From positions 62,001-126,000 of the forward strand of contig NZ_RJVO01000001.1 in NCBI RefSeq assembly GCF_003730135.1: a stretch of 64,000 bases of DNA. Reading direction: 5' to 3'. The translations under genes were made by a program, and so were the position numbers. Under the pieces are notes generated by a model, which was not told where the DNA came from, searched no databases, and was given only the letters and a program-made list of their open reading frames with translations. Of the stretch, positions 1 to 64,000 are shown one piece after another. Origin of the DNA: Stagnimonas aquatica (lineage in GTDB: Bacteria > Pseudomonadota > Gammaproteobacteria > Nevskiales > Nevskiaceae). The number at the start of each line of letters is the position of its first letter. The first letter of the stretch is position 1.

Positions 1-37
1 CCGGCATGGACGCTCCTGCTTTAGGTTTGATTCGATG

Positions 38-74
38 GCAAGATCACAGCCCCTCCAACCAAAGGCGATCTTGC
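38..74. repeat. 8-bp inverted repeat upstream of the first gene
   Basis: GCAAGATC at 38-45 pairs perfectly with GATCTTGC at 67-74 across 21 bases. It ends 20 bases before the first start codon, so it could be a leader stem-loop or a regulator site. Nothing else in bases 1-94 looks like a gene. Confidence 0.35.
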
Positions 75-94
75 AAGTCGCCGGAGTCTAGCCC

Positions 95-703
95 ATGCCT
101 TTCATGCCGGCATCGAAAATTTCGCTATTGATCGGATTCCTTTCGGTCATGCCAATCGCCCATGCCGCCCCCTTCGACCCCGGCGCGGCCATCCGCTTCG
201 GCGACTGGACGCTGGCGCGCCCAGCCCAGGCCGCGACCCCGACCGTACTCACCGGCCAGGTCTACAAGCTGGTGCCGGACAAGGAACGGGCCGAAGAGCT
301 GTTCCTGTACTACAAGGACGGCCAGGAGCGCGCGCTGCTGCTGCGCTTCGAGGCCGAGGGCAAGGACGACCGCGCGGTACTGCGCACCGACTGGCTGTCA
401 GAGCGCCTCAACGGCTGCCGCTACGGCGTGCCGGCCCGGCTGCCGCCGCTGCTGACGGTGTTGGGGATCAAGAAGATGCCGCCGGGCGATCTGCCGGAGT
501 TGCCCGACGACAGCCTGCTGCGCATCGGCAACGAGGGGGATCGCGGACTCCGGCGGGTCGGCGAAGAACTGGTTGCCGACCTCGGCCGCTTCCGCGTGCG
601 GCTGATTGCCGACAGCCCGACTGTGCATGTCGGTGAACCGAGCAGCGGCGATTTCTGCCGATTCGAATCGAAGGCGGCATCTGAACCGGAACTCGCTCCG
701 TAA
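95..703 (+). CDS. Secreted protein of unknown function
   Basis: The protein has 202 residues. A signal peptide is clear: a Lys near the N-terminus, a hydrophobic core, and a likely cut after AHA near residue 24. The mature part is mixed alpha/beta with two cysteines (one in NGCRYG, one in DFCRFE near the end) that could form a disulfide in the periplasm. I recognise no family. The start is supported by GGAG at 83-86, eight bases before the ATG. The DUF4331 gene follows 39 bases later on the same strand, so the two are probably co-transcribed, with a small hairpin between them. Function is unknown; the export call is firm and the gene looks real by codon use. Confidence 0.75.
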   Translation: MPFMPASKISLLIGFLSVMPIAHAAPFDPGAAIRFGDWTLARPAQAATPTVLTGQVYKLVPDKERAEELFLYYKDGQERALLLRFEAEGKDDRAVLRTDWLSERLNGCRYGVPARLPPLLTVLGIKKMPPGDLPELPDDSLLRIGNEGDRGLRRVGEELVADLGRFRVRLIADSPTVHVGEPSSGDFCRFESKAASEPELAP

Positions 704-706
704 CTC

Positions 707-723
707 AGGGGGCTTGACCCCCT
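707..723 (+). other. Small GC hairpin between the first two genes
   Basis: AGGGGG (707-712), loop CTTGA, CCCCCT (718-723). No T-run follows, so it is a weak terminator at most. It could set the ratio of upstream to downstream message or protect the RNA. Confidence 0.35.
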
Positions 724-742
724 AAATTCCGAGGAGATTCCG

Positions 743-2293
743 ATGAACCGTTTTCGCTTGCAGCCCGTCGTGGCTGCGGCTTTGCTGTCGGTGGCCGGCA
801 GCGCCGCCGCATCGAGCCACCGTGAGGCTCCCGCCATCACCGAGTCGCCGAAAGTCGATGGCACCGATTTCTACATGTTCCGCAGCTACGAAGAAGGTCG
901 CTCCGGGTTCACCACGCTGATCGCCAACTACCTGCCTCTACAGGACAGCTACGGCGGTCCCAATTACTTCTTCATGGATCCGGACGCGCTCTACGAGATC
1001 CATCTCGACAACAATGGCGACGCCAAGGAAGACCTCACCTTCCAGTTCCGCTTCAGCAACAAGTTCGGCCAGGCCAATATCCCCAGCCTGGGCGTGGTCA
1101 ACGGCAATCTGGTGATCGGCGGTAACAGCGTGCAGGTGCCGCTGATCAATCTCGGCGGCGGCAGCGGCAGCAACCCGGGCGCGCTCAATGTCACCGAGAG
1201 CTACAGCCTCACCCTGGTGCGCGGCGACCGCCGCACCGGCACGGCCTCGGCAGTGACCAAGCCCGACGGCAGCACCAGCTTCGACAAGCCGGTCGACAAC
1301 ATCGGCAACAAGTCGATCCCCGACTACCCCGGCTATGCCGAGAAGTTCGTCTACGACATCAAGCTGCCCGGCTGCGCCACCAACGGCCGCGTGTTCGTCG
1401 GCCAGCGCCGCGAGGGCTTCGTGGTAAACCTCGGCCAGGTGTTCGACCAGGTCAACCTCAACCCGCTGGGCGCGCGCGACTCTGCCAGCAACACCATCGG
1501 CGACAAGAACATCTCCTCGCTGGCGCTGGAGCTGCCGACCGCCTGCCTCACCAACGGCAACGATCCGGTGATCGGCGGCTGGACCACTGCCAGCCTGCGT
1601 CAGAGCCGCCTGCTGAACCCGGCGCCGACCGGCCCAGTCGGCAATGGCAACCAGCGCGGTCCGGCCGTTGAAGGTGGCGCCTGGACCCAGGTTTCGCGCC
1701 TGGGCTCGCCGCTGGTCAACGAGGTGGTGATCGGCATCACCGACAAGGACAAGTTCAACGCCAGCGTGCCGGCCAACGACGTCGCCAACTTCGGCAAGTA
1801 CGTGCTAACCCCGACCCTGCCGGTGCTGGTCAAGGTGCTGTTCGGCGTGGAACCGCCGGCCACGCCGCGCAACGACCTGCTGGCCGTGTTCGTCACCGGC
1901 GTGACCGCCAACGTCAACGGCACCGCCTTCAAGTACACGGCGCCGGCCAACCAGACCGTGCCGGGCGAGATGCTGCGCCTGAATACCGCGCTGGCGCCGA
2001 CCCCGGTCGCCGAGCAGAAGCAGCTCGGCTTCCTGGATTGCGATCTGGGCGGCTTCCCCAACGGTCGCCGGCCGATCGACGACGTGGTCGACATCGCGCT
2101 GACCGTCGCCGAGGGCGCGCTTACCGGCACCAACGGCCTGCAAACCTGCGATGTCTCCGGCGCCGCTCCGGTGGTGAAGAATGCCGGCGCGGTGGTCAAC
2201 GATGGCGCCATGCCCTCTGCCGACGAATACCTGACCGCCTTCCCCTACCTGGCTCCGCCGCTCGCCGGTTCGGCGCTGGCCAGCCGCAAGTAA
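743..2293 (+). CDS. DUF4331 family secreted protein
   Basis: The protein has 516 residues. A signal peptide ends near residue 24 (SAAAS), and the mature protein begins with the family hallmark SSHREAP, followed by DGTDFYMFRS. DUF4331 proteins are exported proteins of unknown biochemical role with a beta-rich fold, and this length is typical. Four or more cysteines (GCATNG, PTACLTN, LDCDLGG, QTCDVSG) may form periplasmic disulfides. GAGGAG sits eight bases before the ATG. A small lipoprotein follows after 15 bases, and a HupE/TPR pair converges from the other side. I have seen DUF4331, TPR and HupE-like genes grouped in other genomes, but that is recollection. Family call firm, function unknown. 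Confidence 0.9.
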   Translation: MNRFRLQPVVAAALLSVAGSAAASSHREAPAITESPKVDGTDFYMFRSYEEGRSGFTTLIANYLPLQDSYGGPNYFFMDPDALYEIHLDNNGDAKEDLTFQFRFSNKFGQANIPSLGVVNGNLVIGGNSVQVPLINLGGGSGSNPGALNVTESYSLTLVRGDRRTGTASAVTKPDGSTSFDKPVDNIGNKSIPDYPGYAEKFVYDIKLPGCATNGRVFVGQRREGFVVNLGQVFDQVNLNPLGARDSASNTIGDKNISSLALELPTACLTNGNDPVIGGWTTASLRQSRLLNPAPTGPVGNGNQRGPAVEGGAWTQVSRLGSPLVNEVVIGITDKDKFNASVPANDVANFGKYVLTPTLPVLVKVLFGVEPPATPRNDLLAVFVTGVTANVNGTAFKYTAPANQTVPGEMLRLNTALAPTPVAEQKQLGFLDCDLGGFPNGRRPIDDVVDIALTVAEGALTGTNGLQTCDVSGAAPVVKNAGAVVNDGAMPSADEYLTAFPYLAPPLAGSALASRK

Positions 2294-2308
2294 GGGGAGC
2301 AACGCGCC

Positions 2309-2551
2309 ATGATCCGACGCCTTCTGCTTTCCACAGTGCTGGCCCTGGGGCTGGCCGCCTGCGGCGACGATGGTTCGCCGCAGGGGGCCATGCCCACCGT
2401 CAACAGCATCCTGGAGTTCGCCAAGTCCCTGATCGGCACCCAGACTTGCGAGACCAGCCAGCCAGTCAGCCTCAACGGTCGTGAGCTGCTCGACAGCGAA
2501 ACCGCCGCCGGCGATCTCAACAGCGTCAGCATCGGTTGCACTCCGAGCTGA
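2309..2551 (+). CDS. Small lipoprotein, unknown function
   Basis: An 80-residue protein with a clear lipobox (LGLAAC, Cys near residue 21) after a short hydrophobic stretch. Asp residues follow the Cys, which in enterobacteria would favour inner-membrane retention. Two further cysteines, in TQTCET and IGCTPS, could form a disulfide. It starts 15 bases after the DUF4331 stop and is followed by a T-tailed hairpin, so it is probably the last gene of a three-gene unit. No family recognised. Confidence 0.75.
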   Translation: MIRRLLLSTVLALGLAACGDDGSPQGAMPTVNSILEFAKSLIGTQTCETSQPVSLNGRELLDSETAAGDLNSVSIGCTPS

Positions 2552-2572
2552 TTTTTTCTTCGCTTCCCCTCA

Positions 2573-2597
2573 AGGCCCCTCACGGGGCCTATTTTTT
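2573..2597 (+). terminator. Rho-independent terminator after the DUF4331 unit
   Basis: AGGCCCC, loop TCAC, GGGGCCT, then A and six Ts. It lies 22 bases after the lipoprotein stop and separates this unit from the convergent HupE-like gene. The T-run is on the + strand only. Confidence 0.85.
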
Positions 2598-2632
2598 GCC
2601 TGGCGGGGAGGATATTCGTCGTCGGGCCTGGT

Positions 2633-3796
2633 TCAGATCGGCAGCGGCCAGTTCATCGCGAACAGCCGGTCAATCAGCCAGATCAGGCCAGCGGCGGCGA
2701 CCAGCCAGGAGCCCGGCCGCAGCAGCCAACGCCGGTAGCCGGGCCGCTCGCGCAGGACATAGCCCACCGGCACCAGCAGCAGCACCAAGCTCAGCTGTGC
2801 CAGCTCGACGCCCAGATTGAAGCCCAGCAGCGCCGAGACCCGCCCTTGCAGGGGCAGCCCCAGTTCCAGCAGCGCGCCAGCGATGGCGGCACCGTGGATC
2901 AGACCGAAGCCCGCCGCCAGCCAGTGCAGGCGCTGCTGCACCATCGGCCAGAGATTGTTGAGCCCGGCGAACAGCACCGAGGCCGCCACCGCCGATTCCA
3001 CCCAGCGCGACGGCAGGCGGAAGGCCTCCAGCGCCACCAGGCAAAGCGTCAGGGCATGCGCCAGCGTGAAGGCGGTGACCAGGGTAGCGCTGTGCAGCAG
3101 CACCGGCTTGAGTCCTGACACCGGCTGCCAGCGCCCACCCGACCAACGCAGAGCGGCGGGCAGGAACAAGGCCAGCAGGAACAGCAGATGGTCCCAGCCG
3201 CCGAGGACGTGCTCGATGCCCTCGACCAGATACTGGCCGAGCGGCCCGAACACTCCGGGCTCGGCGCCGAAGCGCAGCTGCCGGCGGTCGGGCGCGAAGC
3301 TGCCGCTCTGGCTGTCCTGGGCGTCGCTGCCGTAGCGCAGCCTCAGCAGACCCCGGTGCGAGGCGTCCAGATCAAAAAGCGCCTGGTACCCGAGCAACAG
3401 CTGCCCCGGCCGGCGCGGACACTCAGCCCGCAGTTGGAGCACGGCATAGCGGCCGTCGCGACGGTCGGCGATCTGCAGCCCGGGTTCGACCCGCAGCACG
3501 CAGACATGACCATCGGCCATCACGCTCAGCCGGGAACCGGCGTAGCCGCGAATCGCCGCTTGCATCGCCCGCACCTCGCCCCAGCGGATCTCGCCGTCGC
3601 CATCGGCATCCAGCCCGAGCGCCAGGTCGAGGTCGCGCAGTGCCAAGTCCCAGCGCAGGCTCAGGCCGGCGCCCTCGACCTGGGCGAACAGGTAGGCGGT
3701 GCTACCGGCATGGGCGGCGGCCGGCGGCGTCGGCAGCAGCAGGGCCAGCAGGCACAGCCAGAGCCCGGTGCCTCGGGCCATCAGCGCGGCGCTCAT
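2633..3796 (-). CDS. HupE/UreJ-like membrane protein with an EF-hand loop
   Basis: The protein has 387 residues. A signal peptide (to about residue 29) is followed by a soluble domain of about 170 residues and then a polytopic C-terminal domain with six or seven hydrophobic segments. The membrane part carries HupE/UreJ-type motifs: GGWDHLLF, GLIHGAAIAG and FNLGVELAQ. Family members are thought to move or handle metal ions such as nickel. The soluble part has a canonical EF-hand loop at residues 63-74 (Asp63, Asp65, Asp67, Ile70, Glu74), which suggests calcium binding. It overlaps the upstream TPR gene by four bases, so the two are translationally coupled. Substrate not known. Confidence 0.85.
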   Translation of the reverse strand: MSAALMARGTGLWLCLLALLLPTPPAAAHAGSTAYLFAQVEGAGLSLRWDLALRDLDLALGLDADGDGEIRWGEVRAMQAAIRGYAGSRLSVMADGHVCVLRVEPGLQIADRRDGRYAVLQLRAECPRRPGQLLLGYQALFDLDASHRGLLRLRYGSDAQDSQSGSFAPDRRQLRFGAEPGVFGPLGQYLVEGIEHVLGGWDHLLFLLALFLPAALRWSGGRWQPVSGLKPVLLHSATLVTAFTLAHALTLCLVALEAFRLPSRWVESAVAASVLFAGLNNLWPMVQQRLHWLAAGFGLIHGAAIAGALLELGLPLQGRVSALLGFNLGVELAQLSLVLLLVPVGYVLRERPGYRRWLLRPGSWLVAAAGLIWLIDRLFAMNWPLPI

Positions 3797-5022
3797 GGCG
3801 CCTCCAGGCCGGCGAGGCGGCGCAGCGCTAGATCCTCCAGACCGGTGCTGCGCAGCCAGGCGCGTACCGGCTCGGCCGCGTCGGGACGGCCGGCGGCGAT
3901 GGCCGACTCCAGCAGCAGGCGGGCATCGGCCGGCTCGCGCTGCAGCTGCCAGTTCCGCTCGCTGTGACGCAAGGCCTGCAGAGGATCATCACGCAGCGCC
4001 AGCGCCAGCAGCGCCTCCTCGCGGCCGTGCCCGCTCTCGCCGCGCTGGCGGGCAAGCTGGAAGCGCGCTTCCAGCTCCTCGGCATGCGCCTGCCAACGCG
4101 ACTGGAACGCGAGCTGGCCGGCCTCGGCCAGTCGGCGCTCGGCGATGGCCAGGCGGAGCAGGGTGAGATCGCTGCGGGTGCGGCGCAGACCGCGCTCGAC
4201 CCGCGCGGCCTCGCCTTGCGCCAGCTGAAAATCCGCCCAGGAGGCTTGCAGGTAGACGTCCTCGACCTGCGCCCGGCTGGCCAGCGCCAGGGCCTCGGCG
4301 TAGTAGCGCGAGGCCTGCGCCGGACGCTGCAGGCGCACCGCCAGTTCGGCGGCGACAGTCAGGGCCCAGCGCCGCTCCTCGGCGCCGGCATCGAGGCCGG
4401 CCGGCGACTGCAACTGCCCCTCAAGCGCCGCCAGCATCGGCACCGCCTGCCCCAGCAGACCGCGGGCGTTGGCCAGACAGGTGGTGGCGAGCAGCAGGCT
4501 GCTGGCGCCGATCAGGCGCAGGCAGTCGGCCTGCGACTGCTGCGGCCGGCCCTGCACGGCATGGATGACCGCGCGGACCAGCCGCGCTTGGCTGTCGTCC
4601 GGATCCGCCAGCAACAGCGCATCGAGATCGGCGAGCGCGCCGGCGAAATCGTGCCGCCGCTGGCGCAGCACCGCGCGCAGCCGCTGGATCGCCGGCGGTG
4701 GCGTCGGTACCGACTCCCAGGACTGCAAGGCGGCCTCGGCGACGCCGAACCAGCGCGGATCGGCGCGTGCCCGGCCCAGTTCCAGGGCCTGCTGGGCAAG
4801 ACGCAAAGCCTGCTCGGCAGACTCGGCGGCGGACGGCGTGGAGGCCGACGCCGCGCCAGTCGCGGCCAAACCGCGCAAGGGACTGGCGGCAGACAGCGCC
4901 TGACGCTCGTCGGCCGGGGTGTACGGAGTCTGCGCGACGGCGGCGCTCGTCAGTAGCCACAGTGCGCCGGCAAGCCGGCGGACGAGCAGGACCGCAAACG
5001 CGCGGCGGCGGTCAGCCTGCAT
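3793..5022 (-). CDS. Secreted TPR-repeat protein
   Basis: The protein has 409 residues with an N-terminal signal peptide (hydrophobic residues about 12-30, likely cut after AVAQ). The rest is almost wholly helical and Ala/Leu/Arg-rich, with spaced helix pairs typical of tetratricopeptide repeats, for example around residues 120-165 and 225-260. TPR proteins are scaffolds; no catalytic motif is visible. Its stop codon overlaps the start of the HupE-like gene by four bases, so the two products probably act together at the membrane. The partner could be the convergently encoded DUF4331 protein, but that is inference. Confidence 0.75.
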   Translation of the reverse strand: MQADRRRAFAVLLVRRLAGALWLLTSAAVAQTPYTPADERQALSAASPLRGLAATGAASASTPSAAESAEQALRLAQQALELGRARADPRWFGVAEAALQSWESVPTPPPAIQRLRAVLRQRRHDFAGALADLDALLLADPDDSQARLVRAVIHAVQGRPQQSQADCLRLIGASSLLLATTCLANARGLLGQAVPMLAALEGQLQSPAGLDAGAEERRWALTVAAELAVRLQRPAQASRYYAEALALASRAQVEDVYLQASWADFQLAQGEAARVERGLRRTRSDLTLLRLAIAERRLAEAGQLAFQSRWQAHAEELEARFQLARQRGESGHGREEALLALALRDDPLQALRHSERNWQLQREPADARLLLESAIAAGRPDAAEPVRAWLRSTGLEDLALRRLAGLEAP

Positions 5023-5090
5023 GAAATCTTCCGGGACGTGGGGGCACGTCCCTGCTTACGCGGCCGGCGCGATGCCGGACGCAGCCGTGC

Positions 5091-5402
5091 TCAGCCGAAG
5101 TGGCAGACGTAGTGCAGCGCGTCGAGGGTCTCGATCTCGAAGCTGGAATTGCCCGGCACGCTGAACGACTCGCCGCCCCGGTAATCCTTGCTGGTGGCCT
5201 CGCCCTTCAGGCGCACCCGGCAATGGCCGGCGATGACCTCCATCACCTCCGGCGCGGCGGTGCTGAAGGTGAGCTGGCTGGGCAGGATCACGCCGATGCT
5301 CTTCTTGCTGCCGTCCGGAAGCAGCACGGTGTGGCTGACGCACTGGCCGCCGAAATAGACATTGGCCTTCTTGACGACGCTGACGTTATCGAACTGGGAC
5401 AT
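5091..5402 (-). CDS. ppnP: Pyrimidine/purine nucleoside phosphorylase PpnP
   Basis: A 103-residue small cupin of the DUF1255/YaiE family, now known as PpnP, which phosphorolyses several nucleosides to base plus ribose 1-phosphate. It begins [10 protein letters not shown] and contains [35 protein letters not shown] and a C-terminal HYVCHFG, all close to the family pattern and full length. The reading frame continues far upstream but runs through the rubredoxin gene, so the ATG at 5402 is the sensible start. The Shine-Dalgarno is weak. It sits 131 bases after the rubredoxin gene on the same strand; a shared function is not obvious. Confidence 0.93.
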
Positions 5403-5533
5403 AACGGGAACGGGATAGGAACGGGGGCGGCATCGCCGATCCACTACGGGCTGGAGCCGGTCGTGGATGCCGCCAGAAACGGGAACCGCCAGACCCCGAC
5501 CGGGGCCTGGCAAACCAGATCCGCGCGGCGCGG

Positions 5534-5698
5534 CTAGTCTTCGACCAGCTCGAAATCCGCCTTGGACGCGCCACAATCGGGGCAGGACCAGCCCGCCGGC
5601 ACGTCTTCCCACTTGGTGCCGGGGGCAATGCCCTCGTCCGGCCATCCCTGAGCCTCGTCGTACACGAAATCGCAGACGAGGCAGCGCCACTTCTTCAT
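5534..5698 (-). CDS. Rubredoxin (AlkG-type)
   Basis: A 54-residue protein translated from 5698 to a TAG at 5534. It starts [11 protein letters not shown] and has both metal knuckles: Cys6-x2-Cys9 and Cys39-Pro-Asp-Cys42-Gly. These bind one iron atom. Rubredoxins pass electrons from an NADH-dependent reductase to AlkB, and the [10 protein letters not shown] and WEDVP segments are typical of alkane-associated rubredoxins. It lies 99 bases downstream of alkB on the same strand, with a strong hairpin between, so it is very probably the electron donor of that enzyme. No rubredoxin reductase is present in the window. Confidence 0.95.
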
Positions 5699-5760
5699 AC
5701 AGTTTCTCTAAACAGGCGGTGAATGAGGCGCGAATCCTAGCCGAAGAAGCCCGCCTTTCG

Positions 5761-5788
5761 CCTCCCCGGAGGCTCAGCTCCGGGGAGG
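5761..5788 (-). other. 11-bp hairpin between alkB and rubredoxin
   Basis: CCTCCCCGGAG (5761-5771), loop GCTCAG, CTCCGGGGAGG (5778-5788), perfectly paired. It starts nine bases past the alkB stop and has no T-run on either strand. It could trim expression of the rubredoxin or stabilise the alkB message. Confidence 0.5.
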
Positions 5789-5797
5789 TCTGGCAGC

Positions 5798-6961
5798 TCA
5801 GGCGGCGGCCGAATAGCGGGCGATGACCTGCTCGCGGATGGACGGCTTGATGTTGGCCTTGCGCATGTCGCCACCGTGATGGGCGACCACCTTGGGGTCC
5901 ATCAACCAGAACCACAGCGGCGGGATGTAGGCGAACAGGATCATCGCCGCGTAACCGGAGGGCAGGCGCGGCACGTCCTCGAAGTTGCGCAGGGTCTGGT
6001 AGCTGCGGGTCGGGTTGGCGTGGTGGTCGCTGTGCCGCTGCAGGTGGTAGAGCAGCACATTGGTGACCACGTGGTTGCTGTTCCAGGAGTGGTGCGGCTG
6101 GCAGCGCTCGTAACCGCCGTCGGCGCGCTTCTGACGCATCAGGCCGTAGTGCTCCAGGTAGTTCACCACCTCCAGCAGGCTGCCGCCGTAGACCGCGGCG
6201 ATCACCAGCACCGGCAGCGCCACCCAGCCCAGCCAGGCGATCATCGCGCCCCAGAGCAGGGCGGTCAGCGCCCAGGACTGCAGGTTGTCATTGCTCCAGT
6301 GCCAGACGCTCTTGCCCTCGCGGGCCAGGCGCTTCTTCTCGATCTCCCAGGCCGACTTGAACGAGCCGTAGACGCAGCGCGGCAGGAATTCGTAGAAGGT
6401 CTCGCCAAAGCGCGAGGAAGCCGGATCCTCGGGGGTGGCAACGCGGACGTGGTGGCCGCGGTTGTGCTCGACGTAGAAGTGGCCGTAGAAGCCGGGCGCC
6501 AGGACCAGCTTGGCCAGGAAGCGCTCCAGCGGATCGGTCTGGTGGCCCAGCTCGTGGCCGATGTTGATCGCCAGCCCGCAGCCGACACCCAGCGACAGTA
6601 CCGCGCCCAGCCAGCCGTACCAGGGCAAGGTCTGGCTGGTGATGAACCAGATCATGTAGGCCCACATGCCCAGGTAGACCGGCACCGAGGCGAACAGCGC
6701 CCAGCGGTAGTAGCCGTCGCTGGCCAGGGAACCCATCGCCGAATCCGGGGGATTGGAGTCGTCCTCGCCCATCAGGCGGTCGGCGAGCGGGATCAGGCCG
6801 TAGAGGATGAAGAATCCGAACCAGAGCGTGATCGCCCAGCCGCTGTACTGGTAGGCAAGGGCGCCGGCCATCGGCAGGAACATCACCAGCGCGCCGAGCG
6901 GCCAGAGATAGCGTTTGTTGTCGGTCCAGCTCGCGGGCGTGGGCAGGCTTGCGGTGGTCAT
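5798..6961 (-). CDS. alkB: Alkane 1-monooxygenase AlkB
   Basis: A 387-residue integral-membrane non-haem di-iron hydroxylase. It converts n-alkanes to 1-alkanols using O2 and electrons from rubredoxin. All histidine boxes are present: HELGH (136-140), EHNRGHH (165-171), NYLEHYG (267-273) and LQRHSDHHA (307-315). About six hydrophobic segments lie before and between the boxes, and length matches the family. GGAGGAAG lies about six bases before the ATG. The rubredoxin gene is directly downstream. A palindrome and a possible promoter lie upstream at 6985-7030, similar to one in front of the aldehyde dehydrogenase gene at 25 kb. Chain-length preference cannot be read from the sequence. Confidence 0.97.
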
Positions 6962-6984
6962 GCGTCTTCCTCCAGGTAGGTTCT

Positions 6985-7030
6985 AAAACGACCGTTCAAT
7001 TAGGATCATGGCGATCCACAGGAAAGTCAA
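6985..7030 (-). promoter_or_regulatory. Putative alkB promoter and operator
   Basis: Read on the minus strand: TTGACT at 7030-7025, 17 bases, then GATCCT at 7007-7002, a modest sigma70-like pair. Immediately downstream lies the half-palindrome TGAACG-GT-CGTTTT at 6998-6985. The same ATTGAACG core occurs before the aldehyde dehydrogenase gene at 25575-25590. A repressor bound here would block initiation. The rest of the 240-base gap to 7201 shows nothing else I can support. Confidence 0.4.
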
Positions 7031-7201
7031 CTGCCGTTCGCCGGACGGGCGTCCGCGCCGAAATCCAGGGCCAGGACCGGCACCCGTGCTCCGCCCGCCG
7101 AGGAGCCCCGCCGATCCTCGCCCAGGCACGGACACCCGGCCGCAGGCCGACACAAGGGGCTTCCTTGGAAACGGCTGTCGCTCTGGACAGCGGCGATCCG
7201 C

Positions 7202-8418
7202 TTACTCGTGCCGCAACGCGGTGATCGGGTCCAGCCGCGAGGCCCGCAGCGCCGGGTAGAGCCCGAAGGCGACGCCCACCAGGGCCGAGAAGCCGACGGC
7301 CAGCCCCACCACCGCCGGCGAGATCAGCAGGCTCCAGCCGAACTGCTGCGCCAGGTAGCTGGCGGCGGCCACGCCCAGCAGCACGCCCAGCACTCCGCCC
7401 AGGGCGGAGAGCATCGAGGCCTCGGCCAGGAACTGCGCGAGGATGTCCACCGGCCGCGCACCGAGCGCCATGCGCAGGCCGATTTCGCGGGTGCGTTCGG
7501 TGACCGACACCAGCATGATGTTCATCACCCCGATGCCGCCGACCAGCAGCGACACCCCGGCCACCGCCGCCAGCAGGGTGCTGAAGGTCTTGGTCGACTC
7601 GCTGCGTGCCTCGGCCATCTCGGTGAGGTTGCGGATGTTGAAGTCGTCGGGCTTGGCACCCAGACGATGGCGCTCGCGCAGCAGTTCGGAAATCGCGGTC
7701 TGCGCCTGCTCCAGTTGGCCATCCTGCGCGCGCACCTGGATGCTGCCGGCGATGTAGTTGGCCAGCCCGGCGCTGAACTTGGTGCGGTAGGCGCTGGTGG
7801 GGATGAAGGCAGCATCGTCGTAGTCCTGGCCCATCGCCGACTGGCCTTTCTTGGCCAGCACGCCGAGCACGGTGAACGGCGTGTTGCTGATGCGCACCGT
7901 CTGCCCGACCGGCGAAGCCTCGCCGAACAGGTTCTCGGCCACCGTCGCGCCCAGCACTACCACCTTGCGGGTGGCGTCGAGATCGCTCTGGCTGAACAGC
8001 GCGCCATCGGCCGCCGCCCAGTCGCGGATCACGAAGAACTCCGGCGAGGTGCCGGTGATCTGGGTGGTCCAGTTGCCGGATTCGGCGACCAGATTGCCGT
8101 TGGCGCGCAACTGCGGCGCCGCCGCCAGCACCGAATCGACCTGGGTCTGGATCGCCTTGAGATCGGCCCAGGTGAGCGTCGGCTGGCTGCCGAAGCCGCC
8201 GCGCACGCCGCCCGCCTGCGAGGAGCCCGACAGGACCACCAGCAGATTGGTGCCCATCGAGGCGAAGGCCGCATCGACCTTGGCGCGCGCGCCGGAGCCG
8301 ATCGCCACCATCGCGATCACCGCCGCCACGCCGATGACGATGCCCAGCGCGGTGAGCGCCGAACGCAGGGTGTTGCGGGCCAGCGCGCTGAGCGCGGTGT
8401 AGAGGGTTTCCAGGGGAT

Positions 8419-8422
<4 letters not shown>
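7202..8422 (-). CDS. MacB-type ABC transporter permease
   Basis: A 406-residue permease with the MacB/FtsX plan: one N-terminal membrane helix (about residues 20-42, ALGIVIGVAAVIAMVAIG), a large periplasmic domain (about 45-270), then three helices, including SLLVGGIGVMNIMLVSVTER and a C-terminal ALRASRLDPITALRHE. Unlike MacB itself, no ATPase is fused; that is the overlapping upstream gene at 8419-9132. With the adaptor gene it forms a three-gene operon for a tripartite exporter of peptides, glycolipids or macrolide-like compounds. No outer-membrane channel gene is adjacent. Confidence 0.93.
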
Positions 8423-9131
<709 letters not shown>

Positions 9132-9132
<1 letters not shown>

Positions 9133-10382
9133 CAGAACGGCCCCGGCGGCGCCATGCCGCTGCTCTTGCCGCCGGCGGCGGCAGCGCCTCCGCTGACCCC
9201 GGTGACCAGCTGATCGCCCTCGGCAAGGGTGCCCTCGCGCAGCGGCGTGATCTGCGAGACCGCACCGTCGGTGACGCCCACCCGCACCGGCACGGGGACC
9301 GGGTCGCTGCCGTCCGCCGGCTTCTTCCAGACCCGCTTGATGGTCGGATCACGCTGGCGCTCGCTGCCGTTGCCATTGCCGCCAGCGGCCGGACCGCCGC
9401 CGCTGCCGGCCTTCTCGCGGGCAGCCTTGGCGGCATCCAGCCAGGCCTGCGGCGGCTTGAAGCGCAGCGCCGCATTGGCCACCTTCAACACGTCCTTGGC
9501 TTCGGCGGTGCGGAAGCTGACGTTGGCGGTCATGCCCGGCTTCAGCTCCAGCTCCGGGTTTTCGACATCGACCACCGCGTCGTAGGTGACCACGTTCTGT
9601 ACCGTGGTCGGCGACACCCGCACCTGCGACACCCGGCCCTGGAACTTGCGGGCCGGATAGGCATCGACGCTGAATTCCGCCGCCATGCCCTCCTTGAGCT
9701 GGCCGACATCGGATTCGGCGACGCTGGTGTGCACCTGCATCTTCTTCAGATCCTGCGCGATGGTGAACAGCACCGGCGCCTGCAAGGACGCGGCGACGGT
9801 CTGGCCGACATCGACGCTGCGGGTCACCACCATGCCGTCGGTGGGCGAGCGGATCACCGTGTAGTCGAGATTGACCTGGGCCTCGGAATAGGCGGCGCGC
9901 GCCTGCGCCAGCGCGCCCTGCTGCGCGGCGACCTCGGCCTGCGCCTGTTCGACGGCGGTGGCCAGGCTGTCGATCTCCGCCTGCGAGACATAGCCCTGCG
10001 GCAGCAGCTCGCGCGCCCGCCGCAACTGCCGCTCGGCGTCGGCCAGCGTCGCCTTGCTCTTGGCGACATTGCCGGTGGCGGCGGCGACATTGGCCTCGGT
10101 ACGCCGCACCGCCGCCTGCAACTGCTGCGGGTCGATGCGCGCCACCACCTGCCCCTTCTTGACGATGCTGTTGTAGTCGGCCTCCAGGCTGGCGATGCGG
10201 CCGGATACCTGCGAACCCACCTGCACCGTCACCAGCGCCTGCAGGGTGCCGCCGGCGGTCACCGCAGCGGCTACGTCGCCGCGCTCCACGACCACCGCGC
10301 TGATTTGCGTCTTGTCGGAAGCCTCCTGACCACAGCCGGCGAGGCCCAGCAGAATCAGCAGCGAAAGCAAGGGATGGCGCAT
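9132..10382 (-). CDS. MacA-type periplasmic adaptor lipoprotein
   Basis: A 416-residue membrane-fusion protein and the first gene of the macA-B operon. The N-terminal lipobox is LGLAGC (Cys about residue 17), so it is probably a lipoprotein rather than a TM-anchored MacA. A lipoyl/barrel-sandwich part begins near VTVQVGSQVSGRIAS; a long Ala/Gln/Glu-rich coiled coil spans about residues 75-150; beta-barrel and membrane-proximal domains follow. The last third has Gly/Ala-rich low-complexity linkers. It would link the ABC permease to an outer-membrane channel encoded elsewhere. The gene is divergent from a LysR regulator, with 103 bases between them. Confidence 0.92.
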
Positions 10383-10435
10383 GGTGGACCTGGGTCGAAA
10401 GCGGAAAGGAAGCGGGATCTATCAGCAGGATGCCA

Positions 10436-10466
10436 GACCCGGTGTTTGCGTCGCGTTTGGCGGGTC
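10436..10466. promoter_or_regulatory. Inverted repeat in the macA/lysR divergent gap
   Basis: GACCCG (10436-10441) and CGGGTC (10461-10466) with 19 bases between, in the 103-base intergenic region. This is a possible LysR-type binding region, but the arms are short and GC-rich, so chance is a real alternative. Confidence 0.2.
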
Positions 10467-10485
10467 GGCCGCATAGACTCGCCGG

Positions 10486-11397
10486 ATGCGCATCGAGTTT
10501 CGCCAACTACGCTCCTTTCTTGCGGTCGCGGAAGAAAAAAGCTTTCGCCGCGCCGCCGAGCGCATCTTCCTGACCCAGCCGGCGCTGTCGCAGCAGATCG
10601 CCGCCCTGGAACAGGCGCTGGAGGTGAAGCTGTTCGAGCGCGAGGCGCGCGGCGTGCGGCTGACCACCGCAGGCGAAGCCTTCCGCGAGGGCGCCAGCCG
10701 CACCCTGCGGGCGCTGGACGAAGCCAGCGTCGCCGCCCGTTCCGCCGCCGGCCTCGCCGACCGCAAGCTCACGCTGGGCTACACCGAATACCTCAATCTG
10801 CCGTTCGTGGCGCCGGCGATCCGCGCGTTGCTGGCGGAGTTTCCCAACCTGCGCTTCGAGCGGCTGGAACTGGCCTCGCCCCGCCAGGCCGAGGCCCTGC
10901 CCAGCCACGGCATCGACCTCGGCATCGGCTACCTGCGCGGCGAGCTGCCGGAGTCGCTGGACTTCACGCCCCTGGTCAGCGGCCGCTGGCTGATCGTGCT
11001 GCCGCCGGAGCATCCGCTGGCCCGGCAGGACAGCGTCTCGGTCGCCGCCCTGCGCGGCGAACGCATCGTGCTGTTCGCGCGCCTGATCAATCCGCAGTTG
11101 CACGACGCCGTGCTGGGCCTGATGCGCGCCCACGGCCTGGAGCCGAACCTGATCGAAACCACCCAGACCAGCGCCGGCCCCAAGCTGGTCCGCGAGGGCC
11201 TGGGGTTGTTCTGGGTGATGAGCTACGTGCTGGGCACGGTGCCCGAGGGGCTGGTGGCGCGCCCCCTCGCCCTGCCCGAGGACACCCAGATCACCATCGG
11301 CGCGCTCAGCCGCAAGGGCGAAACCTCGCTGCCGGCGCAGCGCCTGCTGGCCCTGCTGAAGGAGCAGGCCCGCACCGTCTACCCGGACCGTGGCTGA
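10486..11397 (+). CDS. LysR-family transcriptional regulator
   Basis: A 303-residue regulator. The N-terminal winged helix-turn-helix (about residues 1-60) reads FLAVAEEKSFRRAAER followed by QPALSQQIAALE, typical LysR. An effector-binding domain occupies about 90-295. The sequence resembles the BenM/CatM branch in layout, but the ligand cannot be told. It is divergent from the macA-type operon, and LysR proteins commonly control a divergently transcribed neighbour, so the ABC exporter is its likeliest target. It converges with the VIT1-type gene downstream, 21 bases apart. Confidence 0.93.
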   Translation: MRIEFRQLRSFLAVAEEKSFRRAAERIFLTQPALSQQIAALEQALEVKLFEREARGVRLTTAGEAFREGASRTLRALDEASVAARSAAGLADRKLTLGYTEYLNLPFVAPAIRALLAEFPNLRFERLELASPRQAEALPSHGIDLGIGYLRGELPESLDFTPLVSGRWLIVLPPEHPLARQDSVSVAALRGERIVLFARLINPQLHDAVLGLMRAHGLEPNLIETTQTSAGPKLVREGLGLFWVMSYVLGTVPEGLVARPLALPEDTQITIGALSRKGETSLPAQRLLALLKEQARTVYPDRG

Positions 11398-11418
11398 GGC
11401 GCGCCAGGCGGTCGCTAG

Positions 11419-12132
11419 CTAAACCGCAGTGCCGAACAGGCGGCCGATGCCGGCGGTGAGCGCCATCGCCAGCGCGCCCCAGAACGCCACCCGCAGCGCG
11501 CCGCGCACGACTGGCGCGCGGCCGGCGCGGGCGGCGACACCGCCCAGAACCAGCAGGGTCAGCAGCGCGCTCGCCGAGCTGACCAGTGCGAGCTGCGCCG
11601 CCGGCGCCAGCAGCACTGTCGCCAGGGGCACCAGGGCACCGACCACGAACGAGGCCGCCGAGGCCAGGGCCGCCTGCACCGGTCGCGCCCGCAGGGTTTC
11701 GGTGATGCCCAGCTCGTCGCGGGCATGGGCTTGCAGCGCATCGTTGGCCATCAACTGCTCGGCTACCTGCCGCGCCAGCGCCGGGCTCAGACCGCGCTGC
11801 ACATAGATGCCGGCGAGTTCCGCCAGCTCGCGCTCCGGCTGGGTCTCCAGCTCCGACTTCTCGCGTCGCAAGTCGGCACGCTCGGTATCGGCCTGCGACT
11901 GCACCGACACGTACTCGCCGGCCGCCATCGACATCGCTCCGGCGACCAGTCCGGCGACGCCGGTCAGCAGCACGTCGGCGGGCGCGCTGCCCGCCGCCGC
12001 CACGCCGACCACCAGGCTGGCCACCGAGATGGTGCCGTCGTTGGCGCCCAGCACCGCCGCGCGCAGCCAGCCGATACGTTCGGCGCGATGAAATTCCCGG
12101 TGTGTCGAGGGCACGAGCTTGATCTCCGGCAA
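11419..12132 (-). CDS. VIT1/CCC1 family metal transporter
   Basis: A 237-residue membrane protein. It opens with the family pattern EFHRAERIGWLRAAVLGANDG, then GLVAGAMSMAAGEYVSVQSQ, and has five hydrophobic segments: two before and three after an acidic/helical middle of about residues 80-145. VIT1/CCC1 proteins export Fe2+ or Mn2+ from the cytosol in exchange for protons. The middle region keeps the Glu-rich metal-binding character. The gene stands alone between convergent and co-directional neighbours, and I see no Fur box or riboswitch upstream. Confidence 0.93.
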   Translation of the reverse strand: MPEIKLVPSTHREFHRAERIGWLRAAVLGANDGTISVASLVVGVAAAGSAPADVLLTGVAGLVAGAMSMAAGEYVSVQSQADTERADLRREKSELETQPERELAELAGIYVQRGLSPALARQVAEQLMANDALQAHARDELGITETLRARPVQAALASAASFVVGALVPLATVLLAPAAQLALVSSASALLTLLVLGGVAARAGRAPVVRGALRVAFWGALAMALTAGIGRLFGTAV

Positions 12133-12228
12133 AGACTTCCAGGGGCTTGGGATTGCGTCGCAACTTAACCGCTGCGGCCGGGCGGCGCTAAATCCCGGCG
12201 AGCCATTCGTGCCTGCCGGATCAGAAAA

Positions 12229-13266
12229 TCAGAAGCCGCGCGCCAGCTCCCGCGTCAGCTCGGCGGCACCGATCTCGCGACAGCCGCTGAGGTTCTGCCC
12301 GGCCCAGAGCGGCGAGTAGTCGCCGCTGCCGGCCGCTTCGGCCTTCGCGCGCAGCGGCGCCACCGCCGTGCTGGCGAGCGGAAACGCCGGCGCCAGTTGG
12401 CTGAGCGGACCCAGCTCGCGCATCAGCCGATTGACGATGCCGCGCGCCGGCCGCCCGGAGTACAGATTGGTGAGCGCGGTGTGGCGCGCCGACGGCGCCC
12501 GCAGCGCAGCGCGATGCACCGCGCTGGTGGTCGCTTCGGGGCACAGCAGGTAGGCAGAGCCGATCTGCACGCCGGCGGCACCCAGGGCCATCGCGGCGGC
12601 GACGCCACGCGCATCGGCAATGCCGCCAGCGGCGATCACCGGCACCCGCAGCGCCGCGACCAGTGGCGGCAGCAGCGCGAAGGTTCCCGATTGCTCGCTC
12701 AAGTCCTCGGAGAGGAAATGGCCGCGATGACCGCCGGCCTCCAGCCCCTGGGCGATCACCGCATCGACGCCGCGCGCCTGTAGCCACAGCGCCTCCGCCA
12801 GCGTGGTCGCCGAAGCCAGCAGCCGCGCGCCGCTGGCCCGCACCCGCGCCAGCAGCTCTGGCTCCGGCAGGCCGAAGTGGAAACTCACCACCGTCGGCCG
12901 CAGCGCCTCCACCAGCGCGGCGGACTCCGCCGTGAACGGCGCCCGACCCGGGCCGGGCGCGATGCCGGCCGGGTCGATGCCGAACTCCGCGTAGTACGGC
13001 GCCAGCGCCGCGCGCCAGGCCGCCTCGCGCGCGGCATCCGGCGCGGGCGGCACATGGCAGAAGAAGTTGAGATTGAAGGCGGTCAGTCCGGCTGCGCGCA
13101 GGGCCGCCACCTCGCCGGCGATCTGCCCGGCACCGAGCATGGCGCAGGGCAAGGAGCCCAGACCGCCCGCCCGCGCCACGGCGATCGCGAGCGCGCTGCC
13201 CTGAACCCCGGCCATCGGCGCCTGGATCAGCGGCAGCTTGCTACCCAGCAGTTCTCCGAGACCCAT
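12229..13266 (-). CDS. Nitronate monooxygenase-like flavin oxidoreductase
   Basis: A 345-residue FMN-dependent TIM-barrel enzyme of the NPD/2-nitropropane dioxygenase family. Visible motifs are PLIQAPMAGVQ at the N-terminus, GLEAGGHRG (the active-site region with its His) and VIAAGGIADARG plus GAAGVQIGSAYL (phosphate binding of FMN). The start at 13266 is chosen because AGGAGG lies eight bases before it; a longer reading frame to 13299 has no such support. The family oxidises alkyl nitronates to carbonyl compounds, but many members have other or unknown substrates. It lies 76 bases after the RND adaptor gene and may be the last gene of that unit. Confidence 0.9.
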   Translation of the reverse strand: MGLGELLGSKLPLIQAPMAGVQGSALAIAVARAGGLGSLPCAMLGAGQIAGEVAALRAAGLTAFNLNFFCHVPPAPDAAREAAWRAALAPYYAEFGIDPAGIAPGPGRAPFTAESAALVEALRPTVVSFHFGLPEPELLARVRASGARLLASATTLAEALWLQARGVDAVIAQGLEAGGHRGHFLSEDLSEQSGTFALLPPLVAALRVPVIAAGGIADARGVAAAMALGAAGVQIGSAYLLCPEATTSAVHRAALRAPSARHTALTNLYSGRPARGIVNRLMRELGPLSQLAPAFPLASTAVAPLRAKAEAAGSGDYSPLWAGQNLSGCREIGAAELTRELARGF

Positions 13267-13342
13267 CGCCGCCCTCCTAGCCGTGCTGGCGCGGCGCATT
13301 CTGAGGCATTGCCGCCGTCACCAACTGGTCGGCGGCGGGTGC

Positions 13343-14482
13343 TCAGCTCTTCGCCGCCGGCTTCGCCGGCTCGACCTTGGCCGCCTGGGCAATCACAGTC
13401 TGGCCGTCGCGCAGGGTATCGGGCGGGTTGAGCACCACCCGCGCGCCGGCGGACAGGCCCTCCAGCACTTCCAGTTGCTTGCCGAGATCGCGGCCGAGCC
13501 GCACCGGCAGCAGCTTGAGCGTGCTGTCGGCCTGCACGCTGGCGACCTGATTGCCCTTGCCGTTGACGATCAGCGCGTTGGCCGGGATCAGCAGCGCCGG
13601 CTGCGCGTTGGGCAACTGCAGGCTGACATCGACCGAGGCGCCGGCCAGCAGGCGGCCGTCGTGGTTGTCGATCCGGATCTCGGTGGTGAGCGTGCGCGCG
13701 GCGTCGAGCACGCCGGCGCTGCGGCTGACGCTGCCACTGAACACCTGGCCCGGCAGCTCGCGCAGGCTGATCTGCGCCGGCAGGCCGACTGTCACCCCCG
13801 GCGCCGACGCCTGCGGCACCTGCACGCTGACCCGCAGTTGCCGGGTATCGGCCAGGCGGAACAGGCTCTCGCTGCCGCTCACCAGCATGCCAGGCTCGGC
13901 GTTGCGGGCGGTGATGCGGCCGGCGAAGGGGGCGGTGACGCGCTTGAAGCCGCTCAACTCGTTGAGCCGGGCCAGTTGCGCCTTGGCGCTGTTGACGCTG
14001 GCCTCGCCGGCGGCCAGCGCGGTGGCGCGCTGATCGGCTTCCAGCTTGGACACCGCGCCCTGGCGCACCAGCTCCTGGTAGCGCTGGTTGGTGCTCTTGG
14101 CCAAGGCCAGTTCGGCCTCGGCCTGGGCCAGTTGCGCGCGCGCGGCGATGCGGTCCTGGTCGAGGTCGGGGGTTTCGATTTCCGCCAGCAACTGGCCGGC
14201 CTGCACCGCATCGCCGAGATCGACCAGATAGCGCTTGAGATAGCCGGCGGCGCGGGCGTGGATGGCAGTGTCCTGCCAGGCGCGCAGCGTGCCCGGCAGA
14301 CTCAGGCCGTTCTCCGCCGGCGCGGCCTGCACTTCGACCACGCTCAGCGTCGGCACCGGCGCGGCGGCGGCCTCGGCCTTGGGCGCCTCGGCGTGCAGGC
14401 GCGGCGCCAGACCGATGGCGGCGAAGCCGGCGAGCGTCAGCGCGGTGGCACCGAGGTAGAGATAGGACTTTTTCTGGGACAT
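13343..14482 (-). CDS. RND efflux periplasmic adaptor
   Basis: A 379-residue membrane-fusion protein starting MSQKKSYLYLG at 14482, where a signal anchor follows (about residues 8-25). It contains the lipoyl half-motif GYLKRYLVDLGDAVQAGQLL, a helical hairpin rich in Ala/Gln/Glu, the second lipoyl half GRITARNAEPGMLV and a beta-barrel domain; it ends in a Pro/Ala/Lys tail. The frame extends to 14611 but that part overlaps the permease gene. It pairs with the permease encoded 19 bases upstream. The permease-then-adaptor order is less common than adaptor first. Confidence 0.93.
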   Translation of the reverse strand: MSQKKSYLYLGATALTLAGFAAIGLAPRLHAEAPKAEAAAAPVPTLSVVEVQAAPAENGLSLPGTLRAWQDTAIHARAAGYLKRYLVDLGDAVQAGQLLAEIETPDLDQDRIAARAQLAQAEAELALAKSTNQRYQELVRQGAVSKLEADQRATALAAGEASVNSAKAQLARLNELSGFKRVTAPFAGRITARNAEPGMLVSGSESLFRLADTRQLRVSVQVPQASAPGVTVGLPAQISLRELPGQVFSGSVSRSAGVLDAARTLTTEIRIDNHDGRLLAGASVDVSLQLPNAQPALLIPANALIVNGKGNQVASVQADSTLKLLPVRLGRDLGKQLEVLEGLSAGARVVLNPPDTLRDGQTVIAQAAKVEPAKPAAKS

Positions 14483-14501
14483 GCGGAGGCTCCGCGACAC
14501 G

Positions 14502-17500
14502 TCAATGGGAGGAAACCGCGAGCGCCGGGCCGGGCCGTACGCCCCGCCGCAGCGTCGCATAGACCACCGGCACGAACAGCAGGGTGCCGAAGGTGGCGAA
14601 TGAAAGACCACCGATCACCGCGCGACCCAGCGGCGCGTTCTGCTCGCCGCCCTCGCCCAGGCCCAGGGCCATCGGCAGCATGCCGATCAGCATGGCGCCG
14701 GCGGTCATCAGCACCGGCCGCAGGCGGGTGGCGCCGGCGTCCAGCGCGGCGGCGAAGCTGTCCAGACCCTCGGCCATGCGCTGGTTGGCGAAGGTGACCA
14801 GCAGGATGGAATTGGCGGTGGCCAGGCCGATGGTCATGATCGCGCCCATCAAGGCCGGCACGCTGAAATAGGTCTGGCTCAGCCACAGGCCCCAGACCAC
14901 GCCGCTGCCAGCCGCCGGCAGCGCGGTGAGGACGATGAAGGGATCGCGCCAGGACTGGAAGTTGACCACCATCAGCAGGTACACCAGCACTGCCGCGCCG
15001 AGCAGGCCGAAGCCGAGTCGCGAGAAGGCCTCGCGCATGGCGGTGACGCTGCCGCGCAGCTCGATGCGGTTGCCGGGTTGCAGCTCCTTGCGCGCGGCGT
15101 CGAGCACGCCATCGAGGTCGGCCGCCACCGCGCCGAGGTCGCGTCCGGCGACACTGACGAACAGATCGTAGCTGGGCTGCACGTTGTAGTGGCTGATCAC
15201 CGCCGGCGCCAAGCCGCGCTCGATGCTCGCAAGATTGCTCAGCAACTGCGGCTCGCCCTGCCCCACCGACACCGGCGTGTTGAGCAGGCCGGCGACCGAG
15301 TTCATCTCCCGCTCCGGCAACTGCACCGCGACGCGGTAGGGATTGCCGGTGACCGGGTCCATCCAGAAATTCGGCTGCACGGTGCCGGAGCCGGACAGGG
15401 TCACCAGCAGGTCGTTGGCGACATCGCGCTGGGTCACGCCCAGCTCCAGCGCGCGGGCACGGTCCACATCGAGCTTGAGGGTCGGCAGGTCGTTGCTCTG
15501 GTGCAGGGTGACATCGACCGCGCCGGGGATGGCGGCGATGCGCTCTTGGAGCTTCTGCGCCAGCGCGAAATTGTCGGCGCGCTTGAAGCCGATCACCTTC
15601 ACATTGATCTGCGCCGGCAGGCCGAAGTTGAGGATCTGGCTGACGATGTCGGCCGGCTGGAAGTAGAAATCGAGCTCGGGGAACTTGCTCGGTAGTTGTT
15701 CGCGCAGCACCTGCATCCACTCCGGTGCCGACTTGCTCCGCTCGTGGGCGAGCGCGATCAGCACCTCGCCGTCGTGCGGGCCGGTGGTCACCGAGTCGCC
15801 GAAGGCCATCGAGTACTTCACCGCCGGCTGGCCGATGTTGTCGACGATCAGGGCGACATCCGTGCCCAGCAGGCGGCGGATCTCGTCTTCCACCGCCGAG
15901 TAGATCTGCTCGGTGCGCTCGATGCGGGTGCCGGTGGGCGCACGCACATGCAGGCGGATCTGGCCGCCATCGACGGTGGGGAAGAACTCGCGGCCGACGA
16001 AGGGCGTCACCACCGCCGTCGCGGCGACCACCATCGCCATCGCCAGCAGCGCGGTGAGCCGGTGCGCCAGCGTCCATTCCAGCGCCAGGGCGTAGCGCGC
16101 GCGCATCGCCTCGAAGCCGGCATTGAAGCGATGGTGGACGTGGCCGAAGAAGCCGCGCGGCGCGGCGCCATGGGCATCGTGCGGCTCGCCGCGCAGCAGC
16201 CAGTTGGCGAGCGCCGGGGTGAGCGTGCGCGACAGCACATAGGAGCTCAGGATGGCGAACACCACCGCCAGCGCCAGCGGGATGAACAGGTAGCGCGCGA
16301 CGCCGCCGAGCAGGCCCACCGGGATGAACACGATGGTCAGCACCAGCGCCGAGACCAGGGCCGGGAAGGCGATTTCCGCCGAGCCGTCGAGGATGGACTC
16401 GGTGAGCCCCTTGCCCATGCCGCGATGACGGTGGATGTTCTCGATGGTGATGGTCGCTTCGTCGACCAGGATGCCGATCGCCAGTGCCAGACCGCCGAGG
16501 GTCATCAGGTTGAGCGTGTGGCCGAGCGCGGTGAGCAGGGCGATGGAGGCCAGCACCGACAGCGGGATCGAGATGGCGACGATCAGCGTCGAGCGCCAGC
16601 TACCCAGGAACAGCAGGATGAAGGTGGCGGTGAGCAGGGCGGCGATCAGGCCTTCCACCGCCACGCCGGCGATGGCGCCGCGCACGAACTGGCTCTGGTC
16701 GAAACGCAGCTCGATCTGCATGCCCGGTGGCGCGGCATCGCGGATGCTCGGCAGCAGGCCTTTCACGCCCTCGACGATGTCCAGGGTGGAGGCATTGCCG
16801 TTCTTGAGGATCTGCACCAGCACGCTGCGCTTGCCATCGACGCGCACGATGTTGATCTGCGGCTCCTGGCCGTCGTGGACGCTGGCGACATCGCGCAGAT
16901 AGACCATGCTCCCCGCCACCTCGCGCACCGGCAGATCGTTGAGCTGCTGGAGCACCGCCGGCGAGCTGTTGAGCTGCACCGCGTACTGGGTGTCTCCGAT
17001 CTTCGCCGAGCCGGCCGGCAGGGTGAGGTTCTGCAGGCTCACCGCCTCGGCGACATCGCGCGCCGACAGTCCTCGCGCGCGCAGTGCCGCCGGGTCGATG
17101 TCGACATTCACCAGGCGCGCCGCGCCGCCGTAGGGCGCCGGCATGGTCACGCCCTGAAGGGCGGCGATGGTCGGACGGATACGCGTATTGGCGTAGTCGA
17201 AGATCTGCGCCTCGCTCATGGTCTCGCTGGACAGCGCGAGCTGGATCAGCGGCACCGAGTCGGCGCGGTAGCGGACCAGGATCGGCGGGGTGACGCCGGT
17301 CGGCATGATGCGCTGGATGGTCTGGCTGATCGCGGTCGCCTGCGCCAGCGCCACCTCCGACTTCGCACCCGGATGGAAGTACACCCGGATCAGGCCGACG
17401 CCCTCGGTGGTCTGGCTCTCGATGTGCTCGATGTCGTTGACGTTGGCGCTGAGCGAGTTTTCCGAGTACTGGGTGATGCGCCGCTCGAAGTCGAAGGCGG

Positions 17501-17663
17501 CCAGGCCCGGATAGGTCCAGATCACCGAGATCACCGGAATCTCGATGTTGGGGAAGATGTCCTTCTGCACGCTGCGCGCCGCCAGCCCGCCGCCGAGCAG
17601 GATGACGATGGCCAGAACCGCGAAGGTGTACGGGCGCCGTAGCGCGAGCTGGATCAGCCACAT
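14502..17663 (-). CDS. RND superfamily efflux permease
   Basis: A 1053-residue proton-driven inner-membrane pump of the AcrB/HAE1 type, with twelve membrane segments and two large periplasmic loops. The first helix is followed by KDIFPNIEIPVISV, where the family usually reads FPxxxxPxVxV. The TM4 proton-relay region reads GILVDEATITIENI: the second acidic position of AcrB (Asp-Asp) is Glu here. Substrates could be organic solvents, dyes or other hydrophobic compounds; nothing in the sequence fixes them. It is the first gene of its unit, with a promoter-embedded palindrome upstream. No outer-membrane factor gene and no TetR gene are adjacent. Confidence 0.95.
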   Translation of the reverse strand: MWLIQLALRRPYTFAVLAIVILLGGGLAARSVQKDIFPNIEIPVISVIWTYPGLAAFDFERRITQYSENSLSANVNDIEHIESQTTEGVGLIRVYFHPGAKSEVALAQATAISQTIQRIMPTGVTPPILVRYRADSVPLIQLALSSETMSEAQIFDYANTRIRPTIAALQGVTMPAPYGGAARLVNVDIDPAALRARGLSARDVAEAVSLQNLTLPAGSAKIGDTQYAVQLNSSPAVLQQLNDLPVREVAGSMVYLRDVASVHDGQEPQINIVRVDGKRSVLVQILKNGNASTLDIVEGVKGLLPSIRDAAPPGMQIELRFDQSQFVRGAIAGVAVEGLIAALLTATFILLFLGSWRSTLIVAISIPLSVLASIALLTALGHTLNLMTLGGLALAIGILVDEATITIENIHRHRGMGKGLTESILDGSAEIAFPALVSALVLTIVFIPVGLLGGVARYLFIPLALAVVFAILSSYVLSRTLTPALANWLLRGEPHDAHGAAPRGFFGHVHHRFNAGFEAMRARYALALEWTLAHRLTALLAMAMVVAATAVVTPFVGREFFPTVDGGQIRLHVRAPTGTRIERTEQIYSAVEDEIRRLLGTDVALIVDNIGQPAVKYSMAFGDSVTTGPHDGEVLIALAHERSKSAPEWMQVLREQLPSKFPELDFYFQPADIVSQILNFGLPAQINVKVIGFKRADNFALAQKLQERIAAIPGAVDVTLHQSNDLPTLKLDVDRARALELGVTQRDVANDLLVTLSGSGTVQPNFWMDPVTGNPYRVAVQLPEREMNSVAGLLNTPVSVGQGEPQLLSNLASIERGLAPAVISHYNVQPSYDLFVSVAGRDLGAVAADLDGVLDAARKELQPGNRIELRGSVTAMREAFSRLGFGLLGAAVLVYLLMVVNFQSWRDPFIVLTALPAAGSGVVWGLWLSQTYFSVPALMGAIMTIGLATANSILLVTFANQRMAEGLDSFAAALDAGATRLRPVLMTAGAMLIGMLPMALGLGEGGEQNAPLGRAVIGGLSFATFGTLLFVPVVYATLRRGVRPGPALAVSSH

Positions 17664-17694
17664 GGGCGGGATTCGACCGGAAGAGAGCGTCGAT

Positions 17695-17724
17695 AAGATA
17701 GTTACCGGTCAGTAACAGTTCCAA
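17695..17724 (-). promoter_or_regulatory. RND operon promoter with operator in the spacer
   Basis: On the minus strand TTGGAA (17724-17719) and TATCTT (17700-17695) are 18 bases apart. The spacer holds the inverted repeat GTTAC-N6-GTAAC at 17701-17716. A palindrome between the -35 and -10 boxes is a classic site for a TetR-family repressor of an RND pump. The start codon is at 17663, 31 bases downstream of the -10 box. Confidence 0.55.
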
Positions 17725-17800
17725 TTAATTCCGGCGGGCGCCCGATCAGGCCGGCTTATCACTGCCTATAAGCGTCGGCGGCCGCCCATCGAGCCAGCCT

Positions 17801-17847
17801 TGCTATAGTCGGGCCACATTCCGTGTCTCCCGACCGTCGTCGGGAGA
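17801..17847 (+). promoter_or_regulatory. otsB operon extended -10 promoter and leader hairpin
   Basis: TGCTATAGT at 17801-17809 is an extended -10 element, and the C before TATAGT fits a sigma-S-type promoter; I see no good -35 box. The leader contains TCTCCCGAC (17826-17834), loop CGTC, GTCGGGAGA (17839-17847). RpoS control would suit a trehalose operon but is inference. Confidence 0.45.
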
Positions 17848-17921
17848 TGGCCATTCACCGTGTCGCCACTTCCCGCGCCTGTTGCACCCGGCGCCCGGCG
17901 GCCCCCAATAAAACCGGAGTG

Positions 17922-18647
17922 ATGACGGACCTCATCCGCCTTCGCGCAGAAGAAGTAGCCCTGTTCCTCGATTTCGACGGCACCCTGGTCGCGCTCGCCG
18001 ACCACCCGGACGCGATACAGCCGCCCGCGCAGTTGCACAGCCTGTTGCCGGCGCTCCAGAAGCGGCTGAACAAGGCGCTGGCCGTGGTTTCCGGGCGCCC
18101 CTTGCAGCAGTTGGAGCGGCATCTGCCGCCGGGCCTGGCGCTGGCCGGCATCCACGGCGGCGAGTGGCGCTGGCCCGGCCAGGCGCCGCAGCGAATGCCG
18201 ACCGCCAGCCTGGACCCGGCGCGACGCAGCCTGGCCGACTGGCAAGCCCCGCCCGGCGTCTGGATCGAGGACAAGGACCTGGCCCTCGCGGTGCACTACC
18301 GCGCCCGCCCCGGGTCGGCGGCTCTCTGCGAGCAGCGCGCGGCGGCGGCGGCGGCGCTGGCAGACGCGCGCCTGCTGGCCGGCAAGCAGGTGTTCGAGAT
18401 CAAGCCACGCGGCATCGACAAGGGCACAGCGCTGCGGCGCTTCATGGCGGCGGCGCCCTTCGCCGGACGCCTACCAGTCTTCGTTGGCGACGATGTCACC
18501 GACGAAGACGGCTTCGCGGCGGCCCAGGCGCTGGGCGGCATCGGCATCAAGGTCGGGGTCGGCGACAGCCGGGCGCGGCATCGCTTTCACGACACCCAGG
18601 AGGTTTTCCAATGGCTCAACAGCCTCTTACTCCACCCCCCGACCTGA
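17922..18647 (+). CDS. otsB: Trehalose-6-phosphate phosphatase OtsB
   Basis: A 241-residue HAD-superfamily phosphatase that removes phosphate from trehalose 6-phosphate. The nucleophile motif is FLDFDGTL, with Asp17 and Asp19. Lys in RGIDKGTAL and the acidic motif VGDDVTDEDGF near the C-terminus complete the HAD active site. The start at 17922 gives a normal OtsB length and has CGGAG upstream; the frame opens at 17823 but the extra 33 residues are Arg-rich and unlike the family. The gene begins a four-gene unit with GH15, otsA and glucokinase, and overlaps the GH15 gene by 37 bases. Confidence 0.95.
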   Translation: MTDLIRLRAEEVALFLDFDGTLVALADHPDAIQPPAQLHSLLPALQKRLNKALAVVSGRPLQQLERHLPPGLALAGIHGGEWRWPGQAPQRMPTASLDPARRSLADWQAPPGVWIEDKDLALAVHYRARPGSAALCEQRAAAAAALADARLLAGKQVFEIKPRGIDKGTALRRFMAAAPFAGRLPVFVGDDVTDEDGFAAAQALGGIGIKVGVGDSRARHRFHDTQEVFQWLNSLLLHPPT

Positions 18648-20446
18648 GCGGCGGCCGTCATGCCGGCCTGCCGCTGGGCATCATCGGCAATTGCAGCTTC
18701 AGCGCGCTGATCGACGAACGCGCCGAGGTGGTCTGGGCCTGCATGCCGAGAGTGGACGGCGATCCGGTGTTCCACTCGCTGCTGGGGCGCAACGCCGCGC
18801 TGCCGCAGGCGCAGGGCTACTGGTCGGTGGAACTCGAGGGCCAGACCCGCAGCGAGCAGCGCTACCTGGACAATACCGCCGTGCTGGTCACCGTCCTGCG
18901 CGACGACGCCGGCAACGCGGTGGAGATCACTGACTTCGCGCCGCGCTTCCGCCTGCATGGCCGGCAGTTCCGGCCGCTGGCGATGGTCCGCCGCCTGCGG
19001 CCGCTGGCCGGCGTGCCGCGCATCACCGTGCGCCTGCGCCCGGCGTTCAACTACGGGGCGCTGCCCCCAGCCGTCACCCAGGGCTCCAACCATGTCCGCT
19101 ACGTTGGTCCGGAGTTCAGCCTGCGGCTCACCACCAATGCGCCGATTGGCTATGTGCTGGCGGAAACCGCGTTCATGCTCCGCGAGCCGCTGGCTTTTCA
19201 CCTGGGGCCGGATGAAACGCCGGAAGGCGCCATCGAGCCACTGAGCCGGGATTTTCAGGAGCGCACCGAGTCGGAATGGCGCGAATGGACCCGGCGCCTG
19301 GCGCTGCCGCTGGAATGGCAGTCGGCGGTGATCCGCGCGGCGATCACCCTCAAGCTCTGCACCAGCGAGGAAACCGGCGCCATCGTCGCCGCGCTCACCA
19401 CCAGCCTGCCGGAAGCGCCGGGCAGCGCCCGCAACTGGGACTACCGCTACTGCTGGCTGCGCGATGCCTTCTTCGTGGTGCGCGCGCTCAACTCGCTGTC
19501 CGAGGTCGAGACCATGGAGCACTATCTCGGCTTTCTCCAGAACGTGGCCCTGAGCGCCAACAGCCATCTGCAACCGGTGTTCGGGGTCGGGCTGGAGACC
19601 CAGCTCAGCGAACGCATCGCCAGCCAGTTGTCCGGTTTCGCCGGCCACGGTCCGGTGCGCGTCGGCAACCAGGCGCACGAGCACATCCAGCACGATGTCT
19701 ACGGCAATGTGGTGCTGGCGGCGGCGCAGTCGTTCTTTGACGAACGCCTGCTGCGCCGTTCCGGCATCGAGGACTTCGCGCTCTACGAGCGGATGGGCGA
19801 GCTCGCCTTCCACCACTACCACACCCCGGACGCCGGCATGTGGGAGCTGCGCCATCGCGCGCGCGTGCACACCTCTTCGGCGCTGATGTGCTGGGCGGCC
19901 TGCGACCGCCTGGCGCGCATCGCCGCGCACCTGGGCCTGAGCGCACGCGAACCCTACTGGCGCAAGCGCGCCGAAGTGATCCGTGCGGCAGTCGAGAACG
20001 AAGGCTGGAACGCCGAGCTGAACTGCTATGTCGAGAGTTTCGGCGGCCGCGACCTCGACGCCGGCCTGCTGCTGATGCCGGAGGTCGGCTTTCACCCCGG
20101 CAACCACCCCCGGATCCTCTCCACGCTGACCGCCATCGAGCACAAGCTCAAGCGCGGCGCGCATCTGTTCCGCTACCACGCGCCGGACGATTTCGGCGCT
20201 CCGGAAACCGCGTTCACCGTCTGCACCTTCTGGTATCTCGACGCCCTCGCCCGCGCCGGCCGCCGCGACGAAGCCCGGGCGCTGTTCGAGAACCTGCTGA
20301 GCTGCCGCAACCACCTCGGCCTGCTGTCCGAAGACCTGCACCCGCAATCGCAACAGCTCTGGGGCAATTTTCCGCAGACCTATTCCATGGTCGGCATCAT
20401 CAACGCCGCCGTCCGCCTCTCGCGCGACTGGGAAGAAGTGGTATGA
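18611..20446 (+). CDS. GH15 glucoamylase/trehalase-type hydrolase
   Basis: A 611-residue protein with an N-terminal beta-sandwich (from LPLGIIGNCSFSALID) and a C-terminal (alpha/alpha)6 barrel of family GH15. Barrel motifs are NWDYRYCWLRDAFFVVRAL, GMWELRHRARVHTSSAL (with the conserved Glu), QHDVYGNV, and GNFPQTYSMVGIINAA at the end. GH15 includes glucoamylases and trehalases; embedding between otsB and otsA favours trehalose as substrate, giving two glucose. There is no signal peptide, so it is cytoplasmic. The start at 18611 lies inside the end of otsB. It overlaps otsA by four bases (ATGA). Confidence 0.92.
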   Translation: MAQQPLTPPPDLSGGRHAGLPLGIIGNCSFSALIDERAEVVWACMPRVDGDPVFHSLLGRNAALPQAQGYWSVELEGQTRSEQRYLDNTAVLVTVLRDDAGNAVEITDFAPRFRLHGRQFRPLAMVRRLRPLAGVPRITVRLRPAFNYGALPPAVTQGSNHVRYVGPEFSLRLTTNAPIGYVLAETAFMLREPLAFHLGPDETPEGAIEPLSRDFQERTESEWREWTRRLALPLEWQSAVIRAAITLKLCTSEETGAIVAALTTSLPEAPGSARNWDYRYCWLRDAFFVVRALNSLSEVETMEHYLGFLQNVALSANSHLQPVFGVGLETQLSERIASQLSGFAGHGPVRVGNQAHEHIQHDVYGNVVLAAAQSFFDERLLRRSGIEDFALYERMGELAFHHYHTPDAGMWELRHRARVHTSSALMCWAACDRLARIAAHLGLSAREPYWRKRAEVIRAAVENEGWNAELNCYVESFGGRDLDAGLLLMPEVGFHPGNHPRILSTLTAIEHKLKRGAHLFRYHAPDDFGAPETAFTVCTFWYLDALARAGRRDEARALFENLLSCRNHLGLLSEDLHPQSQQLWGNFPQTYSMVGIINAAVRLSRDWEEVV

Positions 20447-21813
20447 GGCTGGTGGTGGTCTCCAACCGGGTCGCCCTGCCCGACAGCAGCGACCGCGCCG
20501 GCGGCTTGGCCGTGGCGCTGGACGAGGCCCTGCGCGAAGGCAGCGAGGGCCTGTGGTTCGGCTGGAACGGCGAGACCAGCCGGCGCCCCAGCGACAGCGT
20601 GCACGAGCAGCGCCACGGCAAGGTCTCCTTCGCCACCGTCGCCCTCAGCCGCGAGGAGTTCGCCGGCTACTACGAGAGCTACGCCAACCGCTGCCTCTGG
20701 CCCCTGCTGCACTTCCGGGTCGATCTCACCGCCTACGACGAAGAAGCCGAGCATCAGTACCGGGCGGTGAACGAGCGCTTCGCCCGGCTGCTGGCGGCGC
20801 GCCTGCGGCCGGACGACGTGATCTGGGTGCAGGACTACCACCTCATCCCTCTGGCCGGCGCGCTGCGTCGCCTCGGGGTGAGTCAGCGGATCGGCTTTTT
20901 CCTGCACATTCCCTTCCCACCAGCGGCGCTGTTCGAGACCCTGCCCGGCCACGAACGGCTGGCCGAGGACTTCGCCGCCTACGACCTGATCGGCACCCAG
21001 ACCGAGGCCGACGCCGCGCACCTGCGCGACTACCTGGCGAAGACCCTGGCCGTGCCGCTGGAAGGCGGCAGCCTGTTGCATCGCGGCCGGGAGGTCCGGC
21101 TGGACGCCTTTCCCATCGGGATTGATCCCGCCGGCTTCCGGGCGCTGGCGACCGCCGAGGAGGGCGAGTCCGAGTTCCTGCGCCTGCGCGCCAACCTGCG
21201 CGACCGTGCCCTGGTGGTCGGCGTCGATCGGCTCGACTACACCAAGGGCCTGGTCCGGCGCATGCGCGCCTTCGAGAGCCTGCTGGCGCAGTTCCCCGAG
21301 GCGCGCCGGCAGGTCGAGTACCTGCAGGTGGCGCCGCTGTCGCGCGAGCAGGTGGAGGACTACCGCCGCTTCCGCCTGGAGCTGGAGCAGCTGACGGTGA
21401 AGATCAACGCCCAGTACGGCGAGACCGACTGGACGCCGGTGCACTACATCAATCGCATCCTCTCCCGCGCCACGCTGGCCGGGCTGTACCGCGCCGCCAG
21501 CATCGGCCTGGTCACGCCGATCCGCGACGGCATGAATCTGGTGGCCAAGGAGTATGTCGCCGCGCAGGACGCCGACGATCCCGGGGTGCTGGTGCTGTCC
21601 CGCTTTGCCGGCGCCTCGGCGCAGATGCCCGAGGCGCTGCTGGTGAATCCCTACGACGTCGCCTCGGTGGGCCGCGCGCTGGAACAGGCGCGGCAGATGC
21701 CGCGCGCCGAACGTCGCGCCCGCCATGCCGCGCTCTATGCCGGCCTGTGCCGGCAGGACCTGCGCGGCTGGCGGCAGTCCTATCTCGACAGCCTGCGAGG
21801 TACGCGCGCATGA
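20443..21813 (+). CDS. otsA: Trehalose-6-phosphate synthase OtsA
   Basis: A 456-residue GT20 glycosyltransferase that joins glucose from UDP-glucose to glucose 6-phosphate. Motifs: VVVSNRV and AGGLAVAL at the N-terminus, [28 protein letters not shown] (phosphate-sugar contacts) and [17 protein letters not shown] (nucleotide-sugar site). Length is standard. The ATG at 20443 overlaps the GH15 stop by four bases, and the next gene, glucokinase, also overlaps by four, showing tight translational coupling of the trehalose set. Confidence 0.97.
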
Positions 21814-22724
21814 ATGCTTACCGGATGATCGTTGATCTCGGCGGCACCACCGTGCGTCTGGCACTGGCCGCCAGCGATGGCAGCCTAAGCGCGCTGGAGC
21901 GCCACGCCAGCCCGCGCCAGGATCTGCTGCCCTTGCTGCGGAGCTACCGCGAACGCCAGGGCGAGACCCTGAGCGGGCTCACCATCGGCGCCGCCGGACG
22001 CATCCGGCGCCTGCCCGGACGCGCCAGCGTCACCCTCACCAACCTCGCCCTGACCCTCTCGCGCGAGGAGCTGTCGGCGGCGCTGGGGCTACCGGTGCTG
22101 CTGCTCAACGATCTCGCGGCGGTCGCCGCCGCCCTGCCCCTGCTGCCGTCGTCGGACCTGGAAGCGTTCGGACCGGATCGCCAGCCCGGACAGGGCACGC
22201 GGGTGGTGGTCGGCCTCGGCACCGGCTTCGGCGTCGCGGTGCTGACCGCCGACGGCGCCATTCTGGAAACCGAGGCCGGCCACGCCGACCTGCCGGCGGC
22301 GACGGTCGAGGAGCGCGCCTGCCTGACCCGGTTGTCGCCACTGAAGGCGGTGTCGATCGAAACCCTGTTCTCCGGTCCCGGCCTGCTGCGCCATCACGCC
22401 CTGCACACCGGCGAGCACCTCGACGACCCTGGCCTGCTGCACGAGCGGGTCCGCAGCGACCCGCGCAGCGCCAAGGCCATGCGCCAGTACAGCCGCTGGC
22501 TGGGCCGTGTCTGCGGCAATCTGGTGCTCAGCTTCGGTGCCTGGGGCGGCCTCTACCTGGCTGGCGGCGTCTCGCGCCGGCTTGGCCCACTGCTGGATGG
22601 CAACTGCTTCCGCGAAGGCTTCGAGGACAAGCCCCACTTCGGTCCCGAGCTGGCGGCGGTGCCGGTCTGGCGCATCCGCGCCGAGGAGCCCGCCCTGCTC
22701 GGGCTGGCGCGCCTGGCGGCCTGA
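21810..22724 (+). CDS. glk: Glucokinase (Glk family)
   Basis: A 304-residue ATP-dependent sugar kinase of the bacterial Glk (ROK-distant, ASKHA fold) type. The phosphate-1 motif is VDLGGTTVRLALA at the N-terminus; LLNDLAAVAAAL holds the catalytic Asp; GLGTGFGVAVL and ETEAGHADLP are the phosphate-2 and substrate regions. The product makes glucose 6-phosphate, one of the two substrates of OtsA and the natural sink for glucose released by the GH15 enzyme. It is the last gene of the otsB unit. Alternative sugars cannot be excluded. Confidence 0.92.
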   Translation: MNAYRMIVDLGGTTVRLALAASDGSLSALERHASPRQDLLPLLRSYRERQGETLSGLTIGAAGRIRRLPGRASVTLTNLALTLSREELSAALGLPVLLLNDLAAVAAALPLLPSSDLEAFGPDRQPGQGTRVVVGLGTGFGVAVLTADGAILETEAGHADLPAATVEERACLTRLSPLKAVSIETLFSGPGLLRHHALHTGEHLDDPGLLHERVRSDPRSAKAMRQYSRWLGRVCGNLVLSFGAWGGLYLAGGVSRRLGPLLDGNCFREGFEDKPHFGPELAAVPVWRIRAEEPALLGLARLAA

Positions 22725-22814
22725 ATCCGCCGGCGCGGCCGATACGGTTTTCGCCCTCCCGGCGACAGACCTCGGCTAGTCTTTCTCCAACAACACGTAC
22801 AGCCGCAAACCGCC

Positions 22815-24017
22815 ATGTCCACGCCCGTCGCCGTGCCCAACACCCTGCTGCTGTTCGGTGCCCTGCTCCTGCTCGGCCTGATCGGCGCCGCGCTGGCCAA
22901 CCGCAGCGGTCGCCTGCCGGGAATCACCGGCATGATCTTCGTCGGCTTTCTCGCCGGCCCCAGCGTGCTCGGCCTGGTCAGCCCGACGATGCTCGGCGAG
23001 GCGCGGGTGTTCGTCGATATCGCCCTGGGCCTGATCCTGTTCCAGCTCGGCCTGCTGCTGGACGTGCGCGCCTTCTTCAGCGAGCGCCGCACCTGGCTGA
23101 CCGCTCTGCTTGAGTGCCTGCTCACCTTCGCCGGCGTGTTCGCCGCCCTGCGTGGCCTCAAGGTCGAGCCGCTGCATGCGGCGCTGGCCGCCGCCGTCGC
23201 GGTGTCGTCCTCGCCGGCGGTGCTGCTGATGGTGGCGCGCGAGCTCAAGGCCAGCGGCGTGGTGACCGAGCTGTCGATGCGTCTGGTCGCCTTCAACAAT
23301 GTCGCCGCCTTCCTGCTCTACACCGCGATCCTGCCGTTTGTGCATCTCGAACAGCAGGCCGGCTGGCTGACCAGCCTCAGCGGCCCGCTGCTGCAACTCG
23401 CCGGCTCGGTGCTGGTGGGCACCGGCCTGGCCTTCGTCCTGGTGCGACTCAGCCGCTGGCTGCTGCCGCCGGAAGGCGGTGATGCCTTCGTGCTGGTGGT
23501 GGCCATGGTGCTGATCTCGCTGGGCCTGGCCAAGAGCCTGCCGGTCTCCCCGCTGCTGGTGCTGCTGACCCTCGGCCTGGCCGCTCGCAACATCGACAGC
23601 CCCGAGCACCTGCGCTCGGTGCAGTTCGGCCGGGGCGGTGAGCTGTTCTTCCTGATCCTGTTCGTGTTCGCCGGCGCCAACCTGCATCTCGACCACCTTT
23701 CCCAGGCGATCTTGCCGGTGCTCGCCTTCGTGCTCGCGCGCGCCGCCGCCAAGTGGCTCGCCTGCTTCCTGGTGCTGCGCGGCCACGGCCTGGCGACCTT
23801 GCCCAGCGCCACCACCGGACTGACCCTGGTGCCGATGGCCGGCATGGCCATCGGCCTGGTGCAGTCCACGGAAACGCTCTACCCGGAGTTCGCCGCGCCG
23901 TTGTCGGCCATCGTGCTGGGAGCGGTGGCGGTGCTGGAAACCGTGGGGCCGATCAGCACCGAGTGGGCGCTCAAGCGCGCCGGCGAGGTGCCGGCGGAGG
24001 CGCAACTGCGGCACTGA
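22815..24017 (+). CDS. Kef-type (CPA2) cation:proton antiporter
   Basis: A 400-residue membrane protein with about twelve hydrophobic segments and little else. GLILFQLGLLLDVRAF resembles the CPA2 family ALFLIGLELxxxxL pattern, and the middle has AAAVAVSSSPAVLLM, a typical unwound-helix region. No C-terminal RCK (TrkA-N) domain is present, so unlike KefB/KefC it is not directly NAD-regulated. It may exchange Na+ or K+ for H+. It ends at a strong bidirectional terminator facing the aldehyde dehydrogenase gene. Confidence 0.88.
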   Translation: MSTPVAVPNTLLLFGALLLLGLIGAALANRSGRLPGITGMIFVGFLAGPSVLGLVSPTMLGEARVFVDIALGLILFQLGLLLDVRAFFSERRTWLTALLECLLTFAGVFAALRGLKVEPLHAALAAAVAVSSSPAVLLMVARELKASGVVTELSMRLVAFNNVAAFLLYTAILPFVHLEQQAGWLTSLSGPLLQLAGSVLVGTGLAFVLVRLSRWLLPPEGGDAFVLVVAMVLISLGLAKSLPVSPLLVLLTLGLAARNIDSPEHLRSVQFGRGGELFFLILFVFAGANLHLDHLSQAILPVLAFVLARAAAKWLACFLVLRGHGLATLPSATTGLTLVPMAGMAIGLVQSTETLYPEFAAPLSAIVLGAVAVLETVGPISTEWALKRAGEVPAEAQLRH

Positions 24018-24039
24018 GCGCACGCGACTGCGCACCACG

Positions 24040-24068
24040 AAAAAGCCCCGCTGGCGGCGGGGCTTTTT
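24040..24068. terminator. Bidirectional rho-independent terminator
   Basis: AAAAAGCCCCGC, loop TGGCG, GCGGGGCTTTTT: a 12-bp perfect stem with a T-run in both directions. It lies between the convergent antiporter (ends 24017) and aldehyde dehydrogenase (ends 24087) genes. Confidence 0.92.
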
Positions 24069-24086
24069 GGTACCGAGCGAAGGCGC

Positions 24087-25529
24087 TCAGACCAGCTTCA
24101 TCAACCAGGGCACGACCTTCTTCATGAAGCCGCTGTACGGCGGGAAGAACATGCGCGCCATCATGAACTGGGTACGCACCACCGCCCGCTCGTGGCTGAA
24201 GGCCTTGAAGCCATAGAGGCCGTGGGCGCTACCGATGCCGGAGTTGTTGACGCCGCCGAACGGCAGGTTGCCGTGCAGGTAGTGCACCACCGTGTGGTTG
24301 ATGCAGGAACCGCCGGCGGTGGTCTCCTTCATCACCTTCTGGATGTTGGCCTCGTTGCGGCTCCAGACGTAGAGCGCCAGCGGCTTGGGGTTGGCGTTGA
24401 TCTCGTCAATGACCTTCTGCAGGCTGGTGTAGCCGATGATCGGCAGCAGCGGGCCAAAGATCTCTTCCGACATGATCTTGGCCTCGGCCGGAATGTCGGT
24501 GATCAGGGTCGGCGCCACCCACTGGTCGGCGACGTTGACGCCACCGCCGCTGAGCACCTTGGCGCCCCGGCTCTTGGCGTCTTCCAGCAGGCCGGCGACG
24601 CGCTGGGTGTGCCGCTGGTTGACCACGTGGGTCAGGCTGTCCGAGCGGGCCTGGGCGGCATCGCTGTCGCCGTAGGAACTCTTCAGGACCGCCGTCGCCT
24701 TTTCGATGAAGGCAGCCTTGACCGACTCGTGGACGAAGATGTGATCGGGGGCGACGCAGGTCTGGCCGCAGTTGGTGAACTTGCCCCAGAGGATGTTCTT
24801 GGCGGCGAGATCGAGGTCGGCGGTTTCGTCGACGATGGTCGGCGACTTGCCGCCCAGTTCCAGGGTGACGCTGGTGAGGTGCTTGGCGGCCGCCGCCATC
24901 ACCACCTTGCCGACCGCCGGCGAGCCGGTGAAGAAGATGTGGTCGAAGGGCAGCGCCAGCAGGGCGGTGGAGACCGCGACATCGCCCTCGAAGATCGCCA
25001 CCTCGTCCTCGGTGAAGGTTTCCTTGACGATCTTCACCATCACCGCGCTGGTGTGCGGGGTCATCTCGCTGGGCTTGAGGATGGCGGTGTTGCCGGCGGC
25101 GATGGCGCTCACCAGCGGCACGAAGCAAAGGTTCACCGGGTAGTTCCAGGGCGCGACGATCAGGCAGCGGCCGCGCGGCTCGTACTGCACATAGGCCTTG
25201 GTGCCGCCCATCATCATGGTCGGCCAGACGCCGCTCGGCTTCATCCACTTCTTGGTCTTGCGGATGGCGTCGTTGGCTTCGGCCACCACCGGCAGAATCT
25301 CGGTGAGATCGACCTCGACGGCCGGCTTCTTGAAGTCCTTGTACATCGCCTCCTGCAAGGCCGTGCTGTGGGCGAGCACCGCCGCCTTCAGCTTCTTGAT
25401 CTTGGCGATGCGCTCCTCGGCCGTGGAGCGGCGCAGGCGGATGGCGGTGTCGAATTGCTTCTCGAACACCCGACGCACTTCGGCGTCCAGGGTGTTGGTC
25501 TCGGGCAGGTTCAGAACGGCGGCGGTCAT
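24087..25529 (-). CDS. ALDH3-type (fatty/coniferyl) aldehyde dehydrogenase
   Basis: A 480-residue NAD(P)-dependent aldehyde dehydrogenase. The catalytic Cys258 lies in NCGQTCVAPD and the general-base Glu224 in VTLELGGKSP; the cofactor loop reads FFTGSPAVGK. The class-3-like N-terminus lacks the long extension of other ALDHs. The C-terminus (MFFPPYSGFMKKVVPWLMKLV region) is hydrophobic and amphipathic, like membrane-associated fatty aldehyde dehydrogenases. With alkB it could oxidise the alkanal step of alkane degradation, though no alcohol dehydrogenase is nearby. A palindrome like that before alkB lies at its promoter. Confidence 0.93.
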   Translation of the reverse strand: MTAAVLNLPETNTLDAEVRRVFEKQFDTAIRLRRSTAEERIAKIKKLKAAVLAHSTALQEAMYKDFKKPAVEVDLTEILPVVAEANDAIRKTKKWMKPSGVWPTMMMGGTKAYVQYEPRGRCLIVAPWNYPVNLCFVPLVSAIAAGNTAILKPSEMTPHTSAVMVKIVKETFTEDEVAIFEGDVAVSTALLALPFDHIFFTGSPAVGKVVMAAAAKHLTSVTLELGGKSPTIVDETADLDLAAKNILWGKFTNCGQTCVAPDHIFVHESVKAAFIEKATAVLKSSYGDSDAAQARSDSLTHVVNQRHTQRVAGLLEDAKSRGAKVLSGGGVNVADQWVAPTLITDIPAEAKIMSEEIFGPLLPIIGYTSLQKVIDEINANPKPLALYVWSRNEANIQKVMKETTAGGSCINHTVVHYLHGNLPFGGVNNSGIGSAHGLYGFKAFSHERAVVRTQFMMARMFFPPYSGFMKKVVPWLMKLV

Positions 25530-25574
25530 GGGTCTTTACTCCTCGTGGCCAGCGGCAACGGACTGGCCGCCCGC

Positions 25575-25593
25575 TGAATGGGCGTTCAATATA
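25575..25593 (-). promoter_or_regulatory. Putative aldehyde dehydrogenase -10 box and operator
   Basis: On the minus strand TATATT (25593-25588) is a good -10 box. It runs into the 14-bp imperfect palindrome TGAACG-CC-CATTCA (25588-25575). The core ATTGAACG is identical to that before alkB (6993-7000 region) and has the same orientation relative to its gene. Confidence 0.42.
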
Positions 25594-25660
25594 CACCCGC
25601 CTGCGGTGACGAAAATCCCGTCCGGCGTCAGTCCCTTAGCTCCGGCGTAAACTGCACTCC

Positions 25661-27142
25661 ATGCACAACAACAACAGCGCCGCAGTGCGCGGAATCCTGC
25701 CGGTGGCCCGCGTGCTGGGCCTGCTGTTGATGCTGTTCAGCCTCACCTACACCCTGCCCATCGCCTGCTCGCTGATCACTGCCGACGGCGAGCACTGGGA
25801 CTTCGTGGCGGCGATGGTCATCAACCTGGTGCTGGGCGGCGCGCTCTGGTTCCTGACCCGCCATGCCAAGCGCGACATCAAGCCGCGCGAGGGCTTCCTG
25901 CTGGTCACCCTGTCCTGGGTGCTGATGGGTCTCAGCGCGACCATTCCGCTGATGATCACCATCGACGGCCTGTCGTTCACCGACGCCATGTTCGAGACCA
26001 TCTCCGGCCTCACCACCACCGGTTCGACCACGCTGACCGGTCTCGACCGGCTGCCGCCCTCCACCAACCTCTGGCGCCATGAGCTGACCTGGCTGGGCGG
26101 CATGGGCATCATCGTGCTGGCGGTGGCGATCCTGCCCTTGCTGGGCGTCGGCGGCATGCAGCTCTACAAGGCCGAGACGCCGGGGCCGATGAAGGACGAC
26201 AAGCTGACTCCGCGCATCACCCAGACCGCGAAGTCGCTGTGGACGATCTACATCGCCCTCACCGCGCTGTGCGCGATCTGCTTCCGGTTCGCCGGCATGA
26301 ACTGGCTGGACGCCATCTGCCACGCCTTCGCGGCCCTGTCGCTGGGCGGCTTCTCCACCCACGATGCGAGCTTCGGCTACTTCGACTCACCGCTGATCGA
26401 GGGCATCGCGATCTTCTTCATGCTGCTGGCGACGCTGAACTTCGCCACCCATTTCCTGGCCTGGCGCCACGCCCGCCTGCGCTATTACTGGGAAGACGCC
26501 GAGGCCAAGGCGATCCTGCCGCTGTTCTTGATCGTCGCCCTGCTGCTCAGCGCCTTTCTCTGGCTGCATGGCCAGTACGAGAGTTTCTGGACCAGCCTGC
26601 GTCACGTCAGCTTCAATCTGGTGTCGCTGGCCACCTCCAGCGGCTTCGCCAGCGTCGACTACAACACCTGGCCGCTGTTCGTGCCGCTGGTGATGCTGCT
26701 GATGTCCTGCGTCGGCGCCAGCTCCGGCTCCACCGGCGGCGGCATGAAGATGATCCGCGTGCTGATCCTGTTCAAGCAGAGCGGCCGCGAGATGTTCAGC
26801 CTGATGCACCCGAACAGCATCGCGGTGCTGAAGATCGGCGGCAAAGTGATTCCGCCCAAGGTGGTGATGTCGGTGCTCGGCTACGCCCACCTCTACCTGA
26901 TGAGCGTGCTGGTGCTGACCCTGATCATGCTCGCCACCGGCCTGGACCTGCTCACCGCCTTCTCGGCGGTCGTGGCCAGCGTCAACAACGCCGGCCCTGG
27001 CTTAAGCCTGGTCGGCCCGGCGGGCAACTACGGCGTGCTCAACGACTTCCAGACCTGGGTCTGCACCTTCGCCATGCTGCTCGGGCGCCTGGAAGTATTC
27101 ACCCTGTTCGTGGTGCTGACGCCCAGCTTCTGGAAGGACTAA
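25661..27142 (+). CDS. trkH: Trk potassium uptake membrane subunit TrkH
   Basis: A 493-residue K+ channel-like transporter with four M1-P-M2 repeats. Filter-like loops are visible: SGLTTTGSTTLT (repeat 1), ATSSGFASVDYNTWP (repeat 3) and VNNAGPGLSLVGP (repeat 4), and the gating-loop region GASSGSTGGGMKM is conserved. Length is standard for TrkH. Its cytoplasmic regulator TrkA is encoded convergently 25 bases downstream. It is divergent from the aldehyde dehydrogenase gene with 131 bases between. Confidence 0.95.
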   Translation: MHNNNSAAVRGILPVARVLGLLLMLFSLTYTLPIACSLITADGEHWDFVAAMVINLVLGGALWFLTRHAKRDIKPREGFLLVTLSWVLMGLSATIPLMITIDGLSFTDAMFETISGLTTTGSTTLTGLDRLPPSTNLWRHELTWLGGMGIIVLAVAILPLLGVGGMQLYKAETPGPMKDDKLTPRITQTAKSLWTIYIALTALCAICFRFAGMNWLDAICHAFAALSLGGFSTHDASFGYFDSPLIEGIAIFFMLLATLNFATHFLAWRHARLRYYWEDAEAKAILPLFLIVALLLSAFLWLHGQYESFWTSLRHVSFNLVSLATSSGFASVDYNTWPLFVPLVMLLMSCVGASSGSTGGGMKMIRVLILFKQSGREMFSLMHPNSIAVLKIGGKVIPPKVVMSVLGYAHLYLMSVLVLTLIMLATGLDLLTAFSAVVASVNNAGPGLSLVGPAGNYGVLNDFQTWVCTFAMLLGRLEVFTLFVVLTPSFWKD

Positions 27143-27167
27143 AGCGCCAGGCCGCGCCGCGCGCTGC

Positions 27168-28550
27168 CTACAGGAAGCCGAAGCTGACCTGGAACAGCTT
27201 CTCGACCTCGCGGGTCTTCTTCTTGTCGACGATGAACAGGATCACGTGATCCTCCGCCTCGATCACGGTGTCGTGGTGGACGATGATCACCTGCTCGCCA
27301 CGGACGATGGCACCGATGGTGGCGCCCACCGGCATCTTGATCTCGTCGATGCGCCGCCCCACCACCTTGCTGCTGCTGCGCTCGCCGTGCGCCACCGCCT
27401 CGATCGCCTCGGCGGCGCCACGGCGCAGGGTGTAGACCTTGACCACGTCGCCACGGCGCACGTGTGCCAGCAGGGCACTGATGGTGGACTGCTGCGGCGA
27501 GATGGCGATGTCGACGGCGGAGTTCTCCTCCACCAGATCGACATAGGCCAGGCGATTGATCAGCGACAGCGCCTTGCCGGCCCCCAGGCGCTTGGCCAGC
27601 ATCGCCGCCAGCACATTGGCTTCGTCGTCGTTGGTGATGGCGCAGAAGACATCGACGTCGTCGATGTTCTCTTCCAGCAGCAGCGACTCGTTGGCGGCAT
27701 CGCCGTGCAGCACCACCACGTGATCCAGCTCGGCGGCCAGCGCGTTGGCGCGGACCTTGTCCTTCTCGATCAGCTTGACCTGCACATGGTCCTGCAGCGC
27801 CCGCGCCAGGCGCAGGCCGATGTTGCCGCCGCCGGCGATCATCACCCGCTTCACCGGCTTATCGTGGCGGCGCAGCTCGGCGATGATCTTCGGGATGTGC
27901 TCGGCGGCGGCGAGGAAGAACACCTCGTCCTCCGCCTCGATGATGGTGTCGCCCTCCGGCAGGATGGCGCGGCCGCGACGGTAGATGGCCGCCACCCGCG
28001 CCTCGACGCCCTTGGGCAGGTGCTGCGGCAACTCCTTGAGCTGGCGCGACACCAGCGGACCGCCGTAGTAGGCGCGCACGCCGACCAGCCGCAGGCGACC
28101 GTCGGCGAAGTCCACCACCTGCAGGGCACCGGGGTACTCGATCAGCCGGCGGATGTAGTCGGTGACCAGCTGCTCGGGGCTGATGCACATGTCCACCGCC
28201 AGCGCGTCCTGGGCGAACAGGGTGCCGGAGTCGCGCAGGTAGTCGGCGCTGCGCACCCGGGCGATCTTGGTCGGGGTGCGGAACAGGGTGTGGGCGATCT
28301 TGCAGGCGAGCAGATTGGTTTCGTCGGCGTCGGTGACCGCGATCAGCATGTCGGCGTCGTCGCCGCCGGCGCGGCGCAGCACGTCGGGATGCGAGGCATG
28401 CCCCTGCACCGTGCGCAGATCGACCCGCTCCTGCAGGGCCGCCAGCATGCTGGCGTCGCGGTCGACCACGGTGATGTCGTTGGACTCGCGAGCCAGGTTT
28501 TCAGCGAGCGTGGAACCGACCTGCCCGGCACCGAGAATGACGATTTTCAT
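27168..28550 (-). CDS. trkA: Trk potassium uptake regulatory protein TrkA
   Basis: A 460-residue cytoplasmic protein made of two RCK units. Rossmann motifs [15 protein letters not shown] (residue 4 onward) and [15 protein letters not shown] (about residue 236) bind NAD(H)/ATP; each is followed by a RCK_C domain (about 140-220 and 370-450). It gates TrkH. Placing trkH and trkA convergently means they are not in one operon, so matched dosage must come from separate promoters. Confidence 0.95.
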
Positions 28551-28621
28551 GTGCGCGCACCTTACGCCGCAGGGGGCGCGGCATCAACTGAAATCCGCGC
28601 CGCCGGAACCGGCCCGCGCGC

Positions 28622-29041
28622 TCAGGCGCGTTGAACCTTGGGCGGAGTGAACTTCTTGGGCAGGGCGGCGAGCTTGACCAGATCGCGGTCACGGCTCATG
28701 CCGTGCTCGGCCAGGCGCTGCTGGTAGCGCGCCCAGTTCTTTTCCTGCTCGCGGCCCAGCTCCCAGAGCACGTCCCAGGAGTACAGGCCGCTGTCGTGCC
28801 CGTCGTCGAATACCAGGCGCACCGCATACTGCCCTACCGGCACGATCTCCTGAATGCCCACCGCGCGCTTGCCGGGCACCAGCACCGGCTCTTCCAGGCC
28901 GTGACCACGCACCTCGGCGCTGGGCGAGAACACCCGCAGATACTCCGCCGAGAGCATGAACTGGCGACCGGTGGCGTAGCGCAGTTCCAGGGTCTGATCG
29001 GCGCGGTGCAGCTTGATGCCGGCGGGAGTCGGTGCGTGCAT
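28622..29041 (-). CDS. DUF971 domain protein
   Basis: A 139-residue protein with a DUF971 domain, the fold also found at the N-terminus of gamma-butyrobetaine hydroxylase. It shows IKLHRADQTLELRY near the N-terminus and YAVRLVFDDGHDSGLYSWDVLWELG, the most conserved part of the family. The start MHAPTPAG at 29041 gives the usual length; a longer frame overlaps hslU. It follows hslU by seven bases, an arrangement common in gammaproteobacteria. The domain is linked to Fe-S cluster handling in some proteins, but the function here is unknown. Confidence 0.9.
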   Translation of the reverse strand: MHAPTPAGIKLHRADQTLELRYATGRQFMLSAEYLRVFSPSAEVRGHGLEEPVLVPGKRAVGIQEIVPVGQYAVRLVFDDGHDSGLYSWDVLWELGREQEKNWARYQQRLAEHGMSRDRDLVKLAALPKKFTPPKVQRA

Positions 29042-29048
29042 GACAGTC

Positions 29049-30407
29049 TCAAAGAATGTAGCGAGAAAGATCTTCGTCGGCGGCCAGCTTGCCCAACTTG
29101 CCATCGACATAGGCGGCGTCCACCGTGAGGCTGCTGCCGGCGCGGTCGGGAGCCTCGAAAGCCAGCTCCTCCATGAGCCGTTCCATCACCGTGTGCAGGC
29201 GACGGGCGCCAATGTTCTCGGTGCGCTCGTTGACCTGGAAGGCGACCTCGGCCAGCCGGCGCACGCCCTCGGGGCTGAACTCGACGTTCACGCCCTCGGT
29301 GGCCAGCAGCGCCCGGTACTGCTCGGTGAGCGAGTAGTTGGGCTCGGTGAGGATGCGCACGAAGTCCTCGACCTTGAGCGCCTCCAGCTCGACACGGATC
29401 GGCAGGCGGCCCTGCAACTCGGGAATCAGGTCGGAAGGCTTGGACAGATGAAACGCGCCCGAGCAGATGAACAGCACGTGGTCGGTCTTCACCGAGCCGT
29501 ACTTGGTGCTCACCGTCGAGCCCTCGATCAGCGGCAGCAGGTCGCGCTGCACGCCTTCGCGGGAGACATCGGCGCCGGCGTACTCGCCACGCTTGGCGAC
29601 CTTGTCGATCTCGTCGATGAAGACAATGCCGTTCTCCTCGACGTTGTGCAGCGCCTCGGTCTTGATCGCCTCCTCGTCCACCAGCTTGCCGGCTTCCTCG
29701 TCGGTGAGCTGCTTCATGGCCTCGGCGATCTTCATCTTCTTGCTGCGAGTCTTGCCCTGGCCCATGCCGGCGAACATGGACTGCAACTGCTGGGTCATTT
29801 CCTCCATGCCCGGCGGCCCCATCAACTGCACGTTGGGCGCGGCGGCATTGAGCTTGATCTCGATCTCGGTGTCGTCCAGCTTGCCCTCGCGCAGGCGCTT
29901 GCGGAACACCTGGCGGGCGGCGCTGTTCTCCTGCTGGCGCGACTCGCTGGCCTCGCCGAAGTCCTTGGGCGGCGGCAGCAGGGCGTCGAGCACGCGCTCC
30001 TCGGCGGCAGCCTCGGCCTTGTCGCGCACCCGGCGCGCGGCCTGCTCGCGGGTCTGCTTGACCGCGACGTCGACCAGATCGCGGACGATGGTATCGACAT
30101 CCTTGCCGACGTAGCCCACCTCGGTGAACTTGGTCGCCTCCACCTTCACGAACGGCGCATTGGCGAGCTTGGCCAGGCGGCGCGCGATCTCGGTCTTGCC
30201 GACCCCGGTGGGGCCGATCATCAGGATGTTCTTCGGGGTGATCTCGGCGCGCATGCCGGCCGGCGTCTGCTGCCGGCGCCAGCGATTGCGCAGGGCGATG
30301 GACACCGCCCGCTTGGCGGCGGCCTGGCCGACGATGTGCTGGTCCAGGGCCTGCACGATCTCGCGCGGCGTCATCAATGTCGCCGAGGACGGCTGGGTTT
30401 CGTTCAC
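29049..30407 (-). CDS. hslU: ATP-dependent protease ATPase subunit HslU
   Basis: An AAA+ unfoldase that feeds substrates to HslV. Motifs: [17 protein letters not shown], Walker A GPTGVGKT, the pore motif GYVGKD, Walker B in [10 protein letters not shown] and the C-terminal RYIL tail that docks into HslV. I favour a GTG start at 30407 (GGGAG four bases upstream, 13 bases after the hslV stop), giving 452 residues. The ATG at 30374 gives 441, close to the E. coli length; an ATG at 30428 would overlap hslV. Confidence 0.96.
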
Positions 30408-30420
30408 AGGACTCCCGTTA

Positions 30421-30963
30421 TCAGGCATCGATGGTCTCAATGGTGAGGTTGTGATTGGTGTAGATGCAGATGTCGGCGGCGATGTGCAGCGCCTTCTCGA
30501 CAATCTCGCGGGCGCCAAGTTCAGAGTGCTCGACCAGGGCGCGGGCGGCGGCGGTGGCAAAGCTGCCGCCGGAACCGATCGCCAGCACCCCGTGCGCCTC
30601 CGGCTCCATCACGTCACCGTTGCCGGAGATCATCAGCGTCGCCTCCTTGTCGGCGACCAGCAGTAGCGCTTCGAGCTTGCGCAGGTAGCGGTCGGTGCGC
30701 CAGTCCTTGGCCATCTCCACGGCGGCGCGCACCAGTTGGCCGCCGTGCTTTTCCAGCTTGCCCTCGAAGCGCTCGAACAGCGTGAAGGCGTCGGCGGTGC
30801 CGCCGGCGAAACCCGCAATCACCTGCCCGTTGTAGAGGCGCCGCACCTTGCGGGCGTTGCCCTTGACCATGGTGTTGCCCATGGAAACCTGACCATCGCC
30901 ACCGATGACCACCGTGCCATTGCGGCGCACAGCGAGGATGGTGGTGCCGTCGAATTGCTGCAT
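30421..30963 (-). CDS. hslV: ATP-dependent protease subunit HslV
   Basis: A 180-residue N-terminal-threonine peptidase of the proteasome-like HslUV complex. The nucleophile is Thr7 in GTTILAVRR, exposed after removal of MQQFDG. Also visible are [34 protein letters not shown] and the Gly-rich [19 protein letters not shown] lies upstream of the ATG. hslU follows within 13 bases. The gene is preceded by a hairpin terminator belonging to the Ala-rich lipoprotein gene. Confidence 0.97.
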
Positions 30964-31073
30964 GAACCTGCTCCGGGCGAGTCGCCCACGGGATGGATGC
31001 CGGCAAAGATTGGGGGTGGGGGCGGCTTTTCAACCGGGTCGGCCGCAGCGCGACGACAGGCCTCCGGAAACAC

Positions 31074-31097
31074 AAAGAGCACCTTGCGGTGCTCTTT
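31074..31097 (-). terminator. Hairpin terminator after the Ala-rich lipoprotein gene
   Basis: AAAGAGCACC, loop TTGC, GGTGCTCTTT, a 10-bp perfect stem. It is followed on the minus strand by a mixed TG run, so termination may be partial and some readthrough into hslV is possible. Confidence 0.65.
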
Positions 31098-31147
31098 GTT
31101 CCCGGCGAACCGGGAGAAGCAGTGTGCGCGGCAAGCCGCGCAGGGAC

Positions 31148-31411
31148 TTACTTCTTGGGCTCTTCGGCCGGGGCAGCAGCCGGGGCGGCTTCGGCGGCAG
31201 CCGGAGCAGCGGCGGCGTCGGTGGCGGCGGCAGCAGCAGCGTCGGCAGCGGCCGGAGCGGCTTCAGCCGGGGCAGCTTCGGTCGCGGCCGGAGCAGCTTC
31301 GACGACCGGAGCGGCGGCCGGGGCTTCCACCGGAGCAGCAGCCTCTTCCTTCTTGCACGCGGCGAGAGCGATAGGGGCGGCCAGCAGGGCGATCTTGAGC
31401 AGATTGTTCAT
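31148..31411 (-). CDS. Small Ala/Pro/Glu-rich lipoprotein
   Basis: An 87-residue protein. Residues 1-19 form a lipoprotein signal with lipobox LAAC, followed by KKEE. The rest is low complexity, built from loosely repeated EAAPA and AAP units, and ends in EEPKK. The charge pattern and lack of hydrophobic residues suggest an extended, disordered periplasmic tail, perhaps contacting peptidoglycan. No family recognised. The coding repeats are GC-rich and could slip. A promoter-like element lies at 31501-31509, and a hairpin follows the gene. Confidence 0.7.
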   Translation of the reverse strand: MNNLLKIALLAAPIALAACKKEEAAAPVEAPAAAPVVEAAPAATEAAPAEAAPAAADAAAAAATDAAAAPAAAEAAPAAAPAEEPKK

Positions 31412-31500
31412 TTATGAAACTCCCAGGGAGACAGCGGGTTGAATGACAAAACAATGGAGATACAACGGAGGAAAGGTCGTTAACGAAACCTCAATTGGGA

Positions 31501-31534
31501 ATTTTATCACCGTCGCGATGTTGCCCTGCAACAT
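31501..31534 (-). promoter_or_regulatory. Lipoprotein promoter and palindrome at the xerC stop
   Basis: On the minus strand TGATAAAAT (31509-31501) is an extended -10 element. Just upstream, ATGTTGC-N3-GCAACAT (31518-31534) is a 7-bp perfect inverted repeat whose end overlaps the first base of the xerC stop codon. It may end xerC transcription weakly or act as an operator. Confidence 0.4.
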
Positions 31535-32454
31535 TATTTCGGCCCGGACTTGCTCCGGGCGCGCGGGTGCGCCTGGTCGTAAACCCTGGCCAGACGGTCG
31601 AAATCGAGGTGGGTGTAGATTTGGGTGGTCGCCAGGTTGGCGTGGCCCAGCAGCTCCTGGACGGCGCGCAGGTCGCCACTGCCTTCCAGCAGATGGCTGG
31701 CGAAGGCGTGGCGAAAACGATGCGGATGGACCCGCCCGGCCAGACCGGCACGTCGCGCCCAGAGCTTGAGCCGACCGGCAATGGCGCTGCGCGACAGCGG
31801 CTCGCCATCCCGCCCCGGGAACAGGGCTGCACCGGCGCCCTGCCCGCCCGGGCGCAGCGCCAGCCAGGCGGCCAAGGCCGCCCGCGCCTGGGCGCCGACC
31901 GGCAGCACCCGGGTCTTGCCGCCCTTGCCGGTGACCCGCAACTCGCTCAAGCCGGCGTCGAACTGGCCCAACTGCAAAGGCTGCAGCTCGCCCAGACGCA
32001 GTCCGCAGGAATACAGCAACTCGGCCATCGCCCGGTCGCGGGCCTCCAGGGCGCCGTCGGGCTCCTGATCCAGCGCCACGTTCAGAGGTTCGGCCTCGAA
32101 GGCCGAGGGCAGGCGCCGCGCCACTTTGGGCGAGCGCACCTCGGCGGCCGGATTCGCCAGCAGCAGGCCGTTGCGGCACTGGGCCTGCAGGAAGCTGCGC
32201 AGGCTGGACAGCTCGCGACGCACGCTCACTGGCGCCAGACCCAAGCGACTGCGGCGGGCGACGTAGGCGCGCACCGAGTGCACGTCGATCTGCTCGACCC
32301 GCTCCAGGCCGCGCTCTCGGGCGAACTCCAGAAAGCGCTGCAAGTCCTGGCGGCGACCGGCCAGGCTGCTGGCCGGCGTCCGGCGCACCACCTGGAGGTA
32401 TTCCAGGTAGGCGTTAACGCTGGTAGCGAGTTCGGTGGCTAGGGGTTGGGGCAT
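31534..32454 (-). CDS. xerC: Tyrosine recombinase XerC
   Basis: A 306-residue site-specific recombinase that resolves chromosome dimers at dif with XerD. The catalytic set is complete: Arg153 (CGLRLGEL), Lys177 (VTGKGGK), His245 and Arg248 (HPHRFRHAF), His271 (LLGH) and Tyr280 (TQIYTH). The N-terminal SAM-like core-binding domain covers about residues 10-95. It is the third gene after dapF and DUF484, the usual order, but here it is separated from DUF484 by about 335 bases of hairpin repeats. Confidence 0.96.
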   Translation of the reverse strand: MPQPLATELATSVNAYLEYLQVVRRTPASSLAGRRQDLQRFLEFARERGLERVEQIDVHSVRAYVARRSRLGLAPVSVRRELSSLRSFLQAQCRNGLLLANPAAEVRSPKVARRLPSAFEAEPLNVALDQEPDGALEARDRAMAELLYSCGLRLGELQPLQLGQFDAGLSELRVTGKGGKTRVLPVGAQARAALAAWLALRPGGQGAGAALFPGRDGEPLSRSAIAGRLKLWARRAGLAGRVHPHRFRHAFASHLLEGSGDLRAVQELLGHANLATTQIYTHLDFDRLARVYDQAHPRARSKSGPK

Positions 32455-32511
32455 GGGGAGAGCATGCCACCGTCAGCGCGCGGCTTGGCCTCGGGCAAGC
32501 TTCAAAACCAA

Positions 32512-32581
32512 GCAGTAGGCCATCCCTGGCGCGACGACAGCATTCTTCCACCCCCTGCCCGGCCATCCCTGGCCGGGCGTT
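32512..32581. repeat. Intergenic hairpin repeat, copy 1
   Basis: A 70-base unit beginning GCAGTAGGCC and ending GGCCGGGCGTT, about 85% like copy 2 by eye. It holds a perfect 9-bp hairpin at 32557-32578, GCCCGGCCA/TGGCCGGGC, with loop TCCC. It has no coding appearance. Confidence 0.75.
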
Positions 32582-32649
32582 GCAGGCCCCTTCCTGGGGC
32601 CTGCCCTACGGGTTCGCTGCGCTCACTCGATTTCGCTCCGGCGAAATCG
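32582..32649. repeat. Two perfect hairpins between the repeat copies
   Basis: GCAGGCCCC-TTCCT-GGGGCCTGC at 32582-32604, and CGATTTCGC-TCCG-GCGAAATCG at 32628-32649. Both stems are 9 bp without mismatch. Neither has a T-run. Confidence 0.65.
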
Positions 32650-32675
32650 TCGCCGGGGCGAACTGCCGGGAACTT

Positions 32676-32746
32676 GCAGTAGGCCGTCCCCGGCGCAACC
32701 CCAGCATCCTTCCCACCCCCTGCCCGGCCATCCTTGGCCGGGCGTT
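32676..32746. repeat. Intergenic hairpin repeat, copy 2
   Basis: A second copy of the unit at 32512-32581, 164 bases further on. Its hairpin (32722-32743) has the same 9-bp arms but loop TCCT instead of TCCC. Both this copy and the segment before it are bordered by the same 17-mer starting CGCCGGGGCG (32651-32667 and 32747-32763). Confidence 0.75.
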
Positions 32747-32752
32747 CGCCGG

Positions 32753-32780
32753 GGCGAACTGCCATTCAAGGCAGTTCGCC
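32753..32780. repeat. 11-bp perfect hairpin before xerC
   Basis: GGCGAACTGCC, loop ATTCAA, GGCAGTTCGCC. It ends nine bases before the DUF484 stop codon (32790) and uses the end of the repeated 17-mer as its left arm. It may be an mRNA stabiliser or processing site for the dapF-DUF484 message. Confidence 0.6.
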
Positions 32781-32789
32781 TGATCCGGC

Positions 32790-33494
32790 TCACCCCAATC
32801 GCGCACGTAGGGCGGCGGCGACCAGTTCGGCGGTCATTTCCAGAAAGAGTTTCCCTTGGCGCGGCTGGAAGCGCTCCGCCTCGCGCGAACCCAGGGCGAC
32901 CAGGCCGAGGTTCTTCTCCTTTTCCAGCGGCACGATGGCCGCCGACAGGATCGGCTGCTCGGCCTTGGGAAACAGCCGTTTGGCGCGCTCAGCGTCCAAG
33001 GGGCCGCACTCGATCAGCCGGGTGCGGATGAAGTTCTCGAACGCGCGTACCAGGGCGCTGTCCGGTTCCAGCGGCACGAAGCCTTCGATGTCGTGGCGCT
33101 TGTAGACGTTGGCGTTGACGCCGATGGTGACCTCGTCAACGCCGAAGTCCTCCTTCATGCAGCTGCGCAGGCCGGCGACCACCGCCGCCAGCGAGGGCGC
33201 ACGGATCAGGGTGCGCGCCAGCTTGTGGACATTGGCGGCGCGTTTCTCGTTGTCGGCGGCGGTTTCCAGCAGCCGCGCGAGACGGTCTTCCAGCTTCAGG
33301 TTCTTGCCGCGCAGCAGATCCACCTGGCGCTCGATCAGCGACACCGCCGAACCGGTGGCGTGCACCACTTCCAGATGTTCCAGCAGTTCGGGATGCCGCA
33401 GCAGGAATTCCGGCCGGCTCTTGAGGTAGGCCACCACCTGCTTCTCGTCCAGCACCGGCGCGGCCGGCTCGGCGACCGCGTCTAGTTCGGCCAT
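32790..33494 (-). CDS. DUF484 family protein
   Basis: A 234-residue cytoplasmic protein. The N-terminal part (about residues 15-95, VVAYLKSRPEFLLRHPELLE, then a coiled coil) and the GAF-like C-terminal domain (about 100-230) match DUF484, a GAF-type family of unknown function that usually sits between dapF and xerC. The start at 33494 overlaps the end of dapF by 13 bases; a longer frame to 34100 is entirely within dapF in another frame and is not credible. Confidence 0.93.
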   Translation of the reverse strand: MAELDAVAEPAAPVLDEKQVVAYLKSRPEFLLRHPELLEHLEVVHATGSAVSLIERQVDLLRGKNLKLEDRLARLLETAADNEKRAANVHKLARTLIRAPSLAAVVAGLRSCMKEDFGVDEVTIGVNANVYKRHDIEGFVPLEPDSALVRAFENFIRTRLIECGPLDAERAKRLFPKAEQPILSAAIVPLEKEKNLGLVALGSREAERFQPRQGKLFLEMTAELVAAALRARLG

Positions 33495-34321
33495 TCCAGT
33501 TCCCCAGTGAATACGGTGACGGCCGGCCCGGTCATGTGCACGCTCTGGCCGACGCCAGTCCAGTGCAGCTCCAGGGCGCCGCCGGTCAATTCTAGCCGCG
33601 AGCGCTCGTCGAACAGGCCGCGCCGGCGCGCCACCACATGCGCGGCGCAGGCGCCGCTGCCGCAGGCCAGGGTCTCGCCGCTGCCGCGCTCGTAGACGCG
33701 CAGCCGGCCGTGGCCGCGATCCTGCACCTGGAGGAAGCCGACGTTGACGCCCTCCGGGAACACATCCGCTCGCGCCTGCACGGCGCGGCCGAGCGCCTCG
33801 ACCGGCGCGCTGGCGCAATCCGGCACCAGGATCACCGCGTGCGGATTGCCCATGCTCACGGCGCCGAACTCGACGCGCCCGAAGCCGGCCAGCTCCAGCG
33901 CGTACAGCTCGGCCTCGGGCAGCGTCAGCGGCACCTCGGCGGGCGCGAAGCGCGGCGCGCCCATATCGACCGTCACCTGACCGTCGGCCTGCAAGGCCAG
34001 GCGCATGCGCGCGCTGCGGGTCTGCACCTTCAGCTCGGTCTGGTCGCTCAGGCCACGGTCGCGGATGAACACCGCCAGCGCCCGCGAGCCGTTGCCGCAC
34101 TGGCCGACCTCGCTGCCGTCGGCATTGAAGATGCGGTAGTCGAAGTCCACATCCGGGCTGCTCGGCGCCTGCACCACCAGCACCTGGTCGCAGCCGACGC
34201 CGAAGCGGCGGTCGGTGAGCCGGTGCAGCAGGGCGGCATCGGGACGGAACGGCGCGGCGGTGGCGTCGATGACCACGAAGTCATTGCCGCAGCCGTGCAT
34301 CTTGGTGAAGGCGAGTTTCAT
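33482..34321 (-). CDS. dapF: Diaminopimelate epimerase DapF
   Basis: A 279-residue epimerase that converts LL- to meso-diaminopimelate for lysine and peptidoglycan synthesis. Both catalytic cysteines are present: Cys75 in GQCGNGSRA and Cys220 in LACGSGACAA. The N-terminal MHGCGNDFVVID is typical. It is the first gene of the dapF-DUF484-xerC set. No lysA or small lppL-type lipoprotein gene precedes it here; instead the GH5 gene ends 69 bases upstream on the same strand. Confidence 0.97.
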   Translation of the reverse strand: MKLAFTKMHGCGNDFVVIDATAAPFRPDAALLHRLTDRRFGVGCDQVLVVQAPSSPDVDFDYRIFNADGSEVGQCGNGSRALAVFIRDRGLSDQTELKVQTRSARMRLALQADGQVTVDMGAPRFAPAEVPLTLPEAELYALELAGFGRVEFGAVSMGNPHAVILVPDCASAPVEALGRAVQARADVFPEGVNVGFLQVQDRGHGRLRVYERGSGETLACGSGACAAHVVARRRGLFDERSRLELTGGALELHWTGVGQSVHMTGPAVTVFTGELEWPN

Positions 34322-34389
34322 GGCGGCGGATGATGCGGGCAGACCCGGCTTTTTTCTACCGTGCCCCCCCGCCGCCAGCGGCGACTGGA

Positions 34390-36636
34390 CTACTCCGAGG
34401 GATAGCTCGAGGCCTGCGTCATCTTGCCGGCGAAGTAGAACGGGCTCTGCCGCTGCGACAGCCGCGCGATCAGCGCCTGCTGCAAGGCCGCCAGCGTGGC
34501 CGGCTGGGGCGGCGTGCCGGCGCTATCCAGCACCAGGGCGAAATGGAGACTGTCGGCGGTCTCGTCGGCATCCGGGCTGTCCCAGACCAGCAGCCGCCGG
34601 CCGGCACCGGCGACCCGCTCGGGATCGGCGGTCAGCAGCAGCTCGTTGGCCGCGCCACTGGGACTGGCACCGGGCCGGAGCCCGCCGACCGAGAGCTGGC
34701 GTTCGGTGAGCACCACCAGATGTTCCGGCGCCAGGTGGCGCGGCAGGTAGAGCTCGGTGGGGGCTTCGGACCGGCGCCCGCGCCATATCGCCAGCAGCCA
34801 TTTGTTCTGGGAGAAGTAGGCACTGCCGCCCGGCGTCGGCCGCAGCTCCACCCAGTCGGTGCGCTCGCCGGACTGATCCGGCGAGCCGTCGTTGTAGTGG
34901 AAGCTCATCATCTCGCCCTGCACCCGGCGCGGATAGGCGCGCTCCACCACCAGGGGATCGAGGTGGTACTGCACCAGGCTGTCGATGTCGGCCGCGCCGG
35001 CATCCGGGGCCGGCGCCTCGGCGAAGCGGTGGCGGCTGCCGATCACCGAGAAGTCCTCGCCGTTCCAGGCGTCGGCCTCGCTCAGGATGTCGTCGGGATT
35101 GGTGCCATTGCGCGGCTCGGCATGCTGGCCGGAATAGATGTCCCACTGCCATTGCGTCGCCGAGATCGGCGCCGTGTAGAGATCCGCGTAGCGGCTCTTC
35201 TCCGCCTGACTGGCGTCGGACAGCTCCAGCGCCTGGTACACCGACTTGATGCTGCGCACGGTGTCGAGCTGGGTCACACCGCCGCCGACGGCGCGGTACA
35301 GCGGCGCGCCGAACTCGCCGAGCACCACCGGCGTGTCGAGAAAGCGGGTCTCGGCACGGATGCGGTCGAGGTTGGGCAGGTAGGCGCCGTTGTCGATGGC
35401 GGTGAGGTTCACCCCAAAGCGGCCGGCATCGTAGAAATGCGGCGTGAACACATAGGCCGCGCCGGGGCGCTCACCCTCCAGATAGCCACCGCCGGTGGCC
35501 GGGGTGATGCCGGCATTGGTGTCCCAGGTCACCTGCGGCTCGGCGTACACCGGCTTGTCGCCCCAGCCCTGGGCTTCGAGCACCGCCTTCACCCGGCGAT
35601 AGAAGGGCCAGAGGTAGTCGTTGTCGAAGCGCGCCGCCTGGCCGCTGTGGCCGTCGCCGAAATAAGGCTCGTTGAAGGGTTGCAGGCCGAGCACGTAGTC
35701 GAATTCCTCGGCGCTCAAGTGGCTGCGCAGATAGCCGGCGGTGGCGGCCAACTGGCGCAGGAACTCGTCCTGCACCCGCACGGTGCCGATCTCGGTGGGC
35801 ACCTCGGCGTTGCGCCAGAAGTCGTAGTAGGCCAGGCGGATGCTCTGGCTGCTGAGCAGGTACTGGCTCCAACTGAAGCAGAACGGCAGCGGGAAGGGCA
35901 GCGGCAGCAGGCCGGCGATGTCCGGCACCAGGGTCAGCAGCAGCTCGTGCACCGGCAGGCCGAGCAAGGCCTCCAGCTCGAACAGCGGCAGGCCGAAGCC
36001 ATCCAGCAGCAGCACCAGGTCCGGCACCGGGATCATCACGTCGAAGCAGTTCGCCTGGCCGTAGATCGACGGCGGCGTCACCCAGGCTGGCGCGCCGTTG
36101 CCGGCGTAGGTGGAATCCGGCGCATAGAGATGGCGGGTATAGATGTCCCAGTGGTAATCGAGGAAGACGTACAGGCGGTTGCGTGCCGCTTCGCGAATCT
36201 GCGCGGTGAGCTTTTCCAGATAGGCGTAGTCGATGCCCTCCGCCCCCGGCCGTGGCTGCACGCCCTCCCAGGACAGGGTGTAGCGCACCAGGTTGCTGCC
36301 GGTGTTGCGCGCCAGGAGATCGAGCCCGAAACGGGCGTCGTCCTGATCGAGAAAGGGCAGAAAACCCTTGCTGGCGTGCTTGACGCTGCCGGAGACGTTG
36401 TAGCCCCGGAAATAGGCCTCGCGGCCCAGTCCATCGACGAACACCCGGTCGGCGACCGCGCCGGCCGGTGTGTCCACCAGCTTGACCCGCTGCCCGATCT
36501 GGCGGGCCTCGGGCAGGCGATCAAAGGCCAGCCGGTCGCCCGCGCCCGCGATGGAAGCCGGCGGCTCGCCGCGCTGGCCGCAGGCCGTCAACCAGACAGC
36601 GATCACCGCCACCGCCAAAACCTTGCCGCCGCCCAT
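34390..36636 (-). CDS. Endoglycoceramidase-like GH5 lipoprotein
   Basis: A 748-residue protein with a lipobox (VWLTAC, Cys19). The GH5 TIM barrel covers about residues 65-470 in an endoglycoceramidase-like pattern: FRGYNVSG, YVFLDYHWDIYTRH, QPFNEPYFG (acid/base Glu323), TPHFYD (His400) and VVLGEFGA (nucleophile Glu441). Endoglycoceramidases release glycan from glycosphingolipids; other GH5 enzymes cut beta-glucans, so the substrate is open. Residues about 203-253 are a Leu/Pro-rich insert. Residues 560-748 form a C-terminal beta-rich region. It is the last gene of the DUF1329/MMPL unit, 86 bases after the YCF48-like gene. Confidence 0.85.
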   Translation of the reverse strand: MGGGKVLAVAVIAVWLTACGQRGEPPASIAGAGDRLAFDRLPEARQIGQRVKLVDTPAGAVADRVFVDGLGREAYFRGYNVSGSVKHASKGFLPFLDQDDARFGLDLLARNTGSNLVRYTLSWEGVQPRPGAEGIDYAYLEKLTAQIREAARNRLYVFLDYHWDIYTRHLYAPDSTYAGNGAPAWVTPPSIYGQANCFDVMIPVPDLVLLLDGFGLPLFELEALLGLPVHELLLTLVPDIAGLLPLPFPLPFCFSWSQYLLSSQSIRLAYYDFWRNAEVPTEIGTVRVQDEFLRQLAATAGYLRSHLSAEEFDYVLGLQPFNEPYFGDGHSGQAARFDNDYLWPFYRRVKAVLEAQGWGDKPVYAEPQVTWDTNAGITPATGGGYLEGERPGAAYVFTPHFYDAGRFGVNLTAIDNGAYLPNLDRIRAETRFLDTPVVLGEFGAPLYRAVGGGVTQLDTVRSIKSVYQALELSDASQAEKSRYADLYTAPISATQWQWDIYSGQHAEPRNGTNPDDILSEADAWNGEDFSVIGSRHRFAEAPAPDAGAADIDSLVQYHLDPLVVERAYPRRVQGEMMSFHYNDGSPDQSGERTDWVELRPTPGGSAYFSQNKWLLAIWRGRRSEAPTELYLPRHLAPEHLVVLTERQLSVGGLRPGASPSGAANELLLTADPERVAGAGRRLLVWDSPDADETADSLHFALVLDSAGTPPQPATLAALQQALIARLSQRQSPFYFAGKMTQASSYPSE

Positions 36637-36722
36637 GTGCCTGCTCCCTTGGCCGTACCCGATCCGCCCGGAGCGATCCTGTGCCCCGGTACTGCGATTC
36701 CTTCGCTACGGCGGCGCGAAGC

Positions 36723-37667
36723 TCAGCGCGCCACGCCGCTGCCTCCGAGCAGCAGGGGGCCGCCGCTGGTTTCGACGATGGCGGCGAGGCCAGCGCGGTC
36801 GGCCCGCGCGACCGGGGCGAAGCCAGTCGTGCCGGGCGCCCGGGCCAGCAGGGTGCCGCCCAGTCCGGCCAGCAGCAGGCGGCCGTCGCCGAGCCGCGCC
36901 ACGGCGGTCAGCGACTGCTGGGTGCCGCTGTCGAGCGCGCTCCAGCTCAGGCCATCGTCCAGGCTCTGGTAGACGTGGCCGCGCAGACCGGCCACCAGCC
37001 AGGCCTGCGCTTCCAGCGCGGTGCCGGCCCAGAACGAACCGGTGTTGGCGGTCTGGATTTCCTGCCAGACACGGCCGCCGTCGGTGGAGCGGAACAGCAC
37101 GCCGGACTCGGCGCCGACGAACAGCGGCCGGCCGCGACCGCCGAACAGCGTGAACAGATGCCGGTCCGGGCGCTCGCCGGTGGCGATCACCAGCGGCTGC
37201 CAGCTGGCGCCGCCGTCCTCGGTGCGGATGGCCGTGCCGAACAGGCCGACCGCGAGGCCATGACGGGCATCCTCGAAGTGGATGGCGAACAAGGGCTTGT
37301 CGCCCTGGGTGTCGGTGCGTTGCAGACGCCAGGTTTCGCCGCCGTCGCTGGTGGCGAGCACGCTGCCATCGTGGCCGGCGGCCCAGCCCTGTTTGGCATC
37401 GACGAAGCTGAGCGCGGTGAGCAGCACCTGGGTCGGCACCGACCTGGCCTGGCGGAAGCTCTGACCCTCGTCGTCGGAAAGCAGGATCACGCCGTGATCG
37501 CCGACCGCGACGATGCGCTCACCGGCGCGGGTCGCCGCCAGCAGCGGCGCCTGCTCGGGGCGGGCGACAGCCACCGCAGCGGGCGGCTGCGCGGGCGGCG
37601 GAATGGCGGCGGCGGCCAGCGGCAACAGCAGCGCGGCGGCCAGGGCACAGGGATGGAAGGAGTTCAT
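36723..37667 (-). CDS. YCF48/BNR-repeat secreted beta-propeller protein
   Basis: A 314-residue protein with a signal peptide (hydrophobic residues about 8-22). The rest is a beta-propeller of YCF48/BNR type with recurring S-x-D-x-G-x-x-W-like turns: LLSDDEGQSF, ATSDGGETW, RTEDGGASW, RSTDGGRVW, QSLDDGLSW. YCF48 aids photosystem II assembly in cyanobacteria; in non-photosynthetic bacteria the fold is often encoded beside MMPL-like RND transporters, as here (10 bases after it). It probably acts in the periplasm as an accessory factor; the exact role is unknown. Confidence 0.9.
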   Translation of the reverse strand: MNSFHPCALAAALLLPLAAAAIPPPAQPPAAVAVARPEQAPLLAATRAGERIVAVGDHGVILLSDDEGQSFRQARSVPTQVLLTALSFVDAKQGWAAGHDGSVLATSDGGETWRLQRTDTQGDKPLFAIHFEDARHGLAVGLFGTAIRTEDGGASWQPLVIATGERPDRHLFTLFGGRGRPLFVGAESGVLFRSTDGGRVWQEIQTANTGSFWAGTALEAQAWLVAGLRGHVYQSLDDGLSWSALDSGTQQSLTAVARLGDGRLLLAGLGGTLLARAPGTTGFAPVARADRAGLAAIVETSGGPLLLGGSGVAR

Positions 37668-37677
37668 CGCGGTGCCC

Positions 37678-40038
37678 TCAGTGATGCATCAGGCCGGGCA
37701 CCCGCACCGGCTTGGTTCTTGGGAACAGGCGCTCCAGCACCACCGCGAAGGCCGGCAGGGCGGTGATCGCCATCAGCATGTTGACCATGAACATGAAGGT
37801 GAGCAGCTTGCCCATGTCGGCCTGGAACTTGAGCGCCGAGAACGACCAGGTGGCCACACCCACCGACAGGGTCAGCGCGGTGAACACCGTCGCCACGCCG
37901 GTCTCCTGCAAGGCCTGCTCGAAGGCGGCGACGATGTCGAGCCCTTGCGCCAGATGCCATTGCAGGCGGTTGTAGATGTAGAAGGCGTAGTCCACCCCCA
38001 CGCCCACCGCCAGCACCATCACCGGCAGGGTGGCGATGGTCAGGCCGATGTCGTTGTACTTCATGAAGGCGTAGCCGATGAAGGTCGCCACCGTCAGCGG
38101 CAGGCAGCAGGCGATCATCGCCCGCCAGTCGCGGTAGGCGAGGAACACCAGCAGCAGGATGGCGGCGTAGACGTAGAGCATCATCGGCAGCTCGCTCTCC
38201 TCCAGCACCTCGTTGGTGGCGGCCTCGATGCCGGCGTTGCCGCTGGCCAGGCGGATCTTCACGCCCGGCAGCGGATGCGCCTCGCGGTACTGCTTCACCG
38301 CCGCGACCAGGCCCTTGATGGTGGTGGCCTTGTGATCGGCGAGATAGAGGTTGAGCGCCAGCACGCTGCAATCGGCGTTGCGGATGCCACGGCTCTGCTG
38401 CAACTGGTGCAGGGTGTAGCCCAGCGACTGGCCGTCGCGCGGGATCGCCGCCATCTTCGGCTGGCCCTCGTTGAAACCGGCGTTGTAGAGCTTGGTCAGC
38501 GTCGCCGCCGACTCCACCGAGACCACGCCGGGCACGCGGCTCATCTCCCAGCCGAACTGGTCGAAGGCGCGGAACAGCTCGACGTCTTCGCAGGAATCGG
38601 CCGGCGCCTCGACCACCACCGTGAGCCAGTCCAGGCCAATGTCGAAGCTCTGCGCCACCGACACCGAATCGAGGTTGTAGCGGGCATCGGGCCGCAGCTC
38701 TGAGGCGCCCGGTTGCAGGCTGCCGACATGGCGGCCCTGGCTCAGCAGCACGGCGACGACGAACAGCAGCAGCGTCGCCACCGTCATCAGCGCGGCATTG
38801 CGCGGCTTGGCCACCCGCGCCACTTCCTTCATCCACAGCGAGCGCCGTTCGCGCTGCGCCAGCGCCCGCTCCGCGTAGCCCGGCGGCAGGCGGAAGTAGG
38901 AGGCCGCCACCGGCAGCAGGATGAGATTGGTGATGATCTTGTAGCCGACGCCGATGGAGGCGGTGAGCGCCAGCTCGCGGATCATCGGGATCGGCACCAG
39001 CATCATGGTCCCGAAGCTGATCAGCGCAGTGGCGAGCGCCAGCGAGCCGGGAATCAACAGGCCGCTGAAGCTGGCCTTGGCGGCGGCGAGGCTGTCGTCG
39101 CCGGCGGCCAACTGGCGGACGATGAAGTTGATCTGCTGCACGCCGTGCGAGACGCCGATGGCGAACACCAGGAAGGGCACCAGCACCGCCAGCGGGTCGA
39201 GCCCGTAGCCGAGGATGCGCAGGCTGCCGAACTGCCAGATCAGCGACAGCAGCGAGCACACCACCGGCAGCAGGGTGAGCTTCCAGGACCGGCAGTACCA
39301 GTACACCGCCAGCGCGGTCAGCACCAGGGCGATGGCGCAGAACAGCAGCACGCCGCTGGCGCCGTCGGCGATGTCGCCGACCACCTTCGAGAAGCCGATG
39401 ATCTGCACCTCGACCTGGTCGTTCTCGAACGGCGCGCGGATCTTCTCATCCAGCGCGTGCGCGAAGGCGATGTAGTCCAGCGGCTCGCCGCTGCGCGGAT
39501 CGACCTCGTTCAGCTCGGCGACGATCACCGCGCCGGCCTCGTCCTTCGACACCAGCAGGCCGGAATAGCCGGACACCACCACCCGGTGCTTGATCTGCTC
39601 GATGACCTCGGGGGTGAGCGAATCCGGAGTGATCGTGCCGCTGATCAGCTGCTCGGAGAGGAAGCCGTCCTCGGTGATCTCGTTGTAGAACACGTTCGGC
39701 GTCCACAGCGACATCACGCTGCCACGGTTGACGCCGTCGAGATAGGTGACGGCGTCGCTCACCTGCAACAGGGTCTTGAGATTCGCCTCGGTCCAGATCG
39801 AGCCCTGCCGCGCCCGCACCACGATCACCACGCGGTTGGCGTCGAACAGCTCGTTGCGGTACTGCTCGAAAGTCTCCACGTACTCGTGGCGCTCGGGCAG
39901 CATCTTCTCGAAGCCGGCGGAGATCTTCAGACCGCTGGCGGCGTAGGCCATCGCCAGCGTCAGCAGCGCAGAGGCGAACAACACCAGGGCGCGATGGCCG
40001 AACAGCGCGCGCTCCAGCAAGGACACGAAACGGTTCAT
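37678..40038 (-). CDS. MMPL-type RND transporter
   Basis: A 786-residue RND-superfamily protein with about twelve membrane segments arranged 1+5+1+5, and two periplasmic loops of about 170-200 residues. The TM blocks carry VFAIGVSHGVQQ (TM4 region) and AVGVGVDYAFYIYNRL, the charged relay region of the MMPL/SSD group. Relatives move hydrophobic molecules such as lipids, hopanoids or sterol-like compounds. It lies between DUF1302 and YCF48 genes in a tight run. It is unrelated to the drug-type RND pump at 14.5 kb. Confidence 0.93.
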   Translation of the reverse strand: MNRFVSLLERALFGHRALVLFASALLTLAMAYAASGLKISAGFEKMLPERHEYVETFEQYRNELFDANRVVIVVRARQGSIWTEANLKTLLQVSDAVTYLDGVNRGSVMSLWTPNVFYNEITEDGFLSEQLISGTITPDSLTPEVIEQIKHRVVVSGYSGLLVSKDEAGAVIVAELNEVDPRSGEPLDYIAFAHALDEKIRAPFENDQVEVQIIGFSKVVGDIADGASGVLLFCAIALVLTALAVYWYCRSWKLTLLPVVCSLLSLIWQFGSLRILGYGLDPLAVLVPFLVFAIGVSHGVQQINFIVRQLAAGDDSLAAAKASFSGLLIPGSLALATALISFGTMMLVPIPMIRELALTASIGVGYKIITNLILLPVAASYFRLPPGYAERALAQRERRSLWMKEVARVAKPRNAALMTVATLLLFVVAVLLSQGRHVGSLQPGASELRPDARYNLDSVSVAQSFDIGLDWLTVVVEAPADSCEDVELFRAFDQFGWEMSRVPGVVSVESAATLTKLYNAGFNEGQPKMAAIPRDGQSLGYTLHQLQQSRGIRNADCSVLALNLYLADHKATTIKGLVAAVKQYREAHPLPGVKIRLASGNAGIEAATNEVLEESELPMMLYVYAAILLLVFLAYRDWRAMIACCLPLTVATFIGYAFMKYNDIGLTIATLPVMVLAVGVGVDYAFYIYNRLQWHLAQGLDIVAAFEQALQETGVATVFTALTLSVGVATWSFSALKFQADMGKLLTFMFMVNMLMAITALPAFAVVLERLFPRTKPVRVPGLMHH

Positions 40039-40075
40039 GCGCGTGGCTCGGCGCGGGGCGACAGGGAGGCGTGCA

Positions 40076-41998
40076 TCAGAACGAATAGGTCACGGCGAAG
40101 GAGAGGAAGTCGCGGTCACGCACCAGATTGACGTTGCCGCCACCGCTGTACTTGGTATAGCCGAGCGAGGCGGCGAACTGGTTGCCACGGCGCACGAAGT
40201 TGAGCGAGGTGGTGGCGGCCACCGTGTTCGCGACCCAGGGCAGGGCATTGGGTGAGCTGCCCTGCACGCCCTGCGCGAGGTCGAGCTGCGGCATCACCGT
40301 CCAACCCAGACCGAACACGTTCGGATAGGCGACATTGCTGGACAGCGTGTAGCCCCAGGAGAATGGGTCGGGCAGCGAGTAGGAGGGCATCGACCAGGGA
40401 ATGCCGCCGTGCACGTCCAGGCCCGGGTAATAGGTGCCGGAGACTTCCAGCAGGATCATGCCCTCGGAAGCGCCAGTAGCCCTCAGGATGTACTGGCCGA
40501 TGCCATCGGCCGGCGACATCACCTGCAGGCCGTTGACCGCGAACTGGTACTTCTCCTCGTCGACCCAGCCCTTGCAGTACTTGCCTTCGGCCTCGCCACC
40601 GCCGTTGACGCAGGCATAGGGCGCGCTGCTGGCGATGTTGCCGCTGGGCACCGAGGTGTCGATCATCACCGCCTGCTTGGGCTGGTAGGCCAGTTCGCTG
40701 CCGATGCCCCAGGATCCGACCGTGGTCGATACCGAGCCACCGATCATGCGGCGGCCATCGGGGTACTCCAGCTTGAAGCCGGCAGAGACCGGATTGCTGG
40801 TGGCCGCCGCGTCGGTGACCTTGAAACTGACGAAGGGAATCTTCTCGTTGAACTCGATGTAATAGAGGCCGAAGGAACCCGAGAACCACTCCGGCCGGTA
40901 GCGGAAGGAGAGGCCCCACTGACCGCTGTCCTTGCCCTCGGAGGTGCCGAGGTAGGGCAGCGCGGAGCCGGCATTGCCATAGCCCAGCCGGACCAGGAAC
41001 TCGGGTCGGTTGAGACCGTCGGCCAGACGCGGGATGACGTAGTCGGGGTTCAGCAACTGCTCGCGGCTGAGGCCGGTGGCGCCGGGGTCGCCGAGCGTGC
41101 CGGAAGGCGCCTGACCGAGCAGGATGGTGCCGCCCGGGATGGCGGCGATGCCGGCATTGACCTGCGAGGTGGGGATGTAGAGCGCGCGGTCAGCGCCCTC
41201 GCCCGCCACGTCGGCGGTGGAGAAGTAGGTGCCGGCGGCGTCGAGCTGGAACTCGTTCCACTTCCACTGCCAGTAGCTCTCCATGCTCAGCGTGTCGGTG
41301 AGGTCCAGCGACAGCGAGACCATCGGCGCCGGCCGGTACAGCTCCTTGAGCTGGGTGCCCGGCGTGTGCATGCGGCGCAGGTCGATGGCATTGATGGTGT
41401 TGATGCCACCGATGGTGAAGATGCTCTCGCCCCAGGTCAGCACCTGGCTGCCGACGCGGATGCGGCCGTTGCGCTCGAACAGGTCGAAATCCTGGCCGAT
41501 CCAGGCGTCCAGCAGGCGGTGGTCGCGCACCGCCAGCTTCTTGCCCTCCTCGGTGATTTCGGTGCGGCGGGTGTCGTCGATCTTGAAGTCGTAGAGCTCG
41601 GAATAGCGCACCAGCAGGCTGGTGCCCCAGTCCGGCTGCTTGAGATAAAGCTCGTGCAGCCCCTTGAACACCGCCGACACCACGTCGCCCTTCTTGTAGT
41701 TCTGATCGCCGTCGTCGGCATTGATCAGATAGACATCCGCCGAGGCCTCGGACAGCTCGGCACCGAGCGCGGCGCAGCCGCCGGCATCGAGCGCGATCAA
41801 CTGGCAGTCCTGGTCCTGCATGCGTACCTGCATGCCGTAGGACAGCACGCTGTCGAAGGAGCCGTTGATGCCGGCCGCCTTGAAGCGGAAGGCCTGTGCC
41901 GGCGAGGCGGCGCAGAGCGCCGCAGCGAAAGCGATCAGCAGGCGCATGCCCACCACCGGCGCGCCTTCCTTGGCGCGCGACTGTTGCCCAGCATCCAT
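40076..41998 (-). CDS. DUF1302 family outer-membrane protein
   Basis: A 640-residue protein with a signal peptide after a somewhat long N-terminal region (hydrophobic residues about 18-33, cut near AQAF). The mature part is beta-strand-rich with alternating aromatic residues and ends in FAVTYSF, an aromatic C-terminus typical of outer-membrane barrels. DUF1302 proteins are barrel-like and of unknown function. GAGGAAA lies six bases before the ATG at 41998; an ATG 17 residues later is a possible alternative. It lies between DUF1329 and MMPL genes, a recurring arrangement. Confidence 0.93.
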   Translation of the reverse strand: MDAGQQSRAKEGAPVVGMRLLIAFAAALCAASPAQAFRFKAAGINGSFDSVLSYGMQVRMQDQDCQLIALDAGGCAALGAELSEASADVYLINADDGDQNYKKGDVVSAVFKGLHELYLKQPDWGTSLLVRYSELYDFKIDDTRRTEITEEGKKLAVRDHRLLDAWIGQDFDLFERNGRIRVGSQVLTWGESIFTIGGINTINAIDLRRMHTPGTQLKELYRPAPMVSLSLDLTDTLSMESYWQWKWNEFQLDAAGTYFSTADVAGEGADRALYIPTSQVNAGIAAIPGGTILLGQAPSGTLGDPGATGLSREQLLNPDYVIPRLADGLNRPEFLVRLGYGNAGSALPYLGTSEGKDSGQWGLSFRYRPEWFSGSFGLYYIEFNEKIPFVSFKVTDAAATSNPVSAGFKLEYPDGRRMIGGSVSTTVGSWGIGSELAYQPKQAVMIDTSVPSGNIASSAPYACVNGGGEAEGKYCKGWVDEEKYQFAVNGLQVMSPADGIGQYILRATGASEGMILLEVSGTYYPGLDVHGGIPWSMPSYSLPDPFSWGYTLSSNVAYPNVFGLGWTVMPQLDLAQGVQGSSPNALPWVANTVAATTSLNFVRRGNQFAASLGYTKYSGGGNVNLVRDRDFLSFAVTYSF

Positions 41999-42022
41999 GG
42001 CGATTTCCTCGATGGTCGGGAG

Positions 42023-43390
42023 TTAGCGCGAGCCCGCGCGCTGCAAATAGGACTCGGTGAACATGTCCTTCTTGATCCGGCCCTGAGCGGCGGCCAGCCA
42101 ATCGGTTTCCGGCTCGCCGAACACCATCACGTCGCCGAAGTAGCGGCCGCTGTTGAGGTCGTAGCTGAAGAACTCCTGGTTGACGCAGGCGCCCAGCTCC
42201 CAGGCCGGCAGGATCGAGCCCTCCTGGACGCGGGCGATCTTGCCCTGCGAGTCGTAGAGATCGGCAAGCAGGATGGTCCAGCTATCCTCGTCGAGATAGA
42301 AGGTGCGCTTGGCGGCGGCGTGACGCTGGCCAGCCTTGACCGTCGCCTCGACCACCCACACGCGGTGCTTCTCGTAGCGGTAGGCGTCGCGGTTGGGGTA
42401 CTGCGCGCCGAACAGGGTCTTGGCGGTGAAGCGCTTGGCGTTGCGCAGCTCGAAGGTGTTGTAGGGAACGTAGATTTCCTTCTTGCCGACCAGCTTGTAG
42501 TCGTAGCGGTCGAGCATGCCGTTGTACATCCAGGCCTGATCGACGTAGTAGGTGTTCTCCAGGCCCATCAGCGGCGCGTCGTAGGCGTAGGTGGAAAGCC
42601 GCTTCACCCGGCGCTGGCCGGGCATGTAGATCCAGCCCTCGTTGGTCTTGTTGAGGTAGTAGATGCCGAGCGTGATCTCACCGACACGGGCGGCGGGCTC
42701 GGTGACTTCCTGGATGAACTTGAACTCGACACCCTCGGCCTCGGCCAGCGTCTTCGCCTTGGGGTTTCCGAACGGCGTGAGCATGCTCGACTCGATGCGC
42801 ACCTTCACGAAGTCGCTGCCACCGCGACCGGGCGAGAGCAGGGTGTAGTTGGGCTCGGTGCGGCCTTCGCCCAGCCAGCGCAGCTTGTAGTTCCAGATCG
42901 CCTCGATACCGCTGTTCGGCTGCGGGAAGGGAAAGCCGGCCGGCGCCGCCGCCGCCAGTTCGTAGCCATTGGCTGCGATCTTTGCAGTCTTCAGGTTTTC
43001 CTCGCTGCGCTGGTAGACGAAGTCCGGGTAGCCGCAGCTGCGATGCGTGGGATAGATGTCGAGGCGGTAGCCCGGCAGGGTATTGAGCAGTTCCAACTGG
43101 CCCGGCGTCAGATTGGCCTGGTACTGGGCGGCATTGGCCTTGGTGATCGACACCAGCGGCTTTTCACTGGCGTAGGGATTGGGGCGGGGCTGCCCGGCCT
43201 TCCAGCCGGCCGGCGCCTTCAGCTCGCCGCCGGCGAACGCCGGGATGCTGCCGTCGGCGTTGGCCGACTTCTCCGCGCCAACCGGAGTCAGCGACTTGCC
43301 GGCGCTCTGCGCCTGCACCGGCGCCGAGGACAGAACCGTCATCGCCGCCACCGACAGCGCCGCAGCGCCGAACAGTTTCAACTTCTTCAT
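42023..43390 (-). CDS. DUF1329 family periplasmic/outer-membrane protein
   Basis: A 455-residue protein starting MKKLKLFG with a signal peptide (cut near VQAQ, about residue 27). The family hallmark GKSLTPVGAEKSAN follows directly, then CGYPDFVYQRSEEN and many Tyr/Arg-rich strands (GWIYMPGQRRVKRLSTYAYD). DUF1329 is, to my recollection, grouped in the LolA/LolB superfamily of lipid-binding half-barrels, which suits a carrier for hydrophobic molecules. The start at 43390 has GAGAGGTGG upstream; a longer frame to 43465 lacks a signal peptide. DUF1302 follows after 24 bases. Confidence 0.93.
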   Translation of the reverse strand: MKKLKLFGAAALSVAAMTVLSSAPVQAQSAGKSLTPVGAEKSANADGSIPAFAGGELKAPAGWKAGQPRPNPYASEKPLVSITKANAAQYQANLTPGQLELLNTLPGYRLDIYPTHRSCGYPDFVYQRSEENLKTAKIAANGYELAAAAPAGFPFPQPNSGIEAIWNYKLRWLGEGRTEPNYTLLSPGRGGSDFVKVRIESSMLTPFGNPKAKTLAEAEGVEFKFIQEVTEPAARVGEITLGIYYLNKTNEGWIYMPGQRRVKRLSTYAYDAPLMGLENTYYVDQAWMYNGMLDRYDYKLVGKKEIYVPYNTFELRNAKRFTAKTLFGAQYPNRDAYRYEKHRVWVVEATVKAGQRHAAAKRTFYLDEDSWTILLADLYDSQGKIARVQEGSILPAWELGACVNQEFFSYDLNSGRYFGDVMVFGEPETDWLAAAQGRIKKDMFTESYLQRAGSR

Positions 43391-43461
43391 CGACTGCCAC
43401 CTCTCCATGTGAATGCCAAAAACGAAACAGGGATGCCGCATGAACCTGCCGTCTGCGCGCC

Positions 43462-44310
43462 TCAAGTGCGCCGCGCCGGGCGTTGCAATTTCCGCGCCGC
43501 GATGTAGCGCTCGCGGCCACGCTCGCCACTGCGGTTGAACCCAGGCACGAGACGCGGAAGAAGATTTGGGAACAGCAGGGCGAGCTTGGCGCTCCAGCCT
43601 TCGCTGGCCGGCACGCAGCGTTCAACCGCCTCGCCCTGCAATAGCGCGCGCACTGTGGCGGCGACGCGCTCCGGCGCGATCGGCTCGCCCAGGAAGTTCA
43701 GCGGCGAACCGCCGTTGACCGCTTCGTAGCGCAGCATCGGCGTGTCCACCGACGAGGGATTCACCAGCGCGAAATGCACACCGGTCTTCGGCTTGCGCAG
43801 CGCCAGACTCAGCATCAGTCCGCGCAATGCGAACTTGGAGGCGCTGTACACCGCGCTCTCGGCCAGCGGCATGATCGCCGCCATCGAGGCGATGGTGATG
43901 ACGCGCCCCTGGCCAGAGGCGCTGAGCAGCGGCAGCAACAGGCGGGTGAGCAGCGTCGGCACCATCAGATTGATGTTCAGCTCACGCTCGATCTGCGCCA
44001 GCTCCGCCTGTTCGAACGGCGTGGTGGACACGATGCCGACGTTGTTGACCAGGAGATCGCAAGAACCACATTCCTTGAGCACCCGCTCGGGCAGACTCTG
44101 CAACAGTGCGCGATCACAGAGATCACCGGCGATGCACAGCGCCGGTCGCGACAGCTTCGCCGCCAGCGCGGCCAGCGCCTCGGCATCGAGATCGACCAGC
44201 ACCAGGCGCAGACCGGCAGCATCGAGTTCCAGGCAGATGCGGCTGCCGATGGCGCCGGCGGCGCCGGTCACCAGCGCGACGCGATCCCGCCAGACCAGAG
44301 GCGCGCTCAC
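43462..44310 (-). CDS. SDR family oxidoreductase
   Basis: A 282-residue short-chain dehydrogenase/reductase. Cofactor motif TGAAGAIG near residue 16, VDLD at the end of beta-2 (favouring NAD(H)), LLVNNVG, and the active site Ser (IASMAAIM region) with YSASK. It would interconvert a hydroxyl and a ketone. The C-terminal 40 residues are hydrophobic then basic, suggesting loose membrane contact. The gene overlaps the flavin monooxygenase gene by four bases, so the two enzymes probably act on the same compound in sequence. 71 bases separate it from the DUF1329 gene. Confidence 0.92.
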   Translation of the reverse strand: MSAPLVWRDRVALVTGAAGAIGSRICLELDAAGLRLVLVDLDAEALAALAAKLSRPALCIAGDLCDRALLQSLPERVLKECGSCDLLVNNVGIVSTTPFEQAELAQIERELNINLMVPTLLTRLLLPLLSASGQGRVITIASMAAIMPLAESAVYSASKFALRGLMLSLALRKPKTGVHFALVNPSSVDTPMLRYEAVNGGSPLNFLGEPIAPERVAATVRALLQGEAVERCVPASEGWSAKLALLFPNLLPRLVPGFNRSGERGRERYIAARKLQRPARRT

Positions 44311-45674
44311 GCCGCCTTCCCCTGACGATCCACCTGGATGCCATCGAAGTAGCCCGGCACCAGCTCCGGCCAGCCCATGCTGCGGCGCAGCTTCTCGATG
44401 TACTTCTTGTAGGCGGCGATCTCGATGTAGACCGCATGGCGCGCCGAGCCGACGAAGTGGATGCCGCCGGAGAGATCCGGTTGGTCACCGTGGATCAGTG
44501 CGTCGAAAGCGAGCGCCGAGGAGGGCCGCTCCTGCTGGTCACGCAGGTAGTTGGCGATCAACTGCGAGATGCGGTCGAACAGGGTGTAGGCGCTGGAGTT
44601 GGTCTCCAGATAACCCAGCCCGAACAGGTTGTGGTGACGACGGTTGAAGGCGTTGAGATAGAGCTGCGGACGACCGCCTTCCCAGGCGAAGTAGGACTCG
44701 TCCATGTAGGGAATCTTCATCTCGTAGCCGGTGGCGTAGAGCACCAGGTCGATGCGCTCGCGCTGACCACCCTTGAACACCACCTCCTCACCCTCGAAGT
44801 GATCGACATCCGGCCGCACCGCGATGTCGCCGTGCTGGAGGTAGTGCAGCAACTGCGAATTGAGGATGGGGTGCGACTCGAACAGCTTGTGGTCGGGCTT
44901 GGGCAGACCGAAGCGGGTGAGATCGCCATTGACCATGCGCAGCAGCCAGCCGAACACCCGCTGCTCCAGCCACATCGGCATCTGCGGGCCGCGTGCACCG
45001 AATTCGTCCACCGGAATCCCAAACAGGTGCTTGGGCAGGAAGTGATAGCCACGACGCAGGCTGATGAAAGCCGCGTCAGCATTCGCGGCGGCATCGCAGG
45101 CGATGTCGCAGCCGGAGTTGCCAGCACCGATGATCAGCACCCGCTTGCCACGGAATTCCTCCGGATCGCGATAGCTCACCGAATGCCGGATCTCGCCCTT
45201 GAACTCGCCCGGATGGCGCGGCAGCGAGGGATGCCAGTTGGTGCCGGTGGCGCAGACCACGGCGCGGTAGTCGCGGGTCTCGCCACCCGCCAGCCGCACT
45301 TTCCATACCTCACCGTCACGGCGGATGTCTTCCACCGCGGTGTTGAAGCGGATCGCCGCATACAGATCGAAACTGCGGGCGAATTGCCGCGCGTAGTCAA
45401 GAATCTGTTTATTCCCCGGATAGTCCGGATACGACGCCGGCATCGGGTAGTCATAGAAGCCGGATTGCGAGCGCGAGGAAATGAAATGCGCCGAGCGGTA
45501 CATCGGGGTGCCGGGGTTGTCGAGATCCCAGATGCCACCGACATCGCGGTGGCGCTCGAACTGCTCGTAGGGAATGCCCAGGCGCTTGAGCGCGCGCGCT
45601 ATGCTCAGCCCACCGGGGCCGGCACCGACGATGCAGACCGGCAGGGTGACGGCGTTGCGGCTGACTTCAGTCAT
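44307..45674 (-). CDS. Flavin-containing monooxygenase (FMO/BVMO group)
   Basis: A 455-residue FAD/NADPH enzyme. FAD motif VGAGPGG (16-22), NADPH motif IIGAGNSG (181-188) and, between them, the FMO fingerprint FKGEIRHSVSY (158-168). It is of Baeyer-Villiger/FMO class B type and could insert oxygen into a ketone, hydroxylate nitrogen or sulfur, or, like AlmA, act on long-chain alkanes; the sequence alone does not decide. The start at 45674 is chosen because the longer frame to 45767 lacks the family N-terminus. It begins the seven-gene unit and is divergent from an AraC regulator, 130 bases away. Confidence 0.9.
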   Translation of the reverse strand: MTEVSRNAVTLPVCIVGAGPGGLSIARALKRLGIPYEQFERHRDVGGIWDLDNPGTPMYRSAHFISSRSQSGFYDYPMPASYPDYPGNKQILDYARQFARSFDLYAAIRFNTAVEDIRRDGEVWKVRLAGGETRDYRAVVCATGTNWHPSLPRHPGEFKGEIRHSVSYRDPEEFRGKRVLIIGAGNSGCDIACDAAANADAAFISLRRGYHFLPKHLFGIPVDEFGARGPQMPMWLEQRVFGWLLRMVNGDLTRFGLPKPDHKLFESHPILNSQLLHYLQHGDIAVRPDVDHFEGEEVVFKGGQRERIDLVLYATGYEMKIPYMDESYFAWEGGRPQLYLNAFNRRHHNLFGLGYLETNSSAYTLFDRISQLIANYLRDQQERPSSALAFDALIHGDQPDLSGGIHFVGSARHAVYIEIAAYKKYIEKLRRSMGWPELVPGYFDGIQVDRQGKAA

Positions 45675-45804
45675 GGACAGCGACTCCGTTAAGCGTTTGT
45701 CAAGACCAAATGGAATGGCGAAGTTGTTGCTAGTAGATCGACAAGGTCCACATGGAAGAAGGGCCAATCAGGAATCGCGCGGGGGGGAAAACGGACAACC
45801 GCAC

Positions 45805-46842
45805 ATGACCCTACTCACCTGCCCCAAGACCCACGACACCCGCTACACCGCCCCGGTGGTGCCACCGGCGGTGCTCGCCGCTGTCTGCACCTACGCGGAA
45901 TCGCGCAGCCTCTCGCCGGAGCGCTGGTTTGCCGGCTCCGGACTGGATGCCAGCCAGCTCAGCGATCCTGACTTGCGCGTCTCCTACCGGCAGGCCTCGG
46001 TGGTACTGCGCCGCGCCCTGCAGGCACTGCAGGTGCCGGAAGCCGGCCTGGAAATCGGCCGACAGGAAACCCCGGCCTTCTTCGGCGTACTCGCCTTCGC
46101 GATGATGGCCAGCGCCAACCTCGGCGACGCGCTGCGCCTGGCCGCGCAGTACCACCAGGTCTCCGGCAGCCTGATGGACATCGCCCTCGATACCGACAGC
46201 CGGCAGCAGACGGTGATCGTCTCCGCCACGCCGCGCTTCCCCGACCCCGACCTCTTGCCGTTTCTCTGCGAGGAGCTGTTCACCAGCAGCCTGACCCTGG
46301 TGCAGCACCTCTTGGGCGAGCGCTTCACGCCGCTGCGCATGGAGTTCAGCTACCCGGCACCCGCCTATGCCGAGGCCTACCGCGCGGCATTCGGCTGCGA
46401 GGTGCGCTTCGATTGCGCACACAACCGTCTGATCGGCGAACAGCACTGGCTGGCGCGGCCACTGAAGACCCACAACCCCTTCGGCGTGCGTCTGGGCGAG
46501 GAGCTGTGCCGCAAGGCCTCGCGGGTACTGCCGGAGGACGACCTGACGCATGTCGTCGGCCGCCTGCTCAGCGCCCAGCTGCAGGCGCCACCGGGGATGA
46601 GCGAGATCGCCGGGCGCCTCAATATCACCGAGCGCACCCTGCGGCGCCGGCTGGCGCAGAGCGGCATCAGCTTCCGCCAGTTGCTCGACCAGGTGCGCGA
46701 GCAGCGCGCGCGCGAACTGCTGAGCCAGCCGCACCGGCAGCGCATCATCGACATCGCTGCCGAACTGGGTTTCAGCGACGGCCGCGAGTTTCGCCGCGCC
46801 TTCAAGCGCTGGACCGGGCACACCCCGCAGGCGATGGGCTGA
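45805..46842 (+). CDS. AraC-family regulator with arabinose-binding-type N-domain
   Basis: A 345-residue regulator. Residues about 25-210 form the long helical sensor domain seen in OruR/ArgR-like AraC proteins (VSYRQASVVLRRA, GVLAFAMMASANLGDALRL). The C-terminal 90 residues hold two helix-turn-helix units: MSEIAGRLNITERTLRRRL and IDIAAELGFSDGREFRRAFK, ending WTGHTPQAMG. It is divergent from the FMO-SDR-DUF1329 unit, which is its likeliest target. I could not define a convincing direct-repeat site in the 130-base gap. Confidence 0.93.
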   Translation: MTLLTCPKTHDTRYTAPVVPPAVLAAVCTYAESRSLSPERWFAGSGLDASQLSDPDLRVSYRQASVVLRRALQALQVPEAGLEIGRQETPAFFGVLAFAMMASANLGDALRLAAQYHQVSGSLMDIALDTDSRQQTVIVSATPRFPDPDLLPFLCEELFTSSLTLVQHLLGERFTPLRMEFSYPAPAYAEAYRAAFGCEVRFDCAHNRLIGEQHWLARPLKTHNPFGVRLGEELCRKASRVLPEDDLTHVVGRLLSAQLQAPPGMSEIAGRLNITERTLRRRLAQSGISFRQLLDQVREQRARELLSQPHRQRIIDIAAELGFSDGREFRRAFKRWTGHTPQAMG

Positions 46843-46975
46843 GCAGGGCCGATCAACCGGCCCGCCAGGACAAGCCAAGGCGGGGCTGCGTTCGCGCGGG
46901 CAGCGGCTAGAATCAGCGCGCCCGCCGGGGCCTGATGGCGCGCGGCGGCGTCCTCCCCTCGCCCGCCCCTTCCTC

Positions 46976-47914
46976 ATGTCCGTCTTCACCAAGGTCAGCC
47001 ACAACGAGTTGCGCGATTTCCTCAAGGCCTACCCGGTGGGCGAGCTGATCGGCTATCAGGGCATCGGCGAAGGGGTGGAGAACACCAACTACTTCGTCGA
47101 TACCACTGACGGCCGCTGGGTGCTGACCCTGTTCGAGCGGCTCAACCACGAAGACCTGCCGTTCTTCCTCGGCCTGATGGACCATCTCGCCGGCCGTGGC
47201 TATCCGAGCGCAATGCCGGCACGCAGCCGCGAGGGCGCCAACCTCACCAGCCTCAACGGCAAGCCGGCGGCCCTGGTGCGCCGGCTGGTCGGCCAGAGCG
47301 TGTTGTTCCCCAACATCGCCCAATGCCAGGCGGTGGGTCGGGCGCTGGGCGAGCTGCACGTCGCCGGCCTGTCCTTCGCCGGCCGCGCCGACAACACCCG
47401 TGGCCCGGCCTGGCGCCAGGCCACCGCCGAAACCCTGCTGCCGAGAGTCGATGCCGCGCAGCGCGCGCTGATCGAAAGCGAGCTGGCGGCGCAGGCGCAG
47501 CTCGACTGGGCGACGCTGCCGCAGGGCGTGATCCACGCCGACCTGTTCCGCGACAACGTGCTGTTCGTCGAGGACCGCCTCACCGGCGTCATCGACTTCT
47601 ACTACGCCTGCACCGACGCCCTCGCCTACGACCTGGCAGTGACGCTCAACGACTGGTGCACCGATCCCGACGGCCGCCCCAACCCGGCGCGCTGGCAGAT
47701 GATGACCCTGGCCTATCGCGGCTCGCGCGAGTTGAACGCCGCCGAACGCGCCGCCTGGCCGCTGGTGCTGCGCGCCGCCGCCTTCCGCTTCTATCTGTCG
47801 CGGCTCTACGACTGGACCTTTCCGCGCGAGGGCGACGTGGTGCACGTCAAAGACCCGGAGCAGTACCGGCGCATTCTGGAATGGCACCGCGACCAGGCGC
47901 CGCTGCCGCTGTAA
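46976..47914 (+). CDS. thrB: Homoserine kinase ThrB (APH-type)
   Basis: A 312-residue kinase with the aminoglycoside-phosphotransferase fold, the type II homoserine kinase of threonine biosynthesis. Motifs: ENTNYFV with TDGRWVLTLFE (nucleotide-binding N-lobe), GVIHADLFRDNVLF (catalytic loop with Asp and Asn) and GVIDFYYACTD (metal-binding Asp). Length is standard. TAGAAT at 46908-46913 may be its -10 box, with no clear -35. It is not next to other threonine genes here. Confidence 0.95.
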   Translation: MSVFTKVSHNELRDFLKAYPVGELIGYQGIGEGVENTNYFVDTTDGRWVLTLFERLNHEDLPFFLGLMDHLAGRGYPSAMPARSREGANLTSLNGKPAALVRRLVGQSVLFPNIAQCQAVGRALGELHVAGLSFAGRADNTRGPAWRQATAETLLPRVDAAQRALIESELAAQAQLDWATLPQGVIHADLFRDNVLFVEDRLTGVIDFYYACTDALAYDLAVTLNDWCTDPDGRPNPARWQMMTLAYRGSRELNAAERAAWPLVLRAAAFRFYLSRLYDWTFPREGDVVHVKDPEQYRRILEWHRDQAPLPL

Positions 47915-47967
47915 GCTCGCCGCCGCAACCAAAAAATAGAACGCTTTCGCGAAGAGGAGATGCGTCG

Positions 47968-49278
47968 ATGCTGGGCTTGAGCCGCTATCAATGGACCGTG
48001 CTGTTCGCCGCCTGGCTGGGCTGGGGCTTCGACGTTTTCGATGGCCTGCTGTTCAACTACGTGGCGCCCAACTGCGTGCCCACCCTGCTGGGTCTGGAGA
48101 TCGGTTCGCCGGCAGCCAAGAGCGCCACCCTGTACTGGACCGGCGTGCTCACTTCCATCCTGCTGATCGGCTGGGCGGTCGGCGGCGTGCTGTTCGGCTG
48201 GGTCTGCGACCGCATCGGCCGCACCCGCACCCTGCTGCTGACCATGGCGATGTACGCCTTCGGCACCGCCGCCTGCGCCTTCGCGCAGAACATCGAGATG
48301 CTGATCGCCTTCCGCATCATCGCCAGCCTGGGCATCGGCGGCGAATGGGCGGCGGGCGCGGCGATGGTCGCGGAGGCGGTGCCCGAGGAGAAGCGCGTCG
48401 AGGCCGGCGCGCTGCTTTATACGGCGGCGCCGATGGGCCTGTTCCTGGCCACCTGGGTCAACATGGAAGTCGCCGGCAACTGGTTCAAGGACTCCCCCGA
48501 AACCAGCTGGCGCTACGTCTTCCTGTTCGGCCTGATTCCCGCCGTGGTTGCCTTCCTGGTGCGGCTGTTCGTGCACGAGCCGGAACGCTGGAAGGCGGTC
48601 GCCGCCGTCAGCACCCCGCCGAAGCTCTCGGAGCTGTTCGCCCCCGGGGTCCGTGAGCTGACCCGCTCCGGCTTCTTCATGGCGGTGATCGCCCTGCTCA
48701 CCTGGTGGAGCTGCAATGCCTTCATCCCCACCGTCGCCGCCGGCCTGGGCCGCGCCAACGCCGAGTCGCTGGGTCTGGATGCCGCCGCCACCCGCGCGAT
48801 GGTCGAGCACTGGAAGACGCTCGCCGCGACCTACTTCAATCTCGGCGGCCTGATCGGCACCCTGCTCACCATCCCGGCCAGCAAGTACCTGGGCCGCAAG
48901 GCGATGTTCAGCATCTACTGGGCGGTGTCGGCGGCGGCAGTGCTGGCCACCTTCGGCCTCGACCTGGCGCCGCAATGGCGGCTGTACGGCTACTTCGTGA
49001 TCGGCCTGTCGGTGTTCGGCGTGTTCGGCAGCTTCACCTACTACCTGCCGGAGCTGTTCCCGACCCGCCTGCGCGGCACCGGCGCCGGCTTCTGCTACAA
49101 CATCGGCCGCATCATCGCCGCCGGCGGTCCCTTCCTGGTCGGCGCCATCGCCAGCCAGGGTGCGGCGGCGGCCAGCAGCGCGCTCAGCGTGCTGTTCTAC
49201 GTCGGCTTCATCCCCCTGATCGGCCTGCTGCTGATGCCCTGGGTGATCGAGACCCGCGGCCGCGCCCTGGCCGATTGA
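47968..49278 (+). CDS. MFS transporter
   Basis: A 436-residue major-facilitator protein with twelve hydrophobic segments. The loop 2-3 signature is GWVCDRIGRTRTLL, and helix 4-5 has ASLGIGGEWAAGAAMVAE, typical of the sialate/aromatic-acid proton symporter branch (the SHS and AAHS groups). The second half repeats the pattern at GLIGTLLTIPASKYLGRKAM. It probably imports an organic acid with protons; the substrate is unknown. GAAGAGGAGA lies seven bases before the ATG. The gene follows thrB by 53 bases and precedes a secreted protein gene by 14. Confidence 0.92.
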   Translation: MLGLSRYQWTVLFAAWLGWGFDVFDGLLFNYVAPNCVPTLLGLEIGSPAAKSATLYWTGVLTSILLIGWAVGGVLFGWVCDRIGRTRTLLLTMAMYAFGTAACAFAQNIEMLIAFRIIASLGIGGEWAAGAAMVAEAVPEEKRVEAGALLYTAAPMGLFLATWVNMEVAGNWFKDSPETSWRYVFLFGLIPAVVAFLVRLFVHEPERWKAVAAVSTPPKLSELFAPGVRELTRSGFFMAVIALLTWWSCNAFIPTVAAGLGRANAESLGLDAAATRAMVEHWKTLAATYFNLGGLIGTLLTIPASKYLGRKAMFSIYWAVSAAAVLATFGLDLAPQWRLYGYFVIGLSVFGVFGSFTYYLPELFPTRLRGTGAGFCYNIGRIIAAGGPFLVGAIASQGAAAASSALSVLFYVGFIPLIGLLLMPWVIETRGRALAD

Positions 49279-49292
49279 CCCGGAGTCTGTCC

Positions 49293-50042
49293 ATGTCCCA
49301 GCGCCCCCTCGCCGCCTTCGCCCTGCTCTGCGCCCTCGGTCTGCCCGCCGCCGCGCAGACGCCCACGCCCGCGCCGACCGCCAGCCAGGCCGAGCAGGAC
49401 TACCTGGCCGAACTGGCGCGCGTCGAGGCGGCCACCGCGCCGCAGTCGCTGGAGCCGCTGCTGGAGAAGGCCGAGGCGGTGCAGGGTGCGCTGATGGACA
49501 TCCCGGCCGACATGGGCGGCGAGGCGGTGATCGAGCGCTACAGCGAGCCCGAGTTCAGCGCCCTGCAAGCGCGCCTGCGCGGCATCCATCTGCAGCGCGG
49601 CATGGAAATCTTCGTGCAGCCGCTGCCGGCTTTCTTCAGCGCGCTCGCCGCCGCCCATGGCCGGCCCGCCGACCAGGCCTACTTCGCGCTCTACCAGGCC
49701 TACTGGGGCGAGCAGTTGTTCCCGGTGTACATGCAGCCGCGCGCGCTGGTGGTGGGTTGCGTGAAGTACGGCGACGGCCTGCTCAACCGCCTGTACGGCG
49801 ACTGGCTGCGCTACGCCAAGACCTACCCCGAGGCTTATCGCGCCAGCGTCCAGCAGATGCTCAAGGACTTCGAGGAAGTGTTCGCGCTCGGCACCTGTGC
49901 CTGCGGTGATCGCGCCGGCGTGGTACGCGAGCTGCAGCAGTTCAGCCGCGAGCACCCGCGCAGTCCGGCTGCGCCAGCAGCGACGCAGCGCTGGCGCGAG
50001 CTGAAGGCGCACACGGAAAAACTGCCGGTCAGTTGCGGCTGA
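49293..50042 (+). CDS. Secreted protein of unknown function
   Basis: A 249-residue protein with a signal peptide (cut near AAAQ, residue 22) followed by a Pro/Thr/Ala-rich stretch. The mature part is helical, with YFALYQAYWGEQLFPVYMQP in the middle. Four cysteines lie in the C-terminal half, including a Cys-Ala-Cys motif in GTCACGDRAG and one in PVSCG at the end, so disulfides or a metal site are possible. No family recognised. It is 14 bases after the MFS gene and probably co-transcribed. Confidence 0.75.
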   Translation: MSQRPLAAFALLCALGLPAAAQTPTPAPTASQAEQDYLAELARVEAATAPQSLEPLLEKAEAVQGALMDIPADMGGEAVIERYSEPEFSALQARLRGIHLQRGMEIFVQPLPAFFSALAAAHGRPADQAYFALYQAYWGEQLFPVYMQPRALVVGCVKYGDGLLNRLYGDWLRYAKTYPEAYRASVQQMLKDFEEVFALGTCACGDRAGVVRELQQFSREHPRSPAAPAATQRWRELKAHTEKLPVSCG

Positions 50043-50094
50043 AGACCCGCAGGGGCTGACCCTGGGCCGGCGCGAGTGCGCCGGCCGCCGCCAC

Positions 50095-52104
50095 TCAGTT
50101 TTCCACCTCGGTCAGCGACTGGCTGATGACCTGCGGCTGATTCACGGTCACCGCCTCCATGGTCACCGTCGCAGTGCCCAGCTGCACACCCAACAGTTGC
50201 AGCAGCGGATTGATCAGCGCCGTCGCCAGCGAGTTCACCAGCGTCAGCAGCGGCGCCAGGATCACGGTGTTGACACTGTTGACGATGCTGCTGACCAGGC
50301 CGACCAGACCGCCAACCAGGCCGCTGCCGGTCTGCTGGCTGGTGACACCCAGGTGCACGCCGACGTTCACCGGCGAGCCGATGGTCTGCGGATTCATATT
50401 GCTGACCGGGTTATTGGCCTGGTAGTAGGGCGGGCCGGAGTCGGTGCCGGGATCACGTTCGGTATAGCTGCTGATCGGGCTGAGCGTGCGCTGCCCCTGG
50501 CTGCCGACGCTCACCGAGGTCAGCTCCAGGCCCAGCGCCAGATTGGTGCTGCCCAACAAGCCGGCATTGACCGCCACCGTCGCCAGCGGCAGGTTGCCGG
50601 TCGGGCTCAGGGTCTGCGGGTTAGCGGCGGTGGCGGTGCCGCTGAAGGTGCCGACCTGCACATCGGCCACCGCAGTGCTGGCGCTGAGCGAGGCGATGGG
50701 ATGACCGTTGTTGCTGGAGGCGCGAGGGCATTGCAACGCCTCGAGCTGGGCTTCGGCGGAGGCCACGTCGACATCGACGCCCAGATTCAGGCTGCTGGGC
50801 AAGATCGCGACGCTGCTATGTACACCGAGAATGGCCAATATCCCGAGCAGAGAGTTGATCAAGGCCTCCAGCGCCGCCTTCAGGCCATTGAGCAACTGCC
50901 CGGCGCTGATGCGGATCTGCAGACGCACCTGCGCGGTCCGCGCCACCGCGCCTTCCGAGCCCACCGCACCCAGCCCTGGCTGCTGAGGCTCGACCACTTT
51001 CAGGAACACCTTGACATCGGCAACACCGGGCACCGATAGGCCCAGCCCGGGAATCGCCACGGAGGAAGGCCCGCCAGCGGCCGCCGCCGTGGCCGCCTGC
51101 CCCAAGGCATTCAGCAGGGTCATGCCGTCGATGAAGGGCAGCGCGGCAAGCAAATCGCTGACCGGCTGGTTGAGCGCCAGCCCGGTCATGTTCAGCAGCT
51201 CGCCCAAGCCGAAGACGGCGCCGTTGCTCTCAGCGACCCCGGCCAGTCCCTGCACCAGCCCCGAAACGCCGCTGCTGACCTGGTTCCCGGTGCCGGTGAG
51301 CGCGAATTCCAGCCCGTTGCCCACCACGCCCAGCCATTGCGGCAGGGTCAACTGGAGATTGAGTAGATCGGAAACATCCTGCACGCCCAGGCCCAGCTCG
51401 GTGGCGCCGGCCAGCAGATTGCCCAAGGAGACATGGGCATTGGCCAGACCGGCGTAGTCGGCGGCGGTGAGGTTGATGCCTGCGGTACAGGCCGCGCCGC
51501 CATTCGGGCAGAGCAGCGCGCGCAGCAGCGGGTTGAGCAGGGCCGACTGCTGGGTATTGAGGCTGAGCAGGCCGCTGCCGACATTGAACGCGCCCACCGC
51601 CTGCTGGCTGCCCACCGCCACGGCGGTCAGGCTGGCGTCCCGGTTGCCGGTCACCAGCGGGAAGATCCGGGTTGGCTGCTGGCGGCTGATGCGCACCCGC
51701 ACCGCGTCGAGGCGGTCGTCGCCGTCACCGAGTTCCTGGAACCCGCGCAGACCGCCGGGATTGCTCAGCTGGCGGCCGATCTGGACGCTGACCGTGTAGT
51801 CCTTGGTGCTGCTGGAATTGCGCGCGAGGCTGGCCATCACCTCGGCCAGGGCCTGCGCCTTGGAGCCCGGCACGCCGGAGCTGGACGCGCAGCCGCTGAC
51901 CACCCGCGAGGCGTCGAGGGCGGCGACATCGGCCAGCCGCTGGGTATCACGTTGCGCGTAGTAGAGCCGGCCGACATCCACCGCCAGCGCCAGTGCCGAC
52001 AGCAGCGCGACCAGGGTGAGCGCCGCGAAGACCGCGACCGCGCCAGCCTGGCGGTGGCGCGGTGCACGTGGATGCAAAGTCTTTGAAGTCACGGCGGCTT
52101 CCAT
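50095..52104 (-). CDS. TadG-like (Flp pilus-type) membrane-anchored protein
   Basis: A 669-residue protein. Residues about 15-65 are a TadE/TadG-type N-terminus: QAGAVAVFAALTLVALLSAL, then VDVGRLYYAQRDTQRLADVAALDASR. The rest is a very long extracytoplasmic part, Leu/Gly/Ser/Asn-rich, with Cys pairs and several hydrophobic stretches (for example residues about 600-650). TadG proteins are minor components of Flp/Tad pili or related secretion. No other tad gene is nearby. A GTG at codon 6, with GGAAG five bases upstream, is an alternative start. Function of the orphan is unknown. Confidence 0.82.
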   Translation of the reverse strand: MEAAVTSKTLHPRAPRHRQAGAVAVFAALTLVALLSALALAVDVGRLYYAQRDTQRLADVAALDASRVVSGCASSSGVPGSKAQALAEVMASLARNSSSTKDYTVSVQIGRQLSNPGGLRGFQELGDGDDRLDAVRVRISRQQPTRIFPLVTGNRDASLTAVAVGSQQAVGAFNVGSGLLSLNTQQSALLNPLLRALLCPNGGAACTAGINLTAADYAGLANAHVSLGNLLAGATELGLGVQDVSDLLNLQLTLPQWLGVVGNGLEFALTGTGNQVSSGVSGLVQGLAGVAESNGAVFGLGELLNMTGLALNQPVSDLLAALPFIDGMTLLNALGQAATAAAAGGPSSVAIPGLGLSVPGVADVKVFLKVVEPQQPGLGAVGSEGAVARTAQVRLQIRISAGQLLNGLKAALEALINSLLGILAILGVHSSVAILPSSLNLGVDVDVASAEAQLEALQCPRASSNNGHPIASLSASTAVADVQVGTFSGTATAANPQTLSPTGNLPLATVAVNAGLLGSTNLALGLELTSVSVGSQGQRTLSPISSYTERDPGTDSGPPYYQANNPVSNMNPQTIGSPVNVGVHLGVTSQQTGSGLVGGLVGLVSSIVNSVNTVILAPLLTLVNSLATALINPLLQLLGVQLGTATVTMEAVTVNQPQVISQSLTEVEN

Positions 52105-52193
52105 CCATCGTTCAGTGGTGTCGGAATTTTGACGCCCGACAGTGAAATCCGCTTTCCCGGCGGACAGGCGTAGCCGCCGACCGGTTCAGCGGA

Positions 52194-52631
52194 CTAGGCA
52201 GGCGACTTGGGCGAAGGTATCGCGTAACTGCCGCTGGCGTGCATCACCAGGGTATCCGGCGCGGCCGCCGACCAGACCCGCACCTCCATCACCACGGTCC
52301 GGCGCCCGAGCTTGAGGATACTGGCTTCGGCCACCACATCGCCGAGCGCGCCCTTGTTGAGGAAGCGCAGATTCATGTCGGCGGTCACCGTCATCAGCTC
52401 CGGGCCAATGTGCGCCATCACCGCCACGTACATGGCGGTATCGGCGGCGGCCATCAGGGTCGGGCCGGACAGCACCCGGCCCGGGCGCTGCATCCATTCC
52501 CGGTAGCGCATGCGGATGCGGGCGGCGCCGGGGCGGACTTCCTCGACCAGCAGCGGATTGTCGCCCTTGCCGCTGGGGAAGGCGCTGTTGAGCAATTGTT
52601 CGAGCTGGGCGGCGGTGAGCTTCAGTTCCAT
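52194..52631 (-). CDS. PaaI/hotdog-fold thioesterase
   Basis: A 145-residue hotdog-fold protein. The pattern GPTLMAAADTAMYVAVMA is the family helix, with an Asp in the active-site position, and TVTADMNLRFLNKG and VVMEVRVWSA are the beta strands. Such enzymes cleave acyl-CoA or aryl-CoA thioesters. It begins at MELKLTAAQ, overlapping the end of the TauE/SafE gene by ten bases, so the two are translationally coupled. Confidence 0.9.
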   Translation of the reverse strand: MELKLTAAQLEQLLNSAFPSGKGDNPLLVEEVRPGAARIRMRYREWMQRPGRVLSGPTLMAAADTAMYVAVMAHIGPELMTVTADMNLRFLNKGALGDVVAEASILKLGRRTVVMEVRVWSAAAPDTLVMHASGSYAIPSPKSPA

Positions 52632-53377
52632 GTCGAAAGGATTCCGGTAAGGCCGTCGTAGAGCAGTTTGGCGGCGAGCAGGAGCAGGATCAGGCTGAAC
52701 AGGCGCGCGAAATGCGCCTCGGAAATGTGGGCGTTGGCGCGCTTGCCGGCCCAGGTCCCCGCCACCACCGAGGCCGCCAGCGGCCCCAGCAGCCAGGGCT
52801 GGGAAAACACCGAGTAGCCGACCGCACCATAGGCGATCACCCGCAGGCCATGACCGATCACCTGGGTCAGCGCCAGGGTGCCGATGGTGGTTTCCTTGGC
52901 CCATTCCGGACGGAAGAACAGGCGGCCGACGAACAGGCCGGTGGCGCCCACGAACATCCCCAGCGCGCCGTTGAGCAGGCCGGCGGTCAGGTAGGCGGCG
53001 CGGGGCGGCAGCGGCGCGCGCGCGGACTGCCCCGGCGCCAGCGAGGCGAGGATCAGCAGCGCCAGGATCAGCCGCACCCAGTCGCCATCCACCGCCGCCG
53101 CGTAGGGCGCGACCAGGAAGGTCGCCGGCACCGCCGCCAGCGCGAACCAACCGGCGGCGCGCCACTCGACATGGCGCAGATAGGCGACGGTGCGCGAGGA
53201 GTTGGAGACCAGCTGCACGGCGGCGAACAGCGGCACCGCCTCGGCCGGCGCCATCCCCACCGCGTAGAGCACGCCAATCAGGATGGTGCCGCCGCCCAGA
53301 CCGGCGACCCCGGACAGGAAGGCGGTGCCGAAGCCGCAGACGGTCAGGGCGGCGATCAGCAGCGGCGTCGGTGTCAT
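52622..53377 (-). CDS. TauE/SafE family membrane exporter
   Basis: A 251-residue membrane protein with about eight hydrophobic segments in two halves. FGTAFLSGVAGLGGGTILIGVL near the N-terminus and GLLNGALGMFVGATGLFVG in the middle are the paired family motifs. TauE/SafE proteins export sulfite, sulfoacetate or other organic anions, and some act in acetate uptake. Its stop overlaps the thioesterase start. The substrate is unknown; the coupling suggests a small organic acid released from CoA, but that is inference. Confidence 0.9.
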   Translation of the reverse strand: MTPTPLLIAALTVCGFGTAFLSGVAGLGGGTILIGVLYAVGMAPAEAVPLFAAVQLVSNSSRTVAYLRHVEWRAAGWFALAAVPATFLVAPYAAAVDGDWVRLILALLILASLAPGQSARAPLPPRAAYLTAGLLNGALGMFVGATGLFVGRLFFRPEWAKETTIGTLALTQVIGHGLRVIAYGAVGYSVFSQPWLLGPLAASVVAGTWAGKRANAHISEAHFARLFSLILLLLAAKLLYDGLTGILSTWN

Positions 53378-53462
53378 CGCAGCCGACTCCCGCAGTCAGG
53401 GTTCGGCGCACTGCGAGCCGCGCCACGGCCGCCATCCGCTGGCGCCGCCGGACCGAAACGCC

Positions 53463-54644
53463 TCACAGCACCAGCGCGGTGGCCAGCACCAGCATCAGCC
53501 CCATGCCGGCGATGTCCGTGCCGGTGGTCAGGAAGATGCTGGAAGCCGTCGCCGGGTCGGCGCCGCAGCGGCGCAGGGCCAGCGGCACCAGCACACCGAA
53601 CAGGCCGGAGACCAGGCAGGCGCCGGTCATCGCCAGCACGATCACCAGCGCCAGCTTCAGTGCCTGCGGATTGCCGTCGAGACCACCGGCGGTCCACCAC
53701 ATGGCCGCGCCCGCCACCAGGCCGGTGAGCAGGCCGTTGAGCGCGCCCAGCAGCGCCTCCTTGGTCAGCAGCCGGGCCAGCGGCAGGCTGTCGAAATCAC
53801 CGAGCGTGAGCCCGCGCAGACTGATCGCCAGGGCCTGGCAGCCGGTGTTGCCGCTCTGGCCGGCGAGCAGCGGCAGGAAGGCGGCGAGCGCGACGATCTG
53901 GGTGATGGTGTCCTCGAAGGCGCCGACCACGAAGGCGGCCAGGAAGGCGGTCAGCAGATTGATCTGCAACCAGGGATGGCGTGCCCGGAACGCCGCCCAG
54001 AACGGCGTGCCAACCCGCTCCTCCTTGTCGATACCGACCATGCGCCCGGACTGGGCGCTGAGTTCCAGCGCCTGGTGCTCGAACAGCTTCCAGCCACGGA
54101 CGATGCCGACCAGCCGCCCGGCCTCGTCGCAGACTGGGTAGACCGGGTAGTGGCGGCGCACGGTGGCGGCCACCGCCTCGCCCACCGGCGTCTCCGGCGC
54201 CAGCCGGAAGGGCTCGCGCAGCATCACCTGCGCCAGGGTCTGGCCGGGCTCGGCCAGCAGCAGCTCGCGCATCACCACCAGGCCGACCAGGCGCTGCGCC
54301 GCGTCGAGGGCGTAGAGATAGGTGAGCTGCTGCGGCTCCGGCTGCGCGCGCAGCCAGACGATGGTGTCGGCGACAGTGGTTTCCTGCGGCAGCGCGCCGC
54401 GCGGCGGCTCCATCAGCTCAGAGACCACGCCCGGCAATTCGGCGACTTCGCCGGCCTCCTCGATGGCCCCTGGCAGTTGCGCCGCGATGCGCGCCGCCGA
54501 CGCCGGGCCCAGCGCCGCGAGAGCCGCTTCGATACGCGCCGGAGGCTCGTCAGCAAGCCGCGCGGCGGCATCCGGCGGGGAGCGACCCTGCAACTCGCGC
54601 AGCAAACCGGCCAGGTCGTCGTCGGGGCGATCGGATTCAGGCAT
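53463..54644 (-). CDS. mgtE: Magnesium transporter MgtE
   Basis: A 393-residue Mg2+ channel. Two CBS domains occupy about residues 80-200 (TVADTIVWLRAQ, YLYALDAAQRLVGLVVMREL; YPVYPVCDEAGRLVGIVRGW). Five membrane helices follow, with LLAGQSGNTGCQALAISLRGL and GTDIAGMGLMLVLATAL, including the conserved Asp of the pore. The N-terminal MgtE_N helical domain is clearly shortened (about 75 residues). The start MPESDRP at 54644 is preferred; the longer frame to 54788 adds residues unlike the family. Confidence 0.93.
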   Translation of the reverse strand: MPESDRPDDDLAGLLRELQGRSPPDAAARLADEPPARIEAALAALGPASAARIAAQLPGAIEEAGEVAELPGVVSELMEPPRGALPQETTVADTIVWLRAQPEPQQLTYLYALDAAQRLVGLVVMRELLLAEPGQTLAQVMLREPFRLAPETPVGEAVAATVRRHYPVYPVCDEAGRLVGIVRGWKLFEHQALELSAQSGRMVGIDKEERVGTPFWAAFRARHPWLQINLLTAFLAAFVVGAFEDTITQIVALAAFLPLLAGQSGNTGCQALAISLRGLTLGDFDSLPLARLLTKEALLGALNGLLTGLVAGAAMWWTAGGLDGNPQALKLALVIVLAMTGACLVSGLFGVLVPLALRRCGADPATASSIFLTTGTDIAGMGLMLVLATALVL

Positions 54645-54869
54645 AAGAGTCACCGGAGGGCGCGGGTCGCGAGTCGTGGATGGCAGCTCGCAGAGTACCG
54701 GCAGTTTCGGACCGAAGGCAGCCCGCAGGCGGAGCAGCAATGATCGGCCGCCGTCGCCCGATGCCGACGGGGCTGCCGGCGGCGCCATCAGCCCCTTCGC
54801 AAAAAGGAATATCGGACCGCCCCCGACCGAGCCAGAGCGAATTTCACCACTTCGCGCCCCCCGGAACTG

Positions 54870-54884
54870 ACGTTACCGTAACGT
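54870..54884. promoter_or_regulatory. 15-bp perfect palindrome upstream of the hydrolase gene
   Basis: ACGTTAC-C-GTAACGT, with GACAAT (54885-54890, a -10-like box) directly after it and the start codon 47 bases downstream. The rest of the 287-base gap between mgtE and the hydrolase gene holds nothing else I can identify. Confidence 0.55.
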
Positions 54885-54931
54885 GACAATCAGTGCAGAT
54901 CGTCGAAGTAAGTCCCGGCCGGAGAGAGCCT

Positions 54932-57127
54932 GTGCGCCGTGTTGCCCCCCTTAGCCAACTGACCTCCCTGCTGTTCGCCAGCGCACTGCTCGGCTGCGGC
55001 TCCTCGCAACCGCCGGCCAGCGTCGATCCGGGGCCGAGCGGACCGGTGGTGAGCCGTTACGACCTCGCCAACCGCTGCTTCGTGATGAAGGCCGATGGCG
55101 CCTACGCGGTGCGCAGCGGCGCCAGCTTCCTCGCCAACGGCCAGGATGCCAGCGCCGCCGAGCGCTTCTACATGAAGCCGGCCGGCCTGGGGCGCTACCT
55201 GTTCTACACCGCCGACAAGAACCTGATGACTGGCAACCGTTCGGCGGTGAGCGCGGCGGCCAGCCCGGCCGACGGCTCCGACTGGACTCTCGATGGCGAC
55301 GCCGGCCGCTATTCGGCGACCACGCTCGGCCAGAGTCTGGGCGTCGCCGCCGACGGCAAGCTGGTGCTGGGCAGCGCTCCGGCGACGCTGAGCTTCGAGC
55401 CCGCGCAAGGCTGCACCGAGTATCCGGAAATGCCGGTCGGCATCGACGGCCCGACCTTCAGCGGCCCGGCGCCCGGCAAGCCGGTACTGGGCTTCGCCGA
55501 GGTGCACGCGCACATGTCGATGGGCTCAGACATGTCCGACGGCAGCGGCGACCGTGGCCCCTCGGCCGGCGGCGTGATGTACGGCCACGCGGTGGACCGC
55601 TTCGGCGCACCCGAAGCACTGAAGAACTGCATCGCCATGCACGGCCCCGAGGGCATCCTCAGCGCCGAGAACATCATCCTCGACACCAACCCGTTGCAGA
55701 CCCACGACACTGTCGGCTGGCCGACCTTCATCGACTGGCCCAAGCACGACTCGCAGCTGCACCAGCAGATGTACTACAAGTGGGTGGAGCGGGCCTACAA
55801 GGCCGGCCTGCGCACCATGACCGTCCACGGCACCACCATCGAGGCGCTGTGCAACATCGCCAAGCTGACCTTCGGCGACAAGACGGCGGCCTGCGTGGAC
55901 ATGGATGTCGGCACCAGGCAGGTCGAATACCTCTACGACATCGAGAAGTACATCGACGCCCAGGAAGGCGGCCCCGGCAAGGGCTGGTTCCGCATCGTCA
56001 AGGACCCGGCCGAGGCACGCCGCGTGGTCGGCGACGGCAAGCTGGCGGTGATCCCGGGGCTGGAGTTCGCCAACATCTTCCATTGCCGCGTGCAGTTCCT
56101 GCCCGGCATCGGCGAGGTCAGCGACTGCACCAAGGAAGACATCGACCGCGAGATCGACGAGGTCTGGGATCTGGGCGTGCGTCAGGTCTTCCCCTACCAC
56201 GATGTCGATAGCGCGCTGGGTGGCACCGGCATCTTCAGTTCGATCCTGAACTACGTCGGCTTCACCAACACCCTGGGCTTCTGGAAGACCTACCCCTGCG
56301 AAAACGGTGGCGAAGGCCCGACCTATTTCTACGAGGCGGGCGCGGTGCTGGAGACCGCGACGCTGACCCAGTTCAATGATCCGGTCACGCAGTTGCTGAT
56401 CGCCACCACCGGCGGCGTGCTGCCGGTCTACGGCCCCGGTCGCCAGTGCAATGCCCGCACCGTGACCGATCTCGGCAAGTACGCCATCGACAAGATCATG
56501 AAGAAGGGCTTCATCCTCGACATCGACCACGCCGAGATCAAGAGCAAGCAGTACATGCTCGACCAGGGCGCGCTGACCACGCCGAGCTACCCGATGATCT
56601 CCGGCCACGGCGGTCACGGCGGGATCAGCAACGCGCAGGCGGAGCAGATCTTCCGCCAGGGCGGCATCATTTATCCGGCCCTGCCCAACGGCAAGGACTT
56701 CGCCGCCTTCGTGCAGAAGGTCAAGCCGATCTGGCAGGCCTCCGGCACCAAGCGGCCGCTGTCGGTGGGCTACGGCGCCGACGCCAACGGCCTGCGCAAT
56801 CTCGCCGGCTCACGCGGCGCCGGCAGCGAGCCGGTGCACTTTCCCTTCACCTTGTTCCAGGGCCCGGGCTGGGGGCCGCAGTACGCCGCCGCCGGCATCA
56901 AGCCGATCAGCGTCCAGCAGTTGGCCATCCCCGGCGGCAAGGCCTGGAATATGGACGAGGAGGGCATGTCCAACTACGGCCTGGTCGCCGACTTCGTCGA
57001 GGAGGCCCGCATCGAAGGCGGCGAAGAAACCACCAGCGCGCTCTACAACTCGGCGGAAGCCTTCCTGCAACTCTGGGAGCAGACCGAGAAGGCCTCGGCC
57101 GACGCGCAGAAGCTGCCGACGCCGTAG
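54932..57127 (+). CDS. Metal-dependent hydrolase lipoprotein (M19-like C-terminal half)
   Basis: A 731-residue protein. The GTG start at 54932 has GGAGAG five bases upstream and gives a clean lipoprotein signal (ALLGC). After a beta-rich domain (about residues 40-160) an amidohydrolase-type barrel begins with the metal motif EVHAHMSMG (His192, His194). Later segments resemble membrane dipeptidase (M19): FILDIDHAEIKS, MISGHGGHGG, RQGGIIYP and VGYGADANG. Substrates could be dipeptides, lactams or amides; not known. An in-frame GTG at 54893 is an alternative start. A polytopic membrane protein gene follows 17 bases later. Confidence 0.8.
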   Translation: MRRVAPLSQLTSLLFASALLGCGSSQPPASVDPGPSGPVVSRYDLANRCFVMKADGAYAVRSGASFLANGQDASAAERFYMKPAGLGRYLFYTADKNLMTGNRSAVSAAASPADGSDWTLDGDAGRYSATTLGQSLGVAADGKLVLGSAPATLSFEPAQGCTEYPEMPVGIDGPTFSGPAPGKPVLGFAEVHAHMSMGSDMSDGSGDRGPSAGGVMYGHAVDRFGAPEALKNCIAMHGPEGILSAENIILDTNPLQTHDTVGWPTFIDWPKHDSQLHQQMYYKWVERAYKAGLRTMTVHGTTIEALCNIAKLTFGDKTAACVDMDVGTRQVEYLYDIEKYIDAQEGGPGKGWFRIVKDPAEARRVVGDGKLAVIPGLEFANIFHCRVQFLPGIGEVSDCTKEDIDREIDEVWDLGVRQVFPYHDVDSALGGTGIFSSILNYVGFTNTLGFWKTYPCENGGEGPTYFYEAGAVLETATLTQFNDPVTQLLIATTGGVLPVYGPGRQCNARTVTDLGKYAIDKIMKKGFILDIDHAEIKSKQYMLDQGALTTPSYPMISGHGGHGGISNAQAEQIFRQGGIIYPALPNGKDFAAFVQKVKPIWQASGTKRPLSVGYGADANGLRNLAGSRGAGSEPVHFPFTLFQGPGWGPQYAAAGIKPISVQQLAIPGGKAWNMDEEGMSNYGLVADFVEEARIEGGEETTSALYNSAEAFLQLWEQTEKASADAQKLPTP

Positions 57128-57144
57128 CTCCGACCACGGTGAGG

Positions 57145-58608
57145 ATGCGGCGGAGGCTCGCCGGCTTGGCGGTGCTGCTGGCGCCGCTGCCGGCCGGCGC
57201 GCACGGCTTCGGCCGGCTCTACAACCTGCCGGTGCCGTTCTGGCTCTATGCCTGGGCGGCCTCGGCGGCGCTGCTGCTGTCCTTCCTGCTCGCCGCCTAC
57301 TTCGCCAGCGCCCCGGCGGCGGTGCGCGAGGGCGGCAGCCGCGATCTCGGCAGACAGGCCTTCGGCCGCTGGCTGCGCCGCGCCCGCCCGGCGCTGGCGG
57401 CCTTGAGCCTGGGCCTGCTGCTGCTGTGCATCGCCAGCGGGCTGTTCGGCAACCGCGACCCCTACCGCAATTTCAGCATGACCTTCTTCTGGGTCGTGTT
57501 CGTGCTGGCGATCACCTACCTCACCGCCCTGCTCGGCGATTTCTACGCGGCGCTCAACCCCTGGCGGGTGCTCACCGGACTGCTGGCGCGCGTCTGGCGT
57601 GGCTACGCGCGCGGACGGCTGCGCTACCGCGAGGCCTGGGGCGACTGGCCGGCGCTGGCGCTCTACCTGGGCTTCATCGCCTACGAGCTGTTCGGCCACA
57701 GCAAGCCGCCCTCGCTGGCGCTGGCCCTGCTCGCCTACAGCGCGCTCAACCTGTTCGGCGTCTGGCTGGTCGGTGCCGGCGCCTGGTTCCGGCACTGCGA
57801 GCTGTTCTCGGTGTTCCTGCGTCTGGTCGCGCTGATGGCACCGCTGGACTACCAGCCCGCCGAACAGACCGGCGGACGCGGCCGCCTGCGGCTGCGCTGG
57901 CCGTTCAGCGGCCTGCTGCACGAGCGCCCGCAGAACCTGGGCACGGTGTGCTTCGCGCTGGCGATGCTTTCCACCACCGCCTTCGACGGCCTGCGCGCGA
58001 CGCAGTGGTGGGTCTGGCTGTTCTGGCGCGACACCAGCGGCTGGATCACCGCGCTGGCCGGCAGCCCGCCGATCAGCGCCATCGCGCTGCTGCGGCCCTG
58101 GTACATCCGCTGGGAGCTGTTCTGGCTGCTGGTCTCGCCCTTTCTCTACCTCGCCGCCTACCTGGCCTGCCTGTGGCTGGCCAAGCGGCTCACCCGCAGC
58201 ACGCGACCGCTACGCGCGCTGGCGCTGGACTTCGGCTACAGCCTGCTGCCGATCGCGCTGGTCTACCACGCCACCCATTACTCGACCCTGCTGCTCACCC
58301 AGGGCCTGAAGATCGTCAGCCTGTTTTCCGACCCCTTCGGCTGGGGCTGGAACCTGTTCGGCAGCGCGCAGTGGCTGCGGGCGCCGATCCTGCCGGCGAT
58401 GGGCACGGTCTGGCACACCCAGGTCGGGCTGATCCTGCTCGGCCATGTGCTCAGCGTCGCCGTCGCTCACCGCATCGCCCTGCGTCTCTGGCCCGACCGC
58501 CGGCAGGCGATGCTGAGCCAGTTGCCGATGCTGCTGCTGATGGTGGCGTTCACCGTCGCCGGGCTGTGGATCCTGGCGCAGCCGCTGACCAACGAACGGA
58601 TGCTCTGA
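57145..58608 (+). CDS. Polytopic membrane protein, possibly fenitrothion-hydrolase (Fed)-like
   Basis: A 487-residue protein. After a signal-like N-terminus (cut near PAGAHG) the pattern HGFGRLYNLPVPFWLYAWAA leads into about ten to twelve hydrophobic segments. The mature N-terminus and overall plan recall membrane proteins annotated fenitrothion hydrolase (FedA/FedB), but I rely on memory and no catalytic motif is evident. His and Asp residues at membrane edges (VYHATHYSTLL, LFSDPFGWGWN) could bind metal. It follows the metal-dependent hydrolase by 17 bases, so a joint function is likely. The ATG at 57145 is used; a GTG two codons earlier is possible. Confidence 0.65.
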   Translation: MRRRLAGLAVLLAPLPAGAHGFGRLYNLPVPFWLYAWAASAALLLSFLLAAYFASAPAAVREGGSRDLGRQAFGRWLRRARPALAALSLGLLLLCIASGLFGNRDPYRNFSMTFFWVVFVLAITYLTALLGDFYAALNPWRVLTGLLARVWRGYARGRLRYREAWGDWPALALYLGFIAYELFGHSKPPSLALALLAYSALNLFGVWLVGAGAWFRHCELFSVFLRLVALMAPLDYQPAEQTGGRGRLRLRWPFSGLLHERPQNLGTVCFALAMLSTTAFDGLRATQWWVWLFWRDTSGWITALAGSPPISAIALLRPWYIRWELFWLLVSPFLYLAAYLACLWLAKRLTRSTRPLRALALDFGYSLLPIALVYHATHYSTLLLTQGLKIVSLFSDPFGWGWNLFGSAQWLRAPILPAMGTVWHTQVGLILLGHVLSVAVAHRIALRLWPDRRQAMLSQLPMLLLMVAFTVAGLWILAQPLTNERML

Positions 58609-58764
58609 GCCGGGCCTGCACGCCGGCGGAGCAATGGCGAGCGCCGCAATCCCGGCCGCCGCGCCGGGGCAGCCGCAAGGCCTTAACGGTTTCCTAAATC
58701 TGGCCGCGCATCGTGCTGCTCAGCCCCGGCATCCCGCCGGGCGAGAGACAGGAGCCGATGCCCA

Positions 58765-60252
58765 ATGAACCTACCGACCTTCGTCCGCAAACCCATGGCC
58801 GCCGCCGCCCTGGGCGCCGCACTCGCGGCTCCCGTGGGCGCCGTCCTGGCACTGGGCTTTCACAGCCACGCCGAGGCGGCGATGCCCACCGCCGGCACGC
58901 TGCCCTCGCTGACCAGCAGCACGCCGCAGATGGTGGTGCCCAACTTCGCCGCGCTGGTGAAGCAGTACGGACCGGCGGTGGTGAACATCACCACCAAGGA
59001 GACCGTGAAGACCTCCAGCCGCGCGCCGCAGGGCCTGCCGCCCGGCTTCGGCGAAGGCGATGATCCGCTCTCGCAGTTCTTCGGCTTTGGCCAGATGCCG
59101 CGCTGGCGTGGCCAGGGCGGCGTGCCGGGCCAGCTGCTGCGCGGCGAGGGCTCGGGCTTCATCGTCGGCAGCAACGGCGTGATCCTGACCAATGCCCATG
59201 TCGTCGCCGACGCCAAGGAAGTCACCGTGAAGCTGGTGGACCGCCGCGAGTTCACCGCCAAGGTGATCGGCCAGGACGAGACCAGCGATGTGGCGGTGCT
59301 GAAGATCGACGCCAAGGATCTGCCCACCGTGAAGCTCGGCAACCCCGACAATGTCGCGGTCGGCGAGTGGGTGGTGGCCATCGGTGCGCCGTTCGGCTTC
59401 GAGAACAGCGTCACCCAGGGCATCGTCAGCGCCAAGGGCCGCACCCTGCCGGACGGCAGCTACGTGCCCTTCCTGCAAACCGACGTGGCGATCAATCCCG
59501 GCAATTCCGGCGGGCCGCTGTTCAATCTCAACGGCGAGGTGATCGGCATCAACTCGCAGATCTACACCCGCAGCGGCGGCTATCAGGGCGTGTCGTTCGC
59601 CATCCCCATCGACGTGGCGATGAACGTCAGCCAGCAGTTGCAGACCAGCGGCCATGTCGCGCGTGGCAGGATCGGCGTCACCGTGCAGCCGCTCGACGGC
59701 CAACTGGCGCAGAGCTTCGGCCTGACCAAGCCGGAAGGCGCGCTGGTGGCGCAGGTGCAGAAGGACAGCCCCGGCGCGGAAGCCGGGCTGAAGTCGGGTG
59801 ACGTGATCCTGAGCTTCAACGGCACCGACATCCACGAGTCCTCGGAGCTGCCGGCGCAGGTGGCGCGGCTGGCGCCGGGCACCAAGGCCAAGCTCGGCAT
59901 CTGGCGCGACGGCAAGGCCAAGGAAGTCGTGGTGCAGCTCGCCGACATGGGCGCCCAGGAGGTCGCCAGCGCCGACAGCGCCGCCGCCGGCAAGCTCGGG
60001 CTCTCGGTGCGGCCTTTGACCAAGGACGAGCAGAAGCAGATCGAGAGCGAGGGCGGCCTGCTGGTGCAGGACGTGGCCGGCGCGGCGGCCGAAGCCGGCA
60101 TCCAGCCCGGCGACGTGGTGCTCGCCGCCAACGGCAAGGCGGTGGGCAGCGCGGCCGACCTCAAGGCGATCACCGACCACGCTGCCAAGCACCTGGCGCT
60201 GCTGGTGCAGCGCGGCGAGGCCCGACTGTTCGTGCCGGTCGATCTCGGCTGA
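58765..60252 (+). CDS. DegP/DegQ-type periplasmic serine protease
   Basis: A 495-residue Do-family endopeptidase. Signal peptide to about residue 38; trypsin-like domain with His145 (LTNAHVV), Asp175 (SDVAVLKID) and Ser248 (NPGNSGGPL); then two PDZ domains (about residues 285-375 and 405-490). The LA loop is short and rich in Gly/Pro, more like DegQ/MucD than DegP. It removes misfolded envelope proteins. A strong terminator follows, and no regulator gene is adjacent, so it is likely a single-gene unit. Confidence 0.95.
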   Translation: MNLPTFVRKPMAAAALGAALAAPVGAVLALGFHSHAEAAMPTAGTLPSLTSSTPQMVVPNFAALVKQYGPAVVNITTKETVKTSSRAPQGLPPGFGEGDDPLSQFFGFGQMPRWRGQGGVPGQLLRGEGSGFIVGSNGVILTNAHVVADAKEVTVKLVDRREFTAKVIGQDETSDVAVLKIDAKDLPTVKLGNPDNVAVGEWVVAIGAPFGFENSVTQGIVSAKGRTLPDGSYVPFLQTDVAINPGNSGGPLFNLNGEVIGINSQIYTRSGGYQGVSFAIPIDVAMNVSQQLQTSGHVARGRIGVTVQPLDGQLAQSFGLTKPEGALVAQVQKDSPGAEAGLKSGDVILSFNGTDIHESSELPAQVARLAPGTKAKLGIWRDGKAKEVVVQLADMGAQEVASADSAAAGKLGLSVRPLTKDEQKQIESEGGLLVQDVAGAAAEAGIQPGDVVLAANGKAVGSAADLKAITDHAAKHLALLVQRGEARLFVPVDLG

Positions 60253-60270
60253 ACCAGGCCCCTTAGACTG

Positions 60271-60311
60271 ACGGCGCCGACCTCCAGGGGTCGGCGCCGT
60301 TCTGTTTTTTT
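60271..60311 (+). terminator. Strong rho-independent terminator after the protease gene
   Basis: ACGGCGCCGACC, loop TCCAGG, GGTCGGCGCCGT: a 12-bp perfect stem, followed by TCTG and seven Ts. It ends 18 bases after the stop codon region and isolates the protease from the DUF1003 gene. Confidence 0.95.
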
Positions 60312-60335
60312 CCTTCGCACGAACCCGGAGTCGCC

Positions 60336-60893
60336 ATGAGCCGTCCGCAGCCGCTGGACTACCTGCAATCCGCCGCCCGCTGGTTTGGCCGCCGCGCCGA
60401 CCAGCTCAGCAACACCGAGCGGCGCGTACTGGCGCACGCCAACCGCCACGAGGCGTTGAGCGAGGACCCCGGACAGGTGCTGGACCGGCAGTCGAGCTTC
60501 GGCGAGCGGCTGGCCGACCGGGTGGCGGAGTTCGGCGGCTCCTGGACCTTCATCCTGATCTTCGGCGCCGTGCTGCTCGGCTGGACCCTGCTCAACACCG
60601 AAGTGCTGGGCAAGACCGCGTTCGATCCCTACCCCTACATCTTTCTCAACCTGATGCTGTCGATGCTGGCGGCGATCCAGGCGCCGATCATCATGATGAG
60701 CCAGAACCGGCAGTCGGCGAAGGACCGTCAGATGGCCGAGCACGACTACGCGGTCAATCTCAAGTCCGAGCTGGAGATCATGGCCCTGCACGACAAGCTC
60801 GACGCCCTGCGCAGCGAGCATCTCGAAGCGCTGCTGCGCAAGCAGCAGGAGCAGATCGAGCTGCTGACGCGGCTGCTGTCCGAGCGCCAGTGA
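60336..60893 (+). CDS. DUF1003 family membrane protein
   Basis: A 185-residue protein with two membrane helices (about residues 68-85 and 100-120) between cytoplasmic regions. Family motifs: FGERLADRVAEFGGSWTFI, DPYPYIFLNLMLSMLAAIQAPIIMMSQNRQ and the C-terminal helix SELEIMALHDKLDALR, which ends in a predicted coiled coil. DUF1003 proteins are of unknown function. The gene follows the degQ terminator and probably has its own promoter. Confidence 0.93.
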   Translation: MSRPQPLDYLQSAARWFGRRADQLSNTERRVLAHANRHEALSEDPGQVLDRQSSFGERLADRVAEFGGSWTFILIFGAVLLGWTLLNTEVLGKTAFDPYPYIFLNLMLSMLAAIQAPIIMMSQNRQSAKDRQMAEHDYAVNLKSELEIMALHDKLDALRSEHLEALLRKQQEQIELLTRLLSERQ

Positions 60894-60965
60894 GGCGCCT
60901 GCGGTTTGCAGCGCCGCGCGCATTTGCCAGACTGCGTCCGCACCGACACTCCAGGGACACCCGCC

Positions 60966-61349
60966 ATGCCCGGCCATAGCAGCTACCTCATTGCCCGCGT
61001 CCTGCTGGCCAGCGTCTTCATCGGCCTGGGGGGTGCGCGCCTGCTGATCGGACTGGGGCTGATCGACGGTGGCGGCAGCGACTACACCCTGGGCGCACTG
61101 GCCTTCTCGGCCTTCGAGCTGGCGGCCGGCCTCGGCATCGCCGTCGGCTGGCGGGTGCGCTGGCTGGCGCTGCTGATGGCAGCCTTCCTGGCCATCGACG
61201 CGGTGCTCTCGCACCCGTTCTGGAGCCAGCAGGGCATCGAGCTGCACGCGCAACTGCTGCACTTCCTGAAAAACCTCGCGGCCATCGGCGGCCTGCTGCT
61301 GCTCTCCTGGGTGGAAGCCGGCGGCCGGCTGTCACGCGGCTCGCTGTGA
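60966..61349 (+). CDS. DoxX-like small membrane protein
   Basis: A 127-residue protein with four hydrophobic segments: residues about 8-28, 45-65, 68-85 and 100-120. The first, IARVLLASVFIGLGGARLL, and the LSHPFWSQ motif before the last helix recall the DoxX family, whose members link to thiosulfate oxidation or redox balance in some bacteria. The start at 60966 is chosen because the frame from 60906 adds an Arg-rich stretch. Its stop overlaps the start of the LtrA gene (TGATG). Confidence 0.75.
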   Translation: MPGHSSYLIARVLLASVFIGLGGARLLIGLGLIDGGGSDYTLGALAFSAFELAAGLGIAVGWRVRWLALLMAAFLAIDAVLSHPFWSQQGIELHAQLLHFLKNLAAIGGLLLLSWVEAGGRLSRGSL

Positions 61350-62536
61350 TGGCCAGCAGCCTGCTGCGGGTCCGCAAGGCGCAGGAGCACGGCAAGGTCA
61401 GCTTCGTCGAGCTGTTCTTCGACCTGGTGTTCGTGTTCGCCATCACCCAGCTCTCGCACACGCTGCTGGCGCATCTCACGCCCCTGGGCCTGGCGCAGAC
61501 CGCCTTGCTGATGCTGGCGGTCTGGTGGGTATGGATCTTCACCTCCTGGGTCACCAACTGGCTGGACCCGGAGAAGCTACCGGTACGGCTGGCGCTGCTG
61601 GTGCTGATGGGCCTGGGCCTGCTGATGTCGTCCTCGCTGCCGCAGGCGTTCGGCGAGCGCGGACTGGTGTTCGCACTCGCCTACGTGGCGATGCAGGTGG
61701 GACGCAGCCTGTTCTTCCTGTGGGCGGTGCGCGGCCAGGCGGGCATGGTGCGCAACTTCCAGCGCATCCTGGTCTGGCTGAGTCTGGGCGGCAGCTTCTG
61801 GATCGCCGGCGCCTTCGCCGAGGGCGAAACCCGGCTACTACTCTGGAGCCTCGGCCTGGCACTGGAATACGCCTCGCCCTCCCTGGGTTTCTGGGTGCCG
61901 GGCCTGGGCCGCTCGGAGTCCACCGACTGGAACGTCGAGGGCGGTCATCTGTCGGAGCGTTGCGCGCTGTTCATCATCATCGCGCTCGGCGAATCGGTGC
62001 TGGTCACCGGCGCCACCTTCGCCGAGATGCCCTGGTCGGCGGCGACCTTTGGCGCCTTCCTGGCCAGCTTCGTCGGCAGCCTGGCGATGTGGTGGCTGTA
62101 CTTCGACAGCATCGCGGAAACCGGCAGCCACCGCATCGCCCAGGCCCGCGATCCGGGCCGGCTGGCACGCCTGGTCTACACCTACATCCACCTGCTGCCG
62201 GTGGCGGGCATCGTCGTCACGGCGGTGGCCGACGAGATGGTGCTGGCCCATCCGCTGGGCCATGCCAGCGGCGCCGCCACCGCCGCCATCCTCGGCGGCA
62301 CGGCGCTGTACCTGCTGGGCAGCCTGCTGTTCCGCTGGACCATCGGCGGACAACTGCCGCGCTCCTGCCTGCTCGGCCTGCTGGCGCTGGCGGCGCTGCT
62401 GCCACTGGCCTCGCATCTCGCGCCGCTGTGGCTGTCGCTGGCGACCAGCGCGGTGCTGGTGCTGATCGCCGCCTGGGAAGCCGGCGAACGCCACCGCCGG
62501 CAGTGCGCGACCGCGCTGCATTTGTCCGAGCGCTAG
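61349..62536 (+). CDS. Low-temperature requirement protein A (LtrA) family
   Basis: A 395-residue membrane protein with about ten hydrophobic segments. The N-terminal VSFVELFFDLVFVFAITQLSH and the later CALFIIIALGESVLVTG are the LtrA family signature. The family was named for growth at low temperature in Listeria, and its biochemical function is unknown. The ATG at 61349 overlaps the DoxX-like stop; a GTG one codon earlier is equivalent. It converges with the rph gene, 33 bases away. Confidence 0.92.
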   Translation: MASSLLRVRKAQEHGKVSFVELFFDLVFVFAITQLSHTLLAHLTPLGLAQTALLMLAVWWVWIFTSWVTNWLDPEKLPVRLALLVLMGLGLLMSSSLPQAFGERGLVFALAYVAMQVGRSLFFLWAVRGQAGMVRNFQRILVWLSLGGSFWIAGAFAEGETRLLLWSLGLALEYASPSLGFWVPGLGRSESTDWNVEGGHLSERCALFIIIALGESVLVTGATFAEMPWSAATFGAFLASFVGSLAMWWLYFDSIAETGSHRIAQARDPGRLARLVYTYIHLLPVAGIVVTAVADEMVLAHPLGHASGAATAAILGGTALYLLGSLLFRWTIGGQLPRSCLLGLLALAALLPLASHLAPLWLSLATSAVLVLIAAWEAGERHRRQCATALHLSER

Positions 62537-62569
62537 CAGCCAGCAGCGCCCGCCCCGAAACAAAGAGCC

Positions 62570-63283
62570 TTAGACGCCCAGCGCCTGGCGCTGCGCTTCC
62601 ATCAACTCGCGGATGCCGAGAGTGGCGAGGTCGAGCAACTGGTCCAGCTCCTCGCGCCGGAAGGCATGGCCCTCGGCGGTGCCCTGCACCTCGATGAACT
62701 GGCCGGCCTCGTTCATCACCACGTTCATGTCGCACTCGCAGCCGCTGTCCTCGTTGTAATCGAGGTCGAGCACCGGCGTGCCCTTCACGATGCCGACGCT
62801 GATCGCGGCGATCTGGCCATGCAGCGGGTCCTTCTTGATCAGCTTCCTGGCCTGCATGGCGCGGATGGCATCGACCAGGGCGACATAGCCGCCGGTGATC
62901 GCCGCCGTGCGGGTGCCGCCGTCGGCCTGCAGCACGTCGCAGTCGATGGTGATGGTCAGGCCCGGCAGGGCATCGAGATCGACGCAGGCGCGCAGGCTGC
63001 GGCCGATCAGGCGCTGGATCTCCTGGGTGCGGCCGCTCTGCTTGCCGCTGGCGGCCTCGCGCTTGCTGCGGGTGTGGGTGGCGCGCGGCAGCATGCCGTA
63101 CTCGGCGGTGACCCAGCCGCCGTCCTTCTTCCAGGCCGGACCACGCTCTTCGACGCTAGCCGTGCACAGCACCTGGGTGTCGCCGAAGCAGACCAGCACC
63201 GAGCCCTCGGCATGCTTGGTGAAACGGCGCTCGATGCGGACAGTGCGGAGCTGGCTGGGGGTGCGGCCGGAAATACGGGACAT
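62570..63283 (-). CDS. rph: Ribonuclease PH
   Basis: A 237-residue phosphorolytic 3'-5' exonuclease that trims tRNA 3' ends. Motifs: [15 protein letters not shown] at the N-terminus, [33 protein letters not shown] (phosphate-binding Arg region) and [16 protein letters not shown]. It is full length, unlike the truncated rph of E. coli K-12. It is divergent from sufE with a 114-base gap that holds a tandem heptamer repeat. Confidence 0.97.
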
Positions 63284-63317
63284 GGACGGGTCGGTCAGGG
63301 ATTTTGCGGGACGCGAG

Positions 63318-63323
63318 TATAGT
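63318..63323 (+). promoter_or_regulatory. Possible sufE -10 box
   Basis: TATAGT, 74 bases before the sufE start codon, with no clear -35 hexamer. If used, the heptamer array lies in the leader of the message. Confidence 0.35.
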
Positions 63324-63330
63324 GCCGCGC

Positions 63331-63392
63331 CTCACGCCTCACGCCTCACGCCTCACGCCTCACGCCTCACGCCTCACGCCTCACGCCTCACG
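63331..63392. repeat. Tandem 7-bp repeat (CTCACGC) just before sufE
   Basis: CTCACGC is repeated eight times exactly, plus six more matching bases. The array ends five bases before the sufE ATG (63398). Seven is not a multiple of three, and length changes would alter the leader but not the reading frame. Confidence 0.95.
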
Positions 63393-63397
63393 AGATT

Positions 63398-63805
63398 ATG
63401 GACATCGACGAACTCGCGGAAACCTTCGAGCTGCTGGGCGACTGGGAGGAGCGCTATTCCTACCTCATCGACCTCGGCCGCAAGCTGCCGGCGCTGGCCG
63501 AGGCCGAGCGCAACGAGGAGACCAAGGTGCGCGGCTGCATGTCGCAGGTCTGGCTGGTCGGCGGCCTGGAGTCGGACGGCCGCATGCGCTTCAACGGCGA
63601 TTCCGACTCCAGCCTGGTGAAGGGGCTGATCGCGCTGCTGATGGCACTGGTCAACGGCAAGACGCCCGGGGAAATCCTGGCGCTGGACATCGCCGGCAGC
63701 TTCCAGCGCCTGGGGCTGGAGAGCAACATCACCGTCAACCGCCGCAACGGCTTCTACTCGATGGTGGAACGCATCCGGGCGCTGGCAGCGGCGGTGCGCC
63801 GCTAA
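63398..63805 (+). CDS. sufE: SufE family protein
   Basis: A 135-residue protein. SufE accepts sulfur from a cysteine desulfurase for Fe-S cluster assembly. The active Cys47 lies in KVRGCMSQVW, and the rest (FNGDSDSSLVKGLIALL, PGEILALDI) fits the family fold. The start ATG has only a weak Shine-Dalgarno, because the heptamer array ends five bases upstream. No sufS or suf operon is adjacent, so it may be a stand-alone or CsdE-like copy. Confidence 0.93.
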   Translation: MDIDELAETFELLGDWEERYSYLIDLGRKLPALAEAERNEETKVRGCMSQVWLVGGLESDGRMRFNGDSDSSLVKGLIALLMALVNGKTPGEILALDIAGSFQRLGLESNITVNRRNGFYSMVERIRALAAAVRR

Positions 63806-63849
63806 CTTCCGCTCCTCGCGCCCAACGAGTCGCCCCAGGGCGTTGCGAG

Positions 63850-64000
63850 CTACGGCGCCTTCGGATGCGCCTTGAAGAACGCCCAGATGGTCTCGCTGGC
63901 ATTCAGGGCCTGACTGGGCGCCTCGGCGCGGCGGCGGCCGGCGCGTCCCCCGGGCCAGGCATGGCCGGCGTCCTCGATCAGATAGCGCTCCACCGCCAGC
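63850..64000 (-). CDS. PHB-depolymerase/LpqC-like esterase, C-terminal part
   Basis: The last 49 codons of a minus-strand gene that runs off the right edge, with its stop (TAG) at 63850. The translation contains DAGHAWPGG, the region of the catalytic His in esterases of the polyhydroxybutyrate depolymerase/LpqC type, and NASETIWAFFKAHP, the usual C-terminal helix. The serine and aspartate of the triad lie outside the window. Such enzymes hydrolyse short-chain or aryl esters or PHB oligomers. Confidence 0.72.
   Translation of the reverse strand, partial: LAVERYLIEDAGHAWPGGRAGRRRAEAPSQALNASETIWAFFKAHPKAP

Follow-up and report, generated by a model that had tools for sequence, protein, structure and literature searches.

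A seven-gene envelope locus of Stagnimonas aquatica as a candidate system for (glyco)sphingolipid handling

Introduction

Which compound is handled by a locus that places two oxidoreductases, an envelope transporter and a glycosidase next to each other? The question arises from a block of genes in a 64,000-nucleotide stretch of the Stagnimonas aquatica genome (contig NZ_RJVO01000001.1, positions 62,001 to 126,000; hereafter the window). DUF1329 and DUF1302 proteins are abundant, with 14 DUF1329 matches in this genome and about 12 copies per genome in the family, and their cargo is mostly unknown. As for the passage of sphingolipids across the Gram-negative envelope, proposals for Pseudomonas go no further than a channel in the outer membrane and oxidation in the periplasm. 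A preliminary description considered the DUF1329, DUF1302, MMPL and YCF48 parts of the block as recurring neighbours of unknown function. That label is outdated: AmeABCD of Castellaniella defragrans is an HAE3 RND system assigned to monoterpene export, the export function being proposed, and its deletion makes cells less tolerant of monoterpenes and increases their accumulation of Nile Red (PMC6394551), while Pseudomonas putida PP_0765 and PP_0766 are required for the use of Tween 20 (PMC10866462).

Gene content and transcription

The eight open reading frames reported earlier, seven on the minus strand and a divergent regulator, were confirmed at their places and strands, and the gaps of −4, 71, 24, 37, 10 and 86 bases were reproduced with the start codons used then. 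The regulator (45805–46842, plus strand) belongs to the AraC family (Pfam Arabinose_bd, 1e-44, and HTH_18). On the minus strand, a cytoplasmic flavin monooxygenase of FMO type (44307–45674; PF00743, 6e-52; PDB 8z16, 5e-66) overlaps by 4 bases a short-chain dehydrogenase/reductase, SDR (43462–44310; PF00106, 8e-44; YSASK motif). They are followed by a DUF1329 protein of AmeB type, a candidate periplasmic LolA-like lipid carrier (42023–43390; PF07044, 8e-119; PF17131, LolA_like, 5e-12), and by a DUF1302 outer-membrane β-barrel of AmeA type (40076–41947; PF06980, 1.5e-141). An ATG at 41998 is also possible for the latter, but the signal peptide favours the start at 41947, with which the gap to the DUF1329 gene becomes 75. 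The predicted fold is a barrel with OccK/OprD-type channels nearest (best Z 18.8), at low identity, a match that is uninformative on cargo. Next comes an HAE3-like MMPL/RND transporter of AmeD type (37678–40038; PF03176, 4e-25) with about 12 transmembrane segments and a GVGVDY relay motif; its best family is the HAE3 model TIGR00921 (1.6e-43, 149 bits, the model cut-off being 352), and it also matches the HpnN model (7e-16). A YCF48/BNR β-propeller of AmeC type with a signal-peptide-like N-terminus (36723–37667; PF14870, PSII_BNR, 2e-22) and a GH5 lipoprotein of endoglycoceramidase type (34390–36636; Pfam GH5, 2e-7) complete the series. A single co-oriented locus whose parts span the envelope, as described before, is thus supported.

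No sigma-70-like promoter was found, against 1.3 expected, and no terminator-like site was seen between its genes, the two terminator-like matches being both intragenic; one transcript across the seven minus-strand genes is therefore plausible. Between the AraC and FMO genes lies a candidate operator, GGTTGTCCGTTTTNCCCCCC (45781–45800, minus strand), which is common to three other genomes (G052, G042 and G044) and is the sole site in the window genome at up to three mismatches. An SphR-like half-site was sought in the same gap: a single 8/9 match, with 0.58 expected there by chance, gives no evidence for it.

The block in related genomes

In a sister species (G052) the block is 91% identical along its length and lacks GH5 alone. 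In two other genomes of the genus (G055 and G054) the whole block (34322–46975 in the window) is missing, homoserine kinase and dapF being separated by an empty stretch of about 0.1 kb. Since one relative keeps it at such identity and the site is empty in others, the block is a unit, beyond chance proximity. As a fixed system, however, the locus is not supported. GH5 is intact only in the window genome, and FMO, SDR and AraC constitute elsewhere a separate module, apart from the core; the regulator is 88% identical in the sister species and 44–45% identical in the FMO modules that Solimonas relatives carry separately. The core itself, DUF1329-DUF1302-MMPL-YCF48, recurs in 13 of the 58 family genomes, YCF48 being past the contig end in one.

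The GH5 enzyme and the oxidoreductases

The GH5 protein carries a lipobox (LTAC, residues 16–19) and the catalytic glutamates E323, in NEP, and E441, in GEFG, both invariant across 23 related sequences. Its sequence matches endoglycoceramidase II (3e-12) and, more weakly, the fungal sterylglucosidase 7lpo (1.5e-5) among PDB entries. In the structure model (pLDDT 63), a TIM barrel followed by a C-terminal β domain, the nine best matches are endoglycoceramidases I/II and endogalactoceramidase (Z 28.7–30.6), with 5j14, 5ccu, 2osx and 6jyz at the top and about 410 residues aligned; then come sterylglucosidases (Z 27.7 and 23.5) and other GH5 enzymes (23.4). The protein reaches 38.5 bits against the endoglycoceramidase equivalog NF051847 (NCBIfam), far under its cut-off of 700. 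The earlier assignment to the endoglycoceramidase type is supported by the nearest relatives in structure and sequence and by the conserved active site. Outside the window genome, a search of 369 genomes of the class gave no orthologue at E 1e-15. One homologue, 33% identical, occurs without the core in an epsilonproteobacterial MAG.

The FMO, whose nearest PDB entries are 8z12–8z17, contains FKGEIRHSVSY, the FxGxxxHxxxY fingerprint of FMOs, and does not match the Baeyer-Villiger form FxGxxxHxxxW(P/D), which weakens the idea of a ketone substrate. FMO and SDR would be oxidative accessories of the locus.

Sphingolipid-type neighbours of the core

Two Solimonas genomes, one of them S. flava, have a neutral ceramidase gene (PF04734, 2e-131) after YCF48. 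The stop of the S. flava ceramidase gene overlaps the beginning of a GH5 remnant, which retains the N- and C-terminal parts of the window GH5 without the catalytic domain. SphBCD-like genes, so called from predicted functions and gene order and not from alignment with the Pseudomonas proteins, stand beside the core in seven other genomes (L076–L079, L081, L084, L085): a cytochrome c, a TAT FAD oxidase and a PLP aldolase in six of them, and the oxidase and aldolase in L081. Such genes, whole or in part, also occur independently beside ceramidases (L120–L122, L126, L130–L132, L145, L149 and again L081). An SphC-like oxidase is encoded in 13 of 13 genomes that have the core and in 24 of the 45 that lack it (p 0.002); within genus g6 the figures are 7/7 with the core and 0/11 without it (p 3e-5). 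These counts ignore shared ancestry. The window block contains neither ceramidase nor SphBCD-like genes; elsewhere in the window genome a cytochrome c and TAT oxidase pair adjoins a DUF1302 gene (L180). Taking all ceramidase loci of the family, about 4–6 of 38 lie near DUF1329/DUF1302 genes. This is not clearly above what would be expected with some 12 DUF1329 copies in each genome and is unconvincing as an enrichment; the case is therefore built on the orthologous core and the SphBCD-like genes. In five genomes the core has penicillin amidases beside it, which are long Ntn acylases akin to penicillin G acylase; this is no more than suggestive.

Discussion

Because the same transporter adjoins known kinds of sphingolipid-degrading enzymes in relatives, we propose, with a probability of about one half, that the block is a locus for the handling and acquisition of (glyco)sphingolipids. 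In the model, GH5, a lipoprotein of the surface or outer membrane, would cut the sugar off a ceramide-type glycolipid. The DUF1302 barrel and the LolA-like DUF1329 carrier would pass the lipid product between outer membrane and periplasm, with the YCF48 propeller as a possible adaptor and the proton-driven MMPL/HAE3 pump of the inner membrane supplying the energy. The long-chain amino-alcohol product would then be oxidized in the cytoplasm by FMO and SDR, and AraC may sense an intermediate; this order of steps is the one we infer. Uptake for catabolism would be favoured over export for detoxification. Of the substrates suggested earlier, the glycolipid type fits the endoglycoceramidase-like GH5 and the ceramidase and SphBCD-like neighbours, and the sterol-like and ketone options do not fare as well, the FMO not being of Baeyer-Villiger type; a sphingolipid or sphingoid base is better supported. 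Several observations count against the proposal: the window locus has neither ceramidase nor SphBCD-like genes, the operon can exist without GH5, as it is missing in the sister species, FMO-SDR occurs apart from the core, the family-wide proximity of ceramidases does not clearly exceed expectation, and a system with the same parts is assigned to monoterpene export (PMC6394551). More tentatively, DUF1302-DUF1329-YCF48-MMPL might be an undescribed trans-envelope conveyor of sphingoid lipids in free-living gammaproteobacteria, fitted lineage by lineage with ceramidase, acylase, SphBCD-like enzymes or endoglycoceramidase, FMO/SDR being an alternative oxidation branch in the window genus.

A rival reading is a general AmeABCD-type exporter, in which the core would expel a toxic lipophile (terpenoid, alkane or long-chain ketone) oxidized by FMO/SDR, with GH5 incidental. 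The four parts and their sizes match AmeABCD, whose deletion phenotype fits such a role (PMC6394551), FMO-SDR-AraC is an independent module and GH5 is dispensable in the sister species; we nevertheless regard it as unlikely, as the gene order is unlike that of Ame, ceramidase, acylase and SphBCD-like genes occur at sister loci, and terpene genes were not recognised among the neighbours examined. Still less probable is a steryl-glycoside locus, in which GH5 would be a bacterial sterylglucosidase and the sterol would be the substrate of FMO and SDR. Fungal sterylglucosidases do form the second structural group and give a weak sequence match, but endoglycoceramidases come first in both respects, the core's neighbours in relatives are ceramide- and sphingosine-type enzymes, and the FMO fingerprint is not that of a Baeyer-Villiger enzyme.

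Trafficking of the cell's own lipids, as HpnN moves hopanoids, with the hydrolases serving remodelling, would accord with the HAE3 and HpnN matches of the MMPL protein; the patchy presence among family genomes, the empty site within the genus and a block without lipid-biosynthesis genes ill suit such a housekeeping task and make it improbable. A patchwork without common substrate, in which AraC-FMO-SDR, core and GH5 happened to come together in the interval flanked by dapF and homoserine kinase, accounts for the finding of every module separately elsewhere. We give it little credence, given that the modules are co-oriented and closely spaced, that two species keep all of them except GH5 together, at 91% identity, and that in Solimonas GH5 can be traced to the same place, the end of the operon.

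Comparison with known systems

The sphingolipid reading can be set against four systems. P. aeruginosa responds to sphingosine by SphR-dependent induction of sphBCD and the ceramidase gene cerN (PMC3900636), and sphBC are required for sphingosine metabolism (PMC11893366). This SphR/SphA/SphBCD/CerN system and the window have in common an AraC-type control of lipid genes (PMC3900636, PMC11893366), and the sister core loci resemble it in their cytochrome c, TAT oxidase, PLP aldolase and sometimes ceramidase. The window block differs in having GH5, FMO and SDR and no SphBCD, and adds an MMPL pump and a DUF1329 carrier. Its outer-membrane protein is of DUF1302 type, whereas SphA is a COG4313 channel, which rules out SphA as a DUF1302 protein.

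The Rhodococcus endoglycoceramidases I/II and endogalactoceramidase share with the window GH5 the fold (Z about 29–31), the catalytic glutamates and the equivalents of K66, H135 and D137; the window enzyme is distinguished by being a lipoprotein of 748 amino acids with a hydrophobic insertion of about 54 residues (around 199–252), at about 23% identity. In P. putida, PP_0765/PP_0766 together with PP_2018/PP_2019 also comprise DUF1302, DUF1329, a periplasmic protein and an efflux-type transporter, jointly required on Tween 20, but they form two separate loci, act on a fatty ester and have no glycosidase (PMC10866462).

Closest in composition is AmeABCD. As there, DUF1302, DUF1329, YCF48/COG4447 and RND proteins are encoded together in the window, a likeness by kind and size and not by alignment (605 against 623 amino acids for DUF1302, 451 against 455 for DUF1329, 316 against 314 for COG4447/YCF48 and 787 against 786 for RND). 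The order DUF1302-DUF1329-YCF48-RND of AmeABCD differs from DUF1329-DUF1302-MMPL-YCF48 in the window; the neighbours are terpene genes in the one and GH5, FMO, SDR and AraC in the other, and the probable substrate also differs. The parts list was thus known already from AmeABCD, and what is new is that ceramidase and SphBCD-like genes adjoin the core in relatives, connecting a single group of orthologous transporters with enzymes of ceramide and sphingosine type and giving it a specific, testable cargo and loci at which to test it.

Gene content and limits of the block

The open reading frames, strands and spacings of the block (34390-46842; a plus-strand AraC gene, then FMO, SDR, DUF1329, DUF1302, MMPL, YCF48 and GH5 on the minus strand) match the sequence as given in the preliminary description, and Pfam confirmed all the families named there. 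The DUF1329 protein has a second Pfam match, LolA_like, and the MMPL protein contains about 12 hydrophobic segments and a GVGVDY relay motif. Neither promoter-like nor intergenic terminator-like signals speaking for or against a single transcript were found in the block. The window's genome belongs to a relative of Solimonas. In its sister species (G052) the block is conserved at 91% DNA identity except for GH5, which is missing, dapF following YCF48 directly. In two genomes of the same genus (G055 and G054) the whole block is absent, homoserine kinase and dapF lying about 120 and 90 bases apart. Because of this empty site and the G052 block, the limits originally assigned to the locus are those of a unit gained or lost. 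At 50095-52104 of the minus strand, a 669 aa ORF resembles by eye a Tad/Flp-type pilus assembly protein.

A conserved core and a separate module

The core DUF1329-DUF1302-MMPL-YCF48 is present in 13 of 58 family genomes in constant order, with identities of at least 52% for the best DUF1302 match and at least 66% for the best MMPL match; Solimonas cores have a PLP enzyme inserted ahead of YCF48, and in G027 the contig stops short of YCF48. G042 and G044 carry FMO-SDR with a divergent AraC as a module of its own, and G038 (taken to be S. flava DSM 18980) and G047 have FMO-AraC, without a recognised SDR, away from their own cores. A 20-base element adjoining the AraC start, common to the window, G052, G042 and G044 and a single site in the window's genome, is a candidate operator. 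The FMO fingerprint is of the FMO type, not Baeyer-Villiger, and, speculatively, is compatible with oxygenation of an amine.

Association with predicted sphingolipid genes

An SphC-like oxidase is encoded in all 13 core genomes versus 24 of the 45 lacking the core (Fisher p 0.002, genomes counted regardless of shared ancestry), and within one genus (g6, 18 genomes) core and oxidase occur in one and the same set of seven (p 3e-5, kinship ignored). Family-wide, proximity of ceramidases to any DUF1329 or DUF1302 gene is near background, so the claim is limited to the orthologous core. The window's 3.8 Mb genome has 14 DUF1329 matches (12 full length), most of which presumably serve other cargo.

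In six genomes (loci L076, L077, L078, L079, L084 and L085) the core is adjoined by genes for a cytochrome c, an FAD oxidase with a TAT signal (TIGR01679, 2e-136) and a PLP protein of aldolase type that shows weak relatedness to 3-hydroxy-D-aspartate aldolase. At L076 and L077 they come straight after YCF48, in the position that GH5 or ceramidase takes at other loci; at L081 oxidase and aldolase lie by the core, with a ceramidase about 5.6 kb off, and in nine more loci the same genes, whole or in part, adjoin ceramidases. The SphR regulon of P. aeruginosa comprises sphA, the ceramidase gene cerN and sphBCD, which encode a cytochrome, a flavin oxidase and a threonine-aldolase-like protein (PMC3900636), and sphingosine metabolism there needs sphBC (PMC11893366). 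Five genomes have, instead or in addition, an unusually long penicillin-amidase-like acylase, of 1,080-1,200 aa, downstream of the core (L079 15048-18638; likewise L080, L084, L085 and L086).

In S. flava and a second Solimonas, the gene after YCF48 encodes a neutral ceramidase (for S. flava, PF04734 2e-131 and C-terminal domain 2e-26). Overlapping the S. flava ceramidase stop (GTGA), a GTG-started short lipoprotein-like ORF (L041 16177-16629) fuses residues corresponding to about 40-69 of the window's GH5 directly to about 660-746; it is a GH5 remnant with an in-frame deletion of the catalytic domain. The remnant's position implies that GH5 and ceramidase once had a common operon end, as would suit enzymes acting one after the other in the breakdown of glycosphingolipids. 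A distant case, G049, has the row DUF1302-DUF1329-ceramidase-SDR-GDSL lipase-SDR-phospholipase C-like (L134 4090-14612). Near both these ceramidase-linked loci is a D-cysteine desulfhydrase/ACC-deaminase-like PLP enzyme (L041 11179-12288, L134 17836-18909; 55% identical). In a Solimonas-group genome (L133 2473-11198), genes for GH92, an endonuclease/phosphatase-like protein, possibly a sphingomyelinase, and a ceramidase adjoin a DUF1302 gene.

The GH5 enzyme

GH5 carries the lipobox LTAC. Sequence searches retrieved endoglycoceramidase II first, then Cryptococcus sterylglucosidase; the score falls below the curated endoglycoceramidase I cut-off. E323, E441, H162, D164, N322 and H400, among others, are invariant in 23 aligned relatives. 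K86, H162, D164, E323 and E441 align pairwise with K66, H135, D137, E233 and E351 of endoglycoceramidase II, for which PDB numbering and the usual residue roles are used. The predicted model (pLDDT 63, pTM 0.74) best matches endoglycoceramidases I and II and endogalactoceramidase (Z 28.7-30.6), followed by sterylglucosidases (27.7 and 23.5) and mannanases (23.4). A very hydrophobic insertion of about 54 residues, not found in the distant homologue at L039, could dock the enzyme on a lipid surface.

Proposed function

The proposed glycolipid substrate is partly supported and is here refined: the likeliest reading, at about an even chance, is that the block serves the uptake or handling of a sphingolipid. 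GH5 would free the lipid, the DUF1302 barrel, whose predicted fold is nearest to OccK/OprD-type channels, and the DUF1329 carrier would hand it on, the link to the inner membrane would be provided by YCF48 together with the MMPL pump, and its oxidation would fall to FMO and SDR. The organism may metabolise sphingoid bases at a separate site (L180 7872-14280), since a lipoprotein-like cytochrome c and a TAT FAD oxidase, SphBC-like, lie there with a TetR gene beside a DUF1302 gene of 840 aa. As to direction, one pointer is that AmeABCD of Castellaniella defragrans is held to export; the other is that the P. putida homologues are required for growth on Tween 20. The parts of the block are known; what is new is how they are combined and which cargo is assigned to them.
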